A DNA stretch of 64,000 nt, taken from the NCBI GenBank assembly GCA_030041335.1, contig JASHOB010000003.1:1-64000 (forward strand). Reading direction: 5' to 3'. The notes beneath the pieces are model-generated. The model was not told the DNA's origin, made no database searches, and worked only from the letters and a program-made list of their open reading frames with translations. This stretch comes from Alphaproteobacteria bacterium (GTDB lineage: Bacteria; Pseudomonadota; Alphaproteobacteria; ATCC43930; CGMCC-115725). Position numbers and translations under genes: made by a program. Each line of letters opens with the position of its first letter. Within the stretch, counting starts at the first letter, position 1. Below are positions 1-64,000 of this stretch, piece by piece.

Positions 1-683
1 CCCACTCCGTCCACAACTGTTCGAATTCAACCTTTTTGTCGGTACCAAAGCGGATATCCGGCATTATTAGGCCCCTTCTCAAAGCCGAATTTACCGCGAC
101 TGAGGGATAGGCAGCCAGCCACACTTGGCCACGCACTCCGCCGCCCATCTGCCGTACGAGTGCAGCCTGGAAGATGGTCTAGCATTTGGCAATCTCCCGC
201 TTGGCACGCTGCACCGCCGGCAATAGCCGCTTTCACTGTTTGAAAAATGCGCCGCCAGTAGCCAATCGCGGGAGGTGGGAATTGACCCTGGCGGCAAGTT
301 TCCCGAGGGGTTGGGGGGACTCATCCGAGATGGGTCCTCGCTCGGGGGTTCAGGGGTCACGCCGAGATGATTCGGCGAACAGCCATCCGCTCATCCCTCA
401 AATTTCGGCTTCCGGGCGATCGACTCTTTGGCGCGGCGCTAGGCTGCGAAGCCAGCAGCGGACGCAGCCGAAATAGCAGATGGCGAAATTTCGCCATCTT
501 CGAGCCCCGGCCTCGTGTCAGTCGCACGATTCTGCTGCGCATGGGGAACGCGCTCAAGTTGTAAAGCTGTTAAGACTTTAGCCATAATTTTTTGCTATAA
601 ATCTGGAAGTCTGAGCCTCAGAAGAATCTGGAAAAGAAGGACGAGGCGACGCAATACCGGGTCGGGGTTAGACGGTGCGTGCC
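1..683. other. No gene recognised
   Basis: Open frames here are short and overlap each other on both strands, without ribosome sites or recognisable motifs. I see nothing I can name. The last 100 bases are relatively A+T rich and may hold the promoter of the small gene that follows. Confidence 0.5.
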
Positions 684-848
684 ATGAATGACGAAGCCTT
701 CTACAAAACCCAGGCACAAGAAGCCCGAAAGACGGCCGAGCAAGCCACCAATGATGAGCATAGACGGGCATGGCTTGAGATCGCCGAGGATTATGAGGCG
801 TTGGCGGATTCGGTAAGGTCTTTCCTAACTCGATGGAAACCCGCTTAA
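684..848 (+). CDS. Small hypothetical protein, 54 aa
   Basis: A short frame starts at ATG 684 and stops at 848. It encodes a charged, Ala/Glu-rich, helix-forming peptide beginning MNDEAFYKTQAQEARKTAEQ and ending in a basic tail. Small soluble helical proteins of this type are common in Bradyrhizobium relatives, but I cannot assign a function. No strong ribosome site is visible. It converges with the minus-strand genes that follow. It is called from its coherent composition alone. Confidence 0.45.
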   Translation: MNDEAFYKTQAQEARKTAEQATNDEHRRAWLEIAEDYEALADSVRSFLTRWKPA

Positions 849-853
849 AAAAT

Positions 854-1099
854 CTAGGGGGCGCCGCCTTTCTGAATCTCCCTCTTGGCCCGCTCCACGG
901 TCGGAAGCAACTCCGCCCAGTCGTCGGCGGATTTGATCAGATCCGCCTGGAGGTCGGCGATCCTCGCTTCCCATTCCCGGCTCGCGCCCGGATCGCGAAC
1001 GTCCTCGCGCAACGCCATGCGAGCGACGAGTTCTTGGCGCGGCGATAGGGATCGAAGCCAGCGTCTAAATTTTTGGGTGGCGTAGAGGGTGCGTCGCAT
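854..1099 (-). CDS. Hypothetical protein, 81 aa (REWEARI motif)
   Basis: The protein is basic at the N-terminus and carries the segment REWEARIADLQADL followed by DDWAELLP. A clearly related segment (TQWETRIAELQREV, then DNWAHLYLLP) is encoded at 20149-20331 on the same strand, so this is a small family present more than once in the window. Its start ATG is at 1099, 9 bases after the stop of the upstream gene, suggesting co-transcription. Function unknown; no membrane segment or signal peptide. Confidence 0.4.
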   Translation of the reverse strand: MRRTLYATQKFRRWLRSLSPRQELVARMALREDVRDPGASREWEARIADLQADLIKSADDWAELLPTVERAKREIQKGGAP

Positions 1100-1108
1100 A
1101 GCTTCCAG

Positions 1109-1360
1109 TCAGCCGGCGAGAGCCTTAGGCTCCCCCTCGCCAACTCCGAGTGATAGACGCATCACCTCCCGACCCGAAGTGTCAACCAGTCTGAGCGCGT
1201 CCGGCCGCGTGTCCCGCGACAGCTTAATGTTCCGAGCAACGCTGCGCAGGAGCGCTACCGCGTCCTCGACGCGCTCGGCGCGGAACTCCCCGTCGTCAAT
1301 GACGATCGAACCCGCGCGGTTGAACCGCGTCGCGATGAACTCGTAACGCCAAAGCACCAA
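1109..1360 (-). CDS. Small hypothetical protein, DUF6894-like, 83 aa
   Basis: The frame opens with a TTG (1360) and an in-frame GTG (1357). Its pattern is a hydrophobic strand (WRYEFIAT), then IDDGEFRA, then an Ala-rich helix, ending DALRLVDTSGREVMRL. This resembles the small DUF6894-type proteins frequent in rhizobia, but I am not certain of the family. The protein at 36424-36753 shares the same layout (WKYDLLAT, REFKA, AIRLTDPDGEEIWR), so the two are paralogues. Role unknown. Confidence 0.4.
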   Translation of the reverse strand: MVLWRYEFIATRFNRAGSIVIDDGEFRAERVEDAVALLRSVARNIKLSRDTRPDALRLVDTSGREVMRLSLGVGEGEPKALAG

Positions 1361-1499
1361 GTCGTACCCCTACCCGCACCATCGCATGGGCTGGGGCGCG
1401 GGTCGAGTCGGGAACAACGCGGTCAGCTCATAGTGCCTACCTTGCCGACCTGCGGCGGGCGTTTGCGTCTAGTAGCCATCGAGAAACCGCCGCTTCTGG

Positions 1500-1748
1500 C
1501 TAAAACTTCTCCTCGCCCCTTCGGCGCACGGCGTCCGGAAAGTCTCGATAGAGTGCGAATACGGCGTCGGCAGCCAATGAATTAACGTCGAAATGGATGC
1601 TTTCGACTGGCTCATCCGGCTCGCCACGTGCTCGAACGCCCGCTTGAAGCTGTTGCAATCCATTGGTTTCGATCATGATGTGGAACTCGCGAAATTCCGC
1701 GGGCGTCAAGCCTAACTTGGGGCGCGTAAGCCTCCAGGCTTCGATCAA
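1500..1748 (-). CDS. Hypothetical protein, about 82 aa
   Basis: A minus-strand frame with balanced composition encodes TPAEFREFHIMIETNGLQQL and ends RRRGEEKF. The only start nearby is TTG at 1748, and the frame stays open upstream, so the true start is unsure. I recognise no domain. It is listed because its amino-acid composition looks coding, unlike the overlapping plus-strand frame. Confidence 0.3.
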   Translation of the reverse strand: MIEAWRLTRPKLGLTPAEFREFHIMIETNGLQQLQAGVRARGEPDEPVESIHFDVNSLAADAVFALYRDFPDAVRRRGEEKF

Positions 1749-2069
1749 CCCCTCGGTCTTCGAATGCCGAGATATGCCGCAATGCGCTCGCCAAACTCGA
1801 TGTCGGCCACGCCCGGCTCGCCGAGGTCTAAAGGCTCGACACCGGTACCGCTGCCGCTGGCTTAAACGACCACCCTGGAGGATAGGATGAAGGCAATGCC
1901 TCGAGGAGCTAAGAAGAGGAGAAGCGGAATCGTCTGACCGGTGATCGCACGGTCTTCGCGCGCGAGAGACTATGATGTTGGACGTGGCCTCGCGTATTGC
2001 TACGCCTTGCTCTGTCGCCGTTTATGGAAGCACTCTGGCAGCCATGGTCAACGTCTGAGAGTAATTTGC

Positions 2070-3785
2070 ATGGGTATAACACTGTTCGCTGCGGCACGCC
2101 CCGATGGCGGCCGTTCCTTCTCCCGCGACGCAATCGCAGGCGCAACGCTTGCTTCGATGAATATCCCGCAGGTGCTTGGTTATACCCGCATCGCCGGAAC
2201 CCCCGTCGTGACCGGTCTCTACACCGTACTGCTTCCGCCACTGGCATTTGCAGCCTTCGGGTCCTCCCGCCATTTGGTGACCGCCGCCGACTCCGCGACT
2301 GCGGCGATACTGTCCGGTTCGCTGTCGCACATGGCCGATCTGGGCAGCGCCAAATACGTTGCTCTCGCCAGCATGGTCGCGCTGCAAACAGCCGCACTTC
2401 TGCTGCTGGCGCGAATATTCCGCCTGGGGTTTCTCGCAGATTTTCTCTCGCGCACGGTACTGGTCGGCTTTCTTACCGGGGTCGGCGTCCAGGTCGGCGT
2501 CGCGATGCTTGGTGACATGCTCGGCCTGACCGTGACAGCTCGCGCAACCCTTCGCCAGATGGTCGAGATCACTCGCGATCTTGGCAGCATCCATCCATCA
2601 GTGTTGCTGCTTTCTGCAACTGTCACCGGCCTCATTCTGGTTGCACGTTGGCTCATTCCGAAATGGCCAGTGCCTCTTGTCGTCGTGGTAGGAACGATAT
2701 CGGCAAGCGCCGAGTTCGGGTTTGGTGCGCACGGCATTCCCCTGATTGGCCCCGTCCCCAGCGGCCTACCCTCGTTCGGGATTCCCGATGTCACCTGGCG
2801 CGAGCTGCTGAACCTGTTGCCTGTCGCGGGGTCCTGCTTCGTCATGATCCTCGCGCAAAGTGCGGCCACGGCGCGCGCATTCGCGTCGCGTTACGGTGAA
2901 CGTCTGGAGGAGAATGCCGATCTGCTGGGACTCTCCGCTGCGAACGCAGTTGCTGCGGTCAGTGGAACCTTCGTAGTGAATGGCAGTCCGACACAGACCG
3001 CCATGGCGGACGCAGCCGGTGCTCGCAGTCAGTTCGCGCAGCTGATCTTTGCGGGCATCGTCCTGTTGGTCTTGTTGTTCCTCACGGGTCCACTGCAATA
3101 CTTGCCACGCTGTGTGCTGGCGTCGATCGTCTTCACGATCGCCATTGGCATGATCGATATACGTGGCTTACGCGACATTGGACGTGAAAGCGCCGGCGAG
3201 CTGCGGCTTGCCTTGCTTACGGCCGCAGCGGTTGCTGGCATTGGAGTAGAGCAGGGCATTCTGATAGCAATCGGCCTTTCCCTGCTTCGGCACGTCAATC
3301 ACAGCTATCGACCGCATTCGGAGGTGCTCGCGCCTGATGCGGCCGGTCGGTGGGAACCCTCTCCCGTGAAACCTGGCACGGAGACCGCTGCAGGGCTCAT
3401 TGTCTATCGGTTCGGTGCAGACTTGTTCTTCGCCAACGCAGACCGCTTTGCTGACGAGGTGCGGGCACTGGTCGATCACGCCCCGCACCGAGTACGGTGC
3501 GTCGTGATCGACGCGTCGGCAATCACCGACATCGACTACTCCGCGTCGCGGACCTTGCGCTCGCTCCTGGCCGACCTCGAGCGACGCGATATCACGCCAA
3601 TTCTTGCGCGCGTCAATCAGTTCCTCCGTGCAGACCTCGATCGGCACGGCGTCACGGCTTCGCTCGGAGAATCGCAGATATTCACCACGCTGCATGAGGG
3701 AATTGCGGCGGCTGAACGTGTTGGCTTTCAAGAGGCCGGACATCCGAGAGATGCCGAATCGGCCGGCCCTCCCGCGGAACAGTGA
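2070..3785 (+). CDS. SulP family inorganic anion transporter with STAS domain
   Basis: This is an inner-membrane transporter of the SLC26/SulP family, which moves sulfate, bicarbonate or other anions. The N-terminal three quarters hold many hydrophobic segments. The SulP signature region begins DAIAGATLASMNIPQVLGYT and continues with VTGLYTVLLPP and GSSRHLVTAADSATAAI. The last 130 residues form a cytoplasmic STAS domain (VVIDASAITDIDYSASRTL), normally regulatory. I start at ATG 2070, giving about 571 residues, because the 43 residues possible upstream are Arg/Cys rich and unlike the family. It stands alone, so the substrate cannot be inferred from neighbours. Confidence 0.88.
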   Translation: MGITLFAAARPDGGRSFSRDAIAGATLASMNIPQVLGYTRIAGTPVVTGLYTVLLPPLAFAAFGSSRHLVTAADSATAAILSGSLSHMADLGSAKYVALASMVALQTAALLLLARIFRLGFLADFLSRTVLVGFLTGVGVQVGVAMLGDMLGLTVTARATLRQMVEITRDLGSIHPSVLLLSATVTGLILVARWLIPKWPVPLVVVVGTISASAEFGFGAHGIPLIGPVPSGLPSFGIPDVTWRELLNLLPVAGSCFVMILAQSAATARAFASRYGERLEENADLLGLSAANAVAAVSGTFVVNGSPTQTAMADAAGARSQFAQLIFAGIVLLVLLFLTGPLQYLPRCVLASIVFTIAIGMIDIRGLRDIGRESAGELRLALLTAAAVAGIGVEQGILIAIGLSLLRHVNHSYRPHSEVLAPDAAGRWEPSPVKPGTETAAGLIVYRFGADLFFANADRFADEVRALVDHAPHRVRCVVIDASAITDIDYSASRTLRSLLADLERRDITPILARVNQFLRADLDRHGVTASLGESQIFTTLHEGIAAAERVGFQEAGHPRDAESAGPPAEQ

Positions 3786-4443
3786 GGCGAAATCCAGCGT
3801 TCCGGTTGCGGAACCCGAATGGGTCTGGAAGGCATTGATGAAGCGATATGGAAGGCCAACCAAGCCCCCGCGGTGGTGACGAGAAGGCGGCGATGTTGTG
3901 GCTCGGAGCACAAGGCAATCCACTGGCCGGTTTAGAGGCCGGTCCGCGACACATCTTGGCTCAAGCCTCGCGATCGGCTCATCGGGCGAATTTCGAGGAT
4001 ACATGGTCGGCGTACGCGAAACGCTAGGAACGTTCTCTGACTAATGGCGAGGAAAGCAGCGTTGTGGACAGAAATGGCAACAAGATGAGGTCTAGAGCCA
4101 GAGCGCGGCGGTCAATTCCAGGCGACACGTCGTCGGACTTCATAGCCGTTCTCCGAAATATGAGCGTCACAACTGCAAACCGCAGGTTTCGAAAGTGGCG
4201 GTGATGGTGTGATTATGACGGTCCAGCTTCAGGGCGTCAGCGGTAACGCCTTGAGTTCCAACCGAGCTGTGCCGAAGCTGCCAAGCTGATAGACCGATGC
4301 GCCCGCCGCCGAAAACGTGAACGACTCGAATGGCTCTGCCAACATCTCGTCACGGCTAGCTTGCCTAGCTATTTGGTCAGCACTCAGATCGGTCACAACC
4401 GCCCCGCAACCCGCGCTAGTCTCTAGTGTGCATGACGAACCCT
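3786..4443. other. Intergenic region, no gene seen
   Basis: This gap lies between convergent genes. A minus-strand frame at 4229-4558 enters it but overlaps the next gene in another frame and lacks a ribosome site. I found no convincing terminator or coding frame. Confidence 0.5.
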
Positions 4444-5283
4444 TCAGCGACGAGGCTTGGTCCATGGTGAGCGCAGGTAGTAGGGCACGGCGATGAACGT
4501 GGCCTCGATCGCCGTGATCATGCCGCCCTTGACCTTGAACAGCTCGATTACGCTCCAACTGTGGGGCTCACGATAGATCGACTGTCGTTCGGTGCCATCG
4601 GTGAGACGAAATGTGTCGAGCACGCCCTTATGGTCAATAAAAGCGCGACTCATAACCAGACCGCGCATCTCGTCGACGAGGAAATATTCACGGTCACGCA
4701 CCCGGGCGTTGAAGCGGTACTGCCCAAGACGGAAGCGGCCTTCGACATCGCCGAATTCCATACCGTTCTCGAACCGGGTGCAATTCGGCGCGAACCTGGT
4801 ACCGCGGATTTCGCCGGTGTTGTTTTCGAGGGTTGAGAAATAGCCATCGGCGAGCCGTACCATTTCCGCTCGAGAATCGCGCTCCGTTGCCTGGAGCGGC
4901 CGCGCCAGGTCAGGGTCGTGTGTGAACTGGCGCGGATCGGCAAACGGCGTCGGCGGACCGGAGAGATTGCGTTTGGTCGAGAGCATGTGCTCGATCTCGG
5001 CGATCTCACCCCCCTCGATTTTGAGCCTGACGGCGAGAAAGCCAAACGTGTCGAGCATTCGGACGGATGTCATGATGCCGACCTGACCGGTAGCCGGATC
5101 GCAGAAAGTCAGCGCCGGTCCGATCTCTTCGTGGACAGTGTCCCAGCTGGCATCGGGAAGCACCATTTCAGCGTTGTTCTCCGTGAAGCGCACCTGCCTC
5201 GAAATCGGCGCCTTCTGGGGATCGTGGGCGACATAAGCTGCGCGATAGGCATCGCCGATTTGTTCGAGTTCCAGCTGATCCAT
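4444..5283 (-). CDS. DUF8021-like (NTF2-fold) protein
   Basis: This 279-residue protein begins MDQLELEQIGDAYRAAYVAH and carries RFTENNAEMVLPD, GQVGIMTSVR and a segment ending RLKIEGGEIAEIEHML. That is the pattern of DUF8021/SnoaL-like NTF2-fold proteins. A second half repeats a similar strand-rich layout (ADGYFSTLEN, AIEATFIAVPYY). It starts at ATG 5283, preceded by GGAGTG, 10 bases after the carotenoid-oxygenase stop, so it is the last gene of that operon. Such folds often bind or transform small hydrophobic molecules; a role in handling the cleavage products is an inference. Confidence 0.6.
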   Translation of the reverse strand: MDQLELEQIGDAYRAAYVAHDPQKAPISRQVRFTENNAEMVLPDASWDTVHEEIGPALTFCDPATGQVGIMTSVRMLDTFGFLAVRLKIEGGEIAEIEHMLSTKRNLSGPPTPFADPRQFTHDPDLARPLQATERDSRAEMVRLADGYFSTLENNTGEIRGTRFAPNCTRFENGMEFGDVEGRFRLGQYRFNARVRDREYFLVDEMRGLVMSRAFIDHKGVLDTFRLTDGTERQSIYREPHSWSVIELFKVKGGMITAIEATFIAVPYYLRSPWTKPRR

Positions 5284-5293
5284 GGGTCACTCC

Positions 5294-6742
5294 TTACAGC
5301 AACGCGAGTTCTTTTTCTGGCACCCAGATGCCGTGCACCTGTGCGTCCGACACGAAAGGTAGAATGACGCGTGCGATCGTGCCCTCCTCGAGGCGATTGG
5401 CGTCGAGGACCAACAGTTCCGAACGCCGCTCAATATGATTGCTGGCAACGCCGAGAAGATAGCCGTCGCCTTCGGGAGCGTCGGCGCGGCGTGGCACGAA
5501 GCAGCATTCTTGGAGTAGGCAGCCCGGTGGCGCTGCGTAACTCTGAATCGTGCCGACGGCGAGGTCGAAACGCCCGTAGGCATTGGCACGAGGTCCCATC
5601 ACCGATCTCAGCGCATCATGGAGCGGCAATTTTGCATCGAAATAGGACGTGAATCCGTACCGCGTCGGCAGCGACATAAAGCGCGTATCGATCCGGCCAA
5701 GATCGACCACTGGCGTCGGGAACAAAATCTCCTCGTGCCAGACCTCGTCGTTGCTGTTGAGATCGAAAGTGAGACGACGAATAAAGGCGCGCGCACCCCG
5801 CGGGTTCCAGGGCGAGCCATCGACGTTGGGAAAGAACGGAAAGAAATTTGAGTCCCAGAAGGGCGCCTCGAGGACCACCTTGTTGCCTTCGCTGCGCGCA
5901 TTGAAGGTGTGCATGAGGCAGCGCTCCGGCCCCTTGAACCAACGCACATCCTTGGCATCACCGTCGCGGGGCAGAACGCCGATAAAGCTGGGCTTGCTCT
6001 TGTCCCAACCCCAGTGAATGTGGCCATCGCGCAGCCACTCCGCGCTCGTCACATAGCCGCCGAAGGGGAACAGAATGTGCTTCTGCGTCAGCGCCATGTC
6101 ATGGATCATACTGACATACGGCACCTTGAGTCGGCGCTCGCTCGCGATCGTGCCATCTTTTGCGACAACGTAGACGAAGAGGTCGTCGCTGGCCGGGCCG
6201 GTGGCCTCATAGCCGTACGCCACCATCTCGCCCGAAGCGGGATCGATCTTGGGGTGGGCGGTGAAGGTCTCACTCTTCCATTGACCGCCAAAATCCCACG
6301 GGGTCAGCGTATCTAGCGTGAGGGGGTCGAGTTGGATCGGCAGTCCATCCTCCTTGAGCGAGAACAGCTTGCCTGCATGGGCGATCGGCGCGGTGTTGGA
6401 GACGGTGCGCCGGTTGGGATGCGCGGGATCGCGAACAGTCGGATCGTCGGTATAGGCGTTGCGGTAGTAGCCATAGAGTTGGCGGCCCGCGGCTAGGTTG
6501 GCCTTGAAGCGCGGCGTCCGGATCCAGCGGCCGATGTAATTGACGCGCGCGCCGCGGAAGCGGAAAGCGCTGACATAGCCGTCGCTGTTGAGGGGCGCGT
6601 CGTCACCAAATTTTGGCGGATAGAACCACTGCCCACCGACCCGCACGAATGCGCCGTGCAAATCCGCTGGCATCGAACCCACTACTTCGCAATCGAACAG
6701 CGTTGCTTCGAGGTGCCCCGGCGGCGCGAAGGCGCTTGCCAT
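5294..6742 (-). CDS. Carotenoid oxygenase family dioxygenase
   Basis: This is a non-heme iron(II) enzyme of the RPE65/lignostilbene dioxygenase family, which splits carbon-carbon double bonds of carotenoids or stilbenes with O2. It has 482 residues, the usual length. The four iron-binding histidines are visible in order: His163 (TAHPKID), His214 (MIHDMA), His278 (MHTFNA) and His470 near the C-terminus (VHGIWVP). The start ATG overlaps the upstream stop as TGATG, showing translational coupling with the DUF3237 gene. Substrate cannot be read from sequence; a lignin-derived stilbene or an apocarotenoid are both possible. Confidence 0.92.
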   Translation of the reverse strand: MASAFAPPGHLEATLFDCEVVGSMPADLHGAFVRVGGQWFYPPKFGDDAPLNSDGYVSAFRFRGARVNYIGRWIRTPRFKANLAAGRQLYGYYRNAYTDDPTVRDPAHPNRRTVSNTAPIAHAGKLFSLKEDGLPIQLDPLTLDTLTPWDFGGQWKSETFTAHPKIDPASGEMVAYGYEATGPASDDLFVYVVAKDGTIASERRLKVPYVSMIHDMALTQKHILFPFGGYVTSAEWLRDGHIHWGWDKSKPSFIGVLPRDGDAKDVRWFKGPERCLMHTFNARSEGNKVVLEAPFWDSNFFPFFPNVDGSPWNPRGARAFIRRLTFDLNSNDEVWHEEILFPTPVVDLGRIDTRFMSLPTRYGFTSYFDAKLPLHDALRSVMGPRANAYGRFDLAVGTIQSYAAPPGCLLQECCFVPRRADAPEGDGYLLGVASNHIERRSELLVLDANRLEEGTIARVILPFVSDAQVHGIWVPEKELALL

Positions 6743-7248
6743 CACAGCACCGCGTAATAGTAGAACATCGTGTGATCGGGATCAGAGAAGCGTTGCGCCG
6801 TTCCGACGATCGCCGTGCGAGTCAGCCAGTCGTGAGGCCCGACCGGGGCGTCAAAGACTGGTGTGAGACGGAAATAGGCCGGCACGTCGACTCCCCATTT
6901 TAGCTGGTCCGGTACCTCCGCGTCATAGCGCAAATTCTCCATCGGACGATCACCGCCACCATCGGTGCGATAGAGATAGCCCATATTGTTGATGTAGATC
7001 GGTGTGCCGTCAGTGGCCTCGAGCATATAATGAGCGTTGAGTCGACCGTTTGCTGCATAATCGGCGCCGCTGTACGGGATCACCCGCCCCTGCAGGCGCG
7101 GGCCGCCGACCTCACCGCTGACGCAAGGGACGAAGGCGCGCCGTCCAGTCGGTGTCTTGAAGAAAACACGCTGTTTGAAATCGATCCTCACCCAAAAGGC
7201 AAACTCAAGCTTGATTTCGGGAATCTTGATCGGGGCATTGGTCGCCAT
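6742..7248 (-). CDS. DUF3237 domain-containing protein
   Basis: This 168-residue cytoplasmic protein matches the DUF3237 pattern: KLEFAFWVRIDFKQ, GEVGGPRLQGRVIPYSGADY, LNAHYMLEATDGTPIYINN, and a C-terminal PVFDAPVGPHDWLTRTAIVG. The family is a small beta-barrel found repeatedly in catabolic clusters; its chemistry is not established. The start at 7248 is fixed by a strong GAGGAGAAGG ribosome site; a longer frame upstream is rejected. It is the first gene of the cluster with the carotenoid oxygenase and the DUF8021-like protein. Confidence 0.75.
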   Translation of the reverse strand: MATNAPIKIPEIKLEFAFWVRIDFKQRVFFKTPTGRRAFVPCVSGEVGGPRLQGRVIPYSGADYAANGRLNAHYMLEATDGTPIYINNMGYLYRTDGGGDRPMENLRYDAEVPDQLKWGVDVPAYFRLTPVFDAPVGPHDWLTRTAIVGTAQRFSDPDHTMFYYYAVL

Positions 7249-7742
7249 ATCCTTCTCCTCAACGTTCGGTGCGGCGCATATCGCTGGCGACATGTGGCGC
7301 GCCGGTTGCCGGCACGGTGCATCCGAGTAACGTACACACCGTGTCCCTCGTCGGCATAGCACCCACCGTCCCGCGGGTAAGATCGGGAACGCCAGCTATG
7401 CCGTGAGTCGGTTGTCGGCAGCACAAAGCGGATGGAGGCAGGCACAAAAGGGTTGTCCTCTGGCACCAATCCTAGCACCCACGCCGTGATTTGGGCGTCC
7501 GCTATCCCTTCGCGGCAGCGTGGCGATCCGCCGGTAACCGCAATTTATTGGTGGATCCGGGGGGATTCGACTCACGACCTCTGCCTTCCCATTCGTTTAG
7601 GCGGCGCCATCGGGACGCCACTGGGGCAACGTCATAGAGGAGCACTTTGCGAGTCCCTTAGGATCGTTCCGCTCCGACACGATCTCCGATGATCCGTCGG
7701 CCAAGAGCGGTTCCACCAGCTCTCGCAATACCGTTCGCTTGG
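7249..7742. other. Leader and intergenic region of the DUF3237 operon
   Basis: This 494-base gap lies between the P450 stop and the DUF3237 start, both genes reading leftward. It holds the ribosome site of DUF3237 and a minus-strand stretch resembling a tRNA 3' end at 7549-7590. No coding frame is convincing. Confidence 0.5.
7549..7590 (-). other. tRNA 3'-end-like remnant
   Basis: Read on the minus strand this stretch has GGCAGAGGTCGTGAG, then TCGAATC, and ends GGATCCACCA. That resembles a tRNA variable loop, T-arm and acceptor end with CCA. The T-stem pairing is imperfect and there is no matching 5' half, so it is not a working tRNA. Such fragments often mark the end of an element integrated at a tRNA gene. 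Confidence 0.3.
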
Positions 7743-8930
7743 CTATTGCGCGACGGCGGTAAAGCGCACGGGCAGCTTGTAGGGGCCGTGGCCGATTGTC
7801 GTCATCCACCATTCCGGCTCGCCCGCGGCCTCAAAGCGCCCGATATGCTTCAGGAGCGCGCCAAACAGCGCGTCCATCTCTAACTGCGCCATCACCTTGC
7901 CGACGCAAGAATGCAGGCCACAGCCCCAGCCGACCTGGCCGCGCAAATCACGGGTGATATCAAAGCGGTCGGGCTCGTCCCATCTGCGCGGGTCGCGATT
8001 GGCCGCGGCAAAGAGCAGGCCGGTGCGCGTTCCGGCGGGCAAGGTGTCGCCTTCGATCGTGATCTCTTTCGCCGTGATGCGCCCGGCCATGCGCGATGGC
8101 GAATCCCAGCGCAAACTCTCATCGAAGGCGTTGCGCAGCAGCGTCGGGTTTGCGCGCAGGGCGTCCCACTGATCCGGGAATTCACAAAAGGCACGGATCG
8201 CCGTGGCGCCGGTGACCACGGTGGTGTCGGAACCGGCGGAGAGAATCGCCCTCACCAGGAGCTTCGCTTCGTCCTGGGTGATCTCGCCAGTGTCCGCAAG
8301 GCGATAGGTCGCCTCGCCGAGTCCTTCCTTGGTCATGTTTTCACGAGCGCAGCACCAGTCTGCCCATTGCGCCACCGTCTCCGAGTCCCGGAGCGCCTGA
8401 TGAAACATCTCGTTCCTCGGTCCTAGCGTCGCCCACCCTATGTTGCCGAAAGCGCTTATATGTTCGCGGCCCTCGTTCGGCATTCCCAGCAGGTCGGGCA
8501 GCACCTGGTGGACATAGGGTCGGGTGATGTCGACATTGGCATCGACCACATCGCCGGCGCGGGAGACGAGCCGAGCCACCTGCTCGTCGGCGACGCGGGT
8601 GAACTCGGCGGCCCATTCTTTGAGCCGCGACGGCGCCAGCACCTTGGACACCACTCTGCGCAGCTCGGTATGACGCGGCGGATCGTCGGTAAGGAGAATC
8701 CCCCGGCGCGCCGAATTTGGGTCGTCCCACGGCCGCGAGCGGCTGGAGAAGGACCGCCAGTCGGTTAGGCCGGCAACAACATGGGCATAGCGGCCGATGA
8801 TGGCGACGTTCTCACGCGCAAGCCACACCACCGGCGCCATCTCCCGGATTGCATCGTCGGTGGCGCGCGCGTTCAGGACCGCTTCGCGGCCGAACATGTC
8901 GCCGTCGTAGACCGCAATGCCTTTTGTCAT
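7743..8930 (-). CDS. Cytochrome P450
   Basis: This is a soluble bacterial class I P450 of 395 residues. The I-helix oxygen-activation motif AGSDTT is at 232-237, the ExxR motif ESLR at 271-274 and the heme-ligand loop GWGCGLHSCVG carries the axial Cys342. The family needs a ferredoxin and ferredoxin reductase, neither of which is nearby. The usual Phe seven residues before the cysteine is Trp here. The start ATG 8930 follows GGGAGGAAG. It lies upstream of and on the same strand as the carotenoid-oxygenase cluster, separated by 494 bases. Overall similarity to CYP199-type aromatic O-demethylases is an impression only. Confidence 0.9.
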   Translation of the reverse strand: MTKGIAVYDGDMFGREAVLNARATDDAIREMAPVVWLARENVAIIGRYAHVVAGLTDWRSFSSRSRPWDDPNSARRGILLTDDPPRHTELRRVVSKVLAPSRLKEWAAEFTRVADEQVARLVSRAGDVVDANVDITRPYVHQVLPDLLGMPNEGREHISAFGNIGWATLGPRNEMFHQALRDSETVAQWADWCCARENMTKEGLGEATYRLADTGEITQDEAKLLVRAILSAGSDTTVVTGATAIRAFCEFPDQWDALRANPTLLRNAFDESLRWDSPSRMAGRITAKEITIEGDTLPAGTRTGLLFAAANRDPRRWDEPDRFDITRDLRGQVGWGCGLHSCVGKVMAQLEMDALFGALLKHIGRFEAAGEPEWWMTTIGHGPYKLPVRFTAVAQ

Positions 8931-9288
8931 CCGCTTCCTCCCGTTTCGTGTTGCCTAGCCGGCGCGTGCCATCGCCGGAGACATCTCCATTGCCCTCGAC
9001 CTCGCCGAATGGCGAACTTGCACGCGACCCCAATCGCTCCTACTGGTACGACCGGGAGCAGCCCCGGGCGCCCGTTCTTGGTCCCCACGCGGATCAGGAA
9101 GCTGCGATCGGGCTGAGCTTACAACAGCTCTCATCGTGGCGTCCTCAAGCCGAGCGTTCAGTCGGTAACCGAGATTGCCCCCAGTCTTGCACAATAGCCC
9201 GGAGGCTCGAAGCAAGGTGGGGGCGAAATGGCGGCTTCGCCCCGGACCTGGTATTGAGGAGCCTTTCAACTCCTGTGGAGAAGTTGGC
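8931..9288. other. Divergent intergenic region
   Basis: This 358-base region separates the leftward P450 from the rightward CapA-type gene, so promoters for both should lie here. The ribosome site of the CapA-type gene (GGAG) is at its right end. I do not see a clear operator. Confidence 0.4.
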
Positions 9289-10647
9289 ATGATCTACGAT
9301 TCCGAGCGGGGCGATATCGCCATTGTCGCCGTTGGTGACATCATGTTGACTCGGCGGCTGACGCCATTCACGGAGACTGAATATCTGGCGCTTGTGGAGT
9401 TGGTTCGTAGCAGTGACGTGAGGTTTTTCAATCTCGAGACGGCGGTGCGGTTGCCGGACGAAGGCACGGCGATTGCCACTCGCGGAACGATCATGACCAC
9501 GCCGCCGGCGCTCCTCGACGACATAAAATGGATGGGGTTCAATCTTGCGGGCGCCGCGAACAACCATGTCACCGACTACGGCCAAGACGGAATCGTCGCC
9601 GCCGTCGCGCACCTGCAGGCCGCCGGAATCCCGTTTTCGGGAATGGGGACCTCACTCGGACAAGCCCGAGCGCCGGCCTATCTCGATACGCGCAACGGCC
9701 GCGTTGCTGTAGTTGCGGCATCCAGCTTCTTTCCCGAAGGTGCCAGGGCCGGTGATCCTCGATCGGGTTCGGCCGGCCGTCCTGGGGTTAGTACGCTGGG
9801 TTTTTCCAAGACTTATACGGTCGACGAAGAAGGTGCGTCGGCGCTGCGTCGGCTCAGTGACAAACTGGGCTACAAAAAAATCCAGGAACAAAGGGCACGG
9901 AGTTTTTTCTCGAAGAGCGAGGCGATGCTCGACGACGAAGACAGCTTTGTCTTCCTGGATGCGCGCTTCCGCCGTGGCAACGGGTTCGCCGTCACCACGA
10001 CAGCGAACCGCAGGGACGCGGCCGGGATTCTGCGGCAGATCGCCGAGGCGCGGCGCCAGGCCGACTGGGTCATATTCTCCTTCCACAATCACGAGCTTGC
10101 GGCCTTAGTCGGCGACGGCGGCATTCCGCATTTCGATGTACCGGCCGATTTCGCGCGCGATTTCGCGCGCGAGGCCATCGACGCCGGCGCCGACATCGTG
10201 GCCGGTCATGGCCATCACATGACGCTCGGGGTTGAGTCCTATAAGGGCAAGCCGATTTTCCACAGCCTCGGTAATTTCATCATGGAGAACGATACCGTCG
10301 AATCGGTTCCGGCCGACGCCTACGATCGGTTTGATCTCGGTCCTGATGCAACGCCAGCCGATTTTCTTGATGCGCGTACCGGTAATGAAACGCGCGGCTT
10401 CCCCGCCTCGGAGGAATATTGGCACGCGCTGTTGGCACGATGCGAATATCGCAACCGTCGCGCCGCCGCGATCCGTCTGTACCCCTGCGACCTGGGTTTT
10501 CGCCGTAGCCGCGCCCAACGTGGACGACCTGTGCTGGCTCATGGCGACGTTGCTCGGCGGATCCTCGAACGAACGCGGGTCCTGTCGGAGCATCTAGGCA
10601 CTAAAGTGACAATTGACGGCGATACCGCTTGGGTTGCGTTGAAATAG
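9289..10647 (+). CDS. CapA family (PGA_cap) metallophosphatase-like protein
   Basis: This 452-residue protein has the calcineurin-like fold of CapA/PgsA proteins: AVGDIMLTRR near the start, NLETAV, AANNHVTDYG, a middle FHNHE, then GHGHHMTLG and GNFIMEN. These are the metal-binding and phosphoesterase-like motifs. In poly-gamma-glutamate systems CapA helps export the polymer, but no capB or capC is present here and there is no signal peptide, so a stand-alone catabolic role is more likely. ATG 9289 is chosen because GGAG precedes it. The nearby amidase and peptide importer suggest use on an amide or peptide, as an inference. Confidence 0.75.
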   Translation: MIYDSERGDIAIVAVGDIMLTRRLTPFTETEYLALVELVRSSDVRFFNLETAVRLPDEGTAIATRGTIMTTPPALLDDIKWMGFNLAGAANNHVTDYGQDGIVAAVAHLQAAGIPFSGMGTSLGQARAPAYLDTRNGRVAVVAASSFFPEGARAGDPRSGSAGRPGVSTLGFSKTYTVDEEGASALRRLSDKLGYKKIQEQRARSFFSKSEAMLDDEDSFVFLDARFRRGNGFAVTTTANRRDAAGILRQIAEARRQADWVIFSFHNHELAALVGDGGIPHFDVPADFARDFAREAIDAGADIVAGHGHHMTLGVESYKGKPIFHSLGNFIMENDTVESVPADAYDRFDLGPDATPADFLDARTGNETRGFPASEEYWHALLARCEYRNRRAAAIRLYPCDLGFRRSRAQRGRPVLAHGDVARRILERTRVLSEHLGTKVTIDGDTAWVALK

Positions 10648-11177
10648 CTGGGCTATCGCAACCACCGTCGGTGACCGTCGAACAGGCGATGCTCATGCGC
10701 TTCTCCGCATCAGAGTAATATTCGCCGGGACGGCCGATGGGCGGCCACCGCTTGCGGCTCCAGCTCCCTGGCAATGACCGGAAGATCAGTAATGGCAAGT
10801 CCACTTCAGTCTTTAGACCGACCTGGGTGGGTCCCAGTACTGCGATGGACGAACTGATGCGCCGATATTGGAACCGGCAACAAAACTCGCGCCAGGCGCA
10901 ACACCAGTACGACCTGCGATGCCGGATAGCGCGGGTGTCTGGGTCAAATCGTAGCGCGCGTGTTTCAACGGTCCCACCGCTGGTGTGCTAACGTTTCGTC
11001 TGTCCGAAGCGGCATTCTTCAATATGGATCAAGCGGCGTTCAAGTATATCGATCATGCGGACGTCCCTTGGGTCCTGGGACAATAGCGTGCGCGCCCGTC
11101 GTGCGCGGTCCAAGAACCAAAAGGCAATATTCGTTGCCAGCACTGCTCCGCGAAGAAATCCACCGACGGAGGCCAAG
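10648..11177. other. Intergenic region before the amidase
   Basis: Only short overlapping frames are present in these 530 bases. The amidase ribosome site GGAGG is at 11168-11172. The rest contains nothing I can identify. Confidence 0.45.
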
Positions 11178-12833
11178 TTGAGGAAACTCGCCATCACTGT
11201 GCCGACCATCGCCGCCGCCGAAAAGCTGCTTGGGATTGCCTACACCAACTCTGAGCGCAAGCAGATGCTCGACAATATCGGGGGCCAGATCGAGCTCGCG
11301 ACGCGGCGGCGGACATACAAGATGCCGCACTCGGTGGCGCCGGCCACCCGCTTCGATCCGCGTCTGCCCGACTGGAAGCCGGTGAGGGCCGGCCCGTTCC
11401 GTCCCGTCAAACTCGTGCGATCGCCGCTGCCCGAGCGTGACGACGACATCGCCTACGCACCGGTGACGGCGCTCGCCACGTGGATAAAGGCGCGACGGCT
11501 GAGCTCGACCCGGCTCACCCAAATCTATCTCGATCGCATCGCGCGCATCGGGCCCAAGCTCGAATGCTTCGCCAAGGTGACCGCGAAATTGGCCCTGGCC
11601 CAAGCGAAGCGCGCTGATCGGGAGATCGCTGCCAGGAAATACCGCGGGCCGCTGCACGGCATTCCCTGGGGCGCCAAGGACATACTCGACACCGCTGGCA
11701 TCACCACCGGTTGGGGTGCCGAACCGTATCGCAACCGCGTGCCCGAGACGGACGCTCGCGTCGTGAGCATGCTAGCCGATGCGGGCGCGGTGATGCTAGG
11801 CAAGACCACGGTCGGCGCGATCGCCTATGGCGACATCTGGTACGGCGGGGTGACGCGTAATCCATTCAACATCGAGGAAGGATCAAGCGGGTCGAGCGCG
11901 GGCTCGGCGACGGCCACCGCCGCCGGGCTCGTCGGCTTTTCCATCGGCACGGAGACGCTGGGCTCGATCGTCGCGCCCTCAGTCCGCTGCGGCGCCACTG
12001 GGCTGCGCCCGACCTTCGGCCGCGTCTCCCGCACCGGTGCGATGCCGCTATGCTGGTCGCTCGACAAGATTGGACCGATCTGCCGCACGGTTGGAGATAC
12101 GGCGTTGGTGCTCGACGCAATCAACGGCTACGACCGAACCGACCCATCCTCGATCGCCGCGCCCTTCGCCTACAATTCGCGCGCCTCGATCGAGGGCCTG
12201 CGGCTCGGTTATTTCCCAGCAGACTACAAGCTTGACGGAATCGAGGAGTTGGATCGCACGGTGCTCGAGGTCGCCAAGCGCCTCGGGCTCAGGCTGGTGC
12301 CGCTCAAACGCCCCGATCTGCCCTACGATTCGCTGATGAGCGTCCTGTTCGCCGAGGCGTCGGCTTCGTTCGAGGAGTTGGTGCTCGAAAACCTGGACGA
12401 CGCGCTAACTTGGCAGGAACCGGGCGCGTGGCCCAACACGATGCGCAAGTCGCGCTTCCTGTCGGCGATCGACCATGTCCAGCTCGACCGGCTGCGCCGC
12501 CAGACGATGCAGATGATGGATGAGGCCTTCAAGAGTGTCGAAGCGATGATCGGTCCCGCCTTGGTGGGCCCGATGCTAATCATCACCAACTATACCGGCC
12601 ATCCCTGCCTGACCTTGCGCACCGGCTTCCGGCTTTCGCCGTCGCGCAGCCGGGTTTCGCTCGTGCGCTCGCGGCTTGACCAGGGCAAGGTCAAGAAAAA
12701 GGATGCCAAACACTCCATTCCGCACGCGATCTGCGTCTGGGGCCGGCTGTTCGACGAGGGCACGATCCTCAATATCGGCGGCGCGCTCGAGAAAAGCTTC
12801 GGCGTCTGGGATCAGCGGCCGCCGGTGGGATGA
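11178..12833 (+). CDS. Amidase (amidase signature family)
   Basis: The enzyme hydrolyses a carboxamide using the Ser-cisSer-Lys triad of the amidase signature family. Lys167 lies in GIPWGAKDILD, the Gly/Ser-rich loop GSSGSSAGSATA holds the cis-serine, and the nucleophile is Ser263 in GTETLGSIVAPS. Length 551 residues fits the family. I chose TTG 11178 as start because GGAGG sits five bases upstream; the frame is open further left but without a ribosome site. The gene reads toward the peptide/nickel-type ABC importer, so it probably processes the imported compound in the cytoplasm. Confidence 0.85.
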   Translation: MRKLAITVPTIAAAEKLLGIAYTNSERKQMLDNIGGQIELATRRRTYKMPHSVAPATRFDPRLPDWKPVRAGPFRPVKLVRSPLPERDDDIAYAPVTALATWIKARRLSSTRLTQIYLDRIARIGPKLECFAKVTAKLALAQAKRADREIAARKYRGPLHGIPWGAKDILDTAGITTGWGAEPYRNRVPETDARVVSMLADAGAVMLGKTTVGAIAYGDIWYGGVTRNPFNIEEGSSGSSAGSATATAAGLVGFSIGTETLGSIVAPSVRCGATGLRPTFGRVSRTGAMPLCWSLDKIGPICRTVGDTALVLDAINGYDRTDPSSIAAPFAYNSRASIEGLRLGYFPADYKLDGIEELDRTVLEVAKRLGLRLVPLKRPDLPYDSLMSVLFAEASASFEELVLENLDDALTWQEPGAWPNTMRKSRFLSAIDHVQLDRLRRQTMQMMDEAFKSVEAMIGPALVGPMLIITNYTGHPCLTLRTGFRLSPSRSRVSLVRSRLDQGKVKKKDAKHSIPHAICVWGRLFDEGTILNIGGALEKSFGVWDQRPPVG

Positions 12834-13216
12834 GCCGGTCCGGGAACAGGCCGTGTTGCGGCGTGGTCCGGTAGGAACCAGCGAGGGCGAGAATGACTTC
12901 ACAGCGCCTAATTCTCCGCCGCCTACACCGGGGCGCGGGCAGCCATTGTTCGAGAACCCGGACGCGACTGCGCCGACAACTGGCTGCATTTGCACGGAAA
13001 ACTCGGTAGCCAGCGAGGCCGCGCGCAGAAGGCTGCGATATGGCTAGTCTTTTATGACGACAAAGATGATTGGAGTGGCATAATTTTTGAACAAGCGATG
13101 GATGCCAAGCGTCGCGGGTTGCGCGGTTTGGCTGGCTTGTTGTGCACCGGGAATGACATAAAGCGGTTTCGTAGAGGTCGCGGCTGTGCGGGGCCCGACC
13201 ATAGAGGGAGGCTCAA
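12834..13216. other. Intergenic region between amidase and binding-protein gene
   Basis: The gap of 383 bases holds no convincing coding frame. GGGAGG just before 13217 is the ribosome site of the binding-protein gene. A promoter for the transporter operon probably lies here. Confidence 0.45.
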
Positions 13217-14788
13217 ATGTACAAACCATTGTGGAGGGCCTGCCGCGCGGCGGCGATTGCACTGTCGGTCGTCGCCGCCTTCGGTATCGCAGTCAAAGCG
13301 CAAACGCCGAAGGACGTTCTCGTCGTCGGCCACGTTGCCGAGTTACAGACGCTCGATCCCGCACAAGCGGTGACGATCAGCGACTTCCGGATCCTGTCGA
13401 ACATCTATGAAGGGCTGGTGCGCTACAAGGATGCCAGCCTCGACGTCGAGCCCGGTCTCGCCACCTCCTGGACGGTCAGTCCGGACGGCAAGACCTACAC
13501 CTTCAAGCTGCGCGAGGGAGTTAAGTTCCAGGACGGCTCACCGTTCAATTCCGCATCGGTGAAGTTCGATATCGATCGCGTGATCGATAAGAACCATCCC
13601 TACAATCACACCGGGCCGTTTCCCTTCGTGTTCCTGCTCGGACCGATCGCAAGCGTCGACGCACCAGATCCAAGCACCGTTATCATTCACCTCAAGAATC
13701 CCTACGCGCCGATGTTGACCATGCTGGCGAGTGCGATCGGCGGCCTCACCGGCGTCTCGCCCGACGCGGTGAAGAAATATGACAAGGAATTCGCCCGCCA
13801 TGGCGGCGGAACCGGGCCTTTCACCTTCACCATCTGGGAGGCCGGCCAGCGCTTCGTGCTCGAGCGCAACGAGAATTACTGGGGTCCGAAGCCCAAGCTC
13901 AAGGCTCTAGTCTTTCGCCCGATCATCGACGAGAACGCGCGCGTCTCCGAGATGCAGACCGGCGGAACCGACCTCACTATCGAGGTTCCACCGGACAATG
14001 TTGCTACCTTCAAGGCCGATCCGGGCAAGTTCACCTATTACGAGCAGCCGGGACCCCACCTTTGGTATCTGCTGCTGAATACCGAGGAGAAGCCGTTCGA
14101 CGACAAGCGGGTCCGCCAGGCGGCCAACTACGCCATCAACAAGGAAGCGATGGCCGATCAGATCCTCAAGGGAACCGCCACGCCGGCAGCCGGGCCGACG
14201 CCGCCAGCCTTCACCTGGGCACACGATCCCAATCTCAAACCTTACCCATACGATCCAGCGAAGGCCAAGCAGTTGCTTGCCGAAGCCGGCTACCCCAACG
14301 GCGTCGACGTCACCTTCTACGTGACCGAGAGCGGATCGGGCATGCTGTCGCCGCAGCTAATGGGCACGGCGATCCAGGCCGATCTCGCCGCGGTCGGCAT
14401 CCGCGCCAAGATCGAGACCTATGAGTGGAATACCTTCCTGGGCAAGATTCTACCCGGTATGAAAGGCAAGGCGAACATGGCCGAGCTCTCGTTCATGTCC
14501 CAGGACCCCGACATGCACCCGTCGCTGACGCTGCGCACCGATTCCGCGATCAATTCGGGCCGGTACAAAAACAAAGAGGTCGACAAGTTGCTGACCGAGG
14601 GCCGCACCGAGAGCGATACGGTGAAGCGTGCGGAGATCTACAAGAAGTTCCAAGATATTGTTTATGACGATGCGCCTTGGGTGTTCATCGTCAACTGGAA
14701 GCAGAACGCGGTCAGTGGTGCTAATGTGAAGGGCTTCCGACTCCATCCGTCCTTCACAACGCGCCTGTGGGAAGTGTGGAAAGAGTAG
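13217..14788 (+). CDS. ABC transporter substrate-binding protein, SBP_bac_5 (DppA/OppA type)
   Basis: This is the periplasmic receptor of a peptide/opine/nickel-type importer, 523 residues. A Sec signal peptide covers about residues 1-28, ending in FGIAVKAQ. The mature part shows the family landmarks: LQTLDPAQAVTISDFRILSN, YEGLVRY, DGKTYTFKLREGVKFQDG, GTGPF and, later, DKRVRQAANYAINKEAM. Two permease modules and two ATPases follow, so it heads the operon. Ligand is unknown; the preceding amidase suggests a peptide or other amide. The ATG is preceded by GGGAGG. Confidence 0.92.
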   Translation: MYKPLWRACRAAAIALSVVAAFGIAVKAQTPKDVLVVGHVAELQTLDPAQAVTISDFRILSNIYEGLVRYKDASLDVEPGLATSWTVSPDGKTYTFKLREGVKFQDGSPFNSASVKFDIDRVIDKNHPYNHTGPFPFVFLLGPIASVDAPDPSTVIIHLKNPYAPMLTMLASAIGGLTGVSPDAVKKYDKEFARHGGGTGPFTFTIWEAGQRFVLERNENYWGPKPKLKALVFRPIIDENARVSEMQTGGTDLTIEVPPDNVATFKADPGKFTYYEQPGPHLWYLLLNTEEKPFDDKRVRQAANYAINKEAMADQILKGTATPAAGPTPPAFTWAHDPNLKPYPYDPAKAKQLLAEAGYPNGVDVTFYVTESGSGMLSPQLMGTAIQADLAAVGIRAKIETYEWNTFLGKILPGMKGKANMAELSFMSQDPDMHPSLTLRTDSAINSGRYKNKEVDKLLTEGRTESDTVKRAEIYKKFQDIVYDDAPWVFIVNWKQNAVSGANVKGFRLHPSFTTRLWEVWKE

Positions 14789-14803
14789 GCTTGAGCGGCA
14801 AAC

Positions 14804-14829
14804 GGCCGGAAGCGATCACGCTTCCGGCC
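14804..14829 (+). terminator. Perfect stem-loop between binding protein and permease genes
   Basis: The bases 14804-14814 and 14819-14829 are exact reverse complements (11-bp stem, 4-base loop ATCA). No T-run follows. Such hairpins behind binding-protein genes usually protect the upstream mRNA or partly stop transcription, giving more binding protein than membrane parts. Confidence 0.65.
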
Positions 14830-14848
14830 CGGCCGCGCGGGTGACGTG

Positions 14849-15799
14849 ATGCGTAATTATATTCTTCGCCGCCTGCTCTTGATGGTCCCAGTGCTGTTCG
14901 GGATCACCGTCATCGTGTTCCTGGTGATATGGCTTATTCCGGGTGATCCCGCCAAGGCTATTCTCGGCACCTTCGCCACGCCCGAGAACGTCGCCAAGCT
15001 CAATCACGATCTCGGCCTCGACCGGCCGCTGCCCGTTCAATATCTGATCTGGTTGGGCAATGTTCTCCGCGGCGATTTCGGCCGTTCCTATATTCTGCAT
15101 CGGCCGGTGATCGACGAAGTGCTCGACCGGCTATTCCCAACCCTGCTTCTGGCAGGCACCGCGCTGATTCTCTCGAGCGCGTTCGGCGTGCTGTTGGGCA
15201 TCATCGCCGCCATCCGTCAGAACGGCTGGCAAGACAAGTTGATCACCATCGCGGTCTTGATCGGCATCTCCACGCCCTCCTTTTGGCTGGGCATCCTGCT
15301 GATCTTCTGGTTCGCGGTGCGCCTGGCGTGGTTCCCGGTCGGTGGTATGCAAGCCCTGTTCGGCGGCGGCGACCTGGTCGACGTGATTCACCACCTGGCT
15401 TTGCCCGCGATCACGCTCGCTGCCGTGGCCGGTGCGGTTCTGGTGCGTCTCACCCGCGGCAACATGCTCGAAGCGTTGCGCCAGGACTACGTGCGCACGG
15501 CGCGAGCCAAGGGGCTGAGCGAGGGGCGCGTGATCTACGTCCATGCCTTCCGCAACGCGCTGGTCAACATCGTGCCGATCATCGGACTCGAGGCTGGCTT
15601 CGTTCTGGGCGGGGCGGTGTATATCGAGACGGTGTTCCAATGGCCCGGCATCGGCCGCATGCTGGTAAGCGCGATCTCGACTCGCGACATTTTGCTGGTG
15701 CAGGGCGGCGTGCTGATCGTTGCGACCTGCTACGTCTTCATCAACCTGCTGACCGATATCGTGCAGTGCATTCTCGATCCGAGGATCGGCCAAGCGTGA
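14849..15799 (+). CDS. ABC transporter permease, DppB type
   Basis: An inner-membrane permease of 316 residues with the N-terminal segment RRLLLMVPVLFGITVIVFLV typical of DppB/NikB proteins. Six hydrophobic segments are visible. The cytoplasmic loop that contacts the ATPases reads RQDYVRTARAKGLSEGRVIYVHAFRNAL. It lies 60 bases after the binding-protein gene, with the stem-loop between them. Its stop overlaps the GTG start of the permease-ATPase fusion, so the two are translationally coupled. I use ATG 14849; GTG 14846 is the alternative. Confidence 0.92.
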   Translation: MRNYILRRLLLMVPVLFGITVIVFLVIWLIPGDPAKAILGTFATPENVAKLNHDLGLDRPLPVQYLIWLGNVLRGDFGRSYILHRPVIDEVLDRLFPTLLLAGTALILSSAFGVLLGIIAAIRQNGWQDKLITIAVLIGISTPSFWLGILLIFWFAVRLAWFPVGGMQALFGGGDLVDVIHHLALPAITLAAVAGAVLVRLTRGNMLEALRQDYVRTARAKGLSEGRVIYVHAFRNALVNIVPIIGLEAGFVLGGAVYIETVFQWPGIGRMLVSAISTRDILLVQGGVLIVATCYVFINLLTDIVQCILDPRIGQA

Positions 15800-17748
15800 A
15801 CGTCGCCATCGAAAAGGCGACGCCGGCGCCCGAACCGGCTGACACGCGCGCCGGCCGACCGAGCGCCTGGAAGCTGCTGACGCGCAACGGTGTGACCAGT
15901 GTCGGCCTTGCCCTGCTCGCGATCATCGTCGTCATCGTGTTGCTGGCTCCGGTTCTGCCGCTCGCCAACCCCGATGCCGCCGACGCCGTTCACCGGCTTC
16001 AACCCCCGTTCTCGTCCGGCCATATTTTCGGCACCGATCAAGTCGGCCGCGATATCCTGTCGCGCCTGATCTGGGGAACGGGCGTGAGCCTCGCCGTCGG
16101 CGTGGTCGCAGCGGCCGCAGCGGCGGCCATCGGCTCGGCCATCGGCCTGTGCGCCGCTTTCTATGGCCGCTATGTCGACATGGTTCTGATGCGTGGCGTC
16201 GACATGTTGATGGCCTTTCCCTATCTGCTGCTGGCGCTAGCCATTGTCGCCGCGCTGGGGCCGGGCCTGTTGAACGCGATGTTCGCGATCATCGTCGTCA
16301 ACATTCCCTTCTTCGCGCGCGCGGTGCGCGGCGCCACGTTGAGCGTCGTCCGCGCCGACTTCATAGCCGCGGCGCGGCTCTCGGGCCTTTCGGATCTACG
16401 GATCATCGCCAGCGAACTCTTCCCGAACATCCTGCCGACCATCGTGATAACCGCTTCGACCACCGTTGGATGGATGATCCTCGAGACCGCGGGATTGAGC
16501 TTTCTCGGGCTCGGCGCGCAGCCGCCTCAGGCCGATCTCGGCGGCATGTTGGGCGACGGGCGCAACCTCATCGAGGTGGCGCCGCACGTCGCGACCATTC
16601 CCGGCATCGTGATCCTGCTGGTCGCGATCGGCATCAACCTGGTCGGTGACGGGCTGCGCGATGTGCTCGACCCCAAGCTCAAATCGGGCGGACTCGCGCG
16701 CGCTCATGCCAAGACCGCCGTGGCGCCGCCCGATCAGCGCTTAGGCCGCCTCAGTTCCGCGCCGCTCGACCCGCACTCGCTGCTTTCCGTCCGCGGACTC
16801 GAGACCCATTTCACCATCGGGCGCGAGATCCATCGCGCGGTCGGCGGCGTGAGCTTCGCGGTGAAGCCCGGCGAGGCGATCGGGCTGGTCGGCGAATCAG
16901 GCTCGGGCAAAACGGTGACCGCACTCTCGATCCTTGGCCTAGTGGCGACGCCGCCGGGCAAGATCGTGGGCGGCGCAATCCTGTATCGCGGCGACGACAT
17001 AGCCGACACCTCGCTGGCGCACTTGCAGGAAATCCGCGGCAACCGGATCGCCTATGTGTTCCAGGACCCGCTGACCACGCTCAATCCGCTGATCACGGTG
17101 GGCGAGCAAGTGGCGGAGACGATCCGGCGGCATCGCGGGCTCAAGCGGGCGGAGGCCTGGCGCGAGGCGGTGCGGTTACTCGAAGCGGTCCATATTCCCG
17201 ACGCCGCGGCGCGAGCTAGATCCTACCCGCACGAATTGTCTGGCGGGCAGCGCCAGCGGGTCGGGATCGCCATGGCAGTGGCCAACGGTCCCGAGCTGAT
17301 CGTCGCCGACGAGCCGACCACCGCGCTCGACGTCACCACCCAGGCCCAGGTACTTAAACTTCTAAACGAGCTCAGGCACGAGCGTGGCGCGGCGTTGGTA
17401 TTTATCAGCCACGATGTCGGCGTCATCGCCGAACTGTGCGATGTCGTGCATGTCATGTATGGCGGTCGGATCGTCGAAAGCGGCCCGGTCGGGGTAGTGT
17501 TCAATTCGCCGCAGCACCCCTATACGCAACGCCTGCTGGCCTGTGTGCCCGAGCTTGGACGGCCCGAACGGCTCATCCAGCCGATTCCCGGCATTCCGCC
17601 GGCCGCCAACGCTTTGCCGCCCGGCTGCGCCTTCGCGCCGCGCTGTCAATTGGCGGAAGCGCGTTGCCGAAGCGGCGCGATCGAGCTGAGCCGGATCGGC
17701 CCTGATCATTGGGCGCGTTGCGTCCGCGCCGCGGCGGGGAACGCATGA
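15796..17748 (+). CDS. ABC transporter permease/ATPase fusion (DppC-DppD)
   Basis: One 650-residue chain joins two subunits. Residues 1 to about 295 are a DppC-type permease, with LARFGTDQ-like loop seen as HIFGTDQVGRDILSRL and the coupling loop RADFIAAARLSGLSDLRIIA. Residues about 325-600 are an ATPase with Walker A GESGSGKT, signature LSGGQRQR and Walker B ELIVADEPTTALD. The C-terminus has the OppD-type cysteine segment GCAFAPRC. The GTG start overlaps the preceding stop and the stop overlaps the next ATG. Such fusions are known in this transporter class but are the minority arrangement. Confidence 0.9.
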   Translation: MNVAIEKATPAPEPADTRAGRPSAWKLLTRNGVTSVGLALLAIIVVIVLLAPVLPLANPDAADAVHRLQPPFSSGHIFGTDQVGRDILSRLIWGTGVSLAVGVVAAAAAAAIGSAIGLCAAFYGRYVDMVLMRGVDMLMAFPYLLLALAIVAALGPGLLNAMFAIIVVNIPFFARAVRGATLSVVRADFIAAARLSGLSDLRIIASELFPNILPTIVITASTTVGWMILETAGLSFLGLGAQPPQADLGGMLGDGRNLIEVAPHVATIPGIVILLVAIGINLVGDGLRDVLDPKLKSGGLARAHAKTAVAPPDQRLGRLSSAPLDPHSLLSVRGLETHFTIGREIHRAVGGVSFAVKPGEAIGLVGESGSGKTVTALSILGLVATPPGKIVGGAILYRGDDIADTSLAHLQEIRGNRIAYVFQDPLTTLNPLITVGEQVAETIRRHRGLKRAEAWREAVRLLEAVHIPDAAARARSYPHELSGGQRQRVGIAMAVANGPELIVADEPTTALDVTTQAQVLKLLNELRHERGAALVFISHDVGVIAELCDVVHVMYGGRIVESGPVGVVFNSPQHPYTQRLLACVPELGRPERLIQPIPGIPPAANALPPGCAFAPRCQLAEARCRSGAIELSRIGPDHWARCVRAAAGNA

Positions 17749-18548
17749 GCTCGACGCTGCTTTCGACCAGCGAGGTAGTGCGCGTCTATGGCCGCCGGCT
17801 CAGTCTGCTGGGCCAAGGCGGCAAACCGGTGCGCGCGGTCGATGGCGTGTCGATCGGCGTGGCGCGCGGGCGCACGCTCGGTATCGTCGGGGAATCGGGC
17901 AGCGGGAAAACAACGCTAGCGCGCATGATGGTCGGGCTGCTGCCCCCGACCGCTGGAAGTATCGAGATCGATGGCCGATCAGTGCCGGAGCTCGCGCTCA
18001 GCGACCGCAAGACATTGCACCGCATGGTCCAGATGGTGTTCCAGGACCCGGTGAGCTCGCTCAACCCGCGCAAGACCGTCCGGAGCATTCTTGAGGCGCC
18101 GTTGAAAGCGCTTCTCGGCATGGGACCGGAACAGCGCAACCAGCGGATCGCCGAACTGCTCAGCCTGGTAAGCCTGCGCGCCGAATTCGCCGATCGCTAC
18201 CCTCATGAATTCTCGGGCGGCCAAGCGCAGCGTATCGGCATCGCTCGGGCGCTGGCCGCCGAGCCCGAATTGATCGTGCTCGACGAGCCGGTCTCGTCGC
18301 TCGACGTCTCGGTTCAGGCCCAGGTCCTGCTGCTGCTGTCCGATCTCCAGAGGCGCCTCAACCTCACTTATGTGTTCATCTCGCACGACCTGGCCGTGGT
18401 CGAGACGATCTCGGATGAGGTTGCGGTGATGCATCTCGGCAAGGTGGTCGAGCGCGGTCTGCGCGCGCAGATCTTCGCCAAACCGCAGCACGACTACACG
18501 CGCCTGTTGCTCTCATCAATTCCTGCCGTGCGACGACGGGCCCAGTGA
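17745..18548 (+). CDS. ABC transporter ATP-binding protein, DppF type
   Basis: The second ATPase of the importer, 267 residues. Walker A is GESGSGKT, the Q-loop region reads MVFQDPVSSLNPRKTV, the signature is FSGGQAQRIGIARAL and Walker B is ELIVLDEPVSSLD, followed by the H-loop SHDLAVV. It lacks the long C-terminal extension of the DppD half, as is usual for DppF-like partners. ATGA overlap with the fused gene upstream shows coupling. It is the last gene of the operon. Confidence 0.92.
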   Translation: MSSTLLSTSEVVRVYGRRLSLLGQGGKPVRAVDGVSIGVARGRTLGIVGESGSGKTTLARMMVGLLPPTAGSIEIDGRSVPELALSDRKTLHRMVQMVFQDPVSSLNPRKTVRSILEAPLKALLGMGPEQRNQRIAELLSLVSLRAEFADRYPHEFSGGQAQRIGIARALAAEPELIVLDEPVSSLDVSVQAQVLLLLSDLQRRLNLTYVFISHDLAVVETISDEVAVMHLGKVVERGLRAQIFAKPQHDYTRLLLSSIPAVRRRAQ

Positions 18549-19285
18549 CTTAGAAGACCTTGACCCAACCGAGTGCGCAATGGCACGCCAGCTCAGGTCG
18601 GTAAGGCCCGGCCGCCTTGGACGAAAGACCAGAGCGCAAGGGCGTCTTAGGTGGCTACGCCGGGTGCTCAAAGCGGCATGCAGAGCGTCTCCGGGGGCCA
18701 TGGCAAAGGCGATCGAGCACACGGCCGACGGGACCGCAAGGCCAACTTGAGTTCACCCGTGGGTCAGCCCTGCTTCCCGAACGTTGCCACTTTCAAACTG
18801 CCAACCCAAACCACGCCACAACGCCAGTCGCGACGCCGACAGCGCCCTGTGTTGTTCTCACAAGATGACGCCGTAACACATTGAATATTATGGATAGTCT
18901 TCACGACGCGGCGAGAAGCCTAGGTAGGGCTGCAGCCCGTCAAGATCATCCTCTGGCATGACGTCCGCAGGGGCGATGCCCTCGAAATATCTGCGACGAG
19001 GACAGGGTGACCTCGGTCACGATACACATCGTGCACTGTGTGCCCGACCAGATCGCCCGGAGCATCGTTGAGGTTATTTTGTTGGTCCGGCCGCAGCTAT
19101 CGGATCGACCCCTTTGAGTACATCATGCGATGGCACGCGCAAGCTGCTTCTGGTGAACGTTCATTTTTTTCGACTTTAGTGTGAGCGATCTCACATTCGG
19201 TCGGGGATATAGAATGGAGAGTTGCGCTACGGGTGCGATGCTTTTTCTCGCTTGGAGTATGAACCAGCTCAACGGGAGGACCACG
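18549..19285. other. Intergenic region with a CRP-type site at its right end
   Basis: These 737 bases hold no frame I can support on either strand. The left part follows the transporter operon without a clear terminator. The right end carries the CRP-type palindrome at 19180-19195 and a GGGAGG ribosome site for the lipoprotein gene. Confidence 0.5.
19180..19195 (+). promoter_or_regulatory. CRP/FNR-type operator TGTGA-N6-TCACA
   Basis: The sequence reads TGTGAGCGATCTCACA, a perfect match to the enterobacterial CRP consensus half-sites with a 6-base spacer; the palindrome extends through all 16 bases. It lies 90 bases before the lipoprotein start, a normal place for activation. Confidence 0.6.
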
Positions 19286-20023
19286 ATGCTCATCCCTTTT
19301 GTTGACCTGCGTCTTGTTCCGTCGCCTGGCCTCGGCATCGGGGCGCTAGTGCGCTGCTTGCCACTCGCCTTCGCGATGACCATGCTCGCAGGCTGTCAAA
19401 CGTTGTTTCAATCGAATTTCAACTCGACCCCTCTCGGCCAGCCGCCGGCGGCGGTGCAAGCGACAGGGACTGCCAGCGTGTTTGGCCCGCCGGGCAGTGT
19501 CATCGTCGTCAGCGCGCCAGGATCGGCCAGCGGTCACTGGCTCCAGGTCAGCCGCGCCAACAATCAGGCCCCGATCGCAGGTATGGTGGGCATGCTGTCG
19601 GCGGTCCCTGGTCCTGGCCAGTACAGTTTCATCTGCGCGATGTACATGCCGACCGGAAGTGGCCTAGCAACGCTCTCTTTCGAACCTTTCCCGCAGCCGC
19701 AGGAGGGCGGAATGTACAGCTTCCTGCATCTCGACTTTACGCAGAAGAACAATGTCCGGATCAACGACAACGATGGCACGAGTTTCGGTACTTTCCCACG
19801 GAATCAGCCGTTTGACGTGACGGTCAGCTTGAACACCGCGGCCTCGCCGCCGACCGCGCATATCGGGCTATTAGGCACCGGAGCATCGGGATCGGCAGAC
19901 TACACGATCACGGAACCGATCCAATTCGTGCAGCAATTTGGCGCGATCCGGGTGTGGATGGGCTATCCGTGGACCGGATATTTCGACTCCGCTGACATTC
20001 TTGTCACGCGCAGTACTAACTGA
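19286..20023 (+). CDS. Putative lipoprotein, 245 aa
   Basis: The N-terminus has a hydrophobic segment followed by the lipobox MLAGC, so the mature protein should start at the cysteine and be lipid-anchored. The rest is rich in Gly, Ser, Pro and Phe, with strand-like pieces such as GMYSFLHLDFTQKNNVRIND, suggesting a beta-sandwich. I do not recognise a named domain. ATG 19286 follows GGGAGG. It is a single gene behind the CRP-type palindrome, suggesting control by a nutritional or cyclic-nucleotide signal. Confidence 0.7.
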   Translation: MLIPFVDLRLVPSPGLGIGALVRCLPLAFAMTMLAGCQTLFQSNFNSTPLGQPPAAVQATGTASVFGPPGSVIVVSAPGSASGHWLQVSRANNQAPIAGMVGMLSAVPGPGQYSFICAMYMPTGSGLATLSFEPFPQPQEGGMYSFLHLDFTQKNNVRINDNDGTSFGTFPRNQPFDVTVSLNTAASPPTAHIGLLGTGASGSADYTITEPIQFVQQFGAIRVWMGYPWTGYFDSADILVTRSTN

Positions 20024-20024
20024 A

Positions 20025-20066
20025 GCCGGGTCAGCAAGGGTCCGATAGCGGGTCAGCCAACCCGGC
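20025..20066 (+). repeat. Inverted repeat after the lipoprotein gene
   Basis: GCCGGGT (20025-20031) and ACCCGGC (20060-20066) can pair across a 28-base loop that contains two copies of GGGTCAGC. It may act as a weak transcription end, but there is no T-run. Confidence 0.3.
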
Positions 20067-20148
20067 CTAATGGGAATTTAATCTGGCCCACGTTCGAAGC
20101 GGGAGCCAATCCCGGCAGTTTTGGGAACAAGCGGATCCACCTCGCCGC

Positions 20149-20331
20149 TTATAGCTCAGATGCCGGCAACAGGTACAGGTGCGCCCAATTATCCGTGCGC
20201 CTGATCATTACCTCGCGCTGCAACTCAGCAATTCTTGTTTCCCATTGGGTTGCAGCTGCCGGCTCCTTGACCCGGTCCCCCACGGGCATGCTGGCGTGGA
20301 CGGGGTCGCACAATCGAAGACTTGCCAGCAA
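20149..20331 (-). pseudogene. Remnant of the REWEARI-type small gene
   Basis: The minus strand encodes TQWETRIAELQREVMIRR and then DNWAHLYLLP, related to REWEARIADLQADL and DDWAELLP of the 81-residue protein at 854-1099. The upstream half does not align and no ribosome site is seen. It is probably a decayed or partial copy. The remaining bases to 20555 hold nothing identifiable. Confidence 0.35.
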
Positions 20332-20555
20332 ATCCAGGCCGAGCGAGGGGTAATCTACCGCGCTTCAATTCGTCAAATAGCTGATCTCCTCAGAAATGAA
20401 TGCCTAGCATCAGCCAGTCGCGGCATTCGGTCGAGAATGCTGACAGAAATTCAGAGAGAATGCAGTCAAAATTGTTCTTTATTGTTGAAATTTCGTACGG
20501 CAGCTATTCTTCCGTTAGTAAAACAAACGCCGCGTTAATCCGCGGCCGCGACCCC

Positions 20556-20957
20556 TCACGCGTTCGCGGCCACGCTCAACTGGTACAGTCGACCGGTCGC
20601 GTCCAGCTGCTCCACCCGCCACTCGCCGCCGACGCCGGCAATCATCCATCTGAGCAACGCCCAAAGATCGGCGTCGACGTCGCTGTCGTTCAGCGGCTCC
20701 AGCGCATCTGGCAGGGCGTAGATCTCGATTCCGTCAGGAAACGGCTCTCCGCTGCGACCGATAAAGACGAGCGCGTAGATCATGCCCGAGGAAGCCCGCA
20801 CGTAACCGGGGCGCTCGAGCCTGTTGGCACCGAGAGAAAACTGCCGGACGAAGAATTCCCGGAATTCGGGATAGTGCCCAACCCGGTCTTCCGCGAGCAC
20901 GAACGCTCTTCTCTTGCCTTCGGGCGTGTAATTTTCGATGACGTGAATTTCGGTCAT
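20556..20957 (-). CDS. Hypothetical protein, 133 aa
   Basis: This soluble protein begins MTEIHVIENYTPEGKRRAFV and contains no motif I recognise. It has a strand-rich middle (YALVFIGRSGEPFPDGIEIY) and an acidic C-terminal third with LWALLRWMIAGVGGEW. Its ATG overlaps the stop of the haloalkane dehalogenase-like gene by four bases (ATGA), so it is the last gene of that operon and likely works with it. Function unknown. Confidence 0.65.
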   Translation of the reverse strand: MTEIHVIENYTPEGKRRAFVLAEDRVGHYPEFREFFVRQFSLGANRLERPGYVRASSGMIYALVFIGRSGEPFPDGIEIYALPDALEPLNDSDVDADLWALLRWMIAGVGGEWRVEQLDATGRLYQLSVAANA

Positions 20958-21877
20958 GACTGCTTTCCGTCGATGCGGTCCAGGAAACGATTGATCTTGC
21001 CGGCGATCTCCTCGCCCGAGTCCTCCTGCAGGAAGTGCCGGCCGGTCACCAGTTCGGGTCCCTCTGCGTGCGGCAAGAGCTCTTTGAAGCGCGTCGCAAA
21101 GGTCGCGTGGTCGAAGACCTCGTCCTCCCTGCCCCAGACCAAAAGCGTCGGGAATTTAGACTTCCTCAGCTCGCGCTCGAGCCATTCGAAGCGGGCCAAA
21201 CCGCGTGCGCTTTCGTCGAGCGGTATCCAGCGCGGCCAGGTCCATGTGAGAAGACGGGATCCCGGATCGGGCAATATGCCCTCGTAGACACTCTGAGCCT
21301 CCGCTCTGAACTTCTTACGGTCGACCACGGAAAGGTACATCCCGCGGCCGGCAAGCGCGTTGTGGTGTCCGAGAAGATACGGACCAACGAGGGGCGCATG
21401 CATCATGCGCCAGGGAAATATGCGTTTGTGGAATTCGGCCGGAGGTAGCGGCCATGCCCACGTGCTCATGATCACCAGAGCGCGGACGCGGTCGGAATTG
21501 GACAGCGCGAACCCCAGACCCGTAGGTCCACCCCAATCGTGACAAACCATGGTCGCGTTGCGCAAGTCGAGTTGCCGCAGCAGGCCGGTGAGGTTGGCGA
21601 TATGGCCGTCGAGCGTGTGAGCTTGTTCGCGGACAGGCTTCTCGGACAGCCCGAAACCGACCATGTCCGGAACGATTACACGCCTCCCGGCCGCGGATAG
21701 CGGCTTCACAAACTTCCGGTACAAAAATCCCCAAGCCGGGTTGCCGTGCAGAAGAACCACGGGATTGCCGACGCCCTCGTCGACGTAGTGCATTTGCCAG
21801 CCGTTGACGCGCTTGTAGTTTGGCTCGTATGGCCACTGCTGATGCGCAAACCGCCGTACTTCTCCTGATGCCTCCAT
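20954..21877 (-). CDS. Haloalkane dehalogenase-like alpha/beta hydrolase
   Basis: The 307-residue protein has the haloalkane dehalogenase features. HGNPAWGFLYR (His44-Asn46) supplies the oxyanion hole and a halide-binding Asn, the nucleophile Asp114 is in VCHDWGGPTG and is followed by Trp115, which also binds halide, and the catalytic His281 lies in GRHFLQED. Halide-stabilising Asn and Trp together distinguish these enzymes from epoxide hydrolases. It would replace a carbon-bound halogen by hydroxyl. The start ATG 21877 follows GAGGG and lies 9 bases after the beta-propeller gene stop. Confidence 0.8.
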   Translation of the reverse strand: MEASGEVRRFAHQQWPYEPNYKRVNGWQMHYVDEGVGNPVVLLHGNPAWGFLYRKFVKPLSAAGRRVIVPDMVGFGLSEKPVREQAHTLDGHIANLTGLLRQLDLRNATMVCHDWGGPTGLGFALSNSDRVRALVIMSTWAWPLPPAEFHKRIFPWRMMHAPLVGPYLLGHHNALAGRGMYLSVVDRKKFRAEAQSVYEGILPDPGSRLLTWTWPRWIPLDESARGLARFEWLERELRKSKFPTLLVWGREDEVFDHATFATRFKELLPHAEGPELVTGRHFLQEDSGEEIAGKINRFLDRIDGKQS

Positions 21878-21886
21878 TTTTTTCCC

Positions 21887-22708
21887 TCATCCAAAGAAGA
21901 TCACAGCCTGACCGTTGAGACGCGGCAGCCTGACCACTGCGCCCAAACTTTTGCCCGAGGTGAAATCGAACGCGAGGACTTCGTCCTGGGCCACGCAATA
22001 CAACTTTCCGTCCGGTCCAAACCGCAAACCGCGCGGCTTCCTGAATCCTGCCTCTTGATCCGGAGCGAGCACGCGAACGAGACGGCCGTCGGCTCGATCG
22101 TATTCGCGGATGCTCGTCACTGCGTCGGGAGCTCCGAAGGGATGTTCACTGCTCACGACCACGTTGCCGTTCGGCCCGATTGTGAGGTCAAGCGGACTGA
22201 GCGCCGGATCTTTCCAGGAGAAGTTGACCCGCCAGTCTAGGCCAAACGCTAGAATGGAGTTATCGCCTTTGCCTCCTGGGCCGATGCCCGACGCGAGAAA
22301 GAGCGTACCGTCCCGACCGAATGCAAAACCGCGGGGGAAGGGGACCACCGCTGACAGAAGCAGAGATTCGCCGGCGGAATCGAGCGTTGGCGCAAATGCC
22401 ATTATCGTCCGCGCAGCGCGCAAACCGACGTAGTATCGGCCGTCGGGTCCGAAATTGCCGCCGCCCGGGTTCAGTCCAGGGATCGCGCCGGTGTCGCGAA
22501 CCACAATGCCGTTGGCGTCGAGCGCCAGGATCCGGTTCGAACCGCTATTGAGGAACAGCAAACCACCGTCGACGCCAACACCGCGCGGATCGACGATTCG
22601 AGCGTCGTCGCTGAAAGGTCCGAGCGGCTCTCCGTTTCTATCGAACGCCAGCAGCTTGCCGTAACCCGAACCGCTCGCGCCTGAGGCGCTCGTCACCAGG
22701 AGAAGCAT
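21887..22708 (-). CDS. NHL/SMP-30-like beta-propeller protein
   Basis: A 273-residue protein made of repeated blades, each with a form of GxDGxLY: RGVGVDGGLLFLNSG, GNFGPDGRYYVGL, RGFAFGRDGTLFLASG and RGLRFGPDGKLYCV. This is the NHL/SMP-30-like propeller fold, which either binds ligands or acts as a lactonase. There is no clear signal peptide with the start at ATG 22708, which follows AGAGGAA; a longer frame to 22846 exists without a ribosome site. It is the first gene of the operon with the dehalogenase-like enzyme. Confidence 0.7.
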   Translation of the reverse strand: MLLLVTSASGASGSGYGKLLAFDRNGEPLGPFSDDARIVDPRGVGVDGGLLFLNSGSNRILALDANGIVVRDTGAIPGLNPGGGNFGPDGRYYVGLRAARTIMAFAPTLDSAGESLLLSAVVPFPRGFAFGRDGTLFLASGIGPGGKGDNSILAFGLDWRVNFSWKDPALSPLDLTIGPNGNVVVSSEHPFGAPDAVTSIREYDRADGRLVRVLAPDQEAGFRKPRGLRFGPDGKLYCVAQDEVLAFDFTSGKSLGAVVRLPRLNGQAVIFFG

Positions 22709-23350
22709 CGCAGTTCCTCTCGTTGCGACAGCTGCACTCCGATGCGCAGCCCGCCACTCATACGACACGCGATTCATACCAACCAGCTTCGATGTGGGGA
22801 TAGCTGTTATTCCGGCGTGGAATGATGCCGACGTCCCTGGAATCAAATTTCGACTTGGAATGAGTGATATTGCCCCGACCCGCTTTCCGATCGTGTTCGA
22901 TATAGAGGAGGCTGCCTAACCACGATTGATGTTTGTTGAAACGGAGAACTCAAACGATCATCGGCTTCAAACTCGAACAGGTGGAGACGATGCAGGCCGG
23001 GAGACGCTGTTGAGAGCAAGATCAAGCGAACCGGGCTCGGGCCGCTGGCCCGACAGCATTGCCGGGGCGGATGCGGTAACTGGACGGTCGAGGCCGTCGA
23101 GGGCAGTTAATATGATCGGTTCTGCGTCGCAAGCGGAGTTCGACGAATTCCCGTTGGTGCGAGGGTTTTGGAGAATCGAGCAGTAGAATTCGCAATACGC
23201 TCGAGTGCAGCGGGCTGTGGTTCTTCGCCGACTGGGCCCATGCTTCGACTGTCACTTCGATACAATCGTTCGACTGATCCGCTTGAAAGGGCAATTGGCG
23301 CGTGCTCATGTGATTCTTTGCATGCGGGCGCTTGGGGAAGGATTTGGGAA
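22709..23350. other. Divergent intergenic region
   Basis: The region separates the leftward beta-propeller gene from the rightward SDR gene and must contain both promoters. No operator palindrome stands out. GAAGGA just before 23351 is the SDR ribosome site. Confidence 0.4.
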
Positions 23351-24085
23351 ATGGCTACAACCGCGCTTATTACCGGAGGAACTAGTGGTATTGGTCGTGC
23401 CGTAGCCAACAAACTCGCCGAGTTGGGCGTCCACGTTGTGGTCGCAGGACGTGACGTGAAGCGCGGCGAGAAGACAATTGCCGAAATAAGAAGGGCGGGC
23501 GGACAGGCGGACTTCATTTCGTCCGATCTTCGGGATGCTTCGAGTGCCAGAGAGGTGGCGCGACGAGCTGTCGATCTTGGAAACGGCAAGATCGATATCC
23601 TGATCAACAATGCCGGAATTTATCCTTTTGGGCTGACCCATGAGGCCAGCGAGGACTTGTTTGATAAGGTCTATTCGCTCAACGTGAAAGTTCCGTATTT
23701 CCTCGTTGCCGAGCTCGCCCCGTTAATGGCGAAGCGTGGCAAAGGCGCGATCGTCAATCTCTCAACGATGGTTGCGGATTACGGGGCATCCGGCATGAGC
23801 CTTTATGGGTCGAGCAAAGCCGCGATCAATCTGCTGACGAAAGTGTGGGCAGCCGAATATGGCAGCCGTGGCGTCCGCGTCAACGCCGTTAGCCCCGGAC
23901 CTACTCGTACCGAAGGGACAGGTTCGATGGGCGAAGGCCTTGAGCGACTAGCCGCTGAGGCACCAGCGGGGCGTCCAGCGACGGCAGACGAGATAGCCGA
24001 AGCCATCGTCTTCCTCGCGACAGATCGCTCCAGTTTCGTCCAGGGCGCAAAACTCGCAGTGGATGGCGGCAGAACCGCCATCTAG
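23351..24085 (+). CDS. SDR family oxidoreductase
   Basis: A classical short-chain dehydrogenase/reductase of 244 residues, using NAD(H) or NADP(H). The cofactor motif TGGTSGIG is at residues 8-15, the stabilising NNAG follows ILI, the catalytic Ser is in NLSTM and the Tyr and Lys are in LYGSSKAA. The C-terminus FVQGAKLAVDGGRTAI is typical of FabG-like members. An Arg following the second strand (VVAGRDVKRG) suggests NADP preference. The gene stands alone, so the substrate is unknown. ATG 23351 is chosen over the longer upstream frame, which has no ribosome site. Confidence 0.9.
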   Translation: MATTALITGGTSGIGRAVANKLAELGVHVVVAGRDVKRGEKTIAEIRRAGGQADFISSDLRDASSAREVARRAVDLGNGKIDILINNAGIYPFGLTHEASEDLFDKVYSLNVKVPYFLVAELAPLMAKRGKGAIVNLSTMVADYGASGMSLYGSSKAAINLLTKVWAAEYGSRGVRVNAVSPGPTRTEGTGSMGEGLERLAAEAPAGRPATADEIAEAIVFLATDRSSFVQGAKLAVDGGRTAI

Positions 24086-24301
24086 TCTGGTCTTAAAGAT
24101 TGCTCGAGGAGAACTCCGCAAGGAGACGTTATCGACGACCCGATGAATGTTCTGAAATGTCGCAAATGGTGCAAGGCATGACGCCGCGTCAGGGCATCTG
24201 CGGTGACGGCGTGGCAAGATAGAAGCGGCAGCGACGTATTTCTTTGACGGGCGGCGCGCAACCCAGATTAGCTGACGCCGATTCGGAGTTGCGGAGCGCA
24301 A

Positions 24302-24651
24302 TCAGCACAAAGTGAACATCGGGTTGCCGTGCGCCGTCTGGACGGCAGGCAATACCGCCATCACCGGATCGTGGCGCAGCTCGTCGTGGTCGTTGAGGTC
24401 CTCAAAGCCCAGCGCCAGACCAAACACCCTTTGTCCTACCAGCGTCGAAATCCACGGCTCAATCAGCTCCGGCACCCGAGCGTCCGTGAAGCACGCGGCA
24501 AAACGATCCACCAGGCGGATCGCCCGGTCCGTGTCACCCAGCAGCATCGCCCCGGCGTCCGAGGTGATCGAGTCGCCGTCAAATGCCGCCGCCACCGACG
24601 CCGCTCTATGGCGGCAAATTCGAGCTGTTGTGCGCTACACTCTGTCGGCAT
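24302..24651 (-). pseudogene. IS1380-family transposase remnant
   Basis: The minus strand encodes the family N-terminus MPTECSAQQLEFAAIERR, then after a frameshift near 24598 continues AAAFDGDSITSDAGAMLLGD and LGFEDLNDHDELRHDPVMAV. The frame then runs out of the family and stops. Only about a quarter of a normal transposase of some 430 residues remains, and no terminal inverted repeats are seen. It is a decayed, truncated insertion-sequence piece. Confidence 0.75.
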
Positions 24652-25183
24652 CGGGGCACTTCCTTGGACCAGAGTAAATTCGTCGTTGCTAAACAGATTT
24701 GTCAGAGTCCGCGCCCCGATGCGTCTACATTCCTTGAGAAATGCCGGTTAGAGGTTGGTGTTTAGAGGTCTGGGTCTCGAGGCGGGGGCTGCGATCTGAG
24801 GGTCATGGGGCAGGATCGACGCCAGAGTTTTTTTGGCCGCTGGCGCGATTTGGTGAGAGAGAGGAAAAAAGACATCGCCTCACACCAGAGCAGCGCCCTC
24901 TGCGGTGTTGCAGCGGCGTCCTGAACGACTTAGTGGCGTTCCCGCGTTTCTGCTTCCCGGCTAGTACAGCGGTTTCAGGCGGAGCCACAGTTGTCTTGGA
25001 GCGGGCCGTTTTGGGTGGCTTTCTGTCGGTCCGCTTGCAGGCTCGCATGTTGCAAAAGCAGGCGTTCGACATATAGCCCGATCGGACCCAAAGTGGTGGT
25101 CATTGATGATGATCGCCTATTGTCGGCTCTGTGCCACAAGCGAATGTTCTCGGCTGGTTCCGGCCGCTAGCTGCCGCAGACCA
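24652..25183. other. Intergenic region with no identifiable gene
   Basis: Short overlapping frames occur on both strands, none with a ribosome site or recognisable motif. It lies between the transposase remnant and the TMEM175-type gene and is probably further debris. The 216 bases between the SDR stop and the remnant are likewise empty. Confidence 0.45.
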
Positions 25184-25777
25184 TTACTTCCTCGCTCCTG
25201 GTGCTTCGGGCTTCAGATAAACGATCAGACAACAAATGCACATCGCCAGGCCAAGCAGCGGATGCTTCAGTGCGACAACCGCAGCCGCCGCGAAGACGCA
25301 CAGCGTGACGAGGGACCGGATGCGCATGATTCTGCGCTCCCTGGTCGAGACAGCGTCGACCGGCATTCGCTCAATAAGCTCCCAGATCAGACAAATGTAA
25401 GTGACGTTGACGAGGAAGAAGACCGACGCATAGAAAGCGACGGGTTGAGACGCGAGCTGACTGACAGCCATCCAAGCGGTGGAGAGGGGAAGCAGCGACA
25501 CCGAAAACAGATGCGCGAAGTTGAACCACATCAGACGAGGGGTCGCCTCACTGGCATAGTGCATCAGATGGTGATGATTGGCCCAGACAATGGCAATGAA
25601 CAGATAGCTCACCGCATAACTCAACCACGTGGGCCAAAGCGACAGCAGCGCGCTGAACGTCGGAAATGCCGGGGGCCGCAGTTCCAAAACGAGGACGGTT
25701 ATAAGAACGGCGAACACCGCGTCGGAAAAGAAGCTCAGCCGCTCGGGGGTCCTTTTCGCGTGCGGCACGACCGTCAA
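25184..25777 (-). CDS. TMEM175/DUF1211 family membrane protein
   Basis: A 197-residue inner-membrane protein with about six hydrophobic segments. The first carries the family filter signature RLSFFSDAVFAVLITVLVLE, containing FSD. Bacterial TMEM175 proteins are tetrameric potassium-permeable channels lacking the TVGYG loop. The second segment region AIVWANHHHLMHY is also family-typical. It lies 46 bases beyond the alpha/beta hydrolase gene on the same strand and could be co-transcribed. No function specific to this locus is visible. Confidence 0.8.
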   Translation of the reverse strand: MTVVPHAKRTPERLSFFSDAVFAVLITVLVLELRPPAFPTFSALLSLWPTWLSYAVSYLFIAIVWANHHHLMHYASEATPRLMWFNFAHLFSVSLLPLSTAWMAVSQLASQPVAFYASVFFLVNVTYICLIWELIERMPVDAVSTRERRIMRIRSLVTLCVFAAAAVVALKHPLLGLAMCICCLIVYLKPEAPGARK

Positions 25778-25823
25778 CCCCTTCCCGCCGTCGACAGGGC
25801 GTCGACCTTTCTGTGATCGACGC

Positions 25824-26675
25824 TCAGTTCAGAAAATCGCGGATGCTTTCGGAGATTTCACGGGCATGCGTTTCCAAGGCGAAGTGGCCAGTGTCGAGGA
25901 AACGCACAACCGCACCGGGAATATCGCGCTTAAACGCCTCGGCACCACGCGGCAGAAAGAACGGGTCGTTCTTGCCCCAGACCGCCAAAAGTCGCGGCTT
26001 GTGGGTGCGGAAGTATTCTTGGAATGAGGGGTAGAGCGCGACGTTGCTCCGGTAATCGCCGAACAAGTCGAGTTGGATTTCATCGGCGCCGGGACGGGCC
26101 AAATAAAAATTGTCGAGGTTCTGACCGTCCGGCGACACCACCGTTTGGTCGGGAACGCCGTGGGTGTATTGCCAGCGGGTTGTTTGCGGCGTGAGGAAAA
26201 CGCGCAGCGCGTCCCGGTTCGCCTGCGAAGGATTTTCCCAATAGGCTCGAATCGGGGTCCAGCCGTCGCTGAGACCCTCGTCATAGGCGTTGCCGTTCTG
26301 CGAAATAATGGCAGTTATCCGCTCGGGATGACGGACGGCAATCCGAAAGCCTGTCGGCGCGCCGTAGTCAAAGACGTACACGGCAAACGGATTGAAGCCG
26401 ATGATCTCGGCGAACCGACCAATCACACCGGCAATATTGTCGAACGTGTAGCTGAATTTTTCGCGCGGCGGCATATCGGATTGACCGAACCCGGGGAGGT
26501 CCGGCGCGACGATGTGAAATCTGTCGCCGAGCAACGAGATTAGGTCGCGGAACATGTGGCCGGCGGTCGGGAAGCCGTGCAGGAGCAGAAGCTTCGACGC
26601 GTCGGCCGGTCCCGCTTCGCGATAGAAGATCTTGAAGCCGTCGACATCGGCCGTGTGATATCGGACAGGTATCAT
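25824..26675 (-). CDS. Alpha/beta hydrolase, epoxide-hydrolase-like
   Basis: This 283-residue enzyme has the oxyanion motif HGFPTAGHMF and a nucleophile elbow with Asp (VYVFDYGAPTGFR). The catalytic His lies in DTGHFALETHA near the C-terminus. An Asp nucleophile places it in the epoxide hydrolase/haloacetate dehalogenase group rather than the esterases. It lacks the Asn-Trp halide pair seen in the dehalogenase at 20954-21877. ATG 26675 follows AAAGGAGAG. The neighbour 23 bases upstream on the same strand is also an alpha/beta hydrolase. Confidence 0.8.
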   Translation of the reverse strand: MIPVRYHTADVDGFKIFYREAGPADASKLLLLHGFPTAGHMFRDLISLLGDRFHIVAPDLPGFGQSDMPPREKFSYTFDNIAGVIGRFAEIIGFNPFAVYVFDYGAPTGFRIAVRHPERITAIISQNGNAYDEGLSDGWTPIRAYWENPSQANRDALRVFLTPQTTRWQYTHGVPDQTVVSPDGQNLDNFYLARPGADEIQLDLFGDYRSNVALYPSFQEYFRTHKPRLLAVWGKNDPFFLPRGAEAFKRDIPGAVVRFLDTGHFALETHAREISESIRDFLN

Positions 26676-26698
26676 GAAGCTCTCCTTTGTTTGCAACC

Positions 26699-27388
26699 TC
26701 AGTTGCTGGTCACGGAGCGGATCGCATCCCGAATGATGTCCACGACGACCGCTGGAGCGGTCACGCTCGGTGTGTGATCAACGGCATGCGCCTTTGTCCT
26801 CGCCTTCATGCGCTCCGCCATAAAGCGCTGCGTCTCGGGGGCGATCATCCGGTCCTGTTCGGCAAGGAGAAACCAACTTGGAAGGTCCCTCCACAGCGGT
26901 TGCCCGACCGGAACGGTAATGCAGTCGATTGATATCGGCCGCTGCACGGCCGCAAGTACCGCACGCTGATCGGCGGAAGCGTTCTGGGCGAATGCTGCTC
27001 CGAAGGCTTCATCGGGCAACCAAATTAGCCCATTGTCGTCCGGTGCGAGCTTTGGCGCTTGCGGATGCGGCTCGCGGTGATAGAACACATCCGCGACTTT
27101 CTCGCCTGCGTCGGGAGCAAGAGCGGTTACGTAGACCAGAGCCTTGACGCGTTCCGGACGCGCCAGAGCGATCACCGCGCCGGCATAGGCATGTCCCGCT
27201 AAAACGATCGGACCTTTAGTCCGGTCTAGGGTGCGATTGAGCGCGGCCACGTCGTCCGCAAGGGAGGTTAGCGGCAGCGGTGCCGCCGACACCTTCACGT
27301 TCTCTTCTTTGAGGGTCGCTATAACCCCAGCCCAACTTGACCCGTCTGCCCATGCGCCGTGGGCAAGGATTACACTGACGTCTTCCAT
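26699..27388 (-). CDS. Alpha/beta hydrolase-fold protein lacking the nucleophile serine
   Basis: The 229-residue protein matches the EstC/salicylate-esterase-like group: VILAHGAWADGSSWAGVI at the N-terminus and the elbow IVLAGHAYAGAVIALA. In enzymes of the group the elbow is GHSYGG; here Ala67 takes the place of the serine, so classical ester hydrolysis should fail. A histidine is kept near the end (AVDHTPSVTAP). It may bind a ligand or use other chemistry. It is transcribed away from the CGNR regulator, sharing a 134-base region rich in operator-like repeats. Confidence 0.7.
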   Translation of the reverse strand: MEDVSVILAHGAWADGSSWAGVIATLKEENVKVSAAPLPLTSLADDVAALNRTLDRTKGPIVLAGHAYAGAVIALARPERVKALVYVTALAPDAGEKVADVFYHREPHPQAPKLAPDDNGLIWLPDEAFGAAFAQNASADQRAVLAAVQRPISIDCITVPVGQPLWRDLPSWFLLAEQDRMIAPETQRFMAERMKARTKAHAVDHTPSVTAPAVVVDIIRDAIRSVTSN

Positions 27389-27420
27389 TGCTGCCTCTCT
27401 CGGGGTTGCAGGCTAGGCTT

Positions 27421-27495
27421 AATAACCACATAAATGTCATTTGACGGGTTATTACAAGCAGTCCATAACTTGTCAATGATAACCTGACCGGTTAT
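27421..27495. promoter_or_regulatory. Divergent promoter and repeated operator of the CGNR/hydrolase pair
   Basis: Repeats of the form TTGAC-N2-GTTAT occur on both strands: 27441-27452 plus, 27465-27476 minus, and a variant CTGACCGGTTAT at 27484-27495 plus. ATAACC-N5-GGTTAT at 27479-27495 is a perfect palindrome. Possible promoters face each other: plus TTGACG (27441) with CATAAC 17 bases on, and minus TTGACA (27476) with AATAAC 17 bases on. The CGNR protein is the likely binder. Confidence 0.6.
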
Positions 27496-27522
27496 GCGAT
27501 TAGCCTTCGCAAAAGGCCAATC

Positions 27523-28146
27523 GTGGAACATCGAACGCCTGCAATTTTTATCGCCGACTCGCTCGGCCTTGATTTCTTGAACTCGATCGCCACGCCGGTC
27601 GATACTCCCGTCGATTGGCTCGACAACGGCGAGGGGCTCTCAAGGTGGTTGGCTCAAGCGAAGCTTGTGCCGCCAGAAGCATTGGAGGCGTTAAAGGCGC
27701 GCGCAATGCCGGGTGAACTGGACGAGGTTGCTGCTCAAGCTCGTGGCTTGCGCGAGTGGTTCAGAAAATTTGTCACAAAGCACATGGGTCGACCGCTGCC
27801 GCCTAAAGCGCTGCAAGAACTGGGGCCTTTGAACAAGCTTCTGCAACGCGATGAGACATTCAGCCAGATATCGCGTCAGCGTGAGCGCGATGGAGGCCGC
27901 TTCGAATTGCGAGTCATGCGGCACTGGCAATCTTCTGAATCTTTATTGCTGCCGATCGCGGAAGAGCTGGCGAAGTTCGTGTGTGAGGAAGATTTCGCCA
28001 GTGTGAAAGCTTGCGAAGGACGTAGCTGCACGCTGGTATTTGCCGACCATACGCGAGGGCGAGCGAGACGATGGTGCAGCATGGCCGTCTGCGGTAATCG
28101 CGCCAAACAAGCTGCACACCGCAACCGGATCAAGAAGAAGCGCTGA
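27523..28146 (+). CDS. CGNR zinc-finger (ABATE domain) regulator
   Basis: This 207-residue protein has an N-terminal ABATE-type domain (ADSLGLDFLNSIATP, WLDNGEGLSRWLAQA) that is thought to sense a ligand. The C-terminal zinc finger reads CEGRSC, then CSMAVCGNR, giving two C-x4-C pairs and the family CGNR box. The basic tail AAHRNRIKKKR would contact DNA. The GTG start at 27523 follows the repeat-rich region, so autoregulation and control of the divergent hydrolases are likely. The haloacid dehalogenase gene follows after 42 bases. Confidence 0.85.
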   Translation: MEHRTPAIFIADSLGLDFLNSIATPVDTPVDWLDNGEGLSRWLAQAKLVPPEALEALKARAMPGELDEVAAQARGLREWFRKFVTKHMGRPLPPKALQELGPLNKLLQRDETFSQISRQRERDGGRFELRVMRHWQSSESLLLPIAEELAKFVCEEDFASVKACEGRSCTLVFADHTRGRARRWCSMAVCGNRAKQAAHRNRIKKKR

Positions 28147-28188
28147 CAAGCTGACGAATCTAGACTGGGACAACACAAGGAGGCTAAC

Positions 28189-28869
28189 GTGGCCGCTCTG
28201 CCCCTCATCGTTTTCGATGTAAACGAGACGCTACTCGATCTTGGAGCGATGGAGCCCACCTTTGAGCGCATTTTTGGCGACAGGGGCGCCATGCGCCTAT
28301 GGTTCGCCAACCTCATCCTGTACTCGGCGGCGCTGACCGTGGCCGGCTGCTATGTGCCGTTCACCGATATTGGCGCGGCCGTGATGAAAATGCTGGCGGA
28401 CACGCGCGGCATTAAGATCACTGACACGGACAAGAAGGACCTGACGGACAAGTTCTCTACCATGCCGCCCTACCAAGAGGTTCCGGCCGCGCTGCGCAAG
28501 CTTCGCATTGCGGGTTTCCGCCTCTTTTGCCTCACCGACAATCTGCTTGAAGTGCAAACCCGCCAGCTTACGCACGGCGGCATCGTCGATCTGTTCGAAC
28601 GGCGCTTCAGCGCGGACGGCGCCAAACACCACAAGCCGTCGCGGCAGGCCTATGCTTATGTCGAAAAAGAACTTGGTGCTAAGCCCGCCGAACTGTGCAT
28701 GATCGCCTGCCACACTTGGGACACGCTCGGCGCGGTCGCGGCGGGCTGGCAAGCCGCGCTGATCAAGCGAGTCGGCAACGACGTGCTCGACGTCGGCCCG
28801 CAGCCAAACATAGTCGGCAACGACCTCAACGACGTCGCCGATCAGCTCATCGCCCGGCACAAAGCCTAG
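28189..28869 (+). CDS. Haloacid dehalogenase, type II (HAD)
   Basis: A 226-residue HAD-superfamily protein of the L-2-haloacid dehalogenase type, which hydrolyses 2-haloalkanoic acids. The nucleophile Asp10 is in IVFDVNETLLD. Motif III Lys is in KHHKPSRQAYAYVEKEL, and MIACHTWDTLGAVAAGW is the motif IV region. The usual SSNG-type motif II reads CLTDNL, a departure that leaves the exact substrate uncertain. The GTG start follows AAGGAGG. It probably forms an operon with the CGNR regulator and could act after the haloalkane dehalogenase-like enzyme elsewhere in the window. Confidence 0.82.
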   Translation: MAALPLIVFDVNETLLDLGAMEPTFERIFGDRGAMRLWFANLILYSAALTVAGCYVPFTDIGAAVMKMLADTRGIKITDTDKKDLTDKFSTMPPYQEVPAALRKLRIAGFRLFCLTDNLLEVQTRQLTHGGIVDLFERRFSADGAKHHKPSRQAYAYVEKELGAKPAELCMIACHTWDTLGAVAAGWQAALIKRVGNDVLDVGPQPNIVGNDLNDVADQLIARHKA

Positions 28870-29010
28870 TCTGCTAGTCATTGCACGCTAAAGGTTCAGA
28901 AAGCCGATGGTAAGCATGGAGTAGGCAATGCCCGGTTTGGGTCGAAAGCGGCTGTAGCGCGCAGCATCCCCGCCTGATACCCGGACCTCGGACGCCCCTC
29001 ATGCAACCGA

Positions 29011-29298
29011 TCAAAATCCGTGCAGGGGAACTGAAAGTCCGACCCGTTGACGGATCGCCCGCCACGGCTTCTCCAGGTTGACGAACGCCGCGCCGGGTCT
29101 GGCGCCTGCGATGACATAGGGGTTTCCGGCGAGCTGCGGCGGCGCTGCCAGACTGCCAACGCCGGTGGCGGTAGATGCAGCGTCTTGGCGCCTGTCTTGT
29201 TGTCGGTCAACCGAGCTTCGCGGCGGCCAAAATCGCGATCCATTCCCAGCGAAGCCCTAGCACTTCGCCGAGCCGGTGCGCGGCGGGGGCCAGCGTAG
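29011..29298 (-). pseudogene. Tyrosine recombinase (phage-type integrase) remnant
   Basis: Three minus-strand frames in succession spell an integrase catalytic domain. The first gives HRLGEVLGLRWEWI, which contains the box I arginine. After a shift comes DFGRREARLTDNKTGAKTLH, and after another shift LAGNPYVIAGARPGAAFVNL continuing to a stop at 29011. The box II His-x-x-Arg and tyrosine are gone. At least two frameshifts and truncation show a dead gene from a mobile element. The bases from 28870 to 29010 hold nothing else recognisable. Confidence 0.75.
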
Positions 29299-29375
29299 GA
29301 CGCCTTCGTTAGAAACTGGTTGACTCGCGGCAGGTCAGCGTGAATCAGTCCATAATCAACGGAAGGAGGTCGCCA

Positions 29376-29789
29376 ATGGGGGAGTCAACGACACTTGAGC
29401 CGCTGAACCAGGGCATGAAGCTTGCGATCTCGACCGCCAACGACGCGCATTACGTGCCCGGACGGCGGCATTTCTTCCAATACCGTGATCTCGGCGTCAC
29501 CGAGGCGACCGGCGGCAAGATGCGGGCCCAGGTGACTTCGGCAAAGACGGCCATGGACCGCGAGACCGGATGGCACTACCACACCTGCGACATGCAGTTC
29601 GTCTATATTCTGAGGGGCTGGGTAGATCTCGAATTCGCGGGCGGCAAGAAAACGCGATTCGGCGCCGGCGACAGCGTGATGATTCCCGGCGGCCTGCCGC
29701 ATCAGGAGACCGCCACATCCGACGACCTCGAACTCATCGAGGTCTCCGTGCCGGCCGAGATGGGCACCGAAGCTTGCAATCCGGCGTGA
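29376..29789 (+). CDS. Cupin domain protein
   Basis: A single-domain cupin of 137 residues. The first cupin motif supplies metal-binding His residues in GWHYHTCDMQFVYILRG, and the second reads GDSVMIPGGLPHQETA. The conserved first-motif glutamate is replaced by Gln (DMQFVY), which may alter metal binding. ATG 29376 is set by GGAAGGAGG; an upstream GTG at 29340 in the same frame is less likely. It stands alone beside integrase debris, so its role is unknown. Confidence 0.8.
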   Translation: MGESTTLEPLNQGMKLAISTANDAHYVPGRRHFFQYRDLGVTEATGGKMRAQVTSAKTAMDRETGWHYHTCDMQFVYILRGWVDLEFAGGKKTRFGAGDSVMIPGGLPHQETATSDDLELIEVSVPAEMGTEACNPA

Positions 29790-29961
29790 AGTGGGGTACC
29801 GCCGCAGCCGGCGTCAGCCCCACCCCCTCGGCGCCCATTCCCCCACCTGTGTTGGACCGGCTCGTTAGCGCGTCATCACGTCGGCGGCGGAGAGAGGCGC
29901 CGCGCTTTTACCCATCGCCGATCAGCGGCGGCACAGGAGCCTTGATGTGCTGGGGATTACG
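29790..29961. other. Intergenic debris
   Basis: No ribosome site or recognisable frame is present after the cupin gene. The stretch joins a zone of gene remnants that continues to about 30560. Confidence 0.4.
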
Positions 29962-30135
29962 TCACACGCAAACGTCATCATATTTCCCGCCCGCAATCGA
30001 AGCGCCTTGAAGCAATCGCAGTATCCGTGGCCTGAAGGTGTTAGCGAAAGTGTTCGTAGCTGCCAGCAGCCAGTCGAGTTGGGTGGCCTCTTGTTCTTGT
30101 GTCCAGTCGCCCGGAAACTGCCGCCTGGCTTCCAC
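29962..30135 (-). CDS. Small possible coding frame, 57 aa
   Basis: A GTG at 30135 opens a frame with non-random composition, including RRQFPGDWTQEQEATQLDWL and TNTFANTFRPRI. I do not recognise it. It lies immediately downstream of the JAB-domain remnant on the same strand and may be part of the same broken gene or the next gene of that operon. No ribosome site is visible, so it may be a fragment. Confidence 0.3.
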   Translation of the reverse strand: MEARRQFPGDWTQEQEATQLDWLLAATNTFANTFRPRILRLLQGASIAGGKYDDVCV

Positions 30136-30147
30136 CTAATGCACGTC

Positions 30148-30392
30148 GCCAGGCGCGTTCGAGCAAGGGCTCGATGAATTCAGGGGCAGCTCACGCGCTG
30201 CGCGGTGCGCACGGTGCAGACTTCCTACGGCACCGGCTCAACCGCGCGGACCAGACGTCGGTGGCGGCGGTCGCCGTCGCAGTGCCCGCACGGCAGGATG
30301 GCCACGGCTTCCTTGCCATCGTCGGGGAACAGGAACTGTTTGAGGCGGTCGTGCTGTTCGCCCGTCACGCTGAGGCTGACCGGGACGTTCAT
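30148..30392 (-). pseudogene. JAB/MPN-domain (Mov34-type) protein N-terminal remnant
   Basis: The frame starting at ATG 30392 gives MNVPVSLSVTGEQHDRLKQF, then KEAVAILPCGHCDGDRRHR, and stops at 30225. This is the N-terminal pattern I associate with JAB-domain proteins fused or linked to ThiF-type E1 enzymes in rhizobial ubiquitin-like operons. After the stop, other frames give CTVRTAQRVSCP and EFIEPLLERAW, which continue the family pattern. The metal-binding HSHP box is absent. It is a truncated, frameshifted gene. Confidence 0.5.
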
Positions 30393-30562
30393 TTGCCGAA
30401 CTCCCGCTCAAGCCAGTCGTCGATCAGGATGACGTGGCTGCCTGCCTGTCTCCCGATCAACCGGTCAAGGTCATGATAATCGGCCAGAACGGCGAGATTA
30501 GGCTCCCTGGGGCCGGCAAAGGTCGACCTCCCATCATGCGCAGAGGAATTGTGGGTTGTCAC
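30389..30562 (-). pseudogene. Fragment upstream of the JAB remnant
   Basis: The frame ends LADYHDLDRLIGRQAGSHVI and then LIDDWLEREFGK, with its TGA overlapping the ATG of the JAB remnant (ATGA). The coupling is typical of an operon. Its own start is not identifiable. I do not recognise the protein. Confidence 0.35.
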
Positions 30563-30669
30563 ATCGCATCATCGTCTAATCGAATGCGAATTGATGAGTT
30601 GTGGTAGGGGCCCAGCCAGCCGGACTCGACCGATCCAACATACTGGGCGCGCCGGAGGTACGAATGGCA

Positions 30670-31356
30670 TCACTTGGCTCCGGCGAGAATATTGATCGCG
30701 CCGCCGGCCACCCCTGTCAGAGTAACGACGGATATTGCGGCTTGCAGCAGCATCAGCATCTTGGCGCGTCGGGTAAGCGGCAGAGTGTCGGTCGGGCTGA
30801 ACGCGAAGCTCGTTGTGAAGGCAACGAACAAATAGTCGGCGTAGCGGGGAACCCAGCCGTCATAGTGTGGCAGAGGGCTGCTTCGCTGGGGGAAGAGGAA
30901 ATCCCACGGCTCGTCGGCGCGCGAATCATTTTCGATCCCGGGGGGATCGATGAGCCAATACCAGACTGAAAAAATCAAGATGTTCGAAATCGCCATTAGC
31001 ACGACATCGAGCATTAGCGCGTTGACCGCCTCCGACGCGCCCTCGAACAGCGCAGAGATCAGGGAGCTTGTCTGCATGAGCAAGGCTATCGTGAAAAGGG
31101 CGTTGGCAATGACGATCAGTTGAAACAGCGCGTGTTTCCGTCTCAGCGCCCACAGGAATGCCATCAGGACGACGAGGACAAACCGCAGGATGACAAAAGA
31201 GGTTGCGATGCCGGACCGGTCGCTAGGGAGTAGAGCGCGCAACTCACCGAACGCCATTGTGTATGAAATCGCGGTTTGCCCAAGTGAGATAGCGAGCATG
31301 ATCAGTATCACCAGTGCAAGCCATGGGCCGCGATCTCGAAAAAACGTCGTTGTCAT
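30670..31356 (-). CDS. Inner-membrane protein with C-terminal ion-channel-like segment
   Basis: This 228-residue protein has about six hydrophobic segments, the first being WLALVILIMLAISLGQTAIS. The C-terminal part reads YADYLFVAFTTSFAFSPTDT, followed by LTRRAKMLMLLQAAIS, a pattern recurring in bacterial membrane proteins related to DUF1345 and to two-segment ion channels. A soluble loop WDFLFPQRSSPLPHYDGW lies between. The start ATG 31356 follows GGGGG; a longer in-frame upstream extension belongs to debris. The function is unknown. Confidence 0.65.
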   Translation of the reverse strand: MTTTFFRDRGPWLALVILIMLAISLGQTAISYTMAFGELRALLPSDRSGIATSFVILRFVLVVLMAFLWALRRKHALFQLIVIANALFTIALLMQTSSLISALFEGASEAVNALMLDVVLMAISNILIFSVWYWLIDPPGIENDSRADEPWDFLFPQRSSPLPHYDGWVPRYADYLFVAFTTSFAFSPTDTLPLTRRAKMLMLLQAAISVVTLTGVAGGAINILAGAK

Positions 31357-31460
31357 GTTCAATTCCCCCTCGGCCAAACAACGAGCGGGGCCAGTCACTA
31401 CGGGTAACATTGCCCCCGCAGCGCCAGAAGATACAGCAGTCGGCGTCGGTCGCACCCAAA

Positions 31461-31532
31461 TCACAGCCCAGGTTCGATGCCGATGTCGTCGCCCCAAATA
31501 ACGAAGATATTCGGCTTGTCGGTTTTGGGCAT
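31461..31532 (-). pseudogene. Arylsulfatase N-terminal remnant
   Basis: The frame from ATG 31532 reads MPKTDKPNIFVIWGDDIGIE and stops four residues later. This is the highly conserved start of type I sulfatases, including the first metal-binding Asp pair, with a GAGGAAGGG ribosome site kept. Everything else, including the Cys/Ser-x-Pro-x-Arg active site, is missing. Confidence 0.65.
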
Positions 31533-31811
31533 TTCCCTTCCTCGACTGATCGTCCTCGTCGCGACATGCGATCGGCGGCCATGAATTCCGCCATTCTCGT
31601 TCACGCAATCAAAATAGGCGCGGGCGCCATCATCGCTCTGTTTGAACGATCCAATAGCGGTCATCGAGGTGATCGCGCCGACAGGAATGGGCTTGCCCGT
31701 CGCCTTTTGGCCTGTGTTTTCGCCGTAGTCCACTTTTGCGAACGCTTGTCCCGAAAGGAATGGTAAGCCGCTAAAACACAGTGCGACGACCAATGTGATA
31801 ACGCGCGGCAT
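31533..31811 (-). pseudogene. Branched-chain amino-acid-type ABC binding protein remnant
   Basis: From ATG 31811 there is a signal peptide (VALCFSGLPFLSGQAFA) followed by GKPIPVGAITSMTAIGSF and DDGARAYFDCVNENGGIHGR, the start of a Peripla_BP_6 (LivJ-like) protein. After about 85 residues the family pattern is lost and the frame runs straight into the sulfatase remnant. About three quarters of the gene is gone. Confidence 0.65.
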
Positions 31812-31961
31812 CGTTTCCCCCTTATTGAGTCTTCTCGGTTCATCCTTAGCTTGGAGAGGGAAACTGGGGCTACGCCAATTTCTGCTCACCGAGCATCGAA
31901 TGGCATACGGGAAGCGCGTCACGATTTGCAACGTGCGACCGCCGGACGGTTCCACCAAAGA

Positions 31962-33116
31962 TTAGCCGACGGGACCCTTTATCAGTGCATGTGCCGCCCG
32001 ACGCAATCCCGCCTGTTCGAGACGCGGCATCACTTCCGCGCCAAAGCGGCGGAGCATCTTCTCCGGCTCCAGCGCGGTCAGCAGGAAGCCGCTCAAGCCG
32101 GCGGCCGACAGGCCGATCAATTTCCGCGCCACCGTCTCGGCCGAGCCAACCAATTCAAAGCCGCCGCCGGCCGCCCAATTGCGGCGCATGACGAATAATT
32201 GTTCCGGCCGCAGCGCTGGCATGCCTTCGGAGAGTTCGTCCACCCAGGCCTTGACCCATACAGGGTCCGCGCGTTCCTCGGCGTAGGAATTGAGATACGC
32301 CCGTGCGTGCGCATCGGTGTCGCCGATCACGACGTAGCCGTGCGTCCAGACCTGGATGTCGCGCCGGAACTCGGTCCGCGCCAGATTATGATAAGCCGCG
32401 ATTTGCGGCGCCCAACTGTCCTCTTGGTCCCGCAGCAGCGTGAACACCAGATCGGCATGGCGCGTGGCGAAGCGCCGGCCGCGGTCGGACAGGCCGGCAT
32501 TCATGATCGGCGGGTGGGGCGCCTGGAGGGGCTTCGGCAGCGAAACGCCTTTCCGCACCTGGTAGAAGCGCCCGGTGAATTCAAATTCGTCCTGCTCGAC
32601 CCAGAACCGCTTCAGCACCTCGAGAAACTCCTCGGCATGCGCGTAACGCGTCGCCGGGTCTTCGATGTCGCGGCCGAACTGGCCGAAAGCATGGCGCGAA
32701 CTGCCGGCGACGATGTTCAGGGCGACGCGCCCGTTGGTGATGTGGTCGATCGTCGCCGCGGCTTTCGCGACGAACGCGGGATTGGTGAGTTGCGCGTGGA
32801 AGGTCGCGATGACGGCGGGACCATCGACCGCCGCGCCGATCCCGGCGCACCAGGAGAAGGCCTCGAACTCGCGGTTGGCGAGGTGCCGGCCGTCGCCGTC
32901 GATGGGCGCGCGCCAGACGGCGAAACTCACCACCGCCTCGAAGCCGAGCTCGGCCGCGAGCGCCGCCAAGTTACGCGACCGCGGCCACTCGGCGACGAAA
33001 CGCTCGAGCGCCGCTGTCATTTGCGGGCCATTGCCGTTGTAGCCGAAGATGCCGAGCTTCAGCTTGTTGTCATTAAACAGCGGGTTGGTGGCATTCGCTT
33101 GGATCGTCATGATCAT
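31962..33116 (-). CDS. LLM class flavin-dependent monooxygenase
   Basis: A 384-residue luciferase-like monooxygenase of the alkanesulfonate/dimethylsulfone group, which uses FMNH2 and O2. Family landmarks are KLGIFGYNGNG near the start, AGIGAAVDGPAVIATFHAQL, ATIDHITNGRVALNIVAGS and RYAHAEEFLEVLKRFW. A flavin reductase is needed but none is nearby. Sulfonate or sulfone use is a family inference, in line with the sulfatase remnant next to it. A LysR remnant lies divergently and may once have regulated it. The start 33116 lacks a strong ribosome site; ATG 33110 is an alternative. Confidence 0.88.
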   Translation of the reverse strand: MIMTIQANATNPLFNDNKLKLGIFGYNGNGPQMTAALERFVAEWPRSRNLAALAAELGFEAVVSFAVWRAPIDGDGRHLANREFEAFSWCAGIGAAVDGPAVIATFHAQLTNPAFVAKAAATIDHITNGRVALNIVAGSSRHAFGQFGRDIEDPATRYAHAEEFLEVLKRFWVEQDEFEFTGRFYQVRKGVSLPKPLQAPHPPIMNAGLSDRGRRFATRHADLVFTLLRDQEDSWAPQIAAYHNLARTEFRRDIQVWTHGYVVIGDTDAHARAYLNSYAEERADPVWVKAWVDELSEGMPALRPEQLFVMRRNWAAGGGFELVGSAETVARKLIGLSAAGLSGFLLTALEPEKMLRRFGAEVMPRLEQAGLRRAAHALIKGPVG

Positions 33117-33177
33117 TTGTGACTTTCAATCGGAAGACATTCTTTAAATCCTGGATTGCTGGTGCGCCTATACCGAA

Positions 33178-33369
33178 TTGGTCTTGCCGATGTTAGGCGG
33201 CGACCTGCAGTTTAAGCAGCTGCGTCAGCTCGCGGCGGTTTCGGAAAAGAAAAGCATTCGCGCCCCGGCCAAGCGGCTTGCAATCCCCCAGCCCGCCTTG
33301 AGCCGAAGCATACGCAATCTCGAAGAGGCGCTCGGGCTTGCCGTGGTCGAGCGCGGACCGCGGCGTTGA
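33178..33369 (+). pseudogene. LysR-family regulator N-terminal remnant
   Basis: The frame begins at TTG 33178 and encodes the LysR helix-turn-helix: LQFKQLRQLAAVSEKKSI, then PQPALSRSIRNLEEALG, ending VVERGPRR at a stop. A one-base shift near 33365 would continue GVEV as in the family, after which the pattern is lost. The ligand-binding domain is missing. It is divergent to the LLM gene, the usual LysR target arrangement. Confidence 0.75.
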
Positions 33370-33704
33370 GGTTCACCATCGCCTACCTTCGCATGGCCGG
33401 AATGCCTCTCGGTGAGCATCCTCTTCCATGCGATTGCACACGGAGGTTTTCGGTCGGCTTCAGCTGACGACATCGGCGCCGTACAGGGTGCAGGCGGGCT
33501 CCCTCCGATCGCTTTTCTATTGAGCGGCAGACGGCGCAGTCGCCGAACGGGTGGTTAGTGCATGCAGTTGTCCTTGGCAGACTCCGTACCTCCTACTGGC
33601 ATCCTGCCCGGGTTCGCATAGATGTGATTGGCGACTTTGGGTGGCCACTTTTAGTCTTCCCGCGGCATCTGTAGCCACTGAAAACAACTAATAGGGGAAA
33701 CGCA
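33370..33704. other. Decayed sequence after the LysR remnant
   Basis: No coherent frame is seen. The right end holds AGGGGAAA, the ribosome site of the DoxX gene. Confidence 0.45.
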
Positions 33705-34136
33705 ATGGACAATCTGCGAAGGTATGCCATTCCGCTGGCACGTTTGTTGTTGGCCAGCCTGTTCATATGGTCCGGCTGGACCAAACTTTTCGATTTCGGC
33801 CCGGCAGGTACGGCAGGGTTTTTCGCCAGCAACGGCGTGCCGGTTCCGGCGGTGGCGGCTTGGATCGCCATTATCGTTGAATTGGGCGGTGGTATTTTGA
33901 TCCTCATCGGTCTGCAGGCTCGGTGGGTTGCGCTCGCTCTTGCGGTCTGGTGCTTGGTCACTGGGTTCGGTTGGCACCTTCCTGCCACTGCGAAGATGCA
34001 CGACATGACTAACTTCTACAAAAATCTGACCATGGCCGGTGGTTTCCTCTACGTGTTCATTTACGGCGCCGGGGTATTAAGCCTCGACCGCATGATGGGC
34101 ACCGATAAGACGATGGGTGCCGAAAAGACGGCATAG
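33705..34136 (+). CDS. DoxX family membrane protein
   Basis: A 143-residue inner-membrane protein with four hydrophobic segments. The first reads ARLLLASLFIWSGWTKLFDF, the DoxX signature, and the second pair carries GVPVPAVAAWIAIIVELGGG. Bacterial DoxX proteins are linked with oxidoreductase complexes and thiol or respiratory functions, but the biochemical role is often unknown. The Asp/Lys-rich tail LDRMMGTDKTMGAEKTA is soluble. ATG 33705 follows AGGGGAAA. It has no operon partner. Confidence 0.85.
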   Translation: MDNLRRYAIPLARLLLASLFIWSGWTKLFDFGPAGTAGFFASNGVPVPAVAAWIAIIVELGGGILILIGLQARWVALALAVWCLVTGFGWHLPATAKMHDMTNFYKNLTMAGGFLYVFIYGAGVLSLDRMMGTDKTMGAEKTA

Positions 34137-34231
34137 GGGCGGTCGGGTCGGGTTGCGAACGGCACCCTGTTTTGAGCGGACACCTACCTTCGGTCGCAGG
34201 GGCTAGGGACAAGGCTAAACATACGCGGATG

Positions 34232-34558
34232 TCACGACGATCGAAGATTGAAGTGATTTGGCAGCGTGGCACGTCGACGCCGTTTCTCGACAGAGCAAAG
34301 GAGAACCCGAAGGCAATCAATATGGCCCGGCTCTCTTAGAGTAAGTTCGCCGTCTGGTGTTTTCGCCCTGGCGCATCCCGCCGGTATGATCGCCCCGACG
34401 CCGACTGATAGCAGCGGCCACCTGGCACCACATCTGCTGCAGCGGCTACGCGCCACAAAGTCAGATGTGCGATAATTCTCACCGAGCTCGCGCAACAGCG
34501 CCTCCAGATCGACGGTTGCCCAGTGGTGGCAACCCATGGCGTCGCAGCAGACGGTCAT
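34232..34558 (-). CDS. Putative zinc-ribbon small protein, 108 aa
   Basis: The first 50 residues show MTVCCDAMGCHHWATVDLEA followed by LLRELGENYRTSDF and RSRCSRCGARWP, which gives Cys pairs suited to binding one zinc ion. Short proteins with this layout recur in rhizobia. The second half has no clear pattern and could result from a frameshift, so the natural protein may be shorter. No partner gene. Confidence 0.4.
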   Translation of the reverse strand: MTVCCDAMGCHHWATVDLEALLRELGENYRTSDFVARSRCSRCGARWPLLSVGVGAIIPAGCARAKTPDGELTLREPGHIDCLRVLLCSVEKRRRRATLPNHFNLRSS

Positions 34559-34642
34559 GTGGAGCCCAGCTGCGATGGTGCTACCGATAGTGCTGACTGG
34601 GGCGGGCGCTTGCGCGGCATGTTCACCGTTGCGCTTTTCATT

Positions 34643-35191
34643 TTAAAGGCCGCCCGGGGCTGGGGCGAGCTTAAGGGGTGGAGCGTTGACGGGTCGCGGG
34701 CGGTCGAGACGTGTGTAAAAGATTTCACAACGAAAGTTCCACGTGTTTGAGAGGACAATTCTGTTGTTGCGTTTCTCATCTATCCACTCAGTGTTATGCC
34801 CCCAAAAACCACCTTTTGGAGATTGTCCAAAAGTTGCATCCCTTAAAGGTTTTCCGTGAATGCGACTGAGAGTTTCAGACAAGCTATCACATTGATCGGG
34901 CCACTTAAGTTGCATCCGGATTTGAGCTAACCCGCCATCTTCAAAGTCAAGAACACCACCTTCGAAAACAATATTGCCGGTCGTGTAGGTGTCAAAAACC
35001 AGCCTTGCGTTCCGATCGAAGGCCTCCCCAGGGCGGGGTTTCCTATGTGGTATCTGGAAGCTTTTACCTACGTCTTCTACAGACATACCCCAGACAGCGC
35101 CTTGCCAGTCAGCGCATGCGCTCGCTGAGAAACCTAGAATCCCGGTCACGAGGGTCAGCGACACAACCATAGATTTCCAAATTGTGTTCAT
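34643..35191 (-). CDS. Secreted hypothetical protein, 182 aa
   Basis: A Sec signal peptide (MNTIWKSMVVSLTLVTGILG, then FSASACA) is followed by a mature domain starting DWQGAVWGMSVEDVGKSF. The remainder is strand-rich, with a single later Cys pair. The GxxWGMS start resembles small periplasmic proteins of unknown function. ATG 35191 is chosen because GGAGGCGGG precedes it and a signal peptide follows, although the frame is open further upstream into a remnant. Confidence 0.65.
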   Translation of the reverse strand: MNTIWKSMVVSLTLVTGILGFSASACADWQGAVWGMSVEDVGKSFQIPHRKPRPGEAFDRNARLVFDTYTTGNIVFEGGVLDFEDGGLAQIRMQLKWPDQCDSLSETLSRIHGKPLRDATFGQSPKGGFWGHNTEWIDEKRNNRIVLSNTWNFRCEIFYTRLDRPRPVNAPPLKLAPAPGGL

Positions 35192-35208
35192 CAACCCGCC
35201 TCCGCAAG

Positions 35209-35482
35209 ACGCCCACCGAATGTGAGCGGGGTTTTGACCTGAGTGGCCATCGCCCTGGGCCCATTCCTCGATCACCTTGCGCTGCTTGCGCACCGCGGTC
35301 AGCGGCTTCGCTATTTTGGCAGCACTGTCGATTTTGCATTCTCGCATCAGTACCGTGACGCGGCGGTCCCAGTCAGCCCCAAGATTCTTCGCGCGGGCAT
35401 TCAACGCCGTTCGCAGCACCAGCTCCTGCGGCGGCGGTTCGGCGAACCACGCGCGGAGGCGCTGATCGCCGACGTCGCCCAT
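35209..35482 (-). pseudogene. Remnant frame with DWDRRV/ECKID motif
   Basis: This minus-strand frame encodes LGADWDRRVTVLMRECKIDS within about 90 residues and runs without a stop into the secreted-protein gene. The same motif occurs, split by a frameshift, just upstream of 36753 (PDWDRRVAA, then KECKIDTTARE). Two copies with different damage indicate relics of one small gene family. Confidence 0.4.
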
Positions 35483-35527
35483 GGTCTCTCCTGTCCGGGC
35501 ACGCTCATCATGAGCTCTGCAACGTGT

Positions 35528-36379
35528 TCATGGGTAACCGGAACCAGGGGTTTCCACATCGATAACGTCAATGCGAGCAGATGACTTGCCTTCCCTAAGC
35601 GCTTGGTATGACGTTGCGGCACTTAGGCAGAAGAGCGTCCTTCGATCCGAACCACCGAGAGCGCAAGCGATGGCCCGGCGACCGGGCACCGAAATTCGCT
35701 GCTGCTCTTGCCCGTCACGAGCGATCCGTACGAATGCATCTTCGCTGAAAGACGCAACCCAAACAGCCCCGTCTCGATCCAAGCAAATGCCATCCGGATC
35801 CTTCGCACACGGGAGTCTCCGACTAAAGCGCAACCCGCCATCCGCTTCCATGTCGTATGCAGCGAGACATTCGCCATCCATCTCGGCCACCACAAGTCGG
35901 CTGTGGTCGGCCGAGATAGCAATGCCGTTCGGAAAGCGCAGTCCCTCGGCTACGACGCGTGTCCTACCGTCCGGCGTGACCAGAATGATCCGGCCAGGGG
36001 CGTCGCGTTCAGGGGGCTGGGGCCAATTGAAACCGAGATCTCCGACATAAGCGCGCCCTAGACCGTCAATGATCATGTCATCGATCGTGCCTCTAGCGAC
36101 ATTTGACAGGTCGGCATACAGCGACAACTGTCCATGTGTGAGCGTCGAGAGGCGCTTGCGGAACATTGTCAACACGACCAGCTTCCCATCCGGCAAGATA
36201 CCAAGGCCGCATGGGGTGTCGTCTGCCAAAACTGCATGCTCCTGGCACTCGCCCAATAGGCTTATGCTTAGCAGTGTCCGAGTCATGCAATCGACGAACC
36301 AGAGTCGATCCCCCTGCCAGCGCGGGCCTTCGAAGTAGCGTCCTCCGTCGAATAGAGTCCTCAGCATGGCTTCTGTCAT
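35528..36379 (-). CDS. SMP-30/gluconolactonase-like protein
   Basis: A 283-residue six-bladed propeller of the SMP-30/LRE family, which hydrolyses lactones with a bound divalent metal. The metal-ligand Glu is in DGGRYFEGPRWQGDRLWFVD, the Asn in GLRFPNGIAIS and the Asp in CAKDPDGICLD. All three positions match the active family. ATG 36379 gives a normal length; the frame extends to 36490 without a ribosome site. It is not clearly in an operon. The substrate is a sugar or aliphatic lactone by family inference. Confidence 0.85.
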   Translation of the reverse strand: MTEAMLRTLFDGGRYFEGPRWQGDRLWFVDCMTRTLLSISLLGECQEHAVLADDTPCGLGILPDGKLVVLTMFRKRLSTLTHGQLSLYADLSNVARGTIDDMIIDGLGRAYVGDLGFNWPQPPERDAPGRIILVTPDGRTRVVAEGLRFPNGIAISADHSRLVVAEMDGECLAAYDMEADGGLRFSRRLPCAKDPDGICLDRDGAVWVASFSEDAFVRIARDGQEQQRISVPGRRAIACALGGSDRRTLFCLSAATSYQALREGKSSARIDVIDVETPGSGYP

Positions 36380-36423
36380 CCTGGTAAAGCCTTGAGGCGC
36401 GGATTGCTGGCGTCGATCAATGG

Positions 36424-36753
36424 CTAACGCCAGCGACGTCGCAATTCGCGCGCGCCGCAAGATTTGCTCGGTAGTTTCTGGGATGAACACGTCGGTGAGC
36501 AGCGGGATGCGCGCCAGCGATCAGAGCGCCAGATTTCTTCGCCATCCGGATCGGTCAATCGGATCGCATTCGGCATAACAGATTCGTGCGCCCGGACGTT
36601 GGTCACCACGCCGGCGAGCAATGATTTCGCAGTGGCCAAGTTGGACGCTTTGAACTCGCGGCTGCTTAAGACGACCAAGTCGCCCGGCGACCCGCCGGTC
36701 GCAAGAAGGTCGTATTTCCACTTGGCAAGCTGGCCATTCCCTTTAGTGACCAT
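36424..36753 (-). CDS. Small hypothetical protein, paralogue of 1109-1360
   Basis: From ATG 36753 the protein reads AKWKYDLLAT, SSREFKASNLATAKSLLAGV and AIRLTDPDGEEIWRSDRW. It shares its order of motifs with the 83-residue protein near the window start. The last 25 residues (SPTCSSQKLPSKSCGARE) look like frameshifted or read-through sequence. The frame upstream carries the damaged DWDRRV/ECKID relic. Function unknown. Confidence 0.4.
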   Translation of the reverse strand: MVTKGNGQLAKWKYDLLATGGSPGDLVVLSSREFKASNLATAKSLLAGVVTNVRAHESVMPNAIRLTDPDGEEIWRSDRWRASRCSPTCSSQKLPSKSCGARELRRRWR

Positions 36754-36870
36754 TGCACCCCGCCCAAGCCTTGATGACTTTTCCCTGGCGGTCGTGTCGA
36801 TCTTGCACTCCTTCACCGCGCCGCGACCCGACGATCCCAGTCCGGCTCCTGAATAATGCGCCCAAGGCGG

Positions 36871-37827
36871 TCATTGGCCAATGCCCTTTGCCTCACCAGC
36901 ATACGCACTCGGCGCGTAACCGAACCGTCGGCGAAATTTTCGTGAGAAATGGTTATAATCATTAAATCCGCTGGTGTAGGCGATCTCGCTTATGGGCTGA
37001 TTGGTGCTCGCCAGCGTACGGCGTTGAAGAAGTCGCGCCGCATGCTCCAGTCGGAGCGAATCTATGAAACCGCGGCAAGTAGAGCCTCGTTGTGTAAATA
37101 GTTTCTGGAGATAACGCAGGGAGATGCCTGCTTCGGCGGCGACCTCGCGCGGGCGCAGTTCAGGATCGGCAAAGCGATCCCTGACGATCGTACAGAGACG
37201 CTCAAACTGTTTGTCCGTGTAAGGAGAGACCGTGTTTGAAGTTGACGGCGTAAAGACCTCTCCGATGAGATCATAGAGCGCCAACTGCATAAAGACGCTT
37301 TCCGGAGCAGCGGCCGACTCATCCTTGAACTCATCCAGAGCGAGTTGGAAGAGAAGGCGCCCGGCACGCGTTCGGCGGCCACCAGAGCCACCCTGCGGTT
37401 CCATGCCGAGATGCGCAATCAGTGACCGGCGCGGCAACTGCAGCGACAACCACTGAGAATATGCATCATTCACATAGGTTACGGGTCTGGTCGAGTCCAC
37501 CAGAACGACATCGCCAACATCCAGAGTTGTTTCCTGACCGTTCTGAAGGACCGTTGAACGTCCAACGACCTGAAACACCGCGTGGTAAAACTCCACATCG
37601 TCGAGTCGCACATCCCGTCGCGTGCGTTCGATCCGCTGACAATTGTGATCAAAACCGTCTGCGCTGAGTCCGAATATGCTCCGGTCCCACACCCGACCGG
37701 CAAAGTCTTTGGGGTCGACACCTTCGGGGTTGTACCGCCCGACGAGCGAGCGAACCACGGCTCGCCACTCCTCATACCCCAGTTCTGCCACAGCCGCGAA
37801 ATCACCGCATTGGAGCGTCGTCGTCAT
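36871..37827 (-). CDS. AraC family transcriptional regulator
   Basis: A 318-residue regulator. The N-terminal part is an AraC_binding_2-type beta-barrel domain (DVEFYHAVFQVVGRSTVLQN, DVGDVVLVDSTRPVTY). The C-terminal 100 residues hold two helix-turn-helix units (PREVAAEAGISLRYLQKLF and PISEIAYTSGFNDYNHFSRK) ending FGYAPSAYA. ATG 37827 is preferred because AGAGG lies 8 bases upstream. It is divergent to the Rieske oxygenase gene and probably controls it. A badly damaged paralogue lies at 42656-43664. Confidence 0.9.
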   Translation of the reverse strand: MTTTLQCGDFAAVAELGYEEWRAVVRSLVGRYNPEGVDPKDFAGRVWDRSIFGLSADGFDHNCQRIERTRRDVRLDDVEFYHAVFQVVGRSTVLQNGQETTLDVGDVVLVDSTRPVTYVNDAYSQWLSLQLPRRSLIAHLGMEPQGGSGGRRTRAGRLLFQLALDEFKDESAAAPESVFMQLALYDLIGEVFTPSTSNTVSPYTDKQFERLCTIVRDRFADPELRPREVAAEAGISLRYLQKLFTQRGSTCRGFIDSLRLEHAARLLQRRTLASTNQPISEIAYTSGFNDYNHFSRKFRRRFGYAPSAYAGEAKGIGQ

Positions 37828-38115
37828 TGCCATCACCTCTAGGCGAGATATGGTACTCCGATCGCCTTCGCCAACCTGATCTCCCGGTGCGCACCATTGC
37901 TAGTCGCGGTGCGCCTTAACCTCACGACATGCTCCGGTCGATGATCTAGTGATCTGCGGCACGAGAACCACGTCCAGAGAAGGCCGAACTGTTGGAAACT
38001 CGAACTCGACGCATAGGAGCAATAGCCGCAAGCCACCACGGGTTCTCCCCGTCGTCTCCGCCCGGTAACTTGAACATGAACCTTGTGATTTTGGCATCGA
38101 AAGGAATACGATCTC
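37828..38115. promoter_or_regulatory. AraC-Rieske divergent promoter region
   Basis: These 288 bases separate divergent genes and should contain both promoters and the AraC-type binding sites. I could not identify a specific direct repeat with confidence. Confidence 0.4.
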
Positions 38116-39402
38116 ATGACCACTAGCGCGTCATTTCTCAAAACGCGATATGGAGGTTATCTCCATCGCGAGGTGCCCGACGAGGACGTAGAATTCTCCC
38201 GTGTCGGCCCCGGTACACCATGTGGCGAATATCTGCGCCGCTTTTGGCAGCCGATCTGCTTTTCGGACGAACTGAAGGACCTGCCCCATCGGGTCAAGGT
38301 CTTCGGCGAGGAATTAGTGGTTTTTCGCGACTTGAGCGGCGCCGCCGGTCTCTTAGAACTGCATTGTCCGCATCGTGGCGCATCCCTGGAGTTCGGGCTC
38401 ATTGACGCCAAAGGGATACGATGCTGCTACCATGGCTGGCAGTTCGCGGCGGACGGGACCATCCTTGAGATGCCCGGCGAACCGGCTCACAGCACGCTGA
38501 AAGACCGGTTCTATCACGGGGCCTATCCCATCCAGGAGCATGGCGGGATCGTCTTTGCCTATATGGGTCCGCCGGACCGCCAGCCGCCTTTTCCCGTGTA
38601 CGACAGCTTTGTCCGGGCGGGCCATCGCGTCATCCCAGGCCAAAAATACTTTTATCCGTGCAACTGGCTGCAGATTATGGAAAACGTAATGGACCCTGCC
38701 CACGCGGCATTTCTCCACACGATCGTCAGTGGTGCGGTGTTTACCGATGAATTCGGGATCCTGCCGGAACTCGAGTTCCGCGAGACCCCCGTGGGGATGA
38801 TTTATGTTGCGAGCCGGCGAGTCGGACAGAATATTTGGGTTCGAATGGCGGAAGCCGTCCTACCCAACCTGCAACAGGTCGGGCCGATTTGGGAAGATGG
38901 ACACACGGAGCATCCCTTCAGCGGCCCAATGATAAGCCGGTGGATCGTGCCGGTGGACGATACCAACACGATGTTCCTCGAATTGCGCCATGTCAGCGAG
39001 ACCGAAGGCGTCACACCCGCCTGGTGGGCCGATCGCGCTATCACGGTCCCAGGCCAGCTTGCGGCGGAGTGCTACGTCGATGGCCAGCGACGCCCCGGCG
39101 ACTACGAGGCACAGGTCTCGCAACGGCCCGTCGCCATCCACGGATTGGAGCATATCAGCGCCACCGATCGCGGGGTTATGATGTTCCGGGTCCAGACGAG
39201 ACGCGGTATCCGGGCCGTGCAAGCCGGCCACGACCCCAAGGGCCTGTGCTGTGACGCCAGCGCGGTCATCACGACATACTGTAACGACGCCGTTATCCGC
39301 ATGCCGTCCGATGTCGATCCGGCAATCGACCGTCAGCTCATACGCGAAACGGGGCGGCGGCTCGCGGAGGGCAATCTTAAGGATCGGCCGTTATCGGGAT
39401 GA
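38116..39402 (+). CDS. Rieske non-heme iron oxygenase, large subunit
   Basis: A 428-residue ring-hydroxylating or demethylating oxygenase. The Rieske [2Fe-2S] ligands are Cys84 and His86 (CPHRGASLEFG) and Cys103 and His106 (CCYHGWQF). The mononuclear iron ligands are His196 and His201 in MDPAHAAFLH, with bridging Asp193. Length and layout resemble the phthalate/vanillate demethylase group that uses a separate reductase; no reductase or small subunit is nearby. The adjacent AraC, CoA ligase and crotonase suggest breakdown of an aromatic acid. Confidence 0.9.
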   Translation: MTTSASFLKTRYGGYLHREVPDEDVEFSRVGPGTPCGEYLRRFWQPICFSDELKDLPHRVKVFGEELVVFRDLSGAAGLLELHCPHRGASLEFGLIDAKGIRCCYHGWQFAADGTILEMPGEPAHSTLKDRFYHGAYPIQEHGGIVFAYMGPPDRQPPFPVYDSFVRAGHRVIPGQKYFYPCNWLQIMENVMDPAHAAFLHTIVSGAVFTDEFGILPELEFRETPVGMIYVASRRVGQNIWVRMAEAVLPNLQQVGPIWEDGHTEHPFSGPMISRWIVPVDDTNTMFLELRHVSETEGVTPAWWADRAITVPGQLAAECYVDGQRRPGDYEAQVSQRPVAIHGLEHISATDRGVMMFRVQTRRGIRAVQAGHDPKGLCCDASAVITTYCNDAVIRMPSDVDPAIDRQLIRETGRRLAEGNLKDRPLSG

Positions 39403-39796
39403 GGGCAATCTCCGAACTTACCTCGGGCGAACGCCCGGGCACACCCGATCGCGAAGCCGGCCCGACGACTCACATCGCGCCGGCTCGGCAGCTCTCGCTC
39501 GACGGTCGGTGGTTCTCATCGAAAAAAGGCCCCGCTTTGCCTCGCTGAAGCCCTCGCTGCTGGTCGTGGCGCCGCCAGCAGACCGGGCTTGTCAACGGAA
39601 TCGACCCTGAGCTGCCGTTGAAGATCTGACCGACGAACGGGCGGTAAGCGCGGAGAAGCGGTCTTCGGTCGAAGACGGGCGCGACCAAGAGCGACCCACC
39701 GGGAAGCGAGTTGCGAGCACGTCGAGTGATCCTCCTTACTACGAGATCGGCTGCGGATGTCGAGGACTGGCTTCTGCTTTATCGCCATATGTGGGC
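39403..39796. other. Convergent intergenic region
   Basis: This gap lies between the rightward oxygenase and the leftward CoA ligase. Frames on the minus strand are short and without recognisable features. No clear terminator hairpin was found. Confidence 0.45.
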
Positions 39797-41374
39797 TCAA
39801 CCGTTAGCCAGCTCTTCCTCGCCGCACGCGGCCCGGCGGAGCGCCACGCGGTCCAGCTTTTGGGCGCCCGTGACGGGCAGCCGCCCGACCACCCGCACCT
39901 CAGTCGGGCGCTTGTAGTCGACGAGCCGGGACGCGCAGTGCGCGAAGATCTCGGCCGCATCGACGTTTTCGCCGGTTCGGGGCAAAACGAAGGCAACCAG
40001 GCGCTCACCGCCGGTGCGCGCGTCCGGCACACCGACGACCCCGACCATCCCGACGCTTCGATGAGTGTGGATCGCCTCTTCAACCTCGCGCGGGAAAACA
40101 TTAAAGCCCTTGACGAATACGACGTCCTTCTTCCGGTCGATGATGAACAGGAAGCCGTCCTCGTCGAGGTAGCCAATATCGCCCGTGTAGATGAACCCGT
40201 CGCGAATGGTCCGGGCGGTCTCCTCTGGGTCATTGCGGTAGCCCGTCATCATGTGCGGGGCGCGGACTCGCAACTCGCCCTTTCGGCCTGGCGGGAGCAC
40301 GCGAAGTCCTGTCTGCAGGTCCACCACTTGTACATCGGCGCCAGGCACGGGCCTGCCGACCGAGCCTGGTCGGACTCCTGACGCCGCCGTGGTTGCGCAG
40401 ATCGGCGCCATTTCCGACATGCCGTAACCTTCATAGATCTGGAGCCCCGTGGCGCGCCGCCAACGCTCCATCAACTCGACCGGGAACGGTGCGCCCCCGG
40501 CTGGGCACATCCTGAGGGCTGAAAGGTCGGCACCCCTCAGGTTGGCCGCCGCAAGCAACCCGGCGTAGATGGCTGGCGGGCCGCCACCGAAGAAGGTCAC
40601 TCGGTAGCGCACGAGTAGGTCGACGATATGCTCTGGTTGGAACCGCTCCGGGATCACTGTTCCTCCGCGAGCCGACAGCGGAAGGAGAACGCCCTGAACG
40701 AAGCCGTAGATGTGGGTGAAGGGTGCGATAGGGAGGAAAACTTCGCCATCGGCGCGTGTAGGCCACATATGCTGAATGCAGCGCACCGCGGCGACAAGGC
40801 GGCTGTGTGTGTGCTCGATAACCTTAGGAAGTCCAGTGGTGCCGCCGCTGAACAACAGTGCTCCGGGGTCTGTAGGCGTAGCGGCCCGCAGCCCGAGTGG
40901 CGTCTCGGCGTGGGCGACAAGGTCCCGAATAGCAATCCCTTGTCCAAGGCAAACCACTCCGGGAATACCCAGGTCGTCGGCGAGACCGGCCACCGTGTCC
41001 CGAGTTGGCGGCGCACAGACCACGACGCGCGGGCTCGCCGTTCGCAGCAGCGGGGACGGTTCAATCGCCGGGTAGAGAGGGTTGAGTAGCGCAGGGGCCG
41101 CCAGCACCTTTAGGGCAGCGAAGTAGGCGATGTGGAATTCGATGGAGTTTGGCAGGACAAGCGCCACCACCTCCCCCGGCCTCACTATCGGCGCGAGACG
41201 TTGGGCAAGGGCCGCGACCGCGCGTCCAACCTCCCGATAGGTCAGCGCCACACCCGAGTGGCAAAGCGCCACCTCATTGGGCGCAGTCGCGACTGCGTGA
41301 TCGAACATCGCGCACAGCGTCGCAACCGGCGCGCTTCCCGCTTTGCCGCCGCGCCGAAAGAGATCTTGCTCCAT
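39797..41374 (-). CDS. AMP-forming acyl-CoA synthetase (4-coumarate:CoA ligase-like)
   Basis: A 525-residue adenylating ligase that activates a carboxylic acid with ATP and CoA. The phosphate loop is LLFSGGTTGLPK, the adenine-binding box is EGYGMSE, the hinge region is YTGDIGYLD and the C-terminal lysine is in VTGAQKLDR. A FNVFPREVEE segment is typical of 4CL and phenylpropanoid ligases. It lies 43 bases after the crotonase stop on the same strand, so they form an operon. An aromatic side-chain acid is the likely substrate by inference. Confidence 0.9.
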   Translation of the reverse strand: MEQDLFRRGGKAGSAPVATLCAMFDHAVATAPNEVALCHSGVALTYREVGRAVAALAQRLAPIVRPGEVVALVLPNSIEFHIAYFAALKVLAAPALLNPLYPAIEPSPLLRTASPRVVVCAPPTRDTVAGLADDLGIPGVVCLGQGIAIRDLVAHAETPLGLRAATPTDPGALLFSGGTTGLPKVIEHTHSRLVAAVRCIQHMWPTRADGEVFLPIAPFTHIYGFVQGVLLPLSARGGTVIPERFQPEHIVDLLVRYRVTFFGGGPPAIYAGLLAAANLRGADLSALRMCPAGGAPFPVELMERWRRATGLQIYEGYGMSEMAPICATTAASGVRPGSVGRPVPGADVQVVDLQTGLRVLPPGRKGELRVRAPHMMTGYRNDPEETARTIRDGFIYTGDIGYLDEDGFLFIIDRKKDVVFVKGFNVFPREVEEAIHTHRSVGMVGVVGVPDARTGGERLVAFVLPRTGENVDAAEIFAHCASRLVDYKRPTEVRVVGRLPVTGAQKLDRVALRRAACGEEELANG

Positions 41375-41417
41375 CGTCCGTTCTCCAATGAATCGAGAGC
41401 CGTAAGACGGGAGCCGC

Positions 41418-42281
41418 CTAGTCGATGGCAGCTGTTGTAGCGGCGCCTGAAGGCGCTCCTTGCGAGACAGCGACTGATGACTCTGAGGGCGGCCTCACCT
41501 TGGCCCCGCGCTTTGCTACAAACTCCGTAAGCCGCGCCGTGGCCTCCACATCGGACTGAGAAAGCGCCGCCATCAGGCTCTCGACGAAAAGCCCGTCCGC
41601 CTCACTCATGTCCTGAATGCGCGGCAGCGCGTGCAGCACGCCGAGCACGGTTAACGGCGCTATCCCCGCCATCTTTGCTGCGCGTTCCTCGGCCTGGGCG
41701 AGCGCGTCGCCCTTGGGCACGAGATACTGTACGAGCCCGATCCGCTCAGCCATGTTGGCGTCGAGCACCCGGCCGGTTAGCAACATATCCGCCATCCGCG
41801 CTGCCCCCAGCAGCCGTGCCACATGCACCGAGGCGCCGCCGCCGACATAGATCCCGCGAGTGCCTTCCGGCAGGGCGAAAAACGTGGTCGTGTCTGCGAG
41901 GCGGATGTGGCAAGCGGCCGCAAGTTCCAGGCCGCCGCCGATGGTTGCGCCATGCAGCGCGGCGACGACCGGCACGTGGCCGTGACGGATCGCGGTAAAG
42001 GCGGCATGCCAGGCGCGTGAGTGGTGAAACGCTTCCTCCGCCTTCCGTGCACGATGCTCGGCGAGGTCTAGACCGGCGCTGAAACATGGGCCATGGCCGA
42101 AGATCACCATCGCCTTCGCCTCGGCCTGTGCGCGTATCACCCTGTCCTGCAGCGCAACGAGCAGGTGGCTGTTGATGGCGTTTCGTTTTTCCGGCCGGTT
42201 TAGGCCGAGCCAGGCCACGCTTTCGCGCAGTTCGTAGGTGACAACGCCGTCCGGTCGCTGATCGATCAACTGGCTCATCAT
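41418..42281 (-). CDS. Enoyl-CoA hydratase/isomerase (crotonase) family protein
   Basis: A 287-residue crotonase. The oxyanion-hole segments are CFSAGLDLAEH and HGATIGGGLELAAACHIRLA, and the catalytic region reads FALPEGTRGIYVGGGA. The C-terminal 30 residues are a low-complexity tail. The enzyme would act on the CoA thioester made by the ligase encoded next, as in beta-oxidation or the CoA-dependent retro-aldol cleavage of phenylpropenoyl-CoA. The start follows GGAGATTGG. Confidence 0.88.
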   Translation of the reverse strand: MMSQLIDQRPDGVVTYELRESVAWLGLNRPEKRNAINSHLLVALQDRVIRAQAEAKAMVIFGHGPCFSAGLDLAEHRARKAEEAFHHSRAWHAAFTAIRHGHVPVVAALHGATIGGGLELAAACHIRLADTTTFFALPEGTRGIYVGGGASVHVARLLGAARMADMLLTGRVLDANMAERIGLVQYLVPKGDALAQAEERAAKMAGIAPLTVLGVLHALPRIQDMSEADGLFVESLMAALSQSDVEATARLTEFVAKRGAKVRPPSESSVAVSQGAPSGAATTAAID

Positions 42282-42655
42282 CGCGGGTCCAATCTCCTAG
42301 CCATGTAAGGGTGAACTTCCGCCCCCTTGTCCCGCAGAACTAGGTTGTCAGCTCGATATTGTCCTGAGCCGAGCGCGCACTTTGATCAGCATAAAAACGC
42401 ACTGTCGCTTTTTCGACTCTTAGTCTGATAAGGCCTCCAGACCTTGATTGCCTCTCTGCCCTTCCCCGGTCGTTTTCAAAATAATCTCAACGGCTTGCGC
42501 TTTCACGGGTTGCGCCCGCCCGGGCTGCGGCAAACGCTGGGTCATCACCTTGTCTAGGGCCCATTCTGGTATAGTTTGTGGCCGCAGCCAGGCACACATG
42601 TGCGTGACCTCCTCTTCCAAATGGGCGCTCGCGCGCCATCATTTGAGAACGGAGG
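42282..42655. other. Divergent intergenic region
   Basis: This region lies between the crotonase operon and the AraC pseudogene. A 66-residue minus-strand frame at 42420-42620 is present but has no ribosome site or motif. Promoter elements for the operon are expected here but not identified. Confidence 0.4.
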
Positions 42656-43664
42656 TCCGCTTGTCACAAATTCAGACGCCGATTTTCTCGGCGAGCCGCA
42701 ATTGGACTACGACGCGTGGCGAGAGGGGTGAGAAAGGCATGCGGGCGATACAATCCGGAAGGTATCGAACGCAACGCGTTCACTGGCTGGATTCGCCCCT
42801 TCGAGGTCTGTGGCTTTAAAGCGCTGGGGACGGGATGCAATTCCCGGTCTCATCGAGCGCGACTATCGTGACGTTCGCCTTGATTATGCAGATCACTATT
42901 TCGTTCTCTTTCCGGGTGGCGGTCAGTCGCTCATAGCCCAGAACGACCAGGCTACGCGGCTCCGGGTCGGCGATGTCGCTCTCGTTGATACGACTCGCCC
43001 CGTAAAATTTTACCACTCGAGAGGGCCTTGGAGTAATTCCGCCATCAACTTGCCGCGGCGGGAGCTGGTGGTTCACCTTGGCTTCGAACCTGAGGTTGCC
43101 TCTATGCGTCCCGACGGAACGCGGGCGAGCCGGCTGTTGCTCGAACTCAGTCAAACCGCAAACGAAGAGTCTCGAACAGAATCAGTGTCGGCTAATTCCT
43201 ATATGCAGCTTGTGGTGTACGATCTGGTCGGCGCTTTATTTGCGCCGTCCGATCAGTCCGGTGCTTGGCGGCATGCGGACGCGTCCGGGGCGTTATCGAG
43301 AAGGGCTATGCCGACCCGGACTTCGGTCCTCCCGAGGTGGCGGCCAAGACAGGAATTTTCGCTACGCTATCTGCATAAGCTGTTCACGCAGCGCGGTGCA
43401 ACCTACACGGAATTGATCTATTCGCTCCGTTTGGATCATGCCGCGCGACTTCTAAGTCACCGGGAATCGCTCCGCAACGCCCAACCGCTGAGCAAAATCG
43501 CCTATGCCTGCGGGTTTCGCGATTACACGCATTTCGCCAGAACGTTCCGCAGTCGTTTCGGTTATCCGCCGGGCGCACATTCGGCTGAGGATGGTCGGGC
43601 GGTAACCCTGCCAGTGCGCTCAGATGCTGACGAACTGACGCTATCGGCTCACGACCCCGAGTAG
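42656..43664 (+). pseudogene. AraC family regulator pseudogene with several frameshifts
   Basis: Pieces of an AraC protein occur in changing frames: VTNSDADFLGEPQLDYDAWR, then RKACGRYNPEGIERNAF, then from about 42853 ERDYRDVRLDYADHYFVLF onward. Between about 43275 and 43355 the true sequence RVRGVIEKGYADPDFGPPEV lies in another frame, with the original frame restored for LRYLHKLFTQRGATYTELIY. The order matches the intact regulator at 36871-37827 step by step. At least four shifts make a working product unlikely, though a 284-residue frame from 42810 is open. Confidence 0.75.
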
Positions 43665-43822
43665 TTCCTGATCTAACTTCCTCATCGTTACGAACTTCAG
43701 CGGCAGAGACTCGCGCTTCGCCCGTATTCGCGTCGGCTTCAGCTCCGTCGATTTGGAGGCCGGGTCGGAGCGATTGTGCGCCGAGCATGGGCCGCGCCCG
43801 CCAATGAATTGGAGAGTCCGCC

Positions 43823-44677
43823 ATTACTGCGCTCGAAAACTATCCGCTCGGGTATTTGGAAGCCGAGGCGAAGCGCCTCATGGAACAAGGCGCTATGCTC
43901 GAGGACCTCATGAGCGACCTGCTGAGCCGCGCCGGTCGCGCGCCTGGCATGCGAGTGCTCGACGTCGGGTGCGGGGTCGGCGACGTATTGCTGCTCGCCG
44001 CGCGAATCGTAGGTGAAAAGGGGTCTGTGCTGGGCGTCGACCGATCGGCCTCCCCGCTTGAGATCGCAAGAGGCCGCGCCAAGCGCCGCGCGGCGCTTTG
44101 CGAGACGGCGACCATCTCGTTTGTCGAGGCCGACCTGAACACATTCGAGCCGGATGGGGCTTTCGACGCGATCATTGGCCGATTCGTTCTGCTTTATGTT
44201 CCCGAGCGGGCGAGCATGTTGCGTCGTCTAACGCGGAGCCTCCGCCGAGTTGGGGTGATGGCAATCCAGGAATTAGACGTCTCTTCGTTGGCTCAAACGC
44301 CCGAGTCACCAATGTTCGCCCAACTCAGGCGATGGATCACGGACGGCCTTAAGTCGGCGGGGGTGGAGCTGGACACCGGCTCTCAGCTCTACGCGACTTT
44401 CCTCCGAGCAGGCCTTCCCCGTCCGCAGATGGTCTGCGCCCAACTCGTCCACTGCGGACCCGAAGCGAGGGGCTATGAAGACGCCACGCAAGTCTTGCGC
44501 AGCCTATTGCCGAAGCGCAACCGCGTTGCGACTGCGACGGAGATTGAAATCGACTCGCTCGCAGACCGACTGCGTCAGGATGCGGTTGCGCGCGACGCTG
44601 TGGTGTTCACGCCGTGGTTCGTCAGCGCCTCGTCAAGCGATGCAATTTTGAAACGCGAAAGAGGTGCAAGATGTTGA
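43823..44677 (+). CDS. Class I SAM-dependent methyltransferase
   Basis: A Rossmann-fold methyltransferase with the SAM-binding motif GMRVLDVGCGVGDVLLLAAR, followed by an acidic second strand (VLGVDRS) and VEADLNTFEPDGAFDAIIGR. It is about 284 residues long. The natural N-terminus probably reads TALENYPLGYLEAEAKRL, but the only start at the right distance from the GGAGAG site is ATT at 43823; TTG 43856 is the first ordinary start. The stop overlaps the ATG of the cyclase gene, so the two form an operon. The acceptor is unknown. Confidence 0.82.
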   Translation: MTALENYPLGYLEAEAKRLMEQGAMLEDLMSDLLSRAGRAPGMRVLDVGCGVGDVLLLAARIVGEKGSVLGVDRSASPLEIARGRAKRRAALCETATISFVEADLNTFEPDGAFDAIIGRFVLLYVPERASMLRRLTRSLRRVGVMAIQELDVSSLAQTPESPMFAQLRRWITDGLKSAGVELDTGSQLYATFLRAGLPRPQMVCAQLVHCGPEARGYEDATQVLRSLLPKRNRVATATEIEIDSLADRLRQDAVARDAVVFTPWFVSASSSDAILKRERGARC

Positions 44678-45360
44678 CCGCGACGACGCTTGTTCAAGGC
44701 GTTACCGAAGATCACAGCTCGGACAACCAAAACACGGCCGCGCGAACCGCTGGCGCGCAGGTGTTCCCGCGAGAAGGCAGCCCGCGATGTCACCCTGCAT
44801 GGCTCAGCGTTGATCGTGTCCTGGCCACGGTTCTGTTCACCGATATCGTCGGTTCGACTGAGATAGCGGCAGCGCTCGGGGACCGGCGCTGGCGATATTT
44901 GCTCGAAGCTCACCACGCTATCGTGCGGCGCAATCTCACCCATTTCCGCGGACGCGAGGTGAAGACCACCGGAGACGGCTTCCTGGCAACCTTCGACGTT
45001 CCGGCGCGCGGCGTGCGCTGCGCCTGCGCTATTGTCGACGAGATCAGACCGTTGGGGATCGAAATCCGTGCCGGGCTTCATACCGGCGAGTGCGAGATCA
45101 TCGGCGACGACGTCAATGGCATTGCTGTTCATACAGGCGCGCGGGTCGCTGCGCTCGCTGGATCGGGCGAAATTCTAGTGTCGGGGACGGTGAAGGACCT
45201 GGTGGCCGGCTCGGGTTTGCGCTTTAGCGACCGCGGCATCCAGAACTTGAAAGGGATCCCGGGCGAGTGGCGCATCTTCGCCGCGCAGCGAGAAGAGCGG
45301 GATGCAGGACTGTTGTTAGAAGTCGGCGGGGCCGACACCGACGCGCAGGGGCCCAGTTGA
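44671..45360 (+). CDS. Class III adenylate/guanylate cyclase domain protein
   Basis: A 229-residue protein whose main part is a class III cyclase catalytic domain: VLATVLFTDIVGSTEIAAAL provides the first metal Asp, KTTGDGFLATFD the second, and GLHTGECEIIGDDVNGIAV the core. In related bacterial proteins the same domain follows an alpha/beta hydrolase domain; here only about 48 unrelated residues precede it. ATG 44671 follows GAGG and overlaps the methyltransferase stop. The product would be cAMP or cGMP, which could feed the CRP-type site seen at 19180, but that link is speculation. Confidence 0.8.
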   Translation: MLTATTLVQGVTEDHSSDNQNTAARTAGAQVFPREGSPRCHPAWLSVDRVLATVLFTDIVGSTEIAAALGDRRWRYLLEAHHAIVRRNLTHFRGREVKTTGDGFLATFDVPARGVRCACAIVDEIRPLGIEIRAGLHTGECEIIGDDVNGIAVHTGARVAALAGSGEILVSGTVKDLVAGSGLRFSDRGIQNLKGIPGEWRIFAAQREERDAGLLLEVGGADTDAQGPS

Positions 45361-45627
45361 GACGCCAATGCTCCTTCTCAGCTCGAAATCTGGCGAGTGG
45401 CGTGCGCGGCACAAGTTTGTCCAGAACTTACCTAAGACTGGACCTTTCACTTCTACGAAGACGGGAGGCGCGCCACATGACGATAAAGAAGCCGAACCCT
45501 CCGCCCGCGTGAGAGAGTGGCGACACCTTCAGCCGCCGCAGAAAGTCTCGCAGGAAGGCGCGGCTGCGCCGGGGGCCCCGGCGCCTGATGCGATCTGTGC
45601 AGTGCCCGCGAGGATAGGAGATGCGTC

Positions 45628-46017
45628 ATGACTAAGTTCGTGAAGACAGCGAGACTTGCCGGCATCATGGTCGCTCTTTTGGCAAGTATGGCGCTCGAGT
45701 TCCGTGCGGCCCGACCCGAGAACGGCGTGCGCGAGGGGCAGGCCGTGGCGACCGAGCTCGGCGCGAACGTGTCGGCGACAACCTACTGGTTCGCTGAGTC
45801 CGACGGTTGGCATGTGGTGACCACGATGGACATCGTCGTCGGGATGGAAGGTGTCGACGAGAGGCACGCCGTTGCGCGCTTTTCTGCGGTGCTTTGGCCG
45901 GGCCAGGCGCAGTTGATCTCTGTTCCTTATCCTCTCGGCGAGCATCAGCAGGTGCTGCGGATCCGTCGACTTGGGGACCGGATCGAAATTGCGCGGGTCC
46001 CTGGCTCGTCAGTCTAG
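45628..46017 (+). CDS. Secreted hypothetical protein, 129 aa
   Basis: An N-terminal hydrophobic segment (ARLAGIMVALLASMALEF) indicates a signal peptide or anchor. The mature part contains TTYWFAESDGWHVVTTMDIV and then a Pro/Gly-containing strand region, with no Cys. I do not recognise it. The start ATG follows GATAGGAGATG. It stands alone after a 267-base gap behind the cyclase gene. Confidence 0.6.
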   Translation: MTKFVKTARLAGIMVALLASMALEFRAARPENGVREGQAVATELGANVSATTYWFAESDGWHVVTTMDIVVGMEGVDERHAVARFSAVLWPGQAQLISVPYPLGEHQQVLRIRRLGDRIEIARVPGSSV

Positions 46018-46119
46018 CTTCTGCGATTTGTCAGGGAGCCGACGATCCTTTTGTACAAAGGCGCTCTCATGAACGATCCCCTTGACTTCGTCATCGAAGC
46101 GCCGTGGCGGCATTGACCG

Positions 46120-46312
46120 CTGGAACGACGAAGAACGGGCGATCAGCGTTGCTAAGCTGAACCCGCCCGTGCACCTTGCGCCGCAAGACGATCAGCTGCT
46201 GCCTCAGAACTACATTCTCGGCTTCAAGCCGGCTCCTCGACTTAATGGCGCAGCCAACAGCTTCAGAGCCAGGAGGATTAGCGCAATCACAGCCGCCAAC
46301 GTGATGCGCTTC
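46120..46312 (-). pseudogene. Insertion-sequence transposase N-terminal remnant
   Basis: One frame encodes RITLAAVIALILLALKLLAA, then after a shift near 46243 another gives RSRLEAENVVLRQQLIVLRR, followed by KVHGRVQLSNADRPFFV. This is the conserved start of a DDE transposase common in Bradyrhizobium. The catalytic part is missing. The flanking bases from 46018 to 46556 hold only further debris; a minus frame (ADNDIQGITILAAGTPIEFT) downstream of the GntR gene may be another fragment. Confidence 0.6.
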
Positions 46313-46556
46313 TCTCACCGGTTCAATACGGATGGGTTTTTCGGTACACACATGATAGTCGCCAGGTTTGCTTGGTCGGAGCTCGCCTGTCCTCAGATAC
46401 GCGGGGGATCGCCAACGCCGGCTTCGTCAACTCAGTGAACTCAATGGGAGTGCCGGCGGCGAGGATCGTAATACCTTGGATGTCGTTATCAGCAAGCTCG
46501 ATTTCACCAGCATGGAAGCGGCTGGACTTGGATCTCGAGCGGACGAGCTCTGCCCG

Positions 46557-47294
46557 TCACCTTCGCATCGAGGCCTTTGCGCGTCGGGCAAGGCGTGTCA
46601 CAAACCGGATGAGATCGCCACGATAGTGCAGCCGCTCGTAATCGACTGGCCGGTTGCCGGTGGTGTAGGACGTGCGCTCGATCAGGAATATCGGGCTGCC
46701 GGCCAGCACTTGGAGCGCGTGGGCAGTAACAGGGTCCGCCGCCGCCGCTTCCAACTGGTATTCAGCTTCGACCAGAGGCGTACCATACTTGTCCTCCAGC
46801 AACGCGAAGACCGGCTCGGCCTCGAGATCGTCCCCCACAACCTTCTCCCCTAGGTCGCGAGGCAAGTATGTCTCGTCAAAAGACATCGCCACACCGTCGG
46901 CCAAGCGAACCCGTTGAATCCTGACCACCAACGTCCCGGGTTCCAATGCGAGGTGGTGAGCGACCGACTCATCCGCTGCGACGATGCGTTTATCGTGCAG
47001 ACGGGCGGTCGGGGTTCGCCCCAAAGCTTGCATGTCCTCAACAAAACCGGTCAATTCGGTCAGTTCCTGGGTGATCTTGGGTTGGGTGACGAAAGTGCCC
47101 TTGCCCCTACGGACCTCGACGAGGCCGCGCTCGACCAAATTCTGAATCGCCTTCCGTACGGTCGTACGACTGACTTTGAAGCGTTGTACTAAGCCGTCTT
47201 CCGACGGCAATTGGGTCTCTGGGGGCAAGCTGCCGTCAGCGATATTGCCGGCTAGAACTGACTCGACTCCCTGGTAGAGGGGAAAGCGCGACAT
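46557..47294 (-). CDS. GntR family regulator, HutC/UTRA type
   Basis: A 245-residue regulator. The winged helix at residues 8-75 reads QLPSEDGLVQRFKVSRTTVR and KAIQNLVERGLVEVRRGKGT. The UTRA ligand domain follows, with RIQRVRLADGVAMSFDETYL and IERTSYTTGNRPVDYERLHY. Only GTG 47297 or ATG 47294 can start it, because a stop lies just upstream. The start region overlaps three GACATC repeats and a palindrome, suggesting that the protein represses itself. The divergent DoxX gene may share the control. Confidence 0.88.
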   Translation of the reverse strand: MSRFPLYQGVESVLAGNIADGSLPPETQLPSEDGLVQRFKVSRTTVRKAIQNLVERGLVEVRRGKGTFVTQPKITQELTELTGFVEDMQALGRTPTARLHDKRIVAADESVAHHLALEPGTLVVRIQRVRLADGVAMSFDETYLPRDLGEKVVGDDLEAEPVFALLEDKYGTPLVEAEYQLEAAAADPVTAHALQVLAGSPIFLIERTSYTTGNRPVDYERLHYRGDLIRFVTRLARRAKASMRR

Positions 47295-47319
47295 CACGAC
47301 ATCGTGACATCATTATGTC
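47290..47319. promoter_or_regulatory. GntR operator: three 8-bp repeats and a palindrome
   Basis: GACATCAC, GACATCGT and GACATCAT follow each other without gaps at 47290-47313, and GACAT-CATT-ATGTC at 47306-47319 is a perfect palindrome. The array covers the start codon of the GntR gene. HutC-type regulators bind such GT-AC palindromes. Confidence 0.6.
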
Positions 47320-47451
47320 TTGCCGTCAAGGGCTGCAGTTCTAATTTCCCCATAAGGTGCGATGCTCAAACCGCCGACCGTCATCGAATGCGATGCTGGC
47401 CGTCCGCTGGATCATCGGAGCCGGTTAGCTCGGCACATATAGAGTAGTGTG

Positions 47452-48051
47452 ATGAAAACTCAATTCTACCGACCAGTCTCCGGTGGACCTACGTCAAGCT
47501 ACACCGGGAAACCGTCGCCAAGTTGGCACGACCTCCTCGTCGTTCTGATCAGCAGATCCCCGATCGCCCGTTGGGCTCCGATGCCGCTGCGTCTGATCGT
47601 CGGGTTCGGCTTCATGCAGCATGGCTTCGCAAAACTGGCGCGGGGCCCGGAGGCGTTCCCCGCGATTTTGCAGGCGCTTGACGTCCCCGCGCCCCATCTC
47701 ATGGGATGGCTCACGATCCTGGTTGAGATAGTTGGCGGCCTAGCTGTCCTCCTCGGTGCGATGGTGCCTCTGGCCAGCATACCGATGGCGGCGGTACTGC
47801 TGGTCGCCGCGATTACCGTGCATCTTCCCTACGGGTTCAGCTCAATCAAGCTCCAGGCCGTGACGGCGGCGGGCGCGCAGTTCGGGCCGCCGGGCTTTGA
47901 AACAGACCTCCTTTACCTCGCCTGCCTTGCGGCCCTCGCCTTGGGGGGCTCAGGACCATTGGCGATCGATGGCTTTCTGGCAAAGCGGAGAGAGGTCACG
48001 CGTCCTTTGTCGCATGCCGAACCATCTGCCGGCGGCCACGGAGCCGGGTGA
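47452..48051 (+). CDS. DoxX family membrane protein with N-terminal extension
   Basis: A 199-residue DoxX protein. Its first segment reads PLRLIVGFGFMQHGFAKLAR, followed by GWLTILVEIVGGLAVLLGAM and two more hydrophobic stretches. An extra 40-residue polar N-terminus is unusual for the family. The C-terminus is soluble and ends HAEPSAGGHGAG. It is divergent to the GntR gene with 155 bases between, and may be its target. Role likely in the envelope redox balance, by family only. Confidence 0.8.
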   Translation: MKTQFYRPVSGGPTSSYTGKPSPSWHDLLVVLISRSPIARWAPMPLRLIVGFGFMQHGFAKLARGPEAFPAILQALDVPAPHLMGWLTILVEIVGGLAVLLGAMVPLASIPMAAVLLVAAITVHLPYGFSSIKLQAVTAAGAQFGPPGFETDLLYLACLAALALGGSGPLAIDGFLAKRREVTRPLSHAEPSAGGHGAG

Positions 48052-48103
48052 GGTGATCGATCCACTGCCCGGTAGATGTAAAGCCAAATCACAGGGGGCA
48101 AAC

Positions 48104-48345
48104 ATGAACCCCGACCGCGGCTCTTGGCGGCTCAGCCTGTCGCTCGGTGCCCACGCACCGCTGGGGATGGCCAGCGCCATGTTTATTGCACTGGCCGCGA
48201 CGCGTTCCGGCTTGGCGCTGCTGTCTGCAATAAGCGGTTCGGCTTCGCCGTCCTGGCGGCACCGCTCTTTCTCTTGTTTCTCGACCCGGCGCGGGCAGTT
48301 CAGCTCGTTATCATCTTCTCGACGGCGCTAATGGAGGACATATGA
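48104..48345 (+). pseudogene. TauE/SafE (TSUP) permease N-terminal remnant
   Basis: After a degraded N-terminus, one frame gives FGFAVLAAPLFLLFLDPARA and VQLVIIFSTALMEDI, the first transmembrane region of a TauE/SafE anion exporter. The frame then stops at 48345, just inside the next gene. The leading 40 codons are in another frame. Roughly four fifths of the gene is missing. Confidence 0.5.
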
Positions 48346-48725
48346 CGACGATAAGGCCTATTTATTCGATATTGATCGTTGGTGTGTGCGCCTTGGGTAG
48401 CGCGGTCTTCCAATCGGTGCCCGGCGCCGAGAGTCTGACGATAAACGACGCCTGTGCCGCGATCGGCCTTGCTCCCGGCGAAGCTCCTTTCACCCGGTGC
48501 GTTCAAAGTTTGGAGCGGTCAGTCTCGATGCCGGAGTCACCTCTGCCAGAATCAAGGAGAGGGGCCAACGTTGCGGTCGGGAGTGGTGAGACACGAATTG
48601 GCCATCGTTCCGAGTATGCCTGCCGAGTGATCGGGCTCAATCCAACAACCGCGACCTACTCATATTGTGTCGGGAACTTGCGCCAGACTCTCTTCGAGAC
48701 GAGGATCCCGGGCTTTCAGAATTGA
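48342..48725 (+). CDS. Secreted protein with two Cys-x-x-IGL repeats
   Basis: A signal peptide (YSILIVGVCALGSAVFQSVPGA) precedes a 100-residue mature part. Two units repeat: ACAAIGLAPGEAPFTRCVQS and ACRVIGLNPTTATYSYCVGN. Each has a Cys pair 16 residues apart, so each probably folds as a small disulfide-linked hairpin. Similar repeat proteins of unknown role occur in rhizobia. ATG 48342 follows GGAGG. Four cysteines suggest a periplasmic redox-stable fold. Confidence 0.65.
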   Translation: MTTIRPIYSILIVGVCALGSAVFQSVPGAESLTINDACAAIGLAPGEAPFTRCVQSLERSVSMPESPLPESRRGANVAVGSGETRIGHRSEYACRVIGLNPTTATYSYCVGNLRQTLFETRIPGFQN

Positions 48726-49186
48726 TGCGCTAATAGAATCTCGATGCAATCGAGCGCTAGGGTCAAGTAGGCCCTTTTATTCGTTGACCAATCGAACCCC
48801 TCCGATTTCGATAAAAGTGTAACGAGACGCGGAGCGGAAGGGAAAAGTAAGTGACTACGGTAGCGGAGTTCGAAGTCGTGACCAGGGTCGGTCCTGGAAC
48901 GACGCTCGACAATCAATCGCGCGGCCATTCCCTCGAGCATGCCCCGCAATTCGATGGCATCGGAGGCGTCCTTTTGGCTGAAGGCTTGTATGAAGTAGCC
49001 GCGCGTCTCTGACGGCGTGAGCAGGCCTCCACCCGCCAAGACCGGGAGCGCTACACGAATCGGCGAGCGCGACATGGCAAGGCGCTCCGTTAACCCTTCC
49101 TCGGTGATTCGTTGGCCAGGAGCGAGCTCGCCGCGAAGGATCATCTCGCGAATTTGAAAGATCGCCTGGTTCACAAAGGTTGTCAT
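48716..49186 (-). pseudogene. GntR family (FCD type) regulator, truncated
   Basis: From ATG 49186 the frame gives the winged helix: MTTFVNQAIFQIREMILRGE, GQRITEEGLTERLAMSRSPI, then ETRGYFIQAFSQKDASDAIE and LRGMLEGMAARLI, the start of the FCD domain. After about 100 residues the pattern is lost (TDPGHDFELRYRSHLLFP). The metal-binding helices of FCD are missing. The frame continues upstream of 49186 only across the divergent binding-protein relic. Confidence 0.65.
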
Positions 49187-49204
49187 GATTTTCCGATCCA
49201 ATTG

Positions 49205-49892
49205 GGATCCAAAAGTGCCCGATGGTCTTGTTGGCAACCGGACTTTATTTCCTCGGTAATGGCTACGGCGGCCCGCGCTGACGCCATCCGGATTGGCGTT
49301 ATCGGTTCGTTCTGCGGTCCATATGCTATTTTCGGATCCAATGAGAAACCGGGGATCCAGCTGGCGCTCGCCGAAATAGGTGGGGAGGTCGATGGCCACC
49401 AGGTCAGCGTCATTTACTGCCATGTCGGTGGTAACAACCCAGCCCGCGCCAAGATACTGGCTTAGGAGTTGATCGTCCGGGACAACGTTCATTCCGGCGG
49501 GGCTCGAGTTTACTCCCACAGTGCTCGCCGTTGCCAATCTGATCAGCCAGGCGAGGATTCCGCTTGTGATCTTCAACCCGGCCACATCATTCGTGACCCC
49601 TAAATCGGCCTTCTTCGTGAGGGCGGGGTTCACGGAATGGGAATTGGCGGTTCCGAGCGCGCAGTACGCCATGCGAAACGGCTGCAAAAACGTAGTGTTT
49701 ATAGCAGCCAACTACGCACCCGGGCAGGACACCTTCGATGCGTTTAAGTACGGGGTCGAGTCGAGGGGGAGGGGCGGCAAAATCGTCGACAGGATACCGG
49801 TCCCGCGGCAGATGACAAGCAGTCGAAGCAGTGCAGCTATCGAACCGAACTATCCGACCATTTTAAATGCCTCTGCAAGTGAAACGGATTGA
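49205..49892 (+). pseudogene. Branched-chain amino-acid-type ABC binding protein, broken
   Basis: The first part reads ATAARADAIRIGVIGSFCGP and GIQLALAEIGGEVDGHQVSV up to a stop at 49465 (LA-stop-ELIVRDN). After a frameshift the protein resumes as GLEFTPTVLAVANLISQARI, then PATSFVTPKSAFFVRAGFTE and NGCKNVVFIAANYAPGQDTF. The C-terminal half is missing. It lies divergent to the truncated GntR gene, so a regulator-transporter pair decayed together. Confidence 0.7.
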
Positions 49893-50032
49893 AGTTGCGG
49901 AATGGACACCTCCACGAAATACGCAAAAACAGAGATTCCAGAACCGACGTTCAATGCCACATGCGGTCGCTCGGCCACCTTTAAGTCTAAATGGACCCCC
50001 CGCTCAGCCCGCTTCGCGCGGCCTTGGCCATC

Positions 50033-50809
50033 TCATGCAAGCCCCACCAGCGCTTTTACCCGCGGCCAGGCTTCACGCCCCTTTTCCTCCATAAGCGGAA
50101 GGTATTTCGGATTGAACTGCGCGGCGAGCGCGGCGCGATAGGTCTCGCGCGAGCGCATGCGCTCGTACCAAGCGGCGGTGCGCGGGTTCTTGTCGAGGAA
50201 ACCCAGGAATTTCAGATGATCGAGGCGCGTTATGTATGGGGCGTAGGCGATGTCGGCCAAAGTGAACATCTCGCCGGTCAGCCATGGCCCGCGCTCCAGC
50301 GCCACATTCATATCATTGATCATCTTGTAGAGGCGCTTGATCGCGTCGGAAAAATTCGGATTGTCGGTGCCCTTCTGCAGCAGTGCGAAACGTGCGCGAT
50401 AGCCGGGCCCACGCTGGCGTGTCAGCTCATCGAGCACCTCGGGCGTGTATTGATGATGGAAGGCCACACTCATGCTGACCGTGCCGGTTGCAGGGAATAT
50501 CGAATCGTCGATCTGCTTGGTCCACCAGCGCATTTTGGCGCGTTCCGCAGGATCGACCGGCTTCAGCGGGTGTTTCGGATAGGCGTCGTCGAGATATTCG
50601 TTGATGACGACAGACTCCGTGACCACTACATCGTCATCGACCAGCGTCGGCACTACGCCTTTGGGATTGAGCGTCAAGTACTCGGGCTTTTGCTGATCGC
50701 CGGCGCGTAGGTTGAGATGCTTCGCCTCATGGGCGAGCGCCTTCTCAGCAAGGCAAAGGCGGACCTTTTGCGAGCAGACCGACATGTCGTTGTGATAGAG
50801 CGTCAGCAT
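50033..50809 (-). CDS. Glutathione S-transferase family protein
   Basis: A 258-residue GST. The thioredoxin-like domain starts MLTLYHNDMSVCSQKVRLCL; Ser or Cys near residues 10-12 are the candidate catalytic residues, and the glutathione-binding cis-Pro and Glu-Ser pair are in GVVPTLVDDDVVVTESVVIN. The alpha-helical domain carries the N-capping motif GEMFTLADIAYAPY. An 85-residue long insertion between the domains fits the beta-etherase/dehalogenase-like subgroup. Strong GAGAGGAA ribosome site. Related copies occur at 52155 and 56710. Confidence 0.88.
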   Translation of the reverse strand: MLTLYHNDMSVCSQKVRLCLAEKALAHEAKHLNLRAGDQQKPEYLTLNPKGVVPTLVDDDVVVTESVVINEYLDDAYPKHPLKPVDPAERAKMRWWTKQIDDSIFPATGTVSMSVAFHHQYTPEVLDELTRQRGPGYRARFALLQKGTDNPNFSDAIKRLYKMINDMNVALERGPWLTGEMFTLADIAYAPYITRLDHLKFLGFLDKNPRTAAWYERMRSRETYRAALAAQFNPKYLPLMEEKGREAWPRVKALVGLA

Positions 50810-50943
50810 CGTATTCCTCTCTCCTCGCCGGTTGCGGGATCGACTTGACATGGCGGCCAGGCGCCGCGACGATGGTTACGCATCAGCTCGAAAAGCTGCG
50901 GCGCCACGAATTTACACAGCGTCGCTTGAAACTCGGCCGCGCC

Positions 50944-51516
50944 TTAACCTGCTGCCACCAATCGGCGAGATGTAGCCGCTTCTCGGTCCGGAGCCGAGAG
51001 CTGCTCCGTGTCAAGACGGTGCGCTTGGCAAGCGAGACGCCGTGGCCTGCGACCCAAAGCGTGGTTGCGAGCTATGCCTCCATATCGCCGAGCGAATTGT
51101 CGTAGACCCGCAGCGCCACGTCGCCTCCGGACCCTCGATGCGGCGTCGAATTGTGGCGACGTCGCGCTTTCGACCTCCGCACCGAGCCACTCGGTCCAGG
51201 TCAGCATGGTCAATCGACCGAGCCGCGCGGCGGCATTGAGCGGCGGCTCGGGAAACGCATCGTCAATATATTCGCCGATGACCGTCAATTCGAGGATGCC
51301 ATTCCCGTCATGGACCAGCGTCCGCACGACGCGTTTCGAATGGAGCATCAGGTATTCCGCCGCGAATTGTCCGCTCTTCAAAAGGTCGACTTGCGCGGCC
51401 CAGGGCCAGCCCTTTTCGCCAGGCCGATCCGCGCCTTGGCGGCGTGGACCGAGGTGACACGGCTTGCGCATCTGTTCCTCCCATCTTCGCTGCAACCATG
51501 CGCAACAGTTAATCAT
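50944..51516 (-). pseudogene. Glutathione S-transferase pseudogene
   Basis: The frame shows a damaged GST thioredoxin domain: QVDLLKSGQFAAEYLMLHSK, VVRTLVHDGNGILELTVIGE and YIDDAFPEPPLNAA. The N-terminal active-site segment is scrambled and everything after about residue 115 loses the family pattern and turns Arg/Ala rich. It is a decayed copy beside intact GST genes. Confidence 0.65.
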
Positions 51517-52093
51517 CGAGACAGCGCAGCATTACTCGCTTGACGTCGTGCAAGGCCGTGCGATCGGGCTTCGCTTTGCCGACAAGCCGCAAACCCTGGA
51601 TACTCGCCGTCAGAAACCGCGCCAGCACGGTGGTGTCGGCATCAACCCGTAATTCGCCGCGCGCCCGCGCCGCATCGAGCGCGGCGCGGAAAGAGGCTTC
51701 GTTGCGCTCAAGAGCGCGGCGCACCACGGCCATCGCCTCGCGATCGCCGCGCGCGAGTTCGGCGGCGCAATTGCCGATGAAGCAGCCGCGCCGTCCGTGA
51801 CCGGCGACGATCGCGGTGACGAACTCATCGATGAGCAACGCTAGGGCTTTGCGGATCGGTTTGGCGCTCGCCAGGGTCTCGGCGATCCGGCCGCTGCCGC
51901 GCTCTGCATAGTGCTCCAGCGCGCGCAGCAGCAGCGCGCGCTTGTCGCCGAAAGCGCCATAGACGCTCGAGCGACTGAGCGCCATCGCGTCGCAAAGCTC
52001 GTCGAGGGAGGTTCCCTCGTAGCCTTTCGACCAGAAAACCTCTATCGCGCGCTCGAGCGCGGCGTCGGCATCGAATTGACGAGGGCGGGGCAT
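51509..52093 (-). CDS. TetR family transcriptional regulator
   Basis: A 194-residue regulator with an N-terminal helix-turn-helix: RPRQFDADAALERAIEVFWS, YEGTSLDELCDAMALSRSSV and YGAFGDKRALLLRALEHY. The C-terminal domain (CFIGNCAAELARGDREAMAV) belongs to the TetR_C_16/YjdC-like group, often linked to stress or detoxification genes. It is divergent to a GST gene, with a perfect palindrome in the 61-base gap, so it should repress both. It overlaps the GST pseudogene tail by eight bases. Confidence 0.9.
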   Translation of the reverse strand: MPRPRQFDADAALERAIEVFWSKGYEGTSLDELCDAMALSRSSVYGAFGDKRALLLRALEHYAERGSGRIAETLASAKPIRKALALLIDEFVTAIVAGHGRRGCFIGNCAAELARGDREAMAVVRRALERNEASFRAALDAARARGELRVDADTTVLARFLTASIQGLRLVGKAKPDRTALHDVKRVMLRCLDD

Positions 52094-52119
52094 GTTTCAA
52101 CTGTACCGCTGCCGTATTA

Positions 52120-52135
52120 TGGACTAGATAGTCCA
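52120..52135. promoter_or_regulatory. TetR operator palindrome
   Basis: TGGACTA-GA-TAGTCCA is a perfect inverted repeat in the gap between the TetR gene and the divergent GST gene, typical of TetR binding sites. It lies 27 bases before the TetR start and 20 before the GST start. Confidence 0.75.
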
Positions 52136-52154
52136 AAATAACACGGAGAATGCC

Positions 52155-52889
52155 ATGGCTGACAAGCTCGAGCTCTATCACGCTGGCCTCAGCAGCTGCT
52201 CGAAGAAATCACGGCTCTGCCTCAAGGAGAAGGGCCTGCCCTACAGGAGCCATTTCGTGGCCTTAAACAAGTTCGAGCATCACGATCCCGCTTATCTGAA
52301 GCTCAACCCCAATGGCCTGGTGCCGACGCTGGTTCATAACGGCACGGTGATCATCGAATCCGGCGTAATCAACGAATATCTCGACGAAGTCTTTCCTGAG
52401 AAGCCGCTGCGGCCGTCGGATCCGGTGGCGCGCGCTGGCATGCGCGTCTTCTGCAAAATGGCCGATGAGTACGGGCTGCCGGCGACACGCATCCCAACTT
52501 GGACCCGCACCAAACAGGCGCAGCTCAAGGAGATGAGCGCGGCCGAGTTCGACAAGGTCGTCGCCGAGACGCCGCTGGTCGACCATCGCCTGAAGCTTCA
52601 AGCATTGAAGGGCGAGGGCTTCACCAAGAAGGAATTCGACGAGGCCTATGGCAAGATGGATTACATCTTTGCTCGCTGTGAGACGGCGCTGTTAAACGGG
52701 CCGTGGCTCGCGGGCGAGATGTACACCCTCGCCGATATCGCAATCCTGCCCTACATCTTCGCCTTCAGTGAAGTCCGTCCCGAGTTGATGCAAGGCCATA
52801 CTCGCACGGCCGATTGGTACGCGCGCATCATGGCGCGGCCCGCAGTCAAGGCGACCTACGAGCCGTCGGCCGAGACCGCCGCGGCTTAA
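52155..52889 (+). CDS. Glutathione S-transferase family protein
   Basis: A 244-residue GST of the same type as the copy at 50033-50809. The N-terminus LELYHAGLSSCSKKSRLCLK carries Ser/Cys candidates, GLVPTLVHNGTVIIESGVIN binds glutathione and GEMYTLADIAILPYIFAF is the helical-domain motif. The gene is divergent to the TetR regulator with the palindrome between, suggesting induction by a toxic or aromatic compound. GGAGAATGCC precedes the ATG. A terminator hairpin follows. Confidence 0.9.
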   Translation: MADKLELYHAGLSSCSKKSRLCLKEKGLPYRSHFVALNKFEHHDPAYLKLNPNGLVPTLVHNGTVIIESGVINEYLDEVFPEKPLRPSDPVARAGMRVFCKMADEYGLPATRIPTWTRTKQAQLKEMSAAEFDKVVAETPLVDHRLKLQALKGEGFTKKEFDEAYGKMDYIFARCETALLNGPWLAGEMYTLADIAILPYIFAFSEVRPELMQGHTRTADWYARIMARPAVKATYEPSAETAAA

Positions 52890-52898
52890 TCCGCGCCG

Positions 52899-52921
52899 GC
52901 TAATTTTCGCCGGCACTTTTC
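52899..52921 (+). terminator. Possible terminator after GST gene
   Basis: GCCGGC-TAATTTTC-GCCGGC can form a 6-bp GC stem and is followed by ACTTTTC, a short T-run. The remaining bases to 53262 hold no supported gene. Confidence 0.45.
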
Positions 52922-53262
52922 GGCCTGCCCCGTGTTTGGCTGCTTTGACCTGTTACTAGAGCACTACCTCCCAGAGCGACGCGCGGTGACCCTCAATTTC
53001 ATAGGTGGGGGCGCTGCCTCAGAGCCCTAATGTGTCGCCCAGCCGAGCGGCGTCGACAGCCGTCCTTCAAGCTGCAATTCGGCGGGAAGTGGATCTCAAT
53101 GTCGAGAGCGCTATTCTCCGACATCTTGCTGCGATCTTGCCACGACAATTGCCCTCAAATAACCACGACTCAATACTGCGCTGACGGCCGATCCCACGCC
53201 CTGGTAACTCTTGCACTGCTTTCGAGCCCGCTCTTGGACGTGAAGCAGCGTTCACGGCCTGA

Positions 53263-53505
53263 TCAGGCGGAGTAATACAGGAGCAGCATCGACGCATGGT
53301 CAGCGGAAGGCGCGAAGCGGTCATGGTTGGGCAATGTAGGAGGTCTCGGATCGAAGCTGACCCACTCTGCCAGAAACCGCAACCAACGGGCATCATCCCC
53401 AGTGACGTGTTCCTGGTGCGCCTTCGCCCGCCGGGTTGCATCGATTGCCGAGGTCCGGATTGTGTCGACGCATGGGCGGTTGAGTTCCCTGCCGTTCATG
53501 CACAT
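53263..53505 (-). CDS. Hypothetical protein, 80 aa
   Basis: The frame starts at ATG 53505 inside the last codons of the glycosidase gene, a 10-base overlap. It encodes RTSAIDATRRAKAHQEHVTG followed by DDARWLRFLAEWVSFDP, a composition that looks coding. No known domain. Co-translation with the glycosidase is likely if the gene is real. Confidence 0.4.
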   Translation of the reverse strand: MCMNGRELNRPCVDTIRTSAIDATRRAKAHQEHVTGDDARWLRFLAEWVSFDPRPPTLPNHDRFAPSADHASMLLLYYSA

Positions 53506-56219
53506 TCCGAGTGTCGTGGGGGAGCTACCGACGAGTGGGTGATTGAAAGACCGCCCGGCACGCCCGGATCGCGGGGATGGAGAAGCAGGGCGATGAGCCC
53601 GCTCCAGCCGGTCTGGTGCGATGCGCCGAGACCGGCGCCGGACTCCCCGTGGTAGTACTCGTGGAACAGCAGGCGATCTTGAAAGTCAGGGTCACGCTGC
53701 AGCAATGGGGTAGCCCCCAGCGACGGGCGACGACCATCATCTCCAGCCAGATAAAGTGATGCCAGCCGGTCGGATAGATCATTGGCGGCTTCCGCCAGTG
53801 ACCTTGCGCGACCGGATCCAACAGGGCAAGGGACCCTAAAGCTATCGCCGTAGTAGCGATGAAATTCGTGAAGTGATTCGATCAATAGATAGTTTATCGG
53901 CAACCAGACCGGACCACGCCAATTCGAATTTCCTCCAAAAAGGTCTGACGTGGACTCGCCGGGTTCGTAGTCGATGCGATACTCCATGCCCTGATACGAA
54001 AAGACGAAAGGACATTCCGAGTGCCGCTTCGAAAGCGATCTCACCCCGTGGGCGGAGAGAAATTCAGTTTCATCCAAAGCTCGCCGCAACAGGGTCTTCA
54101 GGCGATGGCCGCGCAATAGCGACAACAGGAGCTGTTCGCCCTCGTTTGGCTCCTGCCAACGCGAGATCAAACGCGCTAAGTCGGACCGGTGCTCAACAAA
54201 CCAGCGCGCATGGCGCGCGAAGTCGGGTAACTGCCCAAGGATCTGGTCGGCGAGAACCTGGACCGCGAACATGGGAATGAGGCCTACGACCGACCGTGCC
54301 TTCAGTGGTAGCCGGCTACCGTCAGGCAAGTTGAGCACGTCATAGTAAAATTCGTCAGCCTCGTCCCAGAGACCGCTCCCCTCGCCGCTGACATGCTCCA
54401 TGGCCTCGGCGATGAACAGGAAATGCTCAAAGAACTTCAGTGCAATGTCTTCATAAACGTGGTCATGGAGCGCAAGCTCGAGCGCGATCCGCAGCAGATC
54501 CAGCGTATACATCGCCATCCAAGCGGTTCCGTCGGACTGGCTGATGAAGCCGCCCGTCGGTAATGGCTTCGAGCGGTCGAAAATGCCGATGTTGTCTAGT
54601 CCGAGAAAGCCACCCTGGAAGACGTTGCGGCCGCCGGCATCCTGACGGTTCACCCACCAGGTAAAATTCAAGAGCAGTTTGTTGAAGACTCGCTTCAGGA
54701 AGGCGACATCGCCCTCGCCCTTGTGCGCCTTATCGATTTGGTAGACACGCCAGGCGGCATGGGCCTGGACCGGTGGATTGACATCGTCGAGCGCCCACTC
54801 ATACGCCGGTAGTTGGCCGTTAGGATGCATGTACCATTCACGCATCAGCAGAAGCATTTGCGACTTGGCAAATTCAGGGTCGATCAGCGCAAACGTGATG
54901 CAGTGAAAACTGAGGTCCCATGAGGCATACCATGGAAACTCCCAGGTATCCGGCATCGATATCACGTCGTAATTTCTCAGATGCTGCCAACCTGCATTCC
55001 GCCCCTTAAGCCGCTCGACTGGCGGTGCCGGTTGGCCCGGATCGCCCTTGAGCCAAGTTGCAACATCGAAATAGTAGAACTGTTTCGACCATAGCATTCC
55101 GGCAAAAGCGGCGCGTTGAACCAGGCGACGATCAGGATCGACGATGTCCTTTTGCAGTACCGCATAGAACTCGTCCGCGTCTGCGAGCCGGGTCTCGAAG
55201 ATTCGGTCGAACGCCGCAAAAGCGTTCCCCTGCGTCTCGGCTGGAGCCAAACGCAGGCGGATCGTGACGCTTCCTCCGGCCTCAAGCTTCAGACGGTAGA
55301 GGAAAGCACATTTGCTTCCTTCCGGCTTGGCGCTGACGGCGTGCTTATCGCCGCGCACAATGTAGTCGTTGATGCCGTCCTTGAAGCAGCCCTCAATTTT
55401 AAGGCTGCTCAAACGACGATGATTTGTTTCGTTCTCGCAGAACAGGAGTTGGGGTGAACCGTCTGCAGTCAATTTAAGCGCACGAAACAAAGGATGCAGG
55501 GTCTCGACACAACCGTCCGAATGACGCCGAATGCGGGGACGCGGCGTCTCGAGGGTCCAGCTCCATGTGTTGCGCGCCCAGAACTGCGGTAGAAGGTGCA
55601 ATGAGGCTTCGTCCGGGCCACAGTTGACCACGCTGACTCGCATCAACGTCTCGTCTGGGCCCTCCTTCGCATATTCAACAGTTACGTTGAAATAACGACC
55701 TTCATCGAACACGCCAGTGTCATAGAGTTCGAACTCAGGATCTTTGCGAGTACGTGAGAGGTTCTCAGAGACAAGCCGCGAGTATGGGAATTCGGCTTGC
55801 GGATATTTGTACAGCATCCGCATATAAGAATGAGTGGGCGTGCCGTCCTCAAAGTACCAAAGCTCTTTTGCGTCCTCGCCATGATTTCCTTCCTTGTTGG
55901 TCAGACCGAAGAGACGCTCTTTTAGAATCGGATCGCGACCGTTCCAAAGGGCGATACCGAGGCACCACCTCAAGTGATCGTCGCTCCAACCGGCAATAGC
56001 GTCCTCGCCCCAGCGATAGGCACGGCTACGGGCGTGATCGTGTGGAAAAAATTCCCAGGCCGAACCTTCGGGGCTGTAGTCCTCGCGCACCGTTCCCCAC
56101 TGCCGCATGCTCACGTAAGGGCCCCAACGCCGCCACGGTTCGCCTTTTTCGATAGCCATAAGGCGGCGGCCCTCCGCTGTGTCAAATATGCCGCGCGGTC
56201 CAGGGATCGCCTTCGGCAT
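53496..56219 (-). CDS. GH63/MGH1-like glycoside hydrolase, 907 aa
   Basis: A large soluble protein with the (alpha/alpha)6-barrel segments of GH63 and mannosylglycerate-hydrolase-like enzymes: WEFPWYASWDLSFHCITFAL, MHPNGQLPAYEWALDDVNPP, GGFLGLDNIGIFDRS, and GGNSNWRGPVWLPINYLLIE. The N-terminal 300 residues are strand-rich and likely form a beta-sandwich. It would remove glucose or mannose from an alpha-linked glycoside. No signal peptide, so cytoplasmic. The start codon ATG 56219 (or GTG 56222) has no good ribosome site. It is not in an evident pathway. Confidence 0.82.
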   Translation of the reverse strand: MPKAIPGPRGIFDTAEGRRLMAIEKGEPWRRWGPYVSMRQWGTVREDYSPEGSAWEFFPHDHARSRAYRWGEDAIAGWSDDHLRWCLGIALWNGRDPILKERLFGLTNKEGNHGEDAKELWYFEDGTPTHSYMRMLYKYPQAEFPYSRLVSENLSRTRKDPEFELYDTGVFDEGRYFNVTVEYAKEGPDETLMRVSVVNCGPDEASLHLLPQFWARNTWSWTLETPRPRIRRHSDGCVETLHPLFRALKLTADGSPQLLFCENETNHRRLSSLKIEGCFKDGINDYIVRGDKHAVSAKPEGSKCAFLYRLKLEAGGSVTIRLRLAPAETQGNAFAAFDRIFETRLADADEFYAVLQKDIVDPDRRLVQRAAFAGMLWSKQFYYFDVATWLKGDPGQPAPPVERLKGRNAGWQHLRNYDVISMPDTWEFPWYASWDLSFHCITFALIDPEFAKSQMLLLMREWYMHPNGQLPAYEWALDDVNPPVQAHAAWRVYQIDKAHKGEGDVAFLKRVFNKLLLNFTWWVNRQDAGGRNVFQGGFLGLDNIGIFDRSKPLPTGGFISQSDGTAWMAMYTLDLLRIALELALHDHVYEDIALKFFEHFLFIAEAMEHVSGEGSGLWDEADEFYYDVLNLPDGSRLPLKARSVVGLIPMFAVQVLADQILGQLPDFARHARWFVEHRSDLARLISRWQEPNEGEQLLLSLLRGHRLKTLLRRALDETEFLSAHGVRSLSKRHSECPFVFSYQGMEYRIDYEPGESTSDLFGGNSNWRGPVWLPINYLLIESLHEFHRYYGDSFRVPCPVGSGRARSLAEAANDLSDRLASLYLAGDDGRRPSLGATPLLQRDPDFQDRLLFHEYYHGESGAGLGASHQTGWSGLIALLLHPRDPGVPGGLSITHSSVAPPRHSECA

Positions 56220-56709
56220 CACTTGTCAGTCGCGAACGACAACGCTATCGAGGGCGAATAGGGGATGCATCCGGAGGTTCACCCAGCGACCAAGCGTAGA
56301 ATGGCCAGCAACCCAGCGTGTGCGGCGGATCTCCATCGGCGACCTCCGAGACATGGCCGACATAGATTCGCATCCTCGACCCACATCGCCACACTCATTC
56401 AACTGGCTCAGCCTTGGCTACAAAGTACCTAGGCGCTCGAACGATAGGACAGCCTAGCACGCCGGTCCAGAACTCAATCATGCTTTCCATAACGCCTGTG
56501 ACTAACACGAAATGATGCGCGCTTCGTCATTGTGTAACAACGTACCGCATCACACCGTCGCGCGACACTCCGCGTTGAGCAAAATTTTCGTGTGCGTGCT
56601 GCAGGCGTTAGCGAGCGGCCAGACTGCCTGCGGAAAAGTGGGGTTGCCCGTGGGCTTATGCCGTGGCATCGGCATCCACGCGCCCAGAAAAAAAAGAGCA
56701 CTCCCAATT
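56220..56709. other. Intergenic region
   Basis: The 490 bases between two leftward genes hold no convincing coding frame. The promoter of the glycosidase is presumably at the left end. I see no repeat or hairpin worth naming. Confidence 0.45.
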
Positions 56710-57543
56710 TCAATAATGACTCGCGCCGAAATCGTTAACTCTGTAATCCGCTAAATTTTCGCGAAGGGCATCCTTGATCGTGAGCCCGCCGCTTCGCATC
56801 TCCTCCCATTCGTTCGGATTTATCCATTTGACGACTTCGTCCGCAAAAGACGACCGCCCTTTGAGTCGCTCGAACCATGCCGTGCTGAATGGCCGTTCCA
56901 CCAACCATATATCGATGACATTGACGTATTCGAGCCGCGCGAGATAGGGCGCGAGATTGACCTCCGCAAGTGTGAACTGATCGCCGCATAGCCAGCGCCG
57001 TCTATCGTTGAGAACGCTTTCGATCTTCTGAAATAGTTTCTCGAGCGCGGCCACACCGCGATAGACATGAGGCGCTCGGACGCCGTGGGCATGGATGGTG
57101 GTATAGCGATCGCGTCGTTCGAGATCGACGACTTTGCTCAGATGTTCCGCGAGTTCTGCCGGCGACATGCGACGCAGTCGGTCCATGAACATCGCGGCGA
57201 AGCTTATCACGCCGATGGCCTGATGTACGCCCTCGTCGCACGCCTTCGAGTAAAGCCGCATCTCTGCCCGCGCAAACGGATCAGTGGGCTTCAACGCCGG
57301 TCCGTCGAAGCGATCGTCGATATATTCGGCGATCAAGGTAGATTCAGTTATGATCTTACCGTCATCGACCAGTGTCGGCACCACCGCCTTGGGATTGAGC
57401 TTCAAATATTCCGATTTGAACTGGTCGCCCTTGAACAAATCGACCTGACGGCTCTCCCAGTCTCTCACACCCTTTTCATTCAGGGCGAGCCGAACCTTCT
57501 CCGAGCAGGCTGAATTGCCAAAATGGTACAACGTCACGGGCAT
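56710..57543 (-). CDS. Glutathione S-transferase family protein
   Basis: A 277-residue GST. MPVTLYHFGNSACSEKVRLA is the start of the thioredoxin domain with Ser/Cys in the catalytic position, AVVPTLVDDGKIITESTLIA binds glutathione, and the helical domain carries WLCGDQFTLAEVNLAPYLAR. It is longer than the other copies, with a 60-residue region before the helical motif. The start ATG 57543 follows GGTGGAGG. It is divergent to the second TetR regulator across a 437-base gap. Confidence 0.88.
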   Translation of the reverse strand: MPVTLYHFGNSACSEKVRLALNEKGVRDWESRQVDLFKGDQFKSEYLKLNPKAVVPTLVDDGKIITESTLIAEYIDDRFDGPALKPTDPFARAEMRLYSKACDEGVHQAIGVISFAAMFMDRLRRMSPAELAEHLSKVVDLERRDRYTTIHAHGVRAPHVYRGVAALEKLFQKIESVLNDRRRWLCGDQFTLAEVNLAPYLARLEYVNVIDIWLVERPFSTAWFERLKGRSSFADEVVKWINPNEWEEMRSGGLTIKDALRENLADYRVNDFGASHY

Positions 57544-57980
57544 TCGATTCCTCCACCGGTTGCGGTTTCTTGATGACCACGGCAGCCGTAATTCCGACGC
57601 GGCATGGCGGCGTCTGTCGCCCCTCGTTAAATTTCGAGAATTTTTGCGATCTCGGGCCACGAACGCTTGGCTCACGGCCTAATCATGCCACGGGTCGTGG
57701 GCCAGGGTCTCACGGATGGAAACGTAATCTCCGGCGATGGTATGGTGCTCATGCGCCCGTGGCGTTTGGCAATGACCGTGAGATACACGCCGAACGACCG
57801 ACTTACAGCAACTAGGCATCGATTACAGTGCTCAAGGATGTTGCAGGCAAAAAAAGAATGGGGCCTCAAGGGTGGGCCAGGGGCTCGGCTTGCCGTTCTG
57901 ACTCAATCGATCTAAAACTTTTTCTCGCGAGATCATAAAACATAAGGGGTGCCGTTCGTGGTGACCGACGCGAGGAATTG
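57544..57980. other. GST-TetR divergent intergenic region
   Basis: This region must hold promoters for both the leftward GST gene and the rightward TetR gene. Near its right end, 57906-57918 reads ATCGATCTAAAAC, closely matching half of the palindrome at 58570-58591. The GAGGAA ribosome site of the TetR gene is at its end. Confidence 0.5.
57906..57918. promoter_or_regulatory. TetR operator half-site upstream of the TetR gene
   Basis: ATCGATCTAAAAC here corresponds to ATCGCTCTAAAAC in the palindrome downstream of the TetR gene. Its reverse complement begins GTTTTAGATCGAT. The second half is not clearly preserved. It lies about 63 bases before the TetR start, suggesting autoregulation. Confidence 0.45.
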
Positions 57981-58565
57981 ATGGCGCGACCAAGAGAGTT
58001 CGATGAGACAGCGGTGCTGCAAGCCGCGATGAACCGCTTTTGGGCGCAGGGGTTCGAGCAGACCTCAGTGCGTGATCTCGCCGAGCAGATGGGGATCACC
58101 GGCGCCAGTCTCTACAACGCGTTTGGAGACAAGCGATCGCTGTACCGTCAGGCCTTCATTTACTACCTCGCCGAGAGCGTGCGGGATCGTGTTGCGCGGC
58201 TCGAGAAGCTGCCGCCGGCCTTGGCGATCCGGACATTTTTCGACGAGATTATTGAGCGGTCAATCAACGACGAGCAGCGCCGCGGCTGCATGCTGGTTAA
58301 TGCGGCCCTGGAACTGGCTCCTTACGATCCCGAAATTCAGAAGCTCGTTGCCCAGGAGCTGATCTTTATCGAGGCTTTCTTTCGCCGCTGCATCGGCGCG
58401 GCGCAGAAAGACGGTTCGATCACAGACACTCGTCCCGCGGACGAACTCGCTAAACTGCTACTGAGTGTGCTGCTCGGCATCCGTGTCCTGGCGCGCACGC
58501 GCCCGCAACGCAAAGTGCTGAAAGGGGCTGCCAACGGGGTTTTGGCGCTTCTCGCCAGCGCCTGA
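57981..58565 (+). CDS. TetR family transcriptional regulator
   Basis: A 194-residue TetR protein. The helix-turn-helix reads RPREFDETAVLQAAMNRFWA, FEQTSVRDLAEQMGITGASL and YNAFGDKRSLYRQAF. The C-terminal domain carries RRGCMLVNAALELAPYDPEI, as in the regulator at 51509-52093, so the two are related. ATG 57981 follows GAGGAA. It reads in the same direction as the selenoprotein gene, whose promoter region holds the shared TTTTAGA palindrome, and is divergent to a GST, so both are likely targets. Confidence 0.88.
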   Translation: MARPREFDETAVLQAAMNRFWAQGFEQTSVRDLAEQMGITGASLYNAFGDKRSLYRQAFIYYLAESVRDRVARLEKLPPALAIRTFFDEIIERSINDEQRRGCMLVNAALELAPYDPEIQKLVAQELIFIEAFFRRCIGAAQKDGSITDTRPADELAKLLLSVLLGIRVLARTRPQRKVLKGAANGVLALLASA

Positions 58566-58569
58566 ACTA

Positions 58570-58591
58570 TTTTAGATTGATCGCTCTAAAA
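58570..58591. promoter_or_regulatory. Operator palindrome upstream of the selenoprotein gene
   Basis: TTTTAGA-N8-TCTAAAA is a perfect inverted repeat, 65 bases before the selenoprotein start. The right half with its spacer (ATCGCTCTAAAAC) nearly repeats the site upstream of the TetR gene, so that regulator is the likely binder. Confidence 0.65.
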
Positions 58592-58655
58592 CATGTGATA
58601 AGCTGCTCCCGACTGAGGCGAACCATCGCCACGACCTGATGCGAGGAGAGGCTCG

Positions 58656-59864
58656 GTGACCAGACTCACCGACTTGCCGCCGGGTCAGGCAAAACGCCTG
58701 GCGGAGCTCGAATGCCCAGACTTTGAAACGCGGCCTTGGGTGACCGGTGCGGCGCTGTCGCGGTGCCGGGTTGCGATCGTTTCGTCGGCAGGGCTGGTCG
58801 TACGAAGCGACAACCCGTTTCGCGGCCGCGATCCCGATTACCGCAGGATCCCCATTACGACGAAGAAGAACGAGCTGCTCTGCAGCCACATCTCGATCAA
58901 TTTCGACCGCACGGGGTTTCAGGAAGACTGGAATGTCGTCTTCCCGCTCGACCGGTTGAACGAGCTGGCGGCGGAAACGGTGATCGGCTCAGTGGCCGCG
59001 ACACATTATTCGTTCATGGGAGCGACCGATCCGGTGCAGATGGAGCCCCATGCGCGCGAACTGGCCGGGCGGCTGAAGGCAGACGCGGTCGACGCGGTTG
59101 TTCTTACTCCCGTTTGACCGCTCTGCACGCGCGCCGTGAGCGCGCTCGGGCATTACCTGGAGGAAGAGGGCATCGCGACGGTGGCGATTGCGTTAATACG
59201 GGCACAGGCAGAGAACACCAAGCCTCCGCGTGCGTTGTGGGTGCCGTTCGAACTTGGCCGTCCGCTCGGGCCGCCGAACGACGCGGCGTTTCAAAGGCGT
59301 GTGCTGCTTGCCGCGCTCAACATGCTGGTAGGAGATGGCGGGCCGGTCCGCATCATCGATTTTCCAGAGGACGATCCGCGCTCGCAGCCGGACCCAGCCT
59401 GGCAGCCGCCGTTCATGCCGGGGGCGCTGGTCGATGGCGCGGTGGCGTCACTGGCCTCCCGATTGGAAGCGGAAATCTTGCTGTTCCACGGCGCGCACCA
59501 GCGTTGGATGGCCCAATACGAGCGCAGCACGGTCGGACTGAGCGGTCTGGCGATTGTCGAGGCCGCCCGCTACGTTGCCGACTGGCTGCGCGGCAAGGCG
59601 CCGGCGAGTCCCCGCGACGGGTTCTCGCCGCCACTCATCCTCCGCTTCGCAGTCGACGATCTGAAGGCCTATTGCCTCGAAGCGGCGGGCGCCGGAACCG
59701 CGAAACCGTCAAGCCGTCAGCTGGGCGACTGGCTGTGGAACGAGACGGCGACCGGCGCGGCGCTCTACGCCTTGCGCGACCTGCTACTAACCCAGGAAGA
59801 CGACAGGCTGCGACTGATCGTCGCCAATTTCATAGTACCGGCCGCAAGGGCGCGTACCGGGTGA
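58656..59864 (+). CDS. Probable selenoprotein, GrdB/PrdB-like reductase family
   Basis: Read through the in-frame UGA at 59115-59117, this is one protein of 402 residues with selenocysteine at 154. The first part holds GAALSRCRVAIVSSAGLVVR, SHISINFDRTGFQEDWNVVF and SFMGATDPVQM; the second begins ALGHYLEEEGIATVAIALIR and PPRALWVPFELGRPLGPPND. These together match the glycine/sarcosine/betaine/D-proline reductase selenoprotein B family, in which the redox site is UxxC; here it is Sec154-Pro-Leu-Cys157. A SECIS-like hairpin starts 11 bases after UGA. GTG 58656 follows GAGGAGAGG. The HAD gene follows after 7 bases. Alternative: a nonsense mutation or two separate genes. Confidence 0.78.
59129..59145 (+). 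other. SECIS-like hairpin after UGA
   Basis: GCGCGC (59129-59134), loop CGTGA, GCGCGC (59140-59145) form a perfect 6-bp stem. The loop contains GU, and the stem begins 11 bases after the UGA, matching the spacing and loop requirement of the bacterial SelB-binding element. Confidence 0.65.
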
Positions 59865-59871
59865 GGAGTTC

Positions 59872-60567
59872 ATGAAGGACGTAAAGGTTCTCGCCATCGA
59901 TACCGGTGGCACGGTTCTCGACTGGCATTCCGGCTTGACCGCCGCAATGGCGGCGTGGGGCGCCGCCCAAGGCGTCGACCGCGACTGGCATGCGCTGGCG
60001 AACGAGCATCGCCGCCGCTCGCTGCGACGGATGACAAACGCGGTCGAACCCGGCTTCAATATCGACGACGTACACCGGGAGGTCGTCACTGAATTGTTCG
60101 ACCAGAACAATCTCGGGGGTTCTGCAGAGGAGCGGCGGGGAATTGCAGAGCGCTGGCACCGGCTTGACGCGTGGCCGGATTTTGCTCGGGCGCTGCGCCG
60201 GTTGCGGCAGCACCGCATTTGCGTCTCGTTCACAATCCTCAGCCTGTCCCTGGTCATCGATGTCTCACGTCACAACGGCATCGATTGGGATGCCGTGATC
60301 CCATGTGAGATGCTGCGTGTTTACAAGCCGCTTCCCGACGCCTATCGGCGCGCCGCCGCGTTTCTTGCCGTTGAGCCGCACCAAATCCTGATGGTGGCGT
60401 GCCACAATTTCGACCTTGATGCGGCGCGCGGTGTCGGCTATCGCACCGCCTTCGTGCGGCGACCAGAAGAATGGGGACCCGCCCGCCCTCCGGATCCCCT
60501 GCCGAACCCGGCCACCGACATCGTCGTCGACGGGTTTGCGGAACTCGCCGACCACTTTGATGCCTAA
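59872..60567 (+). CDS. Haloacid dehalogenase, type II (HAD)
   Basis: A 231-residue HAD protein of the L-2-haloacid dehalogenase type. The nucleophile Asp10 lies in VLAIDTGGTVLDWHSG, motif III Lys is in RVYKPLPDAYRRAAAF, and motif IV reads MVACHNFDLDAARGVGYRTA. The usual SLSNG motif II appears as FTILSLSLVI and lacks the Asn, so the substrate may not be a simple haloacid. It starts 7 bases after the selenoprotein stop with GAGGAG upstream, so the two are co-transcribed and probably act on the same compound. Confidence 0.82.
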   Translation: MKDVKVLAIDTGGTVLDWHSGLTAAMAAWGAAQGVDRDWHALANEHRRRSLRRMTNAVEPGFNIDDVHREVVTELFDQNNLGGSAEERRGIAERWHRLDAWPDFARALRRLRQHRICVSFTILSLSLVIDVSRHNGIDWDAVIPCEMLRVYKPLPDAYRRAAAFLAVEPHQILMVACHNFDLDAARGVGYRTAFVRRPEEWGPARPPDPLPNPATDIVVDGFAELADHFDA

Positions 60568-61135
60568 GACGTCGCCGATCCATGATCCTCGCCAATCATG
60601 TGTGGCGGGTCCGGCGCATCTCGGTAAGATGAGGCGTCGGCGCCTATTCAACCTAAAACCGACCGCCGTGGGAGTCGCGGCGGGCTGCCTCGGGTCGCTG
60701 GGGGCTCCTGGGCTCGTCCGTCAAGGCATCGTCCAGGGCGGTACGCACAGAGTATCGGCGACGCTCGGTGTTGCACCTGCGTTGTTGGGCGTGCGCGCGC
60801 CCTGTTCTTTGCCACCACAATGCGCGTCGTTTCGGTGTTGATCGGGATTCGACGTTTGCACGAGCTTCGAACCGCGCTGCAGTGGTTTGGCTTCCGCCCC
60901 GACACGGTCGGTTTGCTAGCGGCGACATTCCTCTTGCCCAGTTTTCTTGGGCGGCGGCCTCGCCAGTGTTAGTTGCCTCGTCGCGATGCGCCAAACCCTC
61001 CCGAACATCCTTGGCGGGCCAGACGTTCCGAAGCGTTCAGCAAACGGATCGGCCGGCTCGGCGAATGTCGTTTACGGAGACGAAGAGAGCGGGCCGTGGC
61101 GAGCGCAGCCGCGGCATTTGCGGGCATCGGAACTC
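60568..61135. other. Intergenic region before the sigma-factor gene
   Basis: Overlapping frames are present on both strands but none has a ribosome site or known motif. A promoter for the sigma-factor gene should lie at the right end; I found no copy of the GTAACC-N16-CGAA pattern here. One short plus frame (MRVVSVLIGIRRLHELRTAL) is possible but unsupported. Confidence 0.4.
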
Positions 61136-61705
61136 ATGACTGTGGTGCGGCGGCCGCCGGCCCGCAGCGAGGCCAATCGCAATCGCGACTGGGATGCGTT
61201 GATGGCGGCCGCCCAGCGTGGCGACGCAGCGGCGTATCGCCGCCTACTGTCGGAAGTGGCTGTCTGGCTTCGTCCTTATTACTCCCGGCGACTGCCGCCG
61301 GCGATGATCGACGACGTGATTCAAGACACGCTGGTCGCCATTCACGAAAAGCGACACACCTACGATCCGAGCCGGCCGTTCGGCGCCTGGCTTGCCGCGA
61401 TTGCGCGATACAAATGGATCGATGCTTTGCGCTCGCTCGAAAACTGCCCCAAAGAAATCCTGGACGACCACATCGCCGTTCCTTGTCATGAAGAAGCAAT
61501 CACAAGCGCCTGGTCCCTCGAGCAGTTGCTTTCCACTCTGAAGCCGGCCCAGTCGCAGGCCATCCGTCTCGTCAAGCTGCAAGGGTTCAGCATCGACGAG
61601 GCGTCGAAAGCCACAGGTCAGTCGGCTACACTTGTGAAGGTAAACATCCACCGCGGCCTGAAACGGCTGGCCGCCATGCTGCGGAGCGAAACCGATACAG
61701 ACTGA
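61136..61705 (+). CDS. ECF sigma factor, SigF-like
   Basis: A 189-residue extracytoplasmic-function sigma factor. Region 2 includes PAMIDDVIQDTLVAIHEKRH and PFGAWLAAIARYKWIDALRS, which bind the core enzyme and the -10 element. Region 4 reads KPAQSQAIRLVKLQGFSIDE, ASKATGQSATLVKVNIHRGL, and contacts the -35 element. The gene precedes an NrsF-like membrane protein and bufferin genes, the arrangement known for the Caulobacter SigF system that responds to metal or oxidative stress. ATG 61136 gives the family length. Confidence 0.88.
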   Translation: MTVVRRPPARSEANRNRDWDALMAAAQRGDAAAYRRLLSEVAVWLRPYYSRRLPPAMIDDVIQDTLVAIHEKRHTYDPSRPFGAWLAAIARYKWIDALRSLENCPKEILDDHIAVPCHEEAITSAWSLEQLLSTLKPAQSQAIRLVKLQGFSIDEASKATGQSATLVKVNIHRGLKRLAAMLRSETDTD

Positions 61706-62336
61706 TCGGCTCATCGAACGCCTGACCCACGACCTAAAACCGGTTCGGACTCGAAAGGCATGGCACGAGGCCGTTTTACTGTCCGTGCTGGGCATCGTGG
61801 AACTCGGCCTCTTCCTAGCGTTCGGCCTGATGCGCCCCGATATGCCGATGGCGCTGCACTTGCCGTCGTTCTGGTGGAAGCTTGTCAGCCTCGGCCTTAT
61901 CGCCTTGGTGAGCGGCGCAGTCGCCATCCTGTCGCTCAACCCGATCCGCTCGCCGCGCGTGGGCTTGCGATGGGTTCTTGTACTGATGGTCCTGAGCCTG
62001 ACCGTCGGATGGATGATCGACGCCTCGCACGGAGACTATGGCACATTGTTGGTTCGTCTGCATTGGCGGGACGGGCTGCGGTGTCTGTGCACGATCGTGG
62101 CGCTGTCCGTGCCGCCGGTTGCCGGTCTCGGCTTGCTGATGCGACGCGGTGCCCCGACGGACCGCGGCGGAACCGCCATGGCCGCCGGGTTCGCCGCTGC
62201 CGCCTGGGGCGCCTTCGTGTTCGTCTTTGCCTGTCCCTTTGATGATCCGTTCTATGTGTTCGTCTGGTACTCGCTCGCCTGCACCACGGTGACCGTGTTC
62301 GCTGGCATCGCACTGCCCCGGCTGACGCGCTGGTAG
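61695..62336 (+). CDS. NrsF-like anti-sigma factor (DUF1109 membrane protein)
   Basis: A membrane protein with six hydrophobic segments. The two family cysteines are in HWRDGLRCLCTIVALSVPP and FVFVFACPFDDPFYVFVWYS, and LLMRRGAPTDRGG and IALPRLTRW are also typical. NrsF holds the sigma factor at the membrane and releases it on stress sensed by the cysteines. The natural N-terminus should read QTDRLIERLTHDLKPVRTRK, but no ATG, GTG or TTG lies there. ATA at 61695, behind GGAG, fits in place and overlaps the sigma-factor stop; GTG 61785 would remove 30 residues. Confidence 0.75.
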   Translation: MQTDRLIERLTHDLKPVRTRKAWHEAVLLSVLGIVELGLFLAFGLMRPDMPMALHLPSFWWKLVSLGLIALVSGAVAILSLNPIRSPRVGLRWVLVLMVLSLTVGWMIDASHGDYGTLLVRLHWRDGLRCLCTIVALSVPPVAGLGLLMRRGAPTDRGGTAMAAGFAAAAWGAFVFVFACPFDDPFYVFVWYSLACTTVTVFAGIALPRLTRW

Positions 62337-62411
62337 CTCTGAGCTGCCATTTACCTGCCCCGCCGTTCACGCACTAGTGATAAAGACCGCGCTCGCCGCG
62401 ACGGGGGGGCT

Positions 62412-62437
62412 GTAACCTCGGGGCGCCCAGACTCGAA
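62412..62437 (+). promoter_or_regulatory. SigF-type promoter of the bufferin operon
   Basis: GTAACC (62412-62417), a 16-base spacer and CGAA (62434-62437) match the promoter pattern described for Caulobacter SigF. It lies 57 bases before the bufferin start, so the adjacent sigma factor should transcribe the operon. Confidence 0.65.
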
Positions 62438-62493
62438 AGCATGAAGGTGCGCCTTCCGGCGCAACCTCCGACCACAACGGGAAAGACAGACAC

Positions 62494-62802
62494 ATGTCAG
62501 TAACGACGAAAATCTCCGCAGCGGTGCTGGTTAGCGCGGTGACGGCGGCCATCACGTCAGCTGCATTCGCGGCGCCGCTGACACAGGCCGAGGTGGCCGC
62601 CGCCACCGCCGCGCATAAGGAAAAGTGCTATGGCGTCGCCCTCAAGGGCCAAAATGACTGCGCCGCCGGCCCCGGCACGACATGCCAGGGCACGTCGACG
62701 GTCGATTTTCAGGGCAATTCCTGGAAGTTCGTGCAAGGTGGGACCTGCACAAGCATCGTGGTCCCGGGTGGCAAACACGGCTCCCTGACGCCATTGCCCT
62801 GA
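62494..62802 (+). CDS. BufA1-type bufferin (DUF2282) precursor peptide
   Basis: A 102-residue secreted peptide. A Sec signal ([17 protein letters not shown]) ends near residue 27. The mature part carries four cysteines: Cys45 in [16 protein letters not shown], Cys56, Cys64 (TTCQGT) and Cys85 (GGTCTS), the DUF2282 pattern. In characterised cases two Cys residues are converted to thiooxazole-type heterocycles by the BufBC enzymes, giving a copper-binding metallophore. The downstream genes are those enzymes. Confidence 0.88.
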
Positions 62803-62837
62803 CCCGCCTTTCTGGCCGACGAGCGGAGACGCGTCCG

Positions 62838-63758
62838 ATGACCGCCGTGACCCAATTCAGGGCCGCAGCGCCGCTGGCGCGTTTCCGTTTCTCTGCATCC
62901 TTGGCCTCAGTTGCCGGGACGAGCTTCAAGCCTGAGCATTTCCGGGCGATTCTTGACCAAGGGGGCCACGAAGTCTTTTTTGAGGTTCACGCCGAAAACT
63001 ACATGGGCTTCGGCGGACCGCCGCACCGCATGCTTACGCAGATCCGCGCCAACTACCCCGTGTCACTACACGGTGTATGCATGTCCATCGGCGGACCGGA
63101 GCCACTCAATCCTACGCATATCGAACGTTTCCGGTCGCTCGTGCGGCGCTATGAACCGGCGCTGGTGTCCGAGCATCTTGCCTGGTCGACGCACGGCGGC
63201 ATTTATTTCAACGACCTTCTACCGCTGCCGTACACCGAGGCGACACTCGCCCGCGTGGCGCAGCATATTGACCAAGTCCAGAACGCCATCGGTCGGCCAA
63301 TCCTGCTCGAAAATCCATCGTCCTATCTCACCTTCATCGAGTCGACGATGTCCGAGATGGCGTTTTTGAGCGCGCTTGCCCGCCGCAGTGGGTGCGGATT
63401 GCTGCTCGACATCAATAACCTCTTTGTCTCGGCGACAAACCAGGGCTATTCGCCGACCGCCTATCTGGCCGAATTCCCGCTCGACGCCGTCGGCGAAATC
63501 CATCTCGCAGGTCATGCCGAGCAAACCGACGACGAGGGCGACTTGCTGCTGATCGACAGCCACGACCGGAAAGTCGCCGACCCGGTCTGGACGCTGTTCG
63601 AGAGCGTGGTTGCAAGCTGCGGCCCTATCCCGACGCTGGTTGAGTGGGACAGTAATCTTCCCGAATGGCCGGTGCTCTCCGCCGAAGCCGCGGCCGCTCG
63701 CGCAATCCTCGATCGTCATGCTTCCATTGAGCCGAGACACGCTCATGCCGGCTGCTGA
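62838..63758 (+). CDS. BufB, MNIO-family (DUF692) bufferin-modifying enzyme
   Basis: A 306-residue TIM-barrel multinuclear iron oxygenase. Family motifs visible include GTSFKPEHFRAILDQ, EVHAENYMGFGGPPHRML, SLHGVCMSIGG, SEHLAWSTHGGIYFND, ILLENPSSYLTF, GLLLDINNLFVSATN and EIHLAGHAEQTDD. Metal-binding His, Glu and Asp residues sit in these. It modifies cysteines in the bufferin peptide. ATG 62838 is 35 bases after the precursor gene stop. Its stop overlaps the next gene by 14 bases. Confidence 0.92.
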   Translation: MTAVTQFRAAAPLARFRFSASLASVAGTSFKPEHFRAILDQGGHEVFFEVHAENYMGFGGPPHRMLTQIRANYPVSLHGVCMSIGGPEPLNPTHIERFRSLVRRYEPALVSEHLAWSTHGGIYFNDLLPLPYTEATLARVAQHIDQVQNAIGRPILLENPSSYLTFIESTMSEMAFLSALARRSGCGLLLDINNLFVSATNQGYSPTAYLAEFPLDAVGEIHLAGHAEQTDDEGDLLLIDSHDRKVADPVWTLFESVVASCGPIPTLVEWDSNLPEWPVLSAEAAAARAILDRHASIEPRHAHAGC

Positions 63759-64000
63759 AGCCACGTCTGTCGCTGCCCAGAGACTGCCGATCTATGCGGC
63801 GAATCTTGCTCGCGGGTTGCTTGACCCGGATCATCCGATCCCCGCGGGCATCGTGGGACCGAACGGAAAGCGCCCCGTCAAGCGCTACAACGTCTATCGC
63901 AACAACGTCACCGCCAGCTTGGTCGACGCGCTGGCGGCGATCTTCCCCGCCACGCGGCGGATCACCGGCGTCGAGTTCTTCCGCGCCATGGCACGCTTCT
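63745..64000 (+). CDS. BufC (DUF2063) partner protein, incomplete at window end
   Basis: The reading frame begins at ATG 63745 inside the end of the BufB gene and runs past the window end, so the 85 residues seen are only the N-terminal part. They include KRYNVYRNNVTASLVDALAA and IFPATRRITGVEFFRAMARF, the DUF2063 N-terminal pattern. In known bufferin systems this partner binds the precursor and delivers it to BufB. A further membrane gene (DoxX type) may follow outside the window. Confidence 0.88.
   Translation, partial: MPAAEATSVAAQRLPIYAANLARGLLDPDHPIPAGIVGPNGKRPVKRYNVYRNNVTASLVDALAAIFPATRRITGVEFFRAMARF

What the first reader, a model, noticed from the sequence alone, without database searches (positions are those of the whole stretch)
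58656..59864. Probable selenocysteine-containing GrdB/PrdB-like protein
Two open frames in the same register (stop UGA at 59115-59117) join into one family-matching protein of 402 residues. The UGA falls at a UxxC position (Sec-Pro-Leu-Cys) where the family has its redox site. A perfect GCGCGC hairpin with GU loop begins 11 bases beyond, as in bacterial SECIS elements. The downstream part has no ribosome site or start of its own. A simple annotation would split it into two hypotheticals. The substrate in this aerobic-type locus is unknown.
Basis: partly seen in the sequence, partly recalled or inferred. Interest (0 to 1): 0.9.

Follow-up and report, generated by a model that had tools for sequence, protein, structure and literature searches.

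The report
Stand-alone PrdB-like selenoprotein with extra domain
This bacterial gene uses an internal UGA codon to insert the rare amino acid selenocysteine into a reductase-like protein, part of a large family whose chemical job is still unknown.

Summary
Confirmed. Window 58656-59864 (+) encodes one 402-residue selenoprotein; UGA 59115-59117 encodes selenocysteine in a U-P-L-C motif. The genome holds tRNA-Sec(UCA), SelA, SelB and SelD. All 80 kept relatives from named records carry TGA at that codon; the stem after it is constrained at synonymous sites and its GU loop is kept in 80 of 80. In the class search, SelA is found in 29 of 30 genomes with a long-form TGA copy and in none of the three with a long-form Cys copy.

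It belongs to the GrdB/PrdB superfamily: Sec154 aligns with the Sec codon of a clostridial PrdB. It is not D-proline or glycine reductase: it scores below those cut-offs and the GrdE/PrdA family was found in none of 20 genomes. It adds an unmodelled helical C-terminal domain. Likely role: a stand-alone selenol reductase. A haloacid-dehalogenase-type gene directly downstream in three separate branches hints at alpha-substituted acids; this is inference. UxxC PrdB selenoproteins in seawater were reported in 2005, so this is a new variant of a known kind.

The parts
58643..58650 (+). GAGGAGAG, ribosome-binding-like sequence ahead of the GTG start
   Evidence: sequence
58656..59864 (+). 402-residue selenoprotein gene (GTG start, TGA stop)
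   Evidence: TGA kept in 12 of 12 long-form loci of the order search and 80 of 80 kept loci of the named collection
59115..59117 (+). UGA read as selenocysteine 154, motif U-P-L-C; aligns with the in-frame TGA of Peptoclostridium acidaminophilum prdB
59129..59145 (+). SECIS stem-loop GCGCGC-CGUGA-GCGCGC, GU in the loop at 59136-59137
   Evidence: synonymous sites constrained on the stem, loop GT in 80 of 80; different stem with compensating bases in the Sec short paralogue, weakened in its Cys copies
58656..59378 (+). GrdB/PrdB-like domain (about residues 1-241); alpha/beta model with U154 at the start of a helix
59391..59861 (+). C-terminal helical domain (residues 246-402); no Pfam match, no credible solved sequence relative (best E 0.024 over 27 residues), no clear fold match
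57978..58565 (+). TetR-family regulator just upstream; a 59-79% identical gene lies upstream at 4 of the 11 other long-form loci of the order (same strand in 3, divergent in L049)
59872..60567 (+). haloacid-dehalogenase type II-like gene (TIGR01428, 121.5 bits, cut-off 125.4), 7 bases downstream, probable same operon

Best explanation
The gene makes a true selenoprotein. UGA 59115-59117 is decoded as selenocysteine by the genome's tRNA-Sec/SelA/SelB/SelD system under control of the stem-loop at 59129-59145. The N-terminal part is a GrdB/PrdB-type alpha/beta domain with the selenol of U154 at the start of a helix and C157 as its likely resolving partner; a conserved helical domain follows. It most likely works as a stand-alone reductase: the selenolate attacks a substrate, releases a leaving group, the selenium-bound intermediate is resolved by C157, and a cellular dithiol regenerates it. 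The pyruvoyl subunit with which glycine and D-proline reductases bind amines was not found, so the substrate is probably not an amino acid held as a Schiff base. My best guess is a carboxylic acid with a leaving group at the alpha carbon, such as a 2-halo acid. Shown by computation: Sec decoding, superfamily kinship, the added domain, no partner-family match in the genomes searched. Inferred from the known superfamily: the catalytic steps. Weakly supported: the substrate class.
For: Sec: machinery present; 80 of 80 TGA (39); third-position entropy 0.17-0.29 bits at codons +4, +5, +6, +8, +9 against 1.18 at the loop codon and 0.90-1.96 at the other codons from -12 to +23 except the UGA itself; SelA in 29 of 30 long-form TGA genomes and 0 of 3 long-form Cys genomes; selA within 20 kb in 12 of those 29, about 0.3 expected by random placement; selA, selB or selD beside the gene in 10 of 80 loci (42, 120; confirmed by curated models in 46, 123, 124); the three Cys rows form one clade among Sec rows, 100/100 (100). 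Kinship: PF07355 and TIGR04483 match 48 of 48 members scanned; Sec aligned to the PrdB Sec codon, 35% identity over residues 34-237. Stand-alone: PF09338 in 0 of 20 genomes while both control records match; PF04723 (GrdA) in 0 of 6 genomes while control W02 matches. Substrate hint: type II HAD gene directly downstream in the window, L073, L130, L132, L140, three separate places on the tree; a GrdB-like FarB is proposed to cleave fluoroacetate (PMC10838667, passages).
Against: No expression or biochemistry. G304 has a long-form TGA copy but no SelA match. Stem pair 17-29 is unpaired in 40 of 79 distinct sequences, and only 4 cells show changes on both sides. One long Cys copy (L152) still forms 5 of 6 stem pairs. 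The downstream HAD gene is seen at only 2 of the 12 long-form loci of the order and 4 of the 80 named-collection loci; the pattern was noticed after the fact, with a model built from those genes, and HAD genes also lie further off in L080 and L083. Other neighbours (CoA-transferase, 2-hydroxyacid dehydrogenase, SelD, ArsM-like methyltransferase, DUF1638) point in no single direction.
Confidence: 0.7

Rival explanations
1. Selenocysteine is real, but the protein is a thiol-disulfide or peroxide-detoxifying redox protein (electrophile stress), not a C-X bond-cleaving reductase.
For: UxxC motif at a helix start; TetR regulator and a GST-like gene close by in the window; gene neighbours are mixed.
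Against: Superfamily relatives with known roles are substrate reductases (recalled, and passages); the best fold matches are Rossmann-like and periplasmic-binding/LacI-like chains, best Z 8.6; invariant residues beyond UxxC (H78, D84, R85, E199, R202, R290, D335, W359) suggest a substrate site.
Confidence: 0.3
2. The protein is a functional D-proline or glycine reductase subunit.
For: PrdB profile E = 4.3e-32; aligned Sec.
Against: 111.5 bits against a cut-off of 300 for TIGR04483; no PF09338 match in 20 genomes and no GrdA match in 6; extra C-terminal domain.
Confidence: 0.03
3. UGA is an ordinary stop or a frame-breaking mutation or error; the gene is a pseudogene or two separate genes.
For: A GTG follows the UGA closely (59136) and one at 59181 has a GAGG upstream; the hairpin is not unusually stable.
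Against: TGA at the same codon in 80 of 80 relatives across several phyla; strong conservation on both sides; uninterrupted Cys homologues; linkage to Sec machinery.
Confidence: 0.01
4. UGA is decoded as some other residue by a changed code.
For: None found.
Against: Full Sec machinery, SECIS stem-loop, and Cys at the site in the three long-form genomes without SelA.
Confidence: 0.01

Closest known systems
PrdB, Sec subunit of clostridial D-proline reductase (TIGR04483)
   Same: 35% identity over residues 34-237 with the Sec codons aligned and UxxC shared
   Different: the PrdB compared has 237 residues and ends with the shared domain; prdA lies next to prdB in L166, whereas the PrdA/GrdE family was not found in the 20 genomes searched here
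GrdB/GrdF/GrdH, selenoprotein B of glycine, sarcosine and betaine reductases (PF07355)
   Same: kinship over about residues 16-222 and the UxxC Sec site (motif in the family from passages)
   Different: profiles of 431-435 positions of which only the C-terminal half matches; GrdE and GrdA families not found here
'PrdB' selenoproteins of the Sargasso Sea and GOS surveys (PMC1088965, PMC2398784)
   Same: UxxC; pfam07355 in the GOS table; 42 Sec and 1 Cys in the Sargasso set, 235 Sec and 110 Cys in GOS; probably includes this family (inference, sequences not compared)
   Different: the passages read call it proline reductase PrdB and mention no C-terminal domain, neighbours or missing PrdA
FarB of Cloacibacillus porcorum MFA1 (PMC10838667)
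   Same: GrdB-like Sec protein proposed to cleave a C-F bond at the alpha carbon (passages)
   Different: paired with FarE, a GrdE homologue, in an anaerobe
Short PrdB-like paralogue (about 290-350 residues) of the same order
   Same: 28-37% identity, U/C-P-V-C, and in Sec copies the same CGTGA loop
   Different: ends soon after the PrdB-like domain; 9 of 17 fetched copies Sec and 8 Cys, one further TGA copy not fetched; the window's own genome has a Cys copy, L044

Membership tests
Bacterial selenoprotein (SECIS/SelB-dependent) | In-frame UGA conserved in homologues and replaced by Cys in Sec-lacking genomes | tested here: met
Bacterial selenoprotein (SECIS/SelB-dependent) | Stem-loop just 3' of the UGA with a GU-bearing apical loop | tested here: met
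   that bacterial SECIS loops bear GU is recalled
Bacterial selenoprotein (SECIS/SelB-dependent) | tRNA-Sec, SelA, SelB, SelD in the genome | tested here: met
Bacterial selenoprotein (SECIS/SelB-dependent) | Selenium present in the purified protein | not testable with these tools
   needs 75Se labelling or mass spectrometry
GrdB/PrdB superfamily (PF07355) | Match above Pfam gathering score | tested here: met
   47.2 bits against 22; 48 of 48 members match at E <= 1
D-proline reductase PrdB (TIGR04483) | Match above curated cut-off | tested here: not met
   111.5 bits against 300
D-proline reductase PrdB (TIGR04483) | Pyruvoyl partner PrdA (PF09338) in the genome | tested here: not met
   0 of 20 genomes incl. 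the window's (draft, rated 100% complete); both control records match
Glycine/sarcosine/betaine reductase selenoprotein B | Match above NCBIfam cut-offs (TIGR01918, TIGR01917, NF040794, NF040795) | tested here: not met
   all below
Glycine/sarcosine/betaine reductase selenoprotein B | GrdA partner (PF04723) | tested here: not met
   0 of 6 genomes; control W02 matches, W01 (prdA/prdB plasmid) does not
Reductive C-X lyase of FarB type | Cleaves a halogen from an alpha carbon | not testable with these tools
   only neighbouring type II HAD genes
Thioredoxin-fold selenoproteins | Thioredoxin fold | tested here: inconclusive
   not among the 50 rows listed for the model

The most novel reading that the evidence does not exclude
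A widespread, pyruvoyl-free and nearly Sec-only family of stand-alone reductases, in oxygen-respiring bacteria too, that reductively strips a substituent (for example a halogen) from the alpha carbon of organic acids, with the C-terminal helical domain taking over the substrate-binding role of the missing GrdE/PrdA subunit.
Probability: 0.2. Interest if true: 0.8.

Novelty: new variant of a known kind. Interest (0 to 1): 0.55.

Why it matters
Ordinary annotation would cut such genes in two at the UGA, and no curated NCBIfam model reaches its cut-off on this protein. By record titles the relatives span Alphaproteobacteria, Desulfobacterota, Chloroflexota and others, and the gene often lies near the Sec machinery, so it may be one of the reasons those genomes keep selenocysteine. 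If it reduces substrates without a pyruvoyl partner, it would separate the chemistry of GrdB/PrdB from amino-acid fermentation and give a testable selenoenzyme for C-X cleavage in aerobes.

Tried and rejected
Folding energy as evidence for the hairpin: no use, the GC-rich background folds as well (its third sequence was misplaced and missed the paralogue's hairpin, so it says nothing). Rfam at gathering threshold: nothing in the window. Restart downstream of the UGA: not conserved. SECIS model in the own genome for further selenoproteins: only the window site is convincing (64.9 bits; next 18.0); I read L168, L169, L170 and L179 through and saw no selenoprotein; the other 12 weaker matches were not read. 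PDB by sequence: whole family 0 matches up to E 10; C-terminal domain 4, best E 0.024 over 27 residues, not credible. Foldseek: none at E <= 0.001 for the whole model (83) or the domain (108). VIA-align gave generic Rossmann-like and periplasmic-binding-like folds for residues 32-243 (86) and Z up to 4.3 for the domain (113), so the domain's fold is neither placed nor shown to be new. Plasmids: 24 records match, none over 80% of the query; 15 of the 20 listed are annotated PrdB (69). First readings and gene calls with wrong strands or frames (25, 31, 32, 40) were replaced by 27, 41, 42 and 88. PF09338 in the own genome alone (35) was inconclusive until controls were added (77). Literature: with passages from seven papers; nothing seen that describes the long form, its C-terminal domain or its neighbours. 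Only open-licence PMC papers are held, so this is not proof of absence from print.

Full report
OBSERVATION. The frame from GTG 58656 runs through TGA 59115-59117 to TGA 59862-59864 and gives 402 residues with the motif V-U-P-L-C. A stem-loop GCGCGC-CGUGA-GCGCGC lies at 59129-59145, 11 bases past the UGA. By itself this would be weak: the DNA is GC-rich, a 379-aa ORF overlaps in another frame, and the hairpin is no more stable than shuffled sequence.

MACHINERY. The window's genome (G000, 5.17 Mb, 262 contigs) holds tRNA-Sec with anticodon UCA (76.4 bits), SelA (567.5 bits) and SelD (422 bits) close together on contig C233, and SelB (428 bits, C164). It also holds three COX1 matches, consistent with aerobic life.

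CONSERVATION OF THE UGA. In 43 genomes of the order, 12 long-form loci (own included; 65-100% identity) each have exactly one in-frame TGA (read); two fragments were left out. In the named genome collection 263 stretches encode a relative and the best 80 were kept (44-80% identity); all 80 have TGA at the codon. They were chosen by conserved peptides elsewhere in the protein and by score, not by the UGA; as the best-scoring 80 of 263 they may still underrate Cys forms. In 78 of 80 the frame stays open for 234 or more residues; L109 breaks after 73, apparently by a frameshift, and L143 meets its contig end. A class search drew 385 genomes, of which 50 match; among long-form matches (E <= 5.5e-86) 33 rows have TGA and 3 have no stop. 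Two of the 33 rows (G301, G076) show a second stop read through, not looked into. The three without a stop (G178, G388, G184) read C-P-N-C and run uninterrupted through the C-terminal domain. On a tree of 86 rows they form one clade nested among Sec rows (100/100).

GENOME TRAIT. SelA passes its cut-off in 29 of 30 genomes with a long-form TGA copy (exception G304) and in 0 of 3 with the long-form Cys copy (Fisher p = 7e-4, genomes not independent). Among genomes with only the short paralogue, SelA is in 6 of 8 with TGA (not in G353, G053) and 0 of 6 without a stop; three more genomes (G342, G112, G374), whose match holds TAA or TAG, lack SelA and were left out of that comparison. In 12 of the 29 long-form TGA genomes with SelA, selA lies within 20 kb of the gene, in two only 133-134 bases away; about 0.3 is expected by random placement. 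In 10 of 80 named loci a sel gene is a near neighbour: SelD in six, SelA in four, SelB in three plus a contig-cut copy in L118 below its cut-off. In the window's own genome the gene and selA lie on different contigs.

SECIS. Over the 80 named loci the loop GT is invariant and 78 of 80 form 5 or 6 of 6 stem pairs. Third-position entropy falls to 0.17-0.29 bits at codons +4, +5, +6, +8, +9 and is 1.18 at the loop codon. In alignment A2 (79 of the 80 plus the window) 90.5% of cells pair and three pairs show changes on both sides, in four cells; this exceeds all slid versions. Pair 17-29 fails in 40 of 79 distinct rows. The short paralogue has a different stem (CCAGAC/GTCTGG) in the same register with the same CGTGA loop: 9 of 9 Sec copies form 5-6 pairs. 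Its 8 Cys copies keep 2-5 pairs and the GT loop in 1 of 8; the three long Cys copies keep 5, 2 and 4 pairs. So the structure goes with Sec more than with the peptide, although single Cys copies keep much of the stem.

WHAT FAMILY. PF07355 (47.2 bits, gathering 22) covers residues 17-151 and TIGR04483 (111.5 bits, cut-off 300) residues 33-224. The window protein aligns at 35% identity over residues 34-237 with Peptoclostridium acidaminophilum PrdB, Sec codon on Sec codon. No NCBIfam model reaches its cut-off on the window protein; 48 of 48 members match the same five profiles (which gives scores against cut-offs for the first member only). PF09338, the GrdE/PrdA family, is not found in 20 genomes (own, 16 other Sec genomes, 3 Cys genomes) while both clostridial control records match; GrdA is not found in 6 genomes while control W02 matches and W01 does not. 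Residues 246-402 match no Pfam family in the window protein and only one or two members each at chance level elsewhere.

STRUCTURE. The whole model has pLDDT 91.1 and pTM 0.91; U154 comes just before helix 155-170, after strand 147-151. The C-terminal domain alone has pLDDT 92.8 and pTM 0.89 and is all helices. No clear relative appeared in the PDB.

NEIGHBOURS. A TetR gene lies upstream of the selenoprotein in the window and in 4 of the 11 other order loci, divergent in one of them. A type II haloacid-dehalogenase-like gene follows directly, on the same strand, in the window (7-base gap), L073, L130, L132 and L140. L132 and L140 pass the TIGR01428 cut-off of 125.4 (158.6, 155.9); the window (121.5), L073 (119.8) and L130 (118.7) fall just short. 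On the tree these are three separate branches. The scan used a model built from these five genes; it also found HAD genes 2.4 and 4.2 kb downstream in L080 and L083 and a weak antisense match in L120. Seven loci have a CoA-transferase directly before the gene, six of them with a 2-hydroxyacid dehydrogenase after it; one more has the dehydrogenase alone (one of each confirmed by Pfam). These enzymes act on acids, some C2-substituted, but the pattern was picked after the fact and most loci lack it.

LITERATURE. UxxC 'PrdB' selenoproteins are abundant in seawater: 42 Sec and 1 Cys in the Sargasso Sea, 235 Sec and 110 Cys in GOS (PMC1088965, passages and one section; PMC2398784, passages). A 2006 survey lists proline reductase in Anaeromyxobacter and a Geobacter (PMC1794560, passages). 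Reviews list PrdB as D-proline reductase (PMC9312934, PMC13188914, passages). A GrdB-like FarB with FarE is proposed for fluoroacetate cleavage (PMC10838667, passages). Alphaproteobacterial tRNA-Sec genes inside selB are known (PMC8124441, passages); here tRNA-Sec sits beside selA.

VERDICT. Selenocysteine: about 0.98. Member of the GrdB/PrdB superfamily: about 0.98. True D-proline or glycine reductase: about 0.03. Stand-alone selenol-dependent reductase of a small molecule: about 0.65. Alpha-substituted (halo) acids as substrate: about 0.2.

Noticed in passing
L099, L117, L118 (upstream of selD): An ArsM-like methyltransferase gene has its own in-frame TGA (...LWTS-U-IA.GLPCAGW...), giving an apparent operon methyltransferase(Sec)-SelD-PrdB-like(Sec) in marine-looking Alphaproteobacteria; the methyltransferase was family-tested in L118 only.
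   Followed up: partly
L104:7690, L126:7691, L141:7690: A second, tandem Sec copy of the long form directly downstream of the first.
   Followed up: partly
G000:C82 (L044): The window's genome also carries the short PrdB-like paralogue, in a Cys form with a weakened hairpin and no GT loop.
   Followed up: partly
L077:4862-5683; L060:2089-2922; L063:6847-7677: A CmcJ/NvfI family oxidoreductase lies beside a long-form gene and also on two contigs with short-form genes.
   Followed up: partly
L093, L094, L095, L100: Divergent BMP-type ABC transporter next to CoA-transferase, PrdB-like selenoprotein and 2-hydroxyacid dehydrogenase, a possible uptake and breakdown unit.
   Followed up: partly
L111:1610-2194 and L116:3275-3859: DUF1638-type protein immediately upstream of the selenoprotein gene; Pfam-tested in L111 only.
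   Followed up: no
window 50033-58565: Several glutathione-S-transferase-like ORFs close together (one tested by Pfam, 56713-57675) and two related TetR-type genes, 51509-52093 and 57978-58565.
   Followed up: no
G304 (L160): Long-form gene with TGA but no SelA found, on a 6-kb contig of a genome rated 100% complete; contamination or a missing contig is possible.
   Followed up: no
L109:2125 onwards: Long-form copy whose frame breaks 73 residues after the Sec codon, the rest apparently in another frame; assembly error or decay not settled.
   Followed up: no
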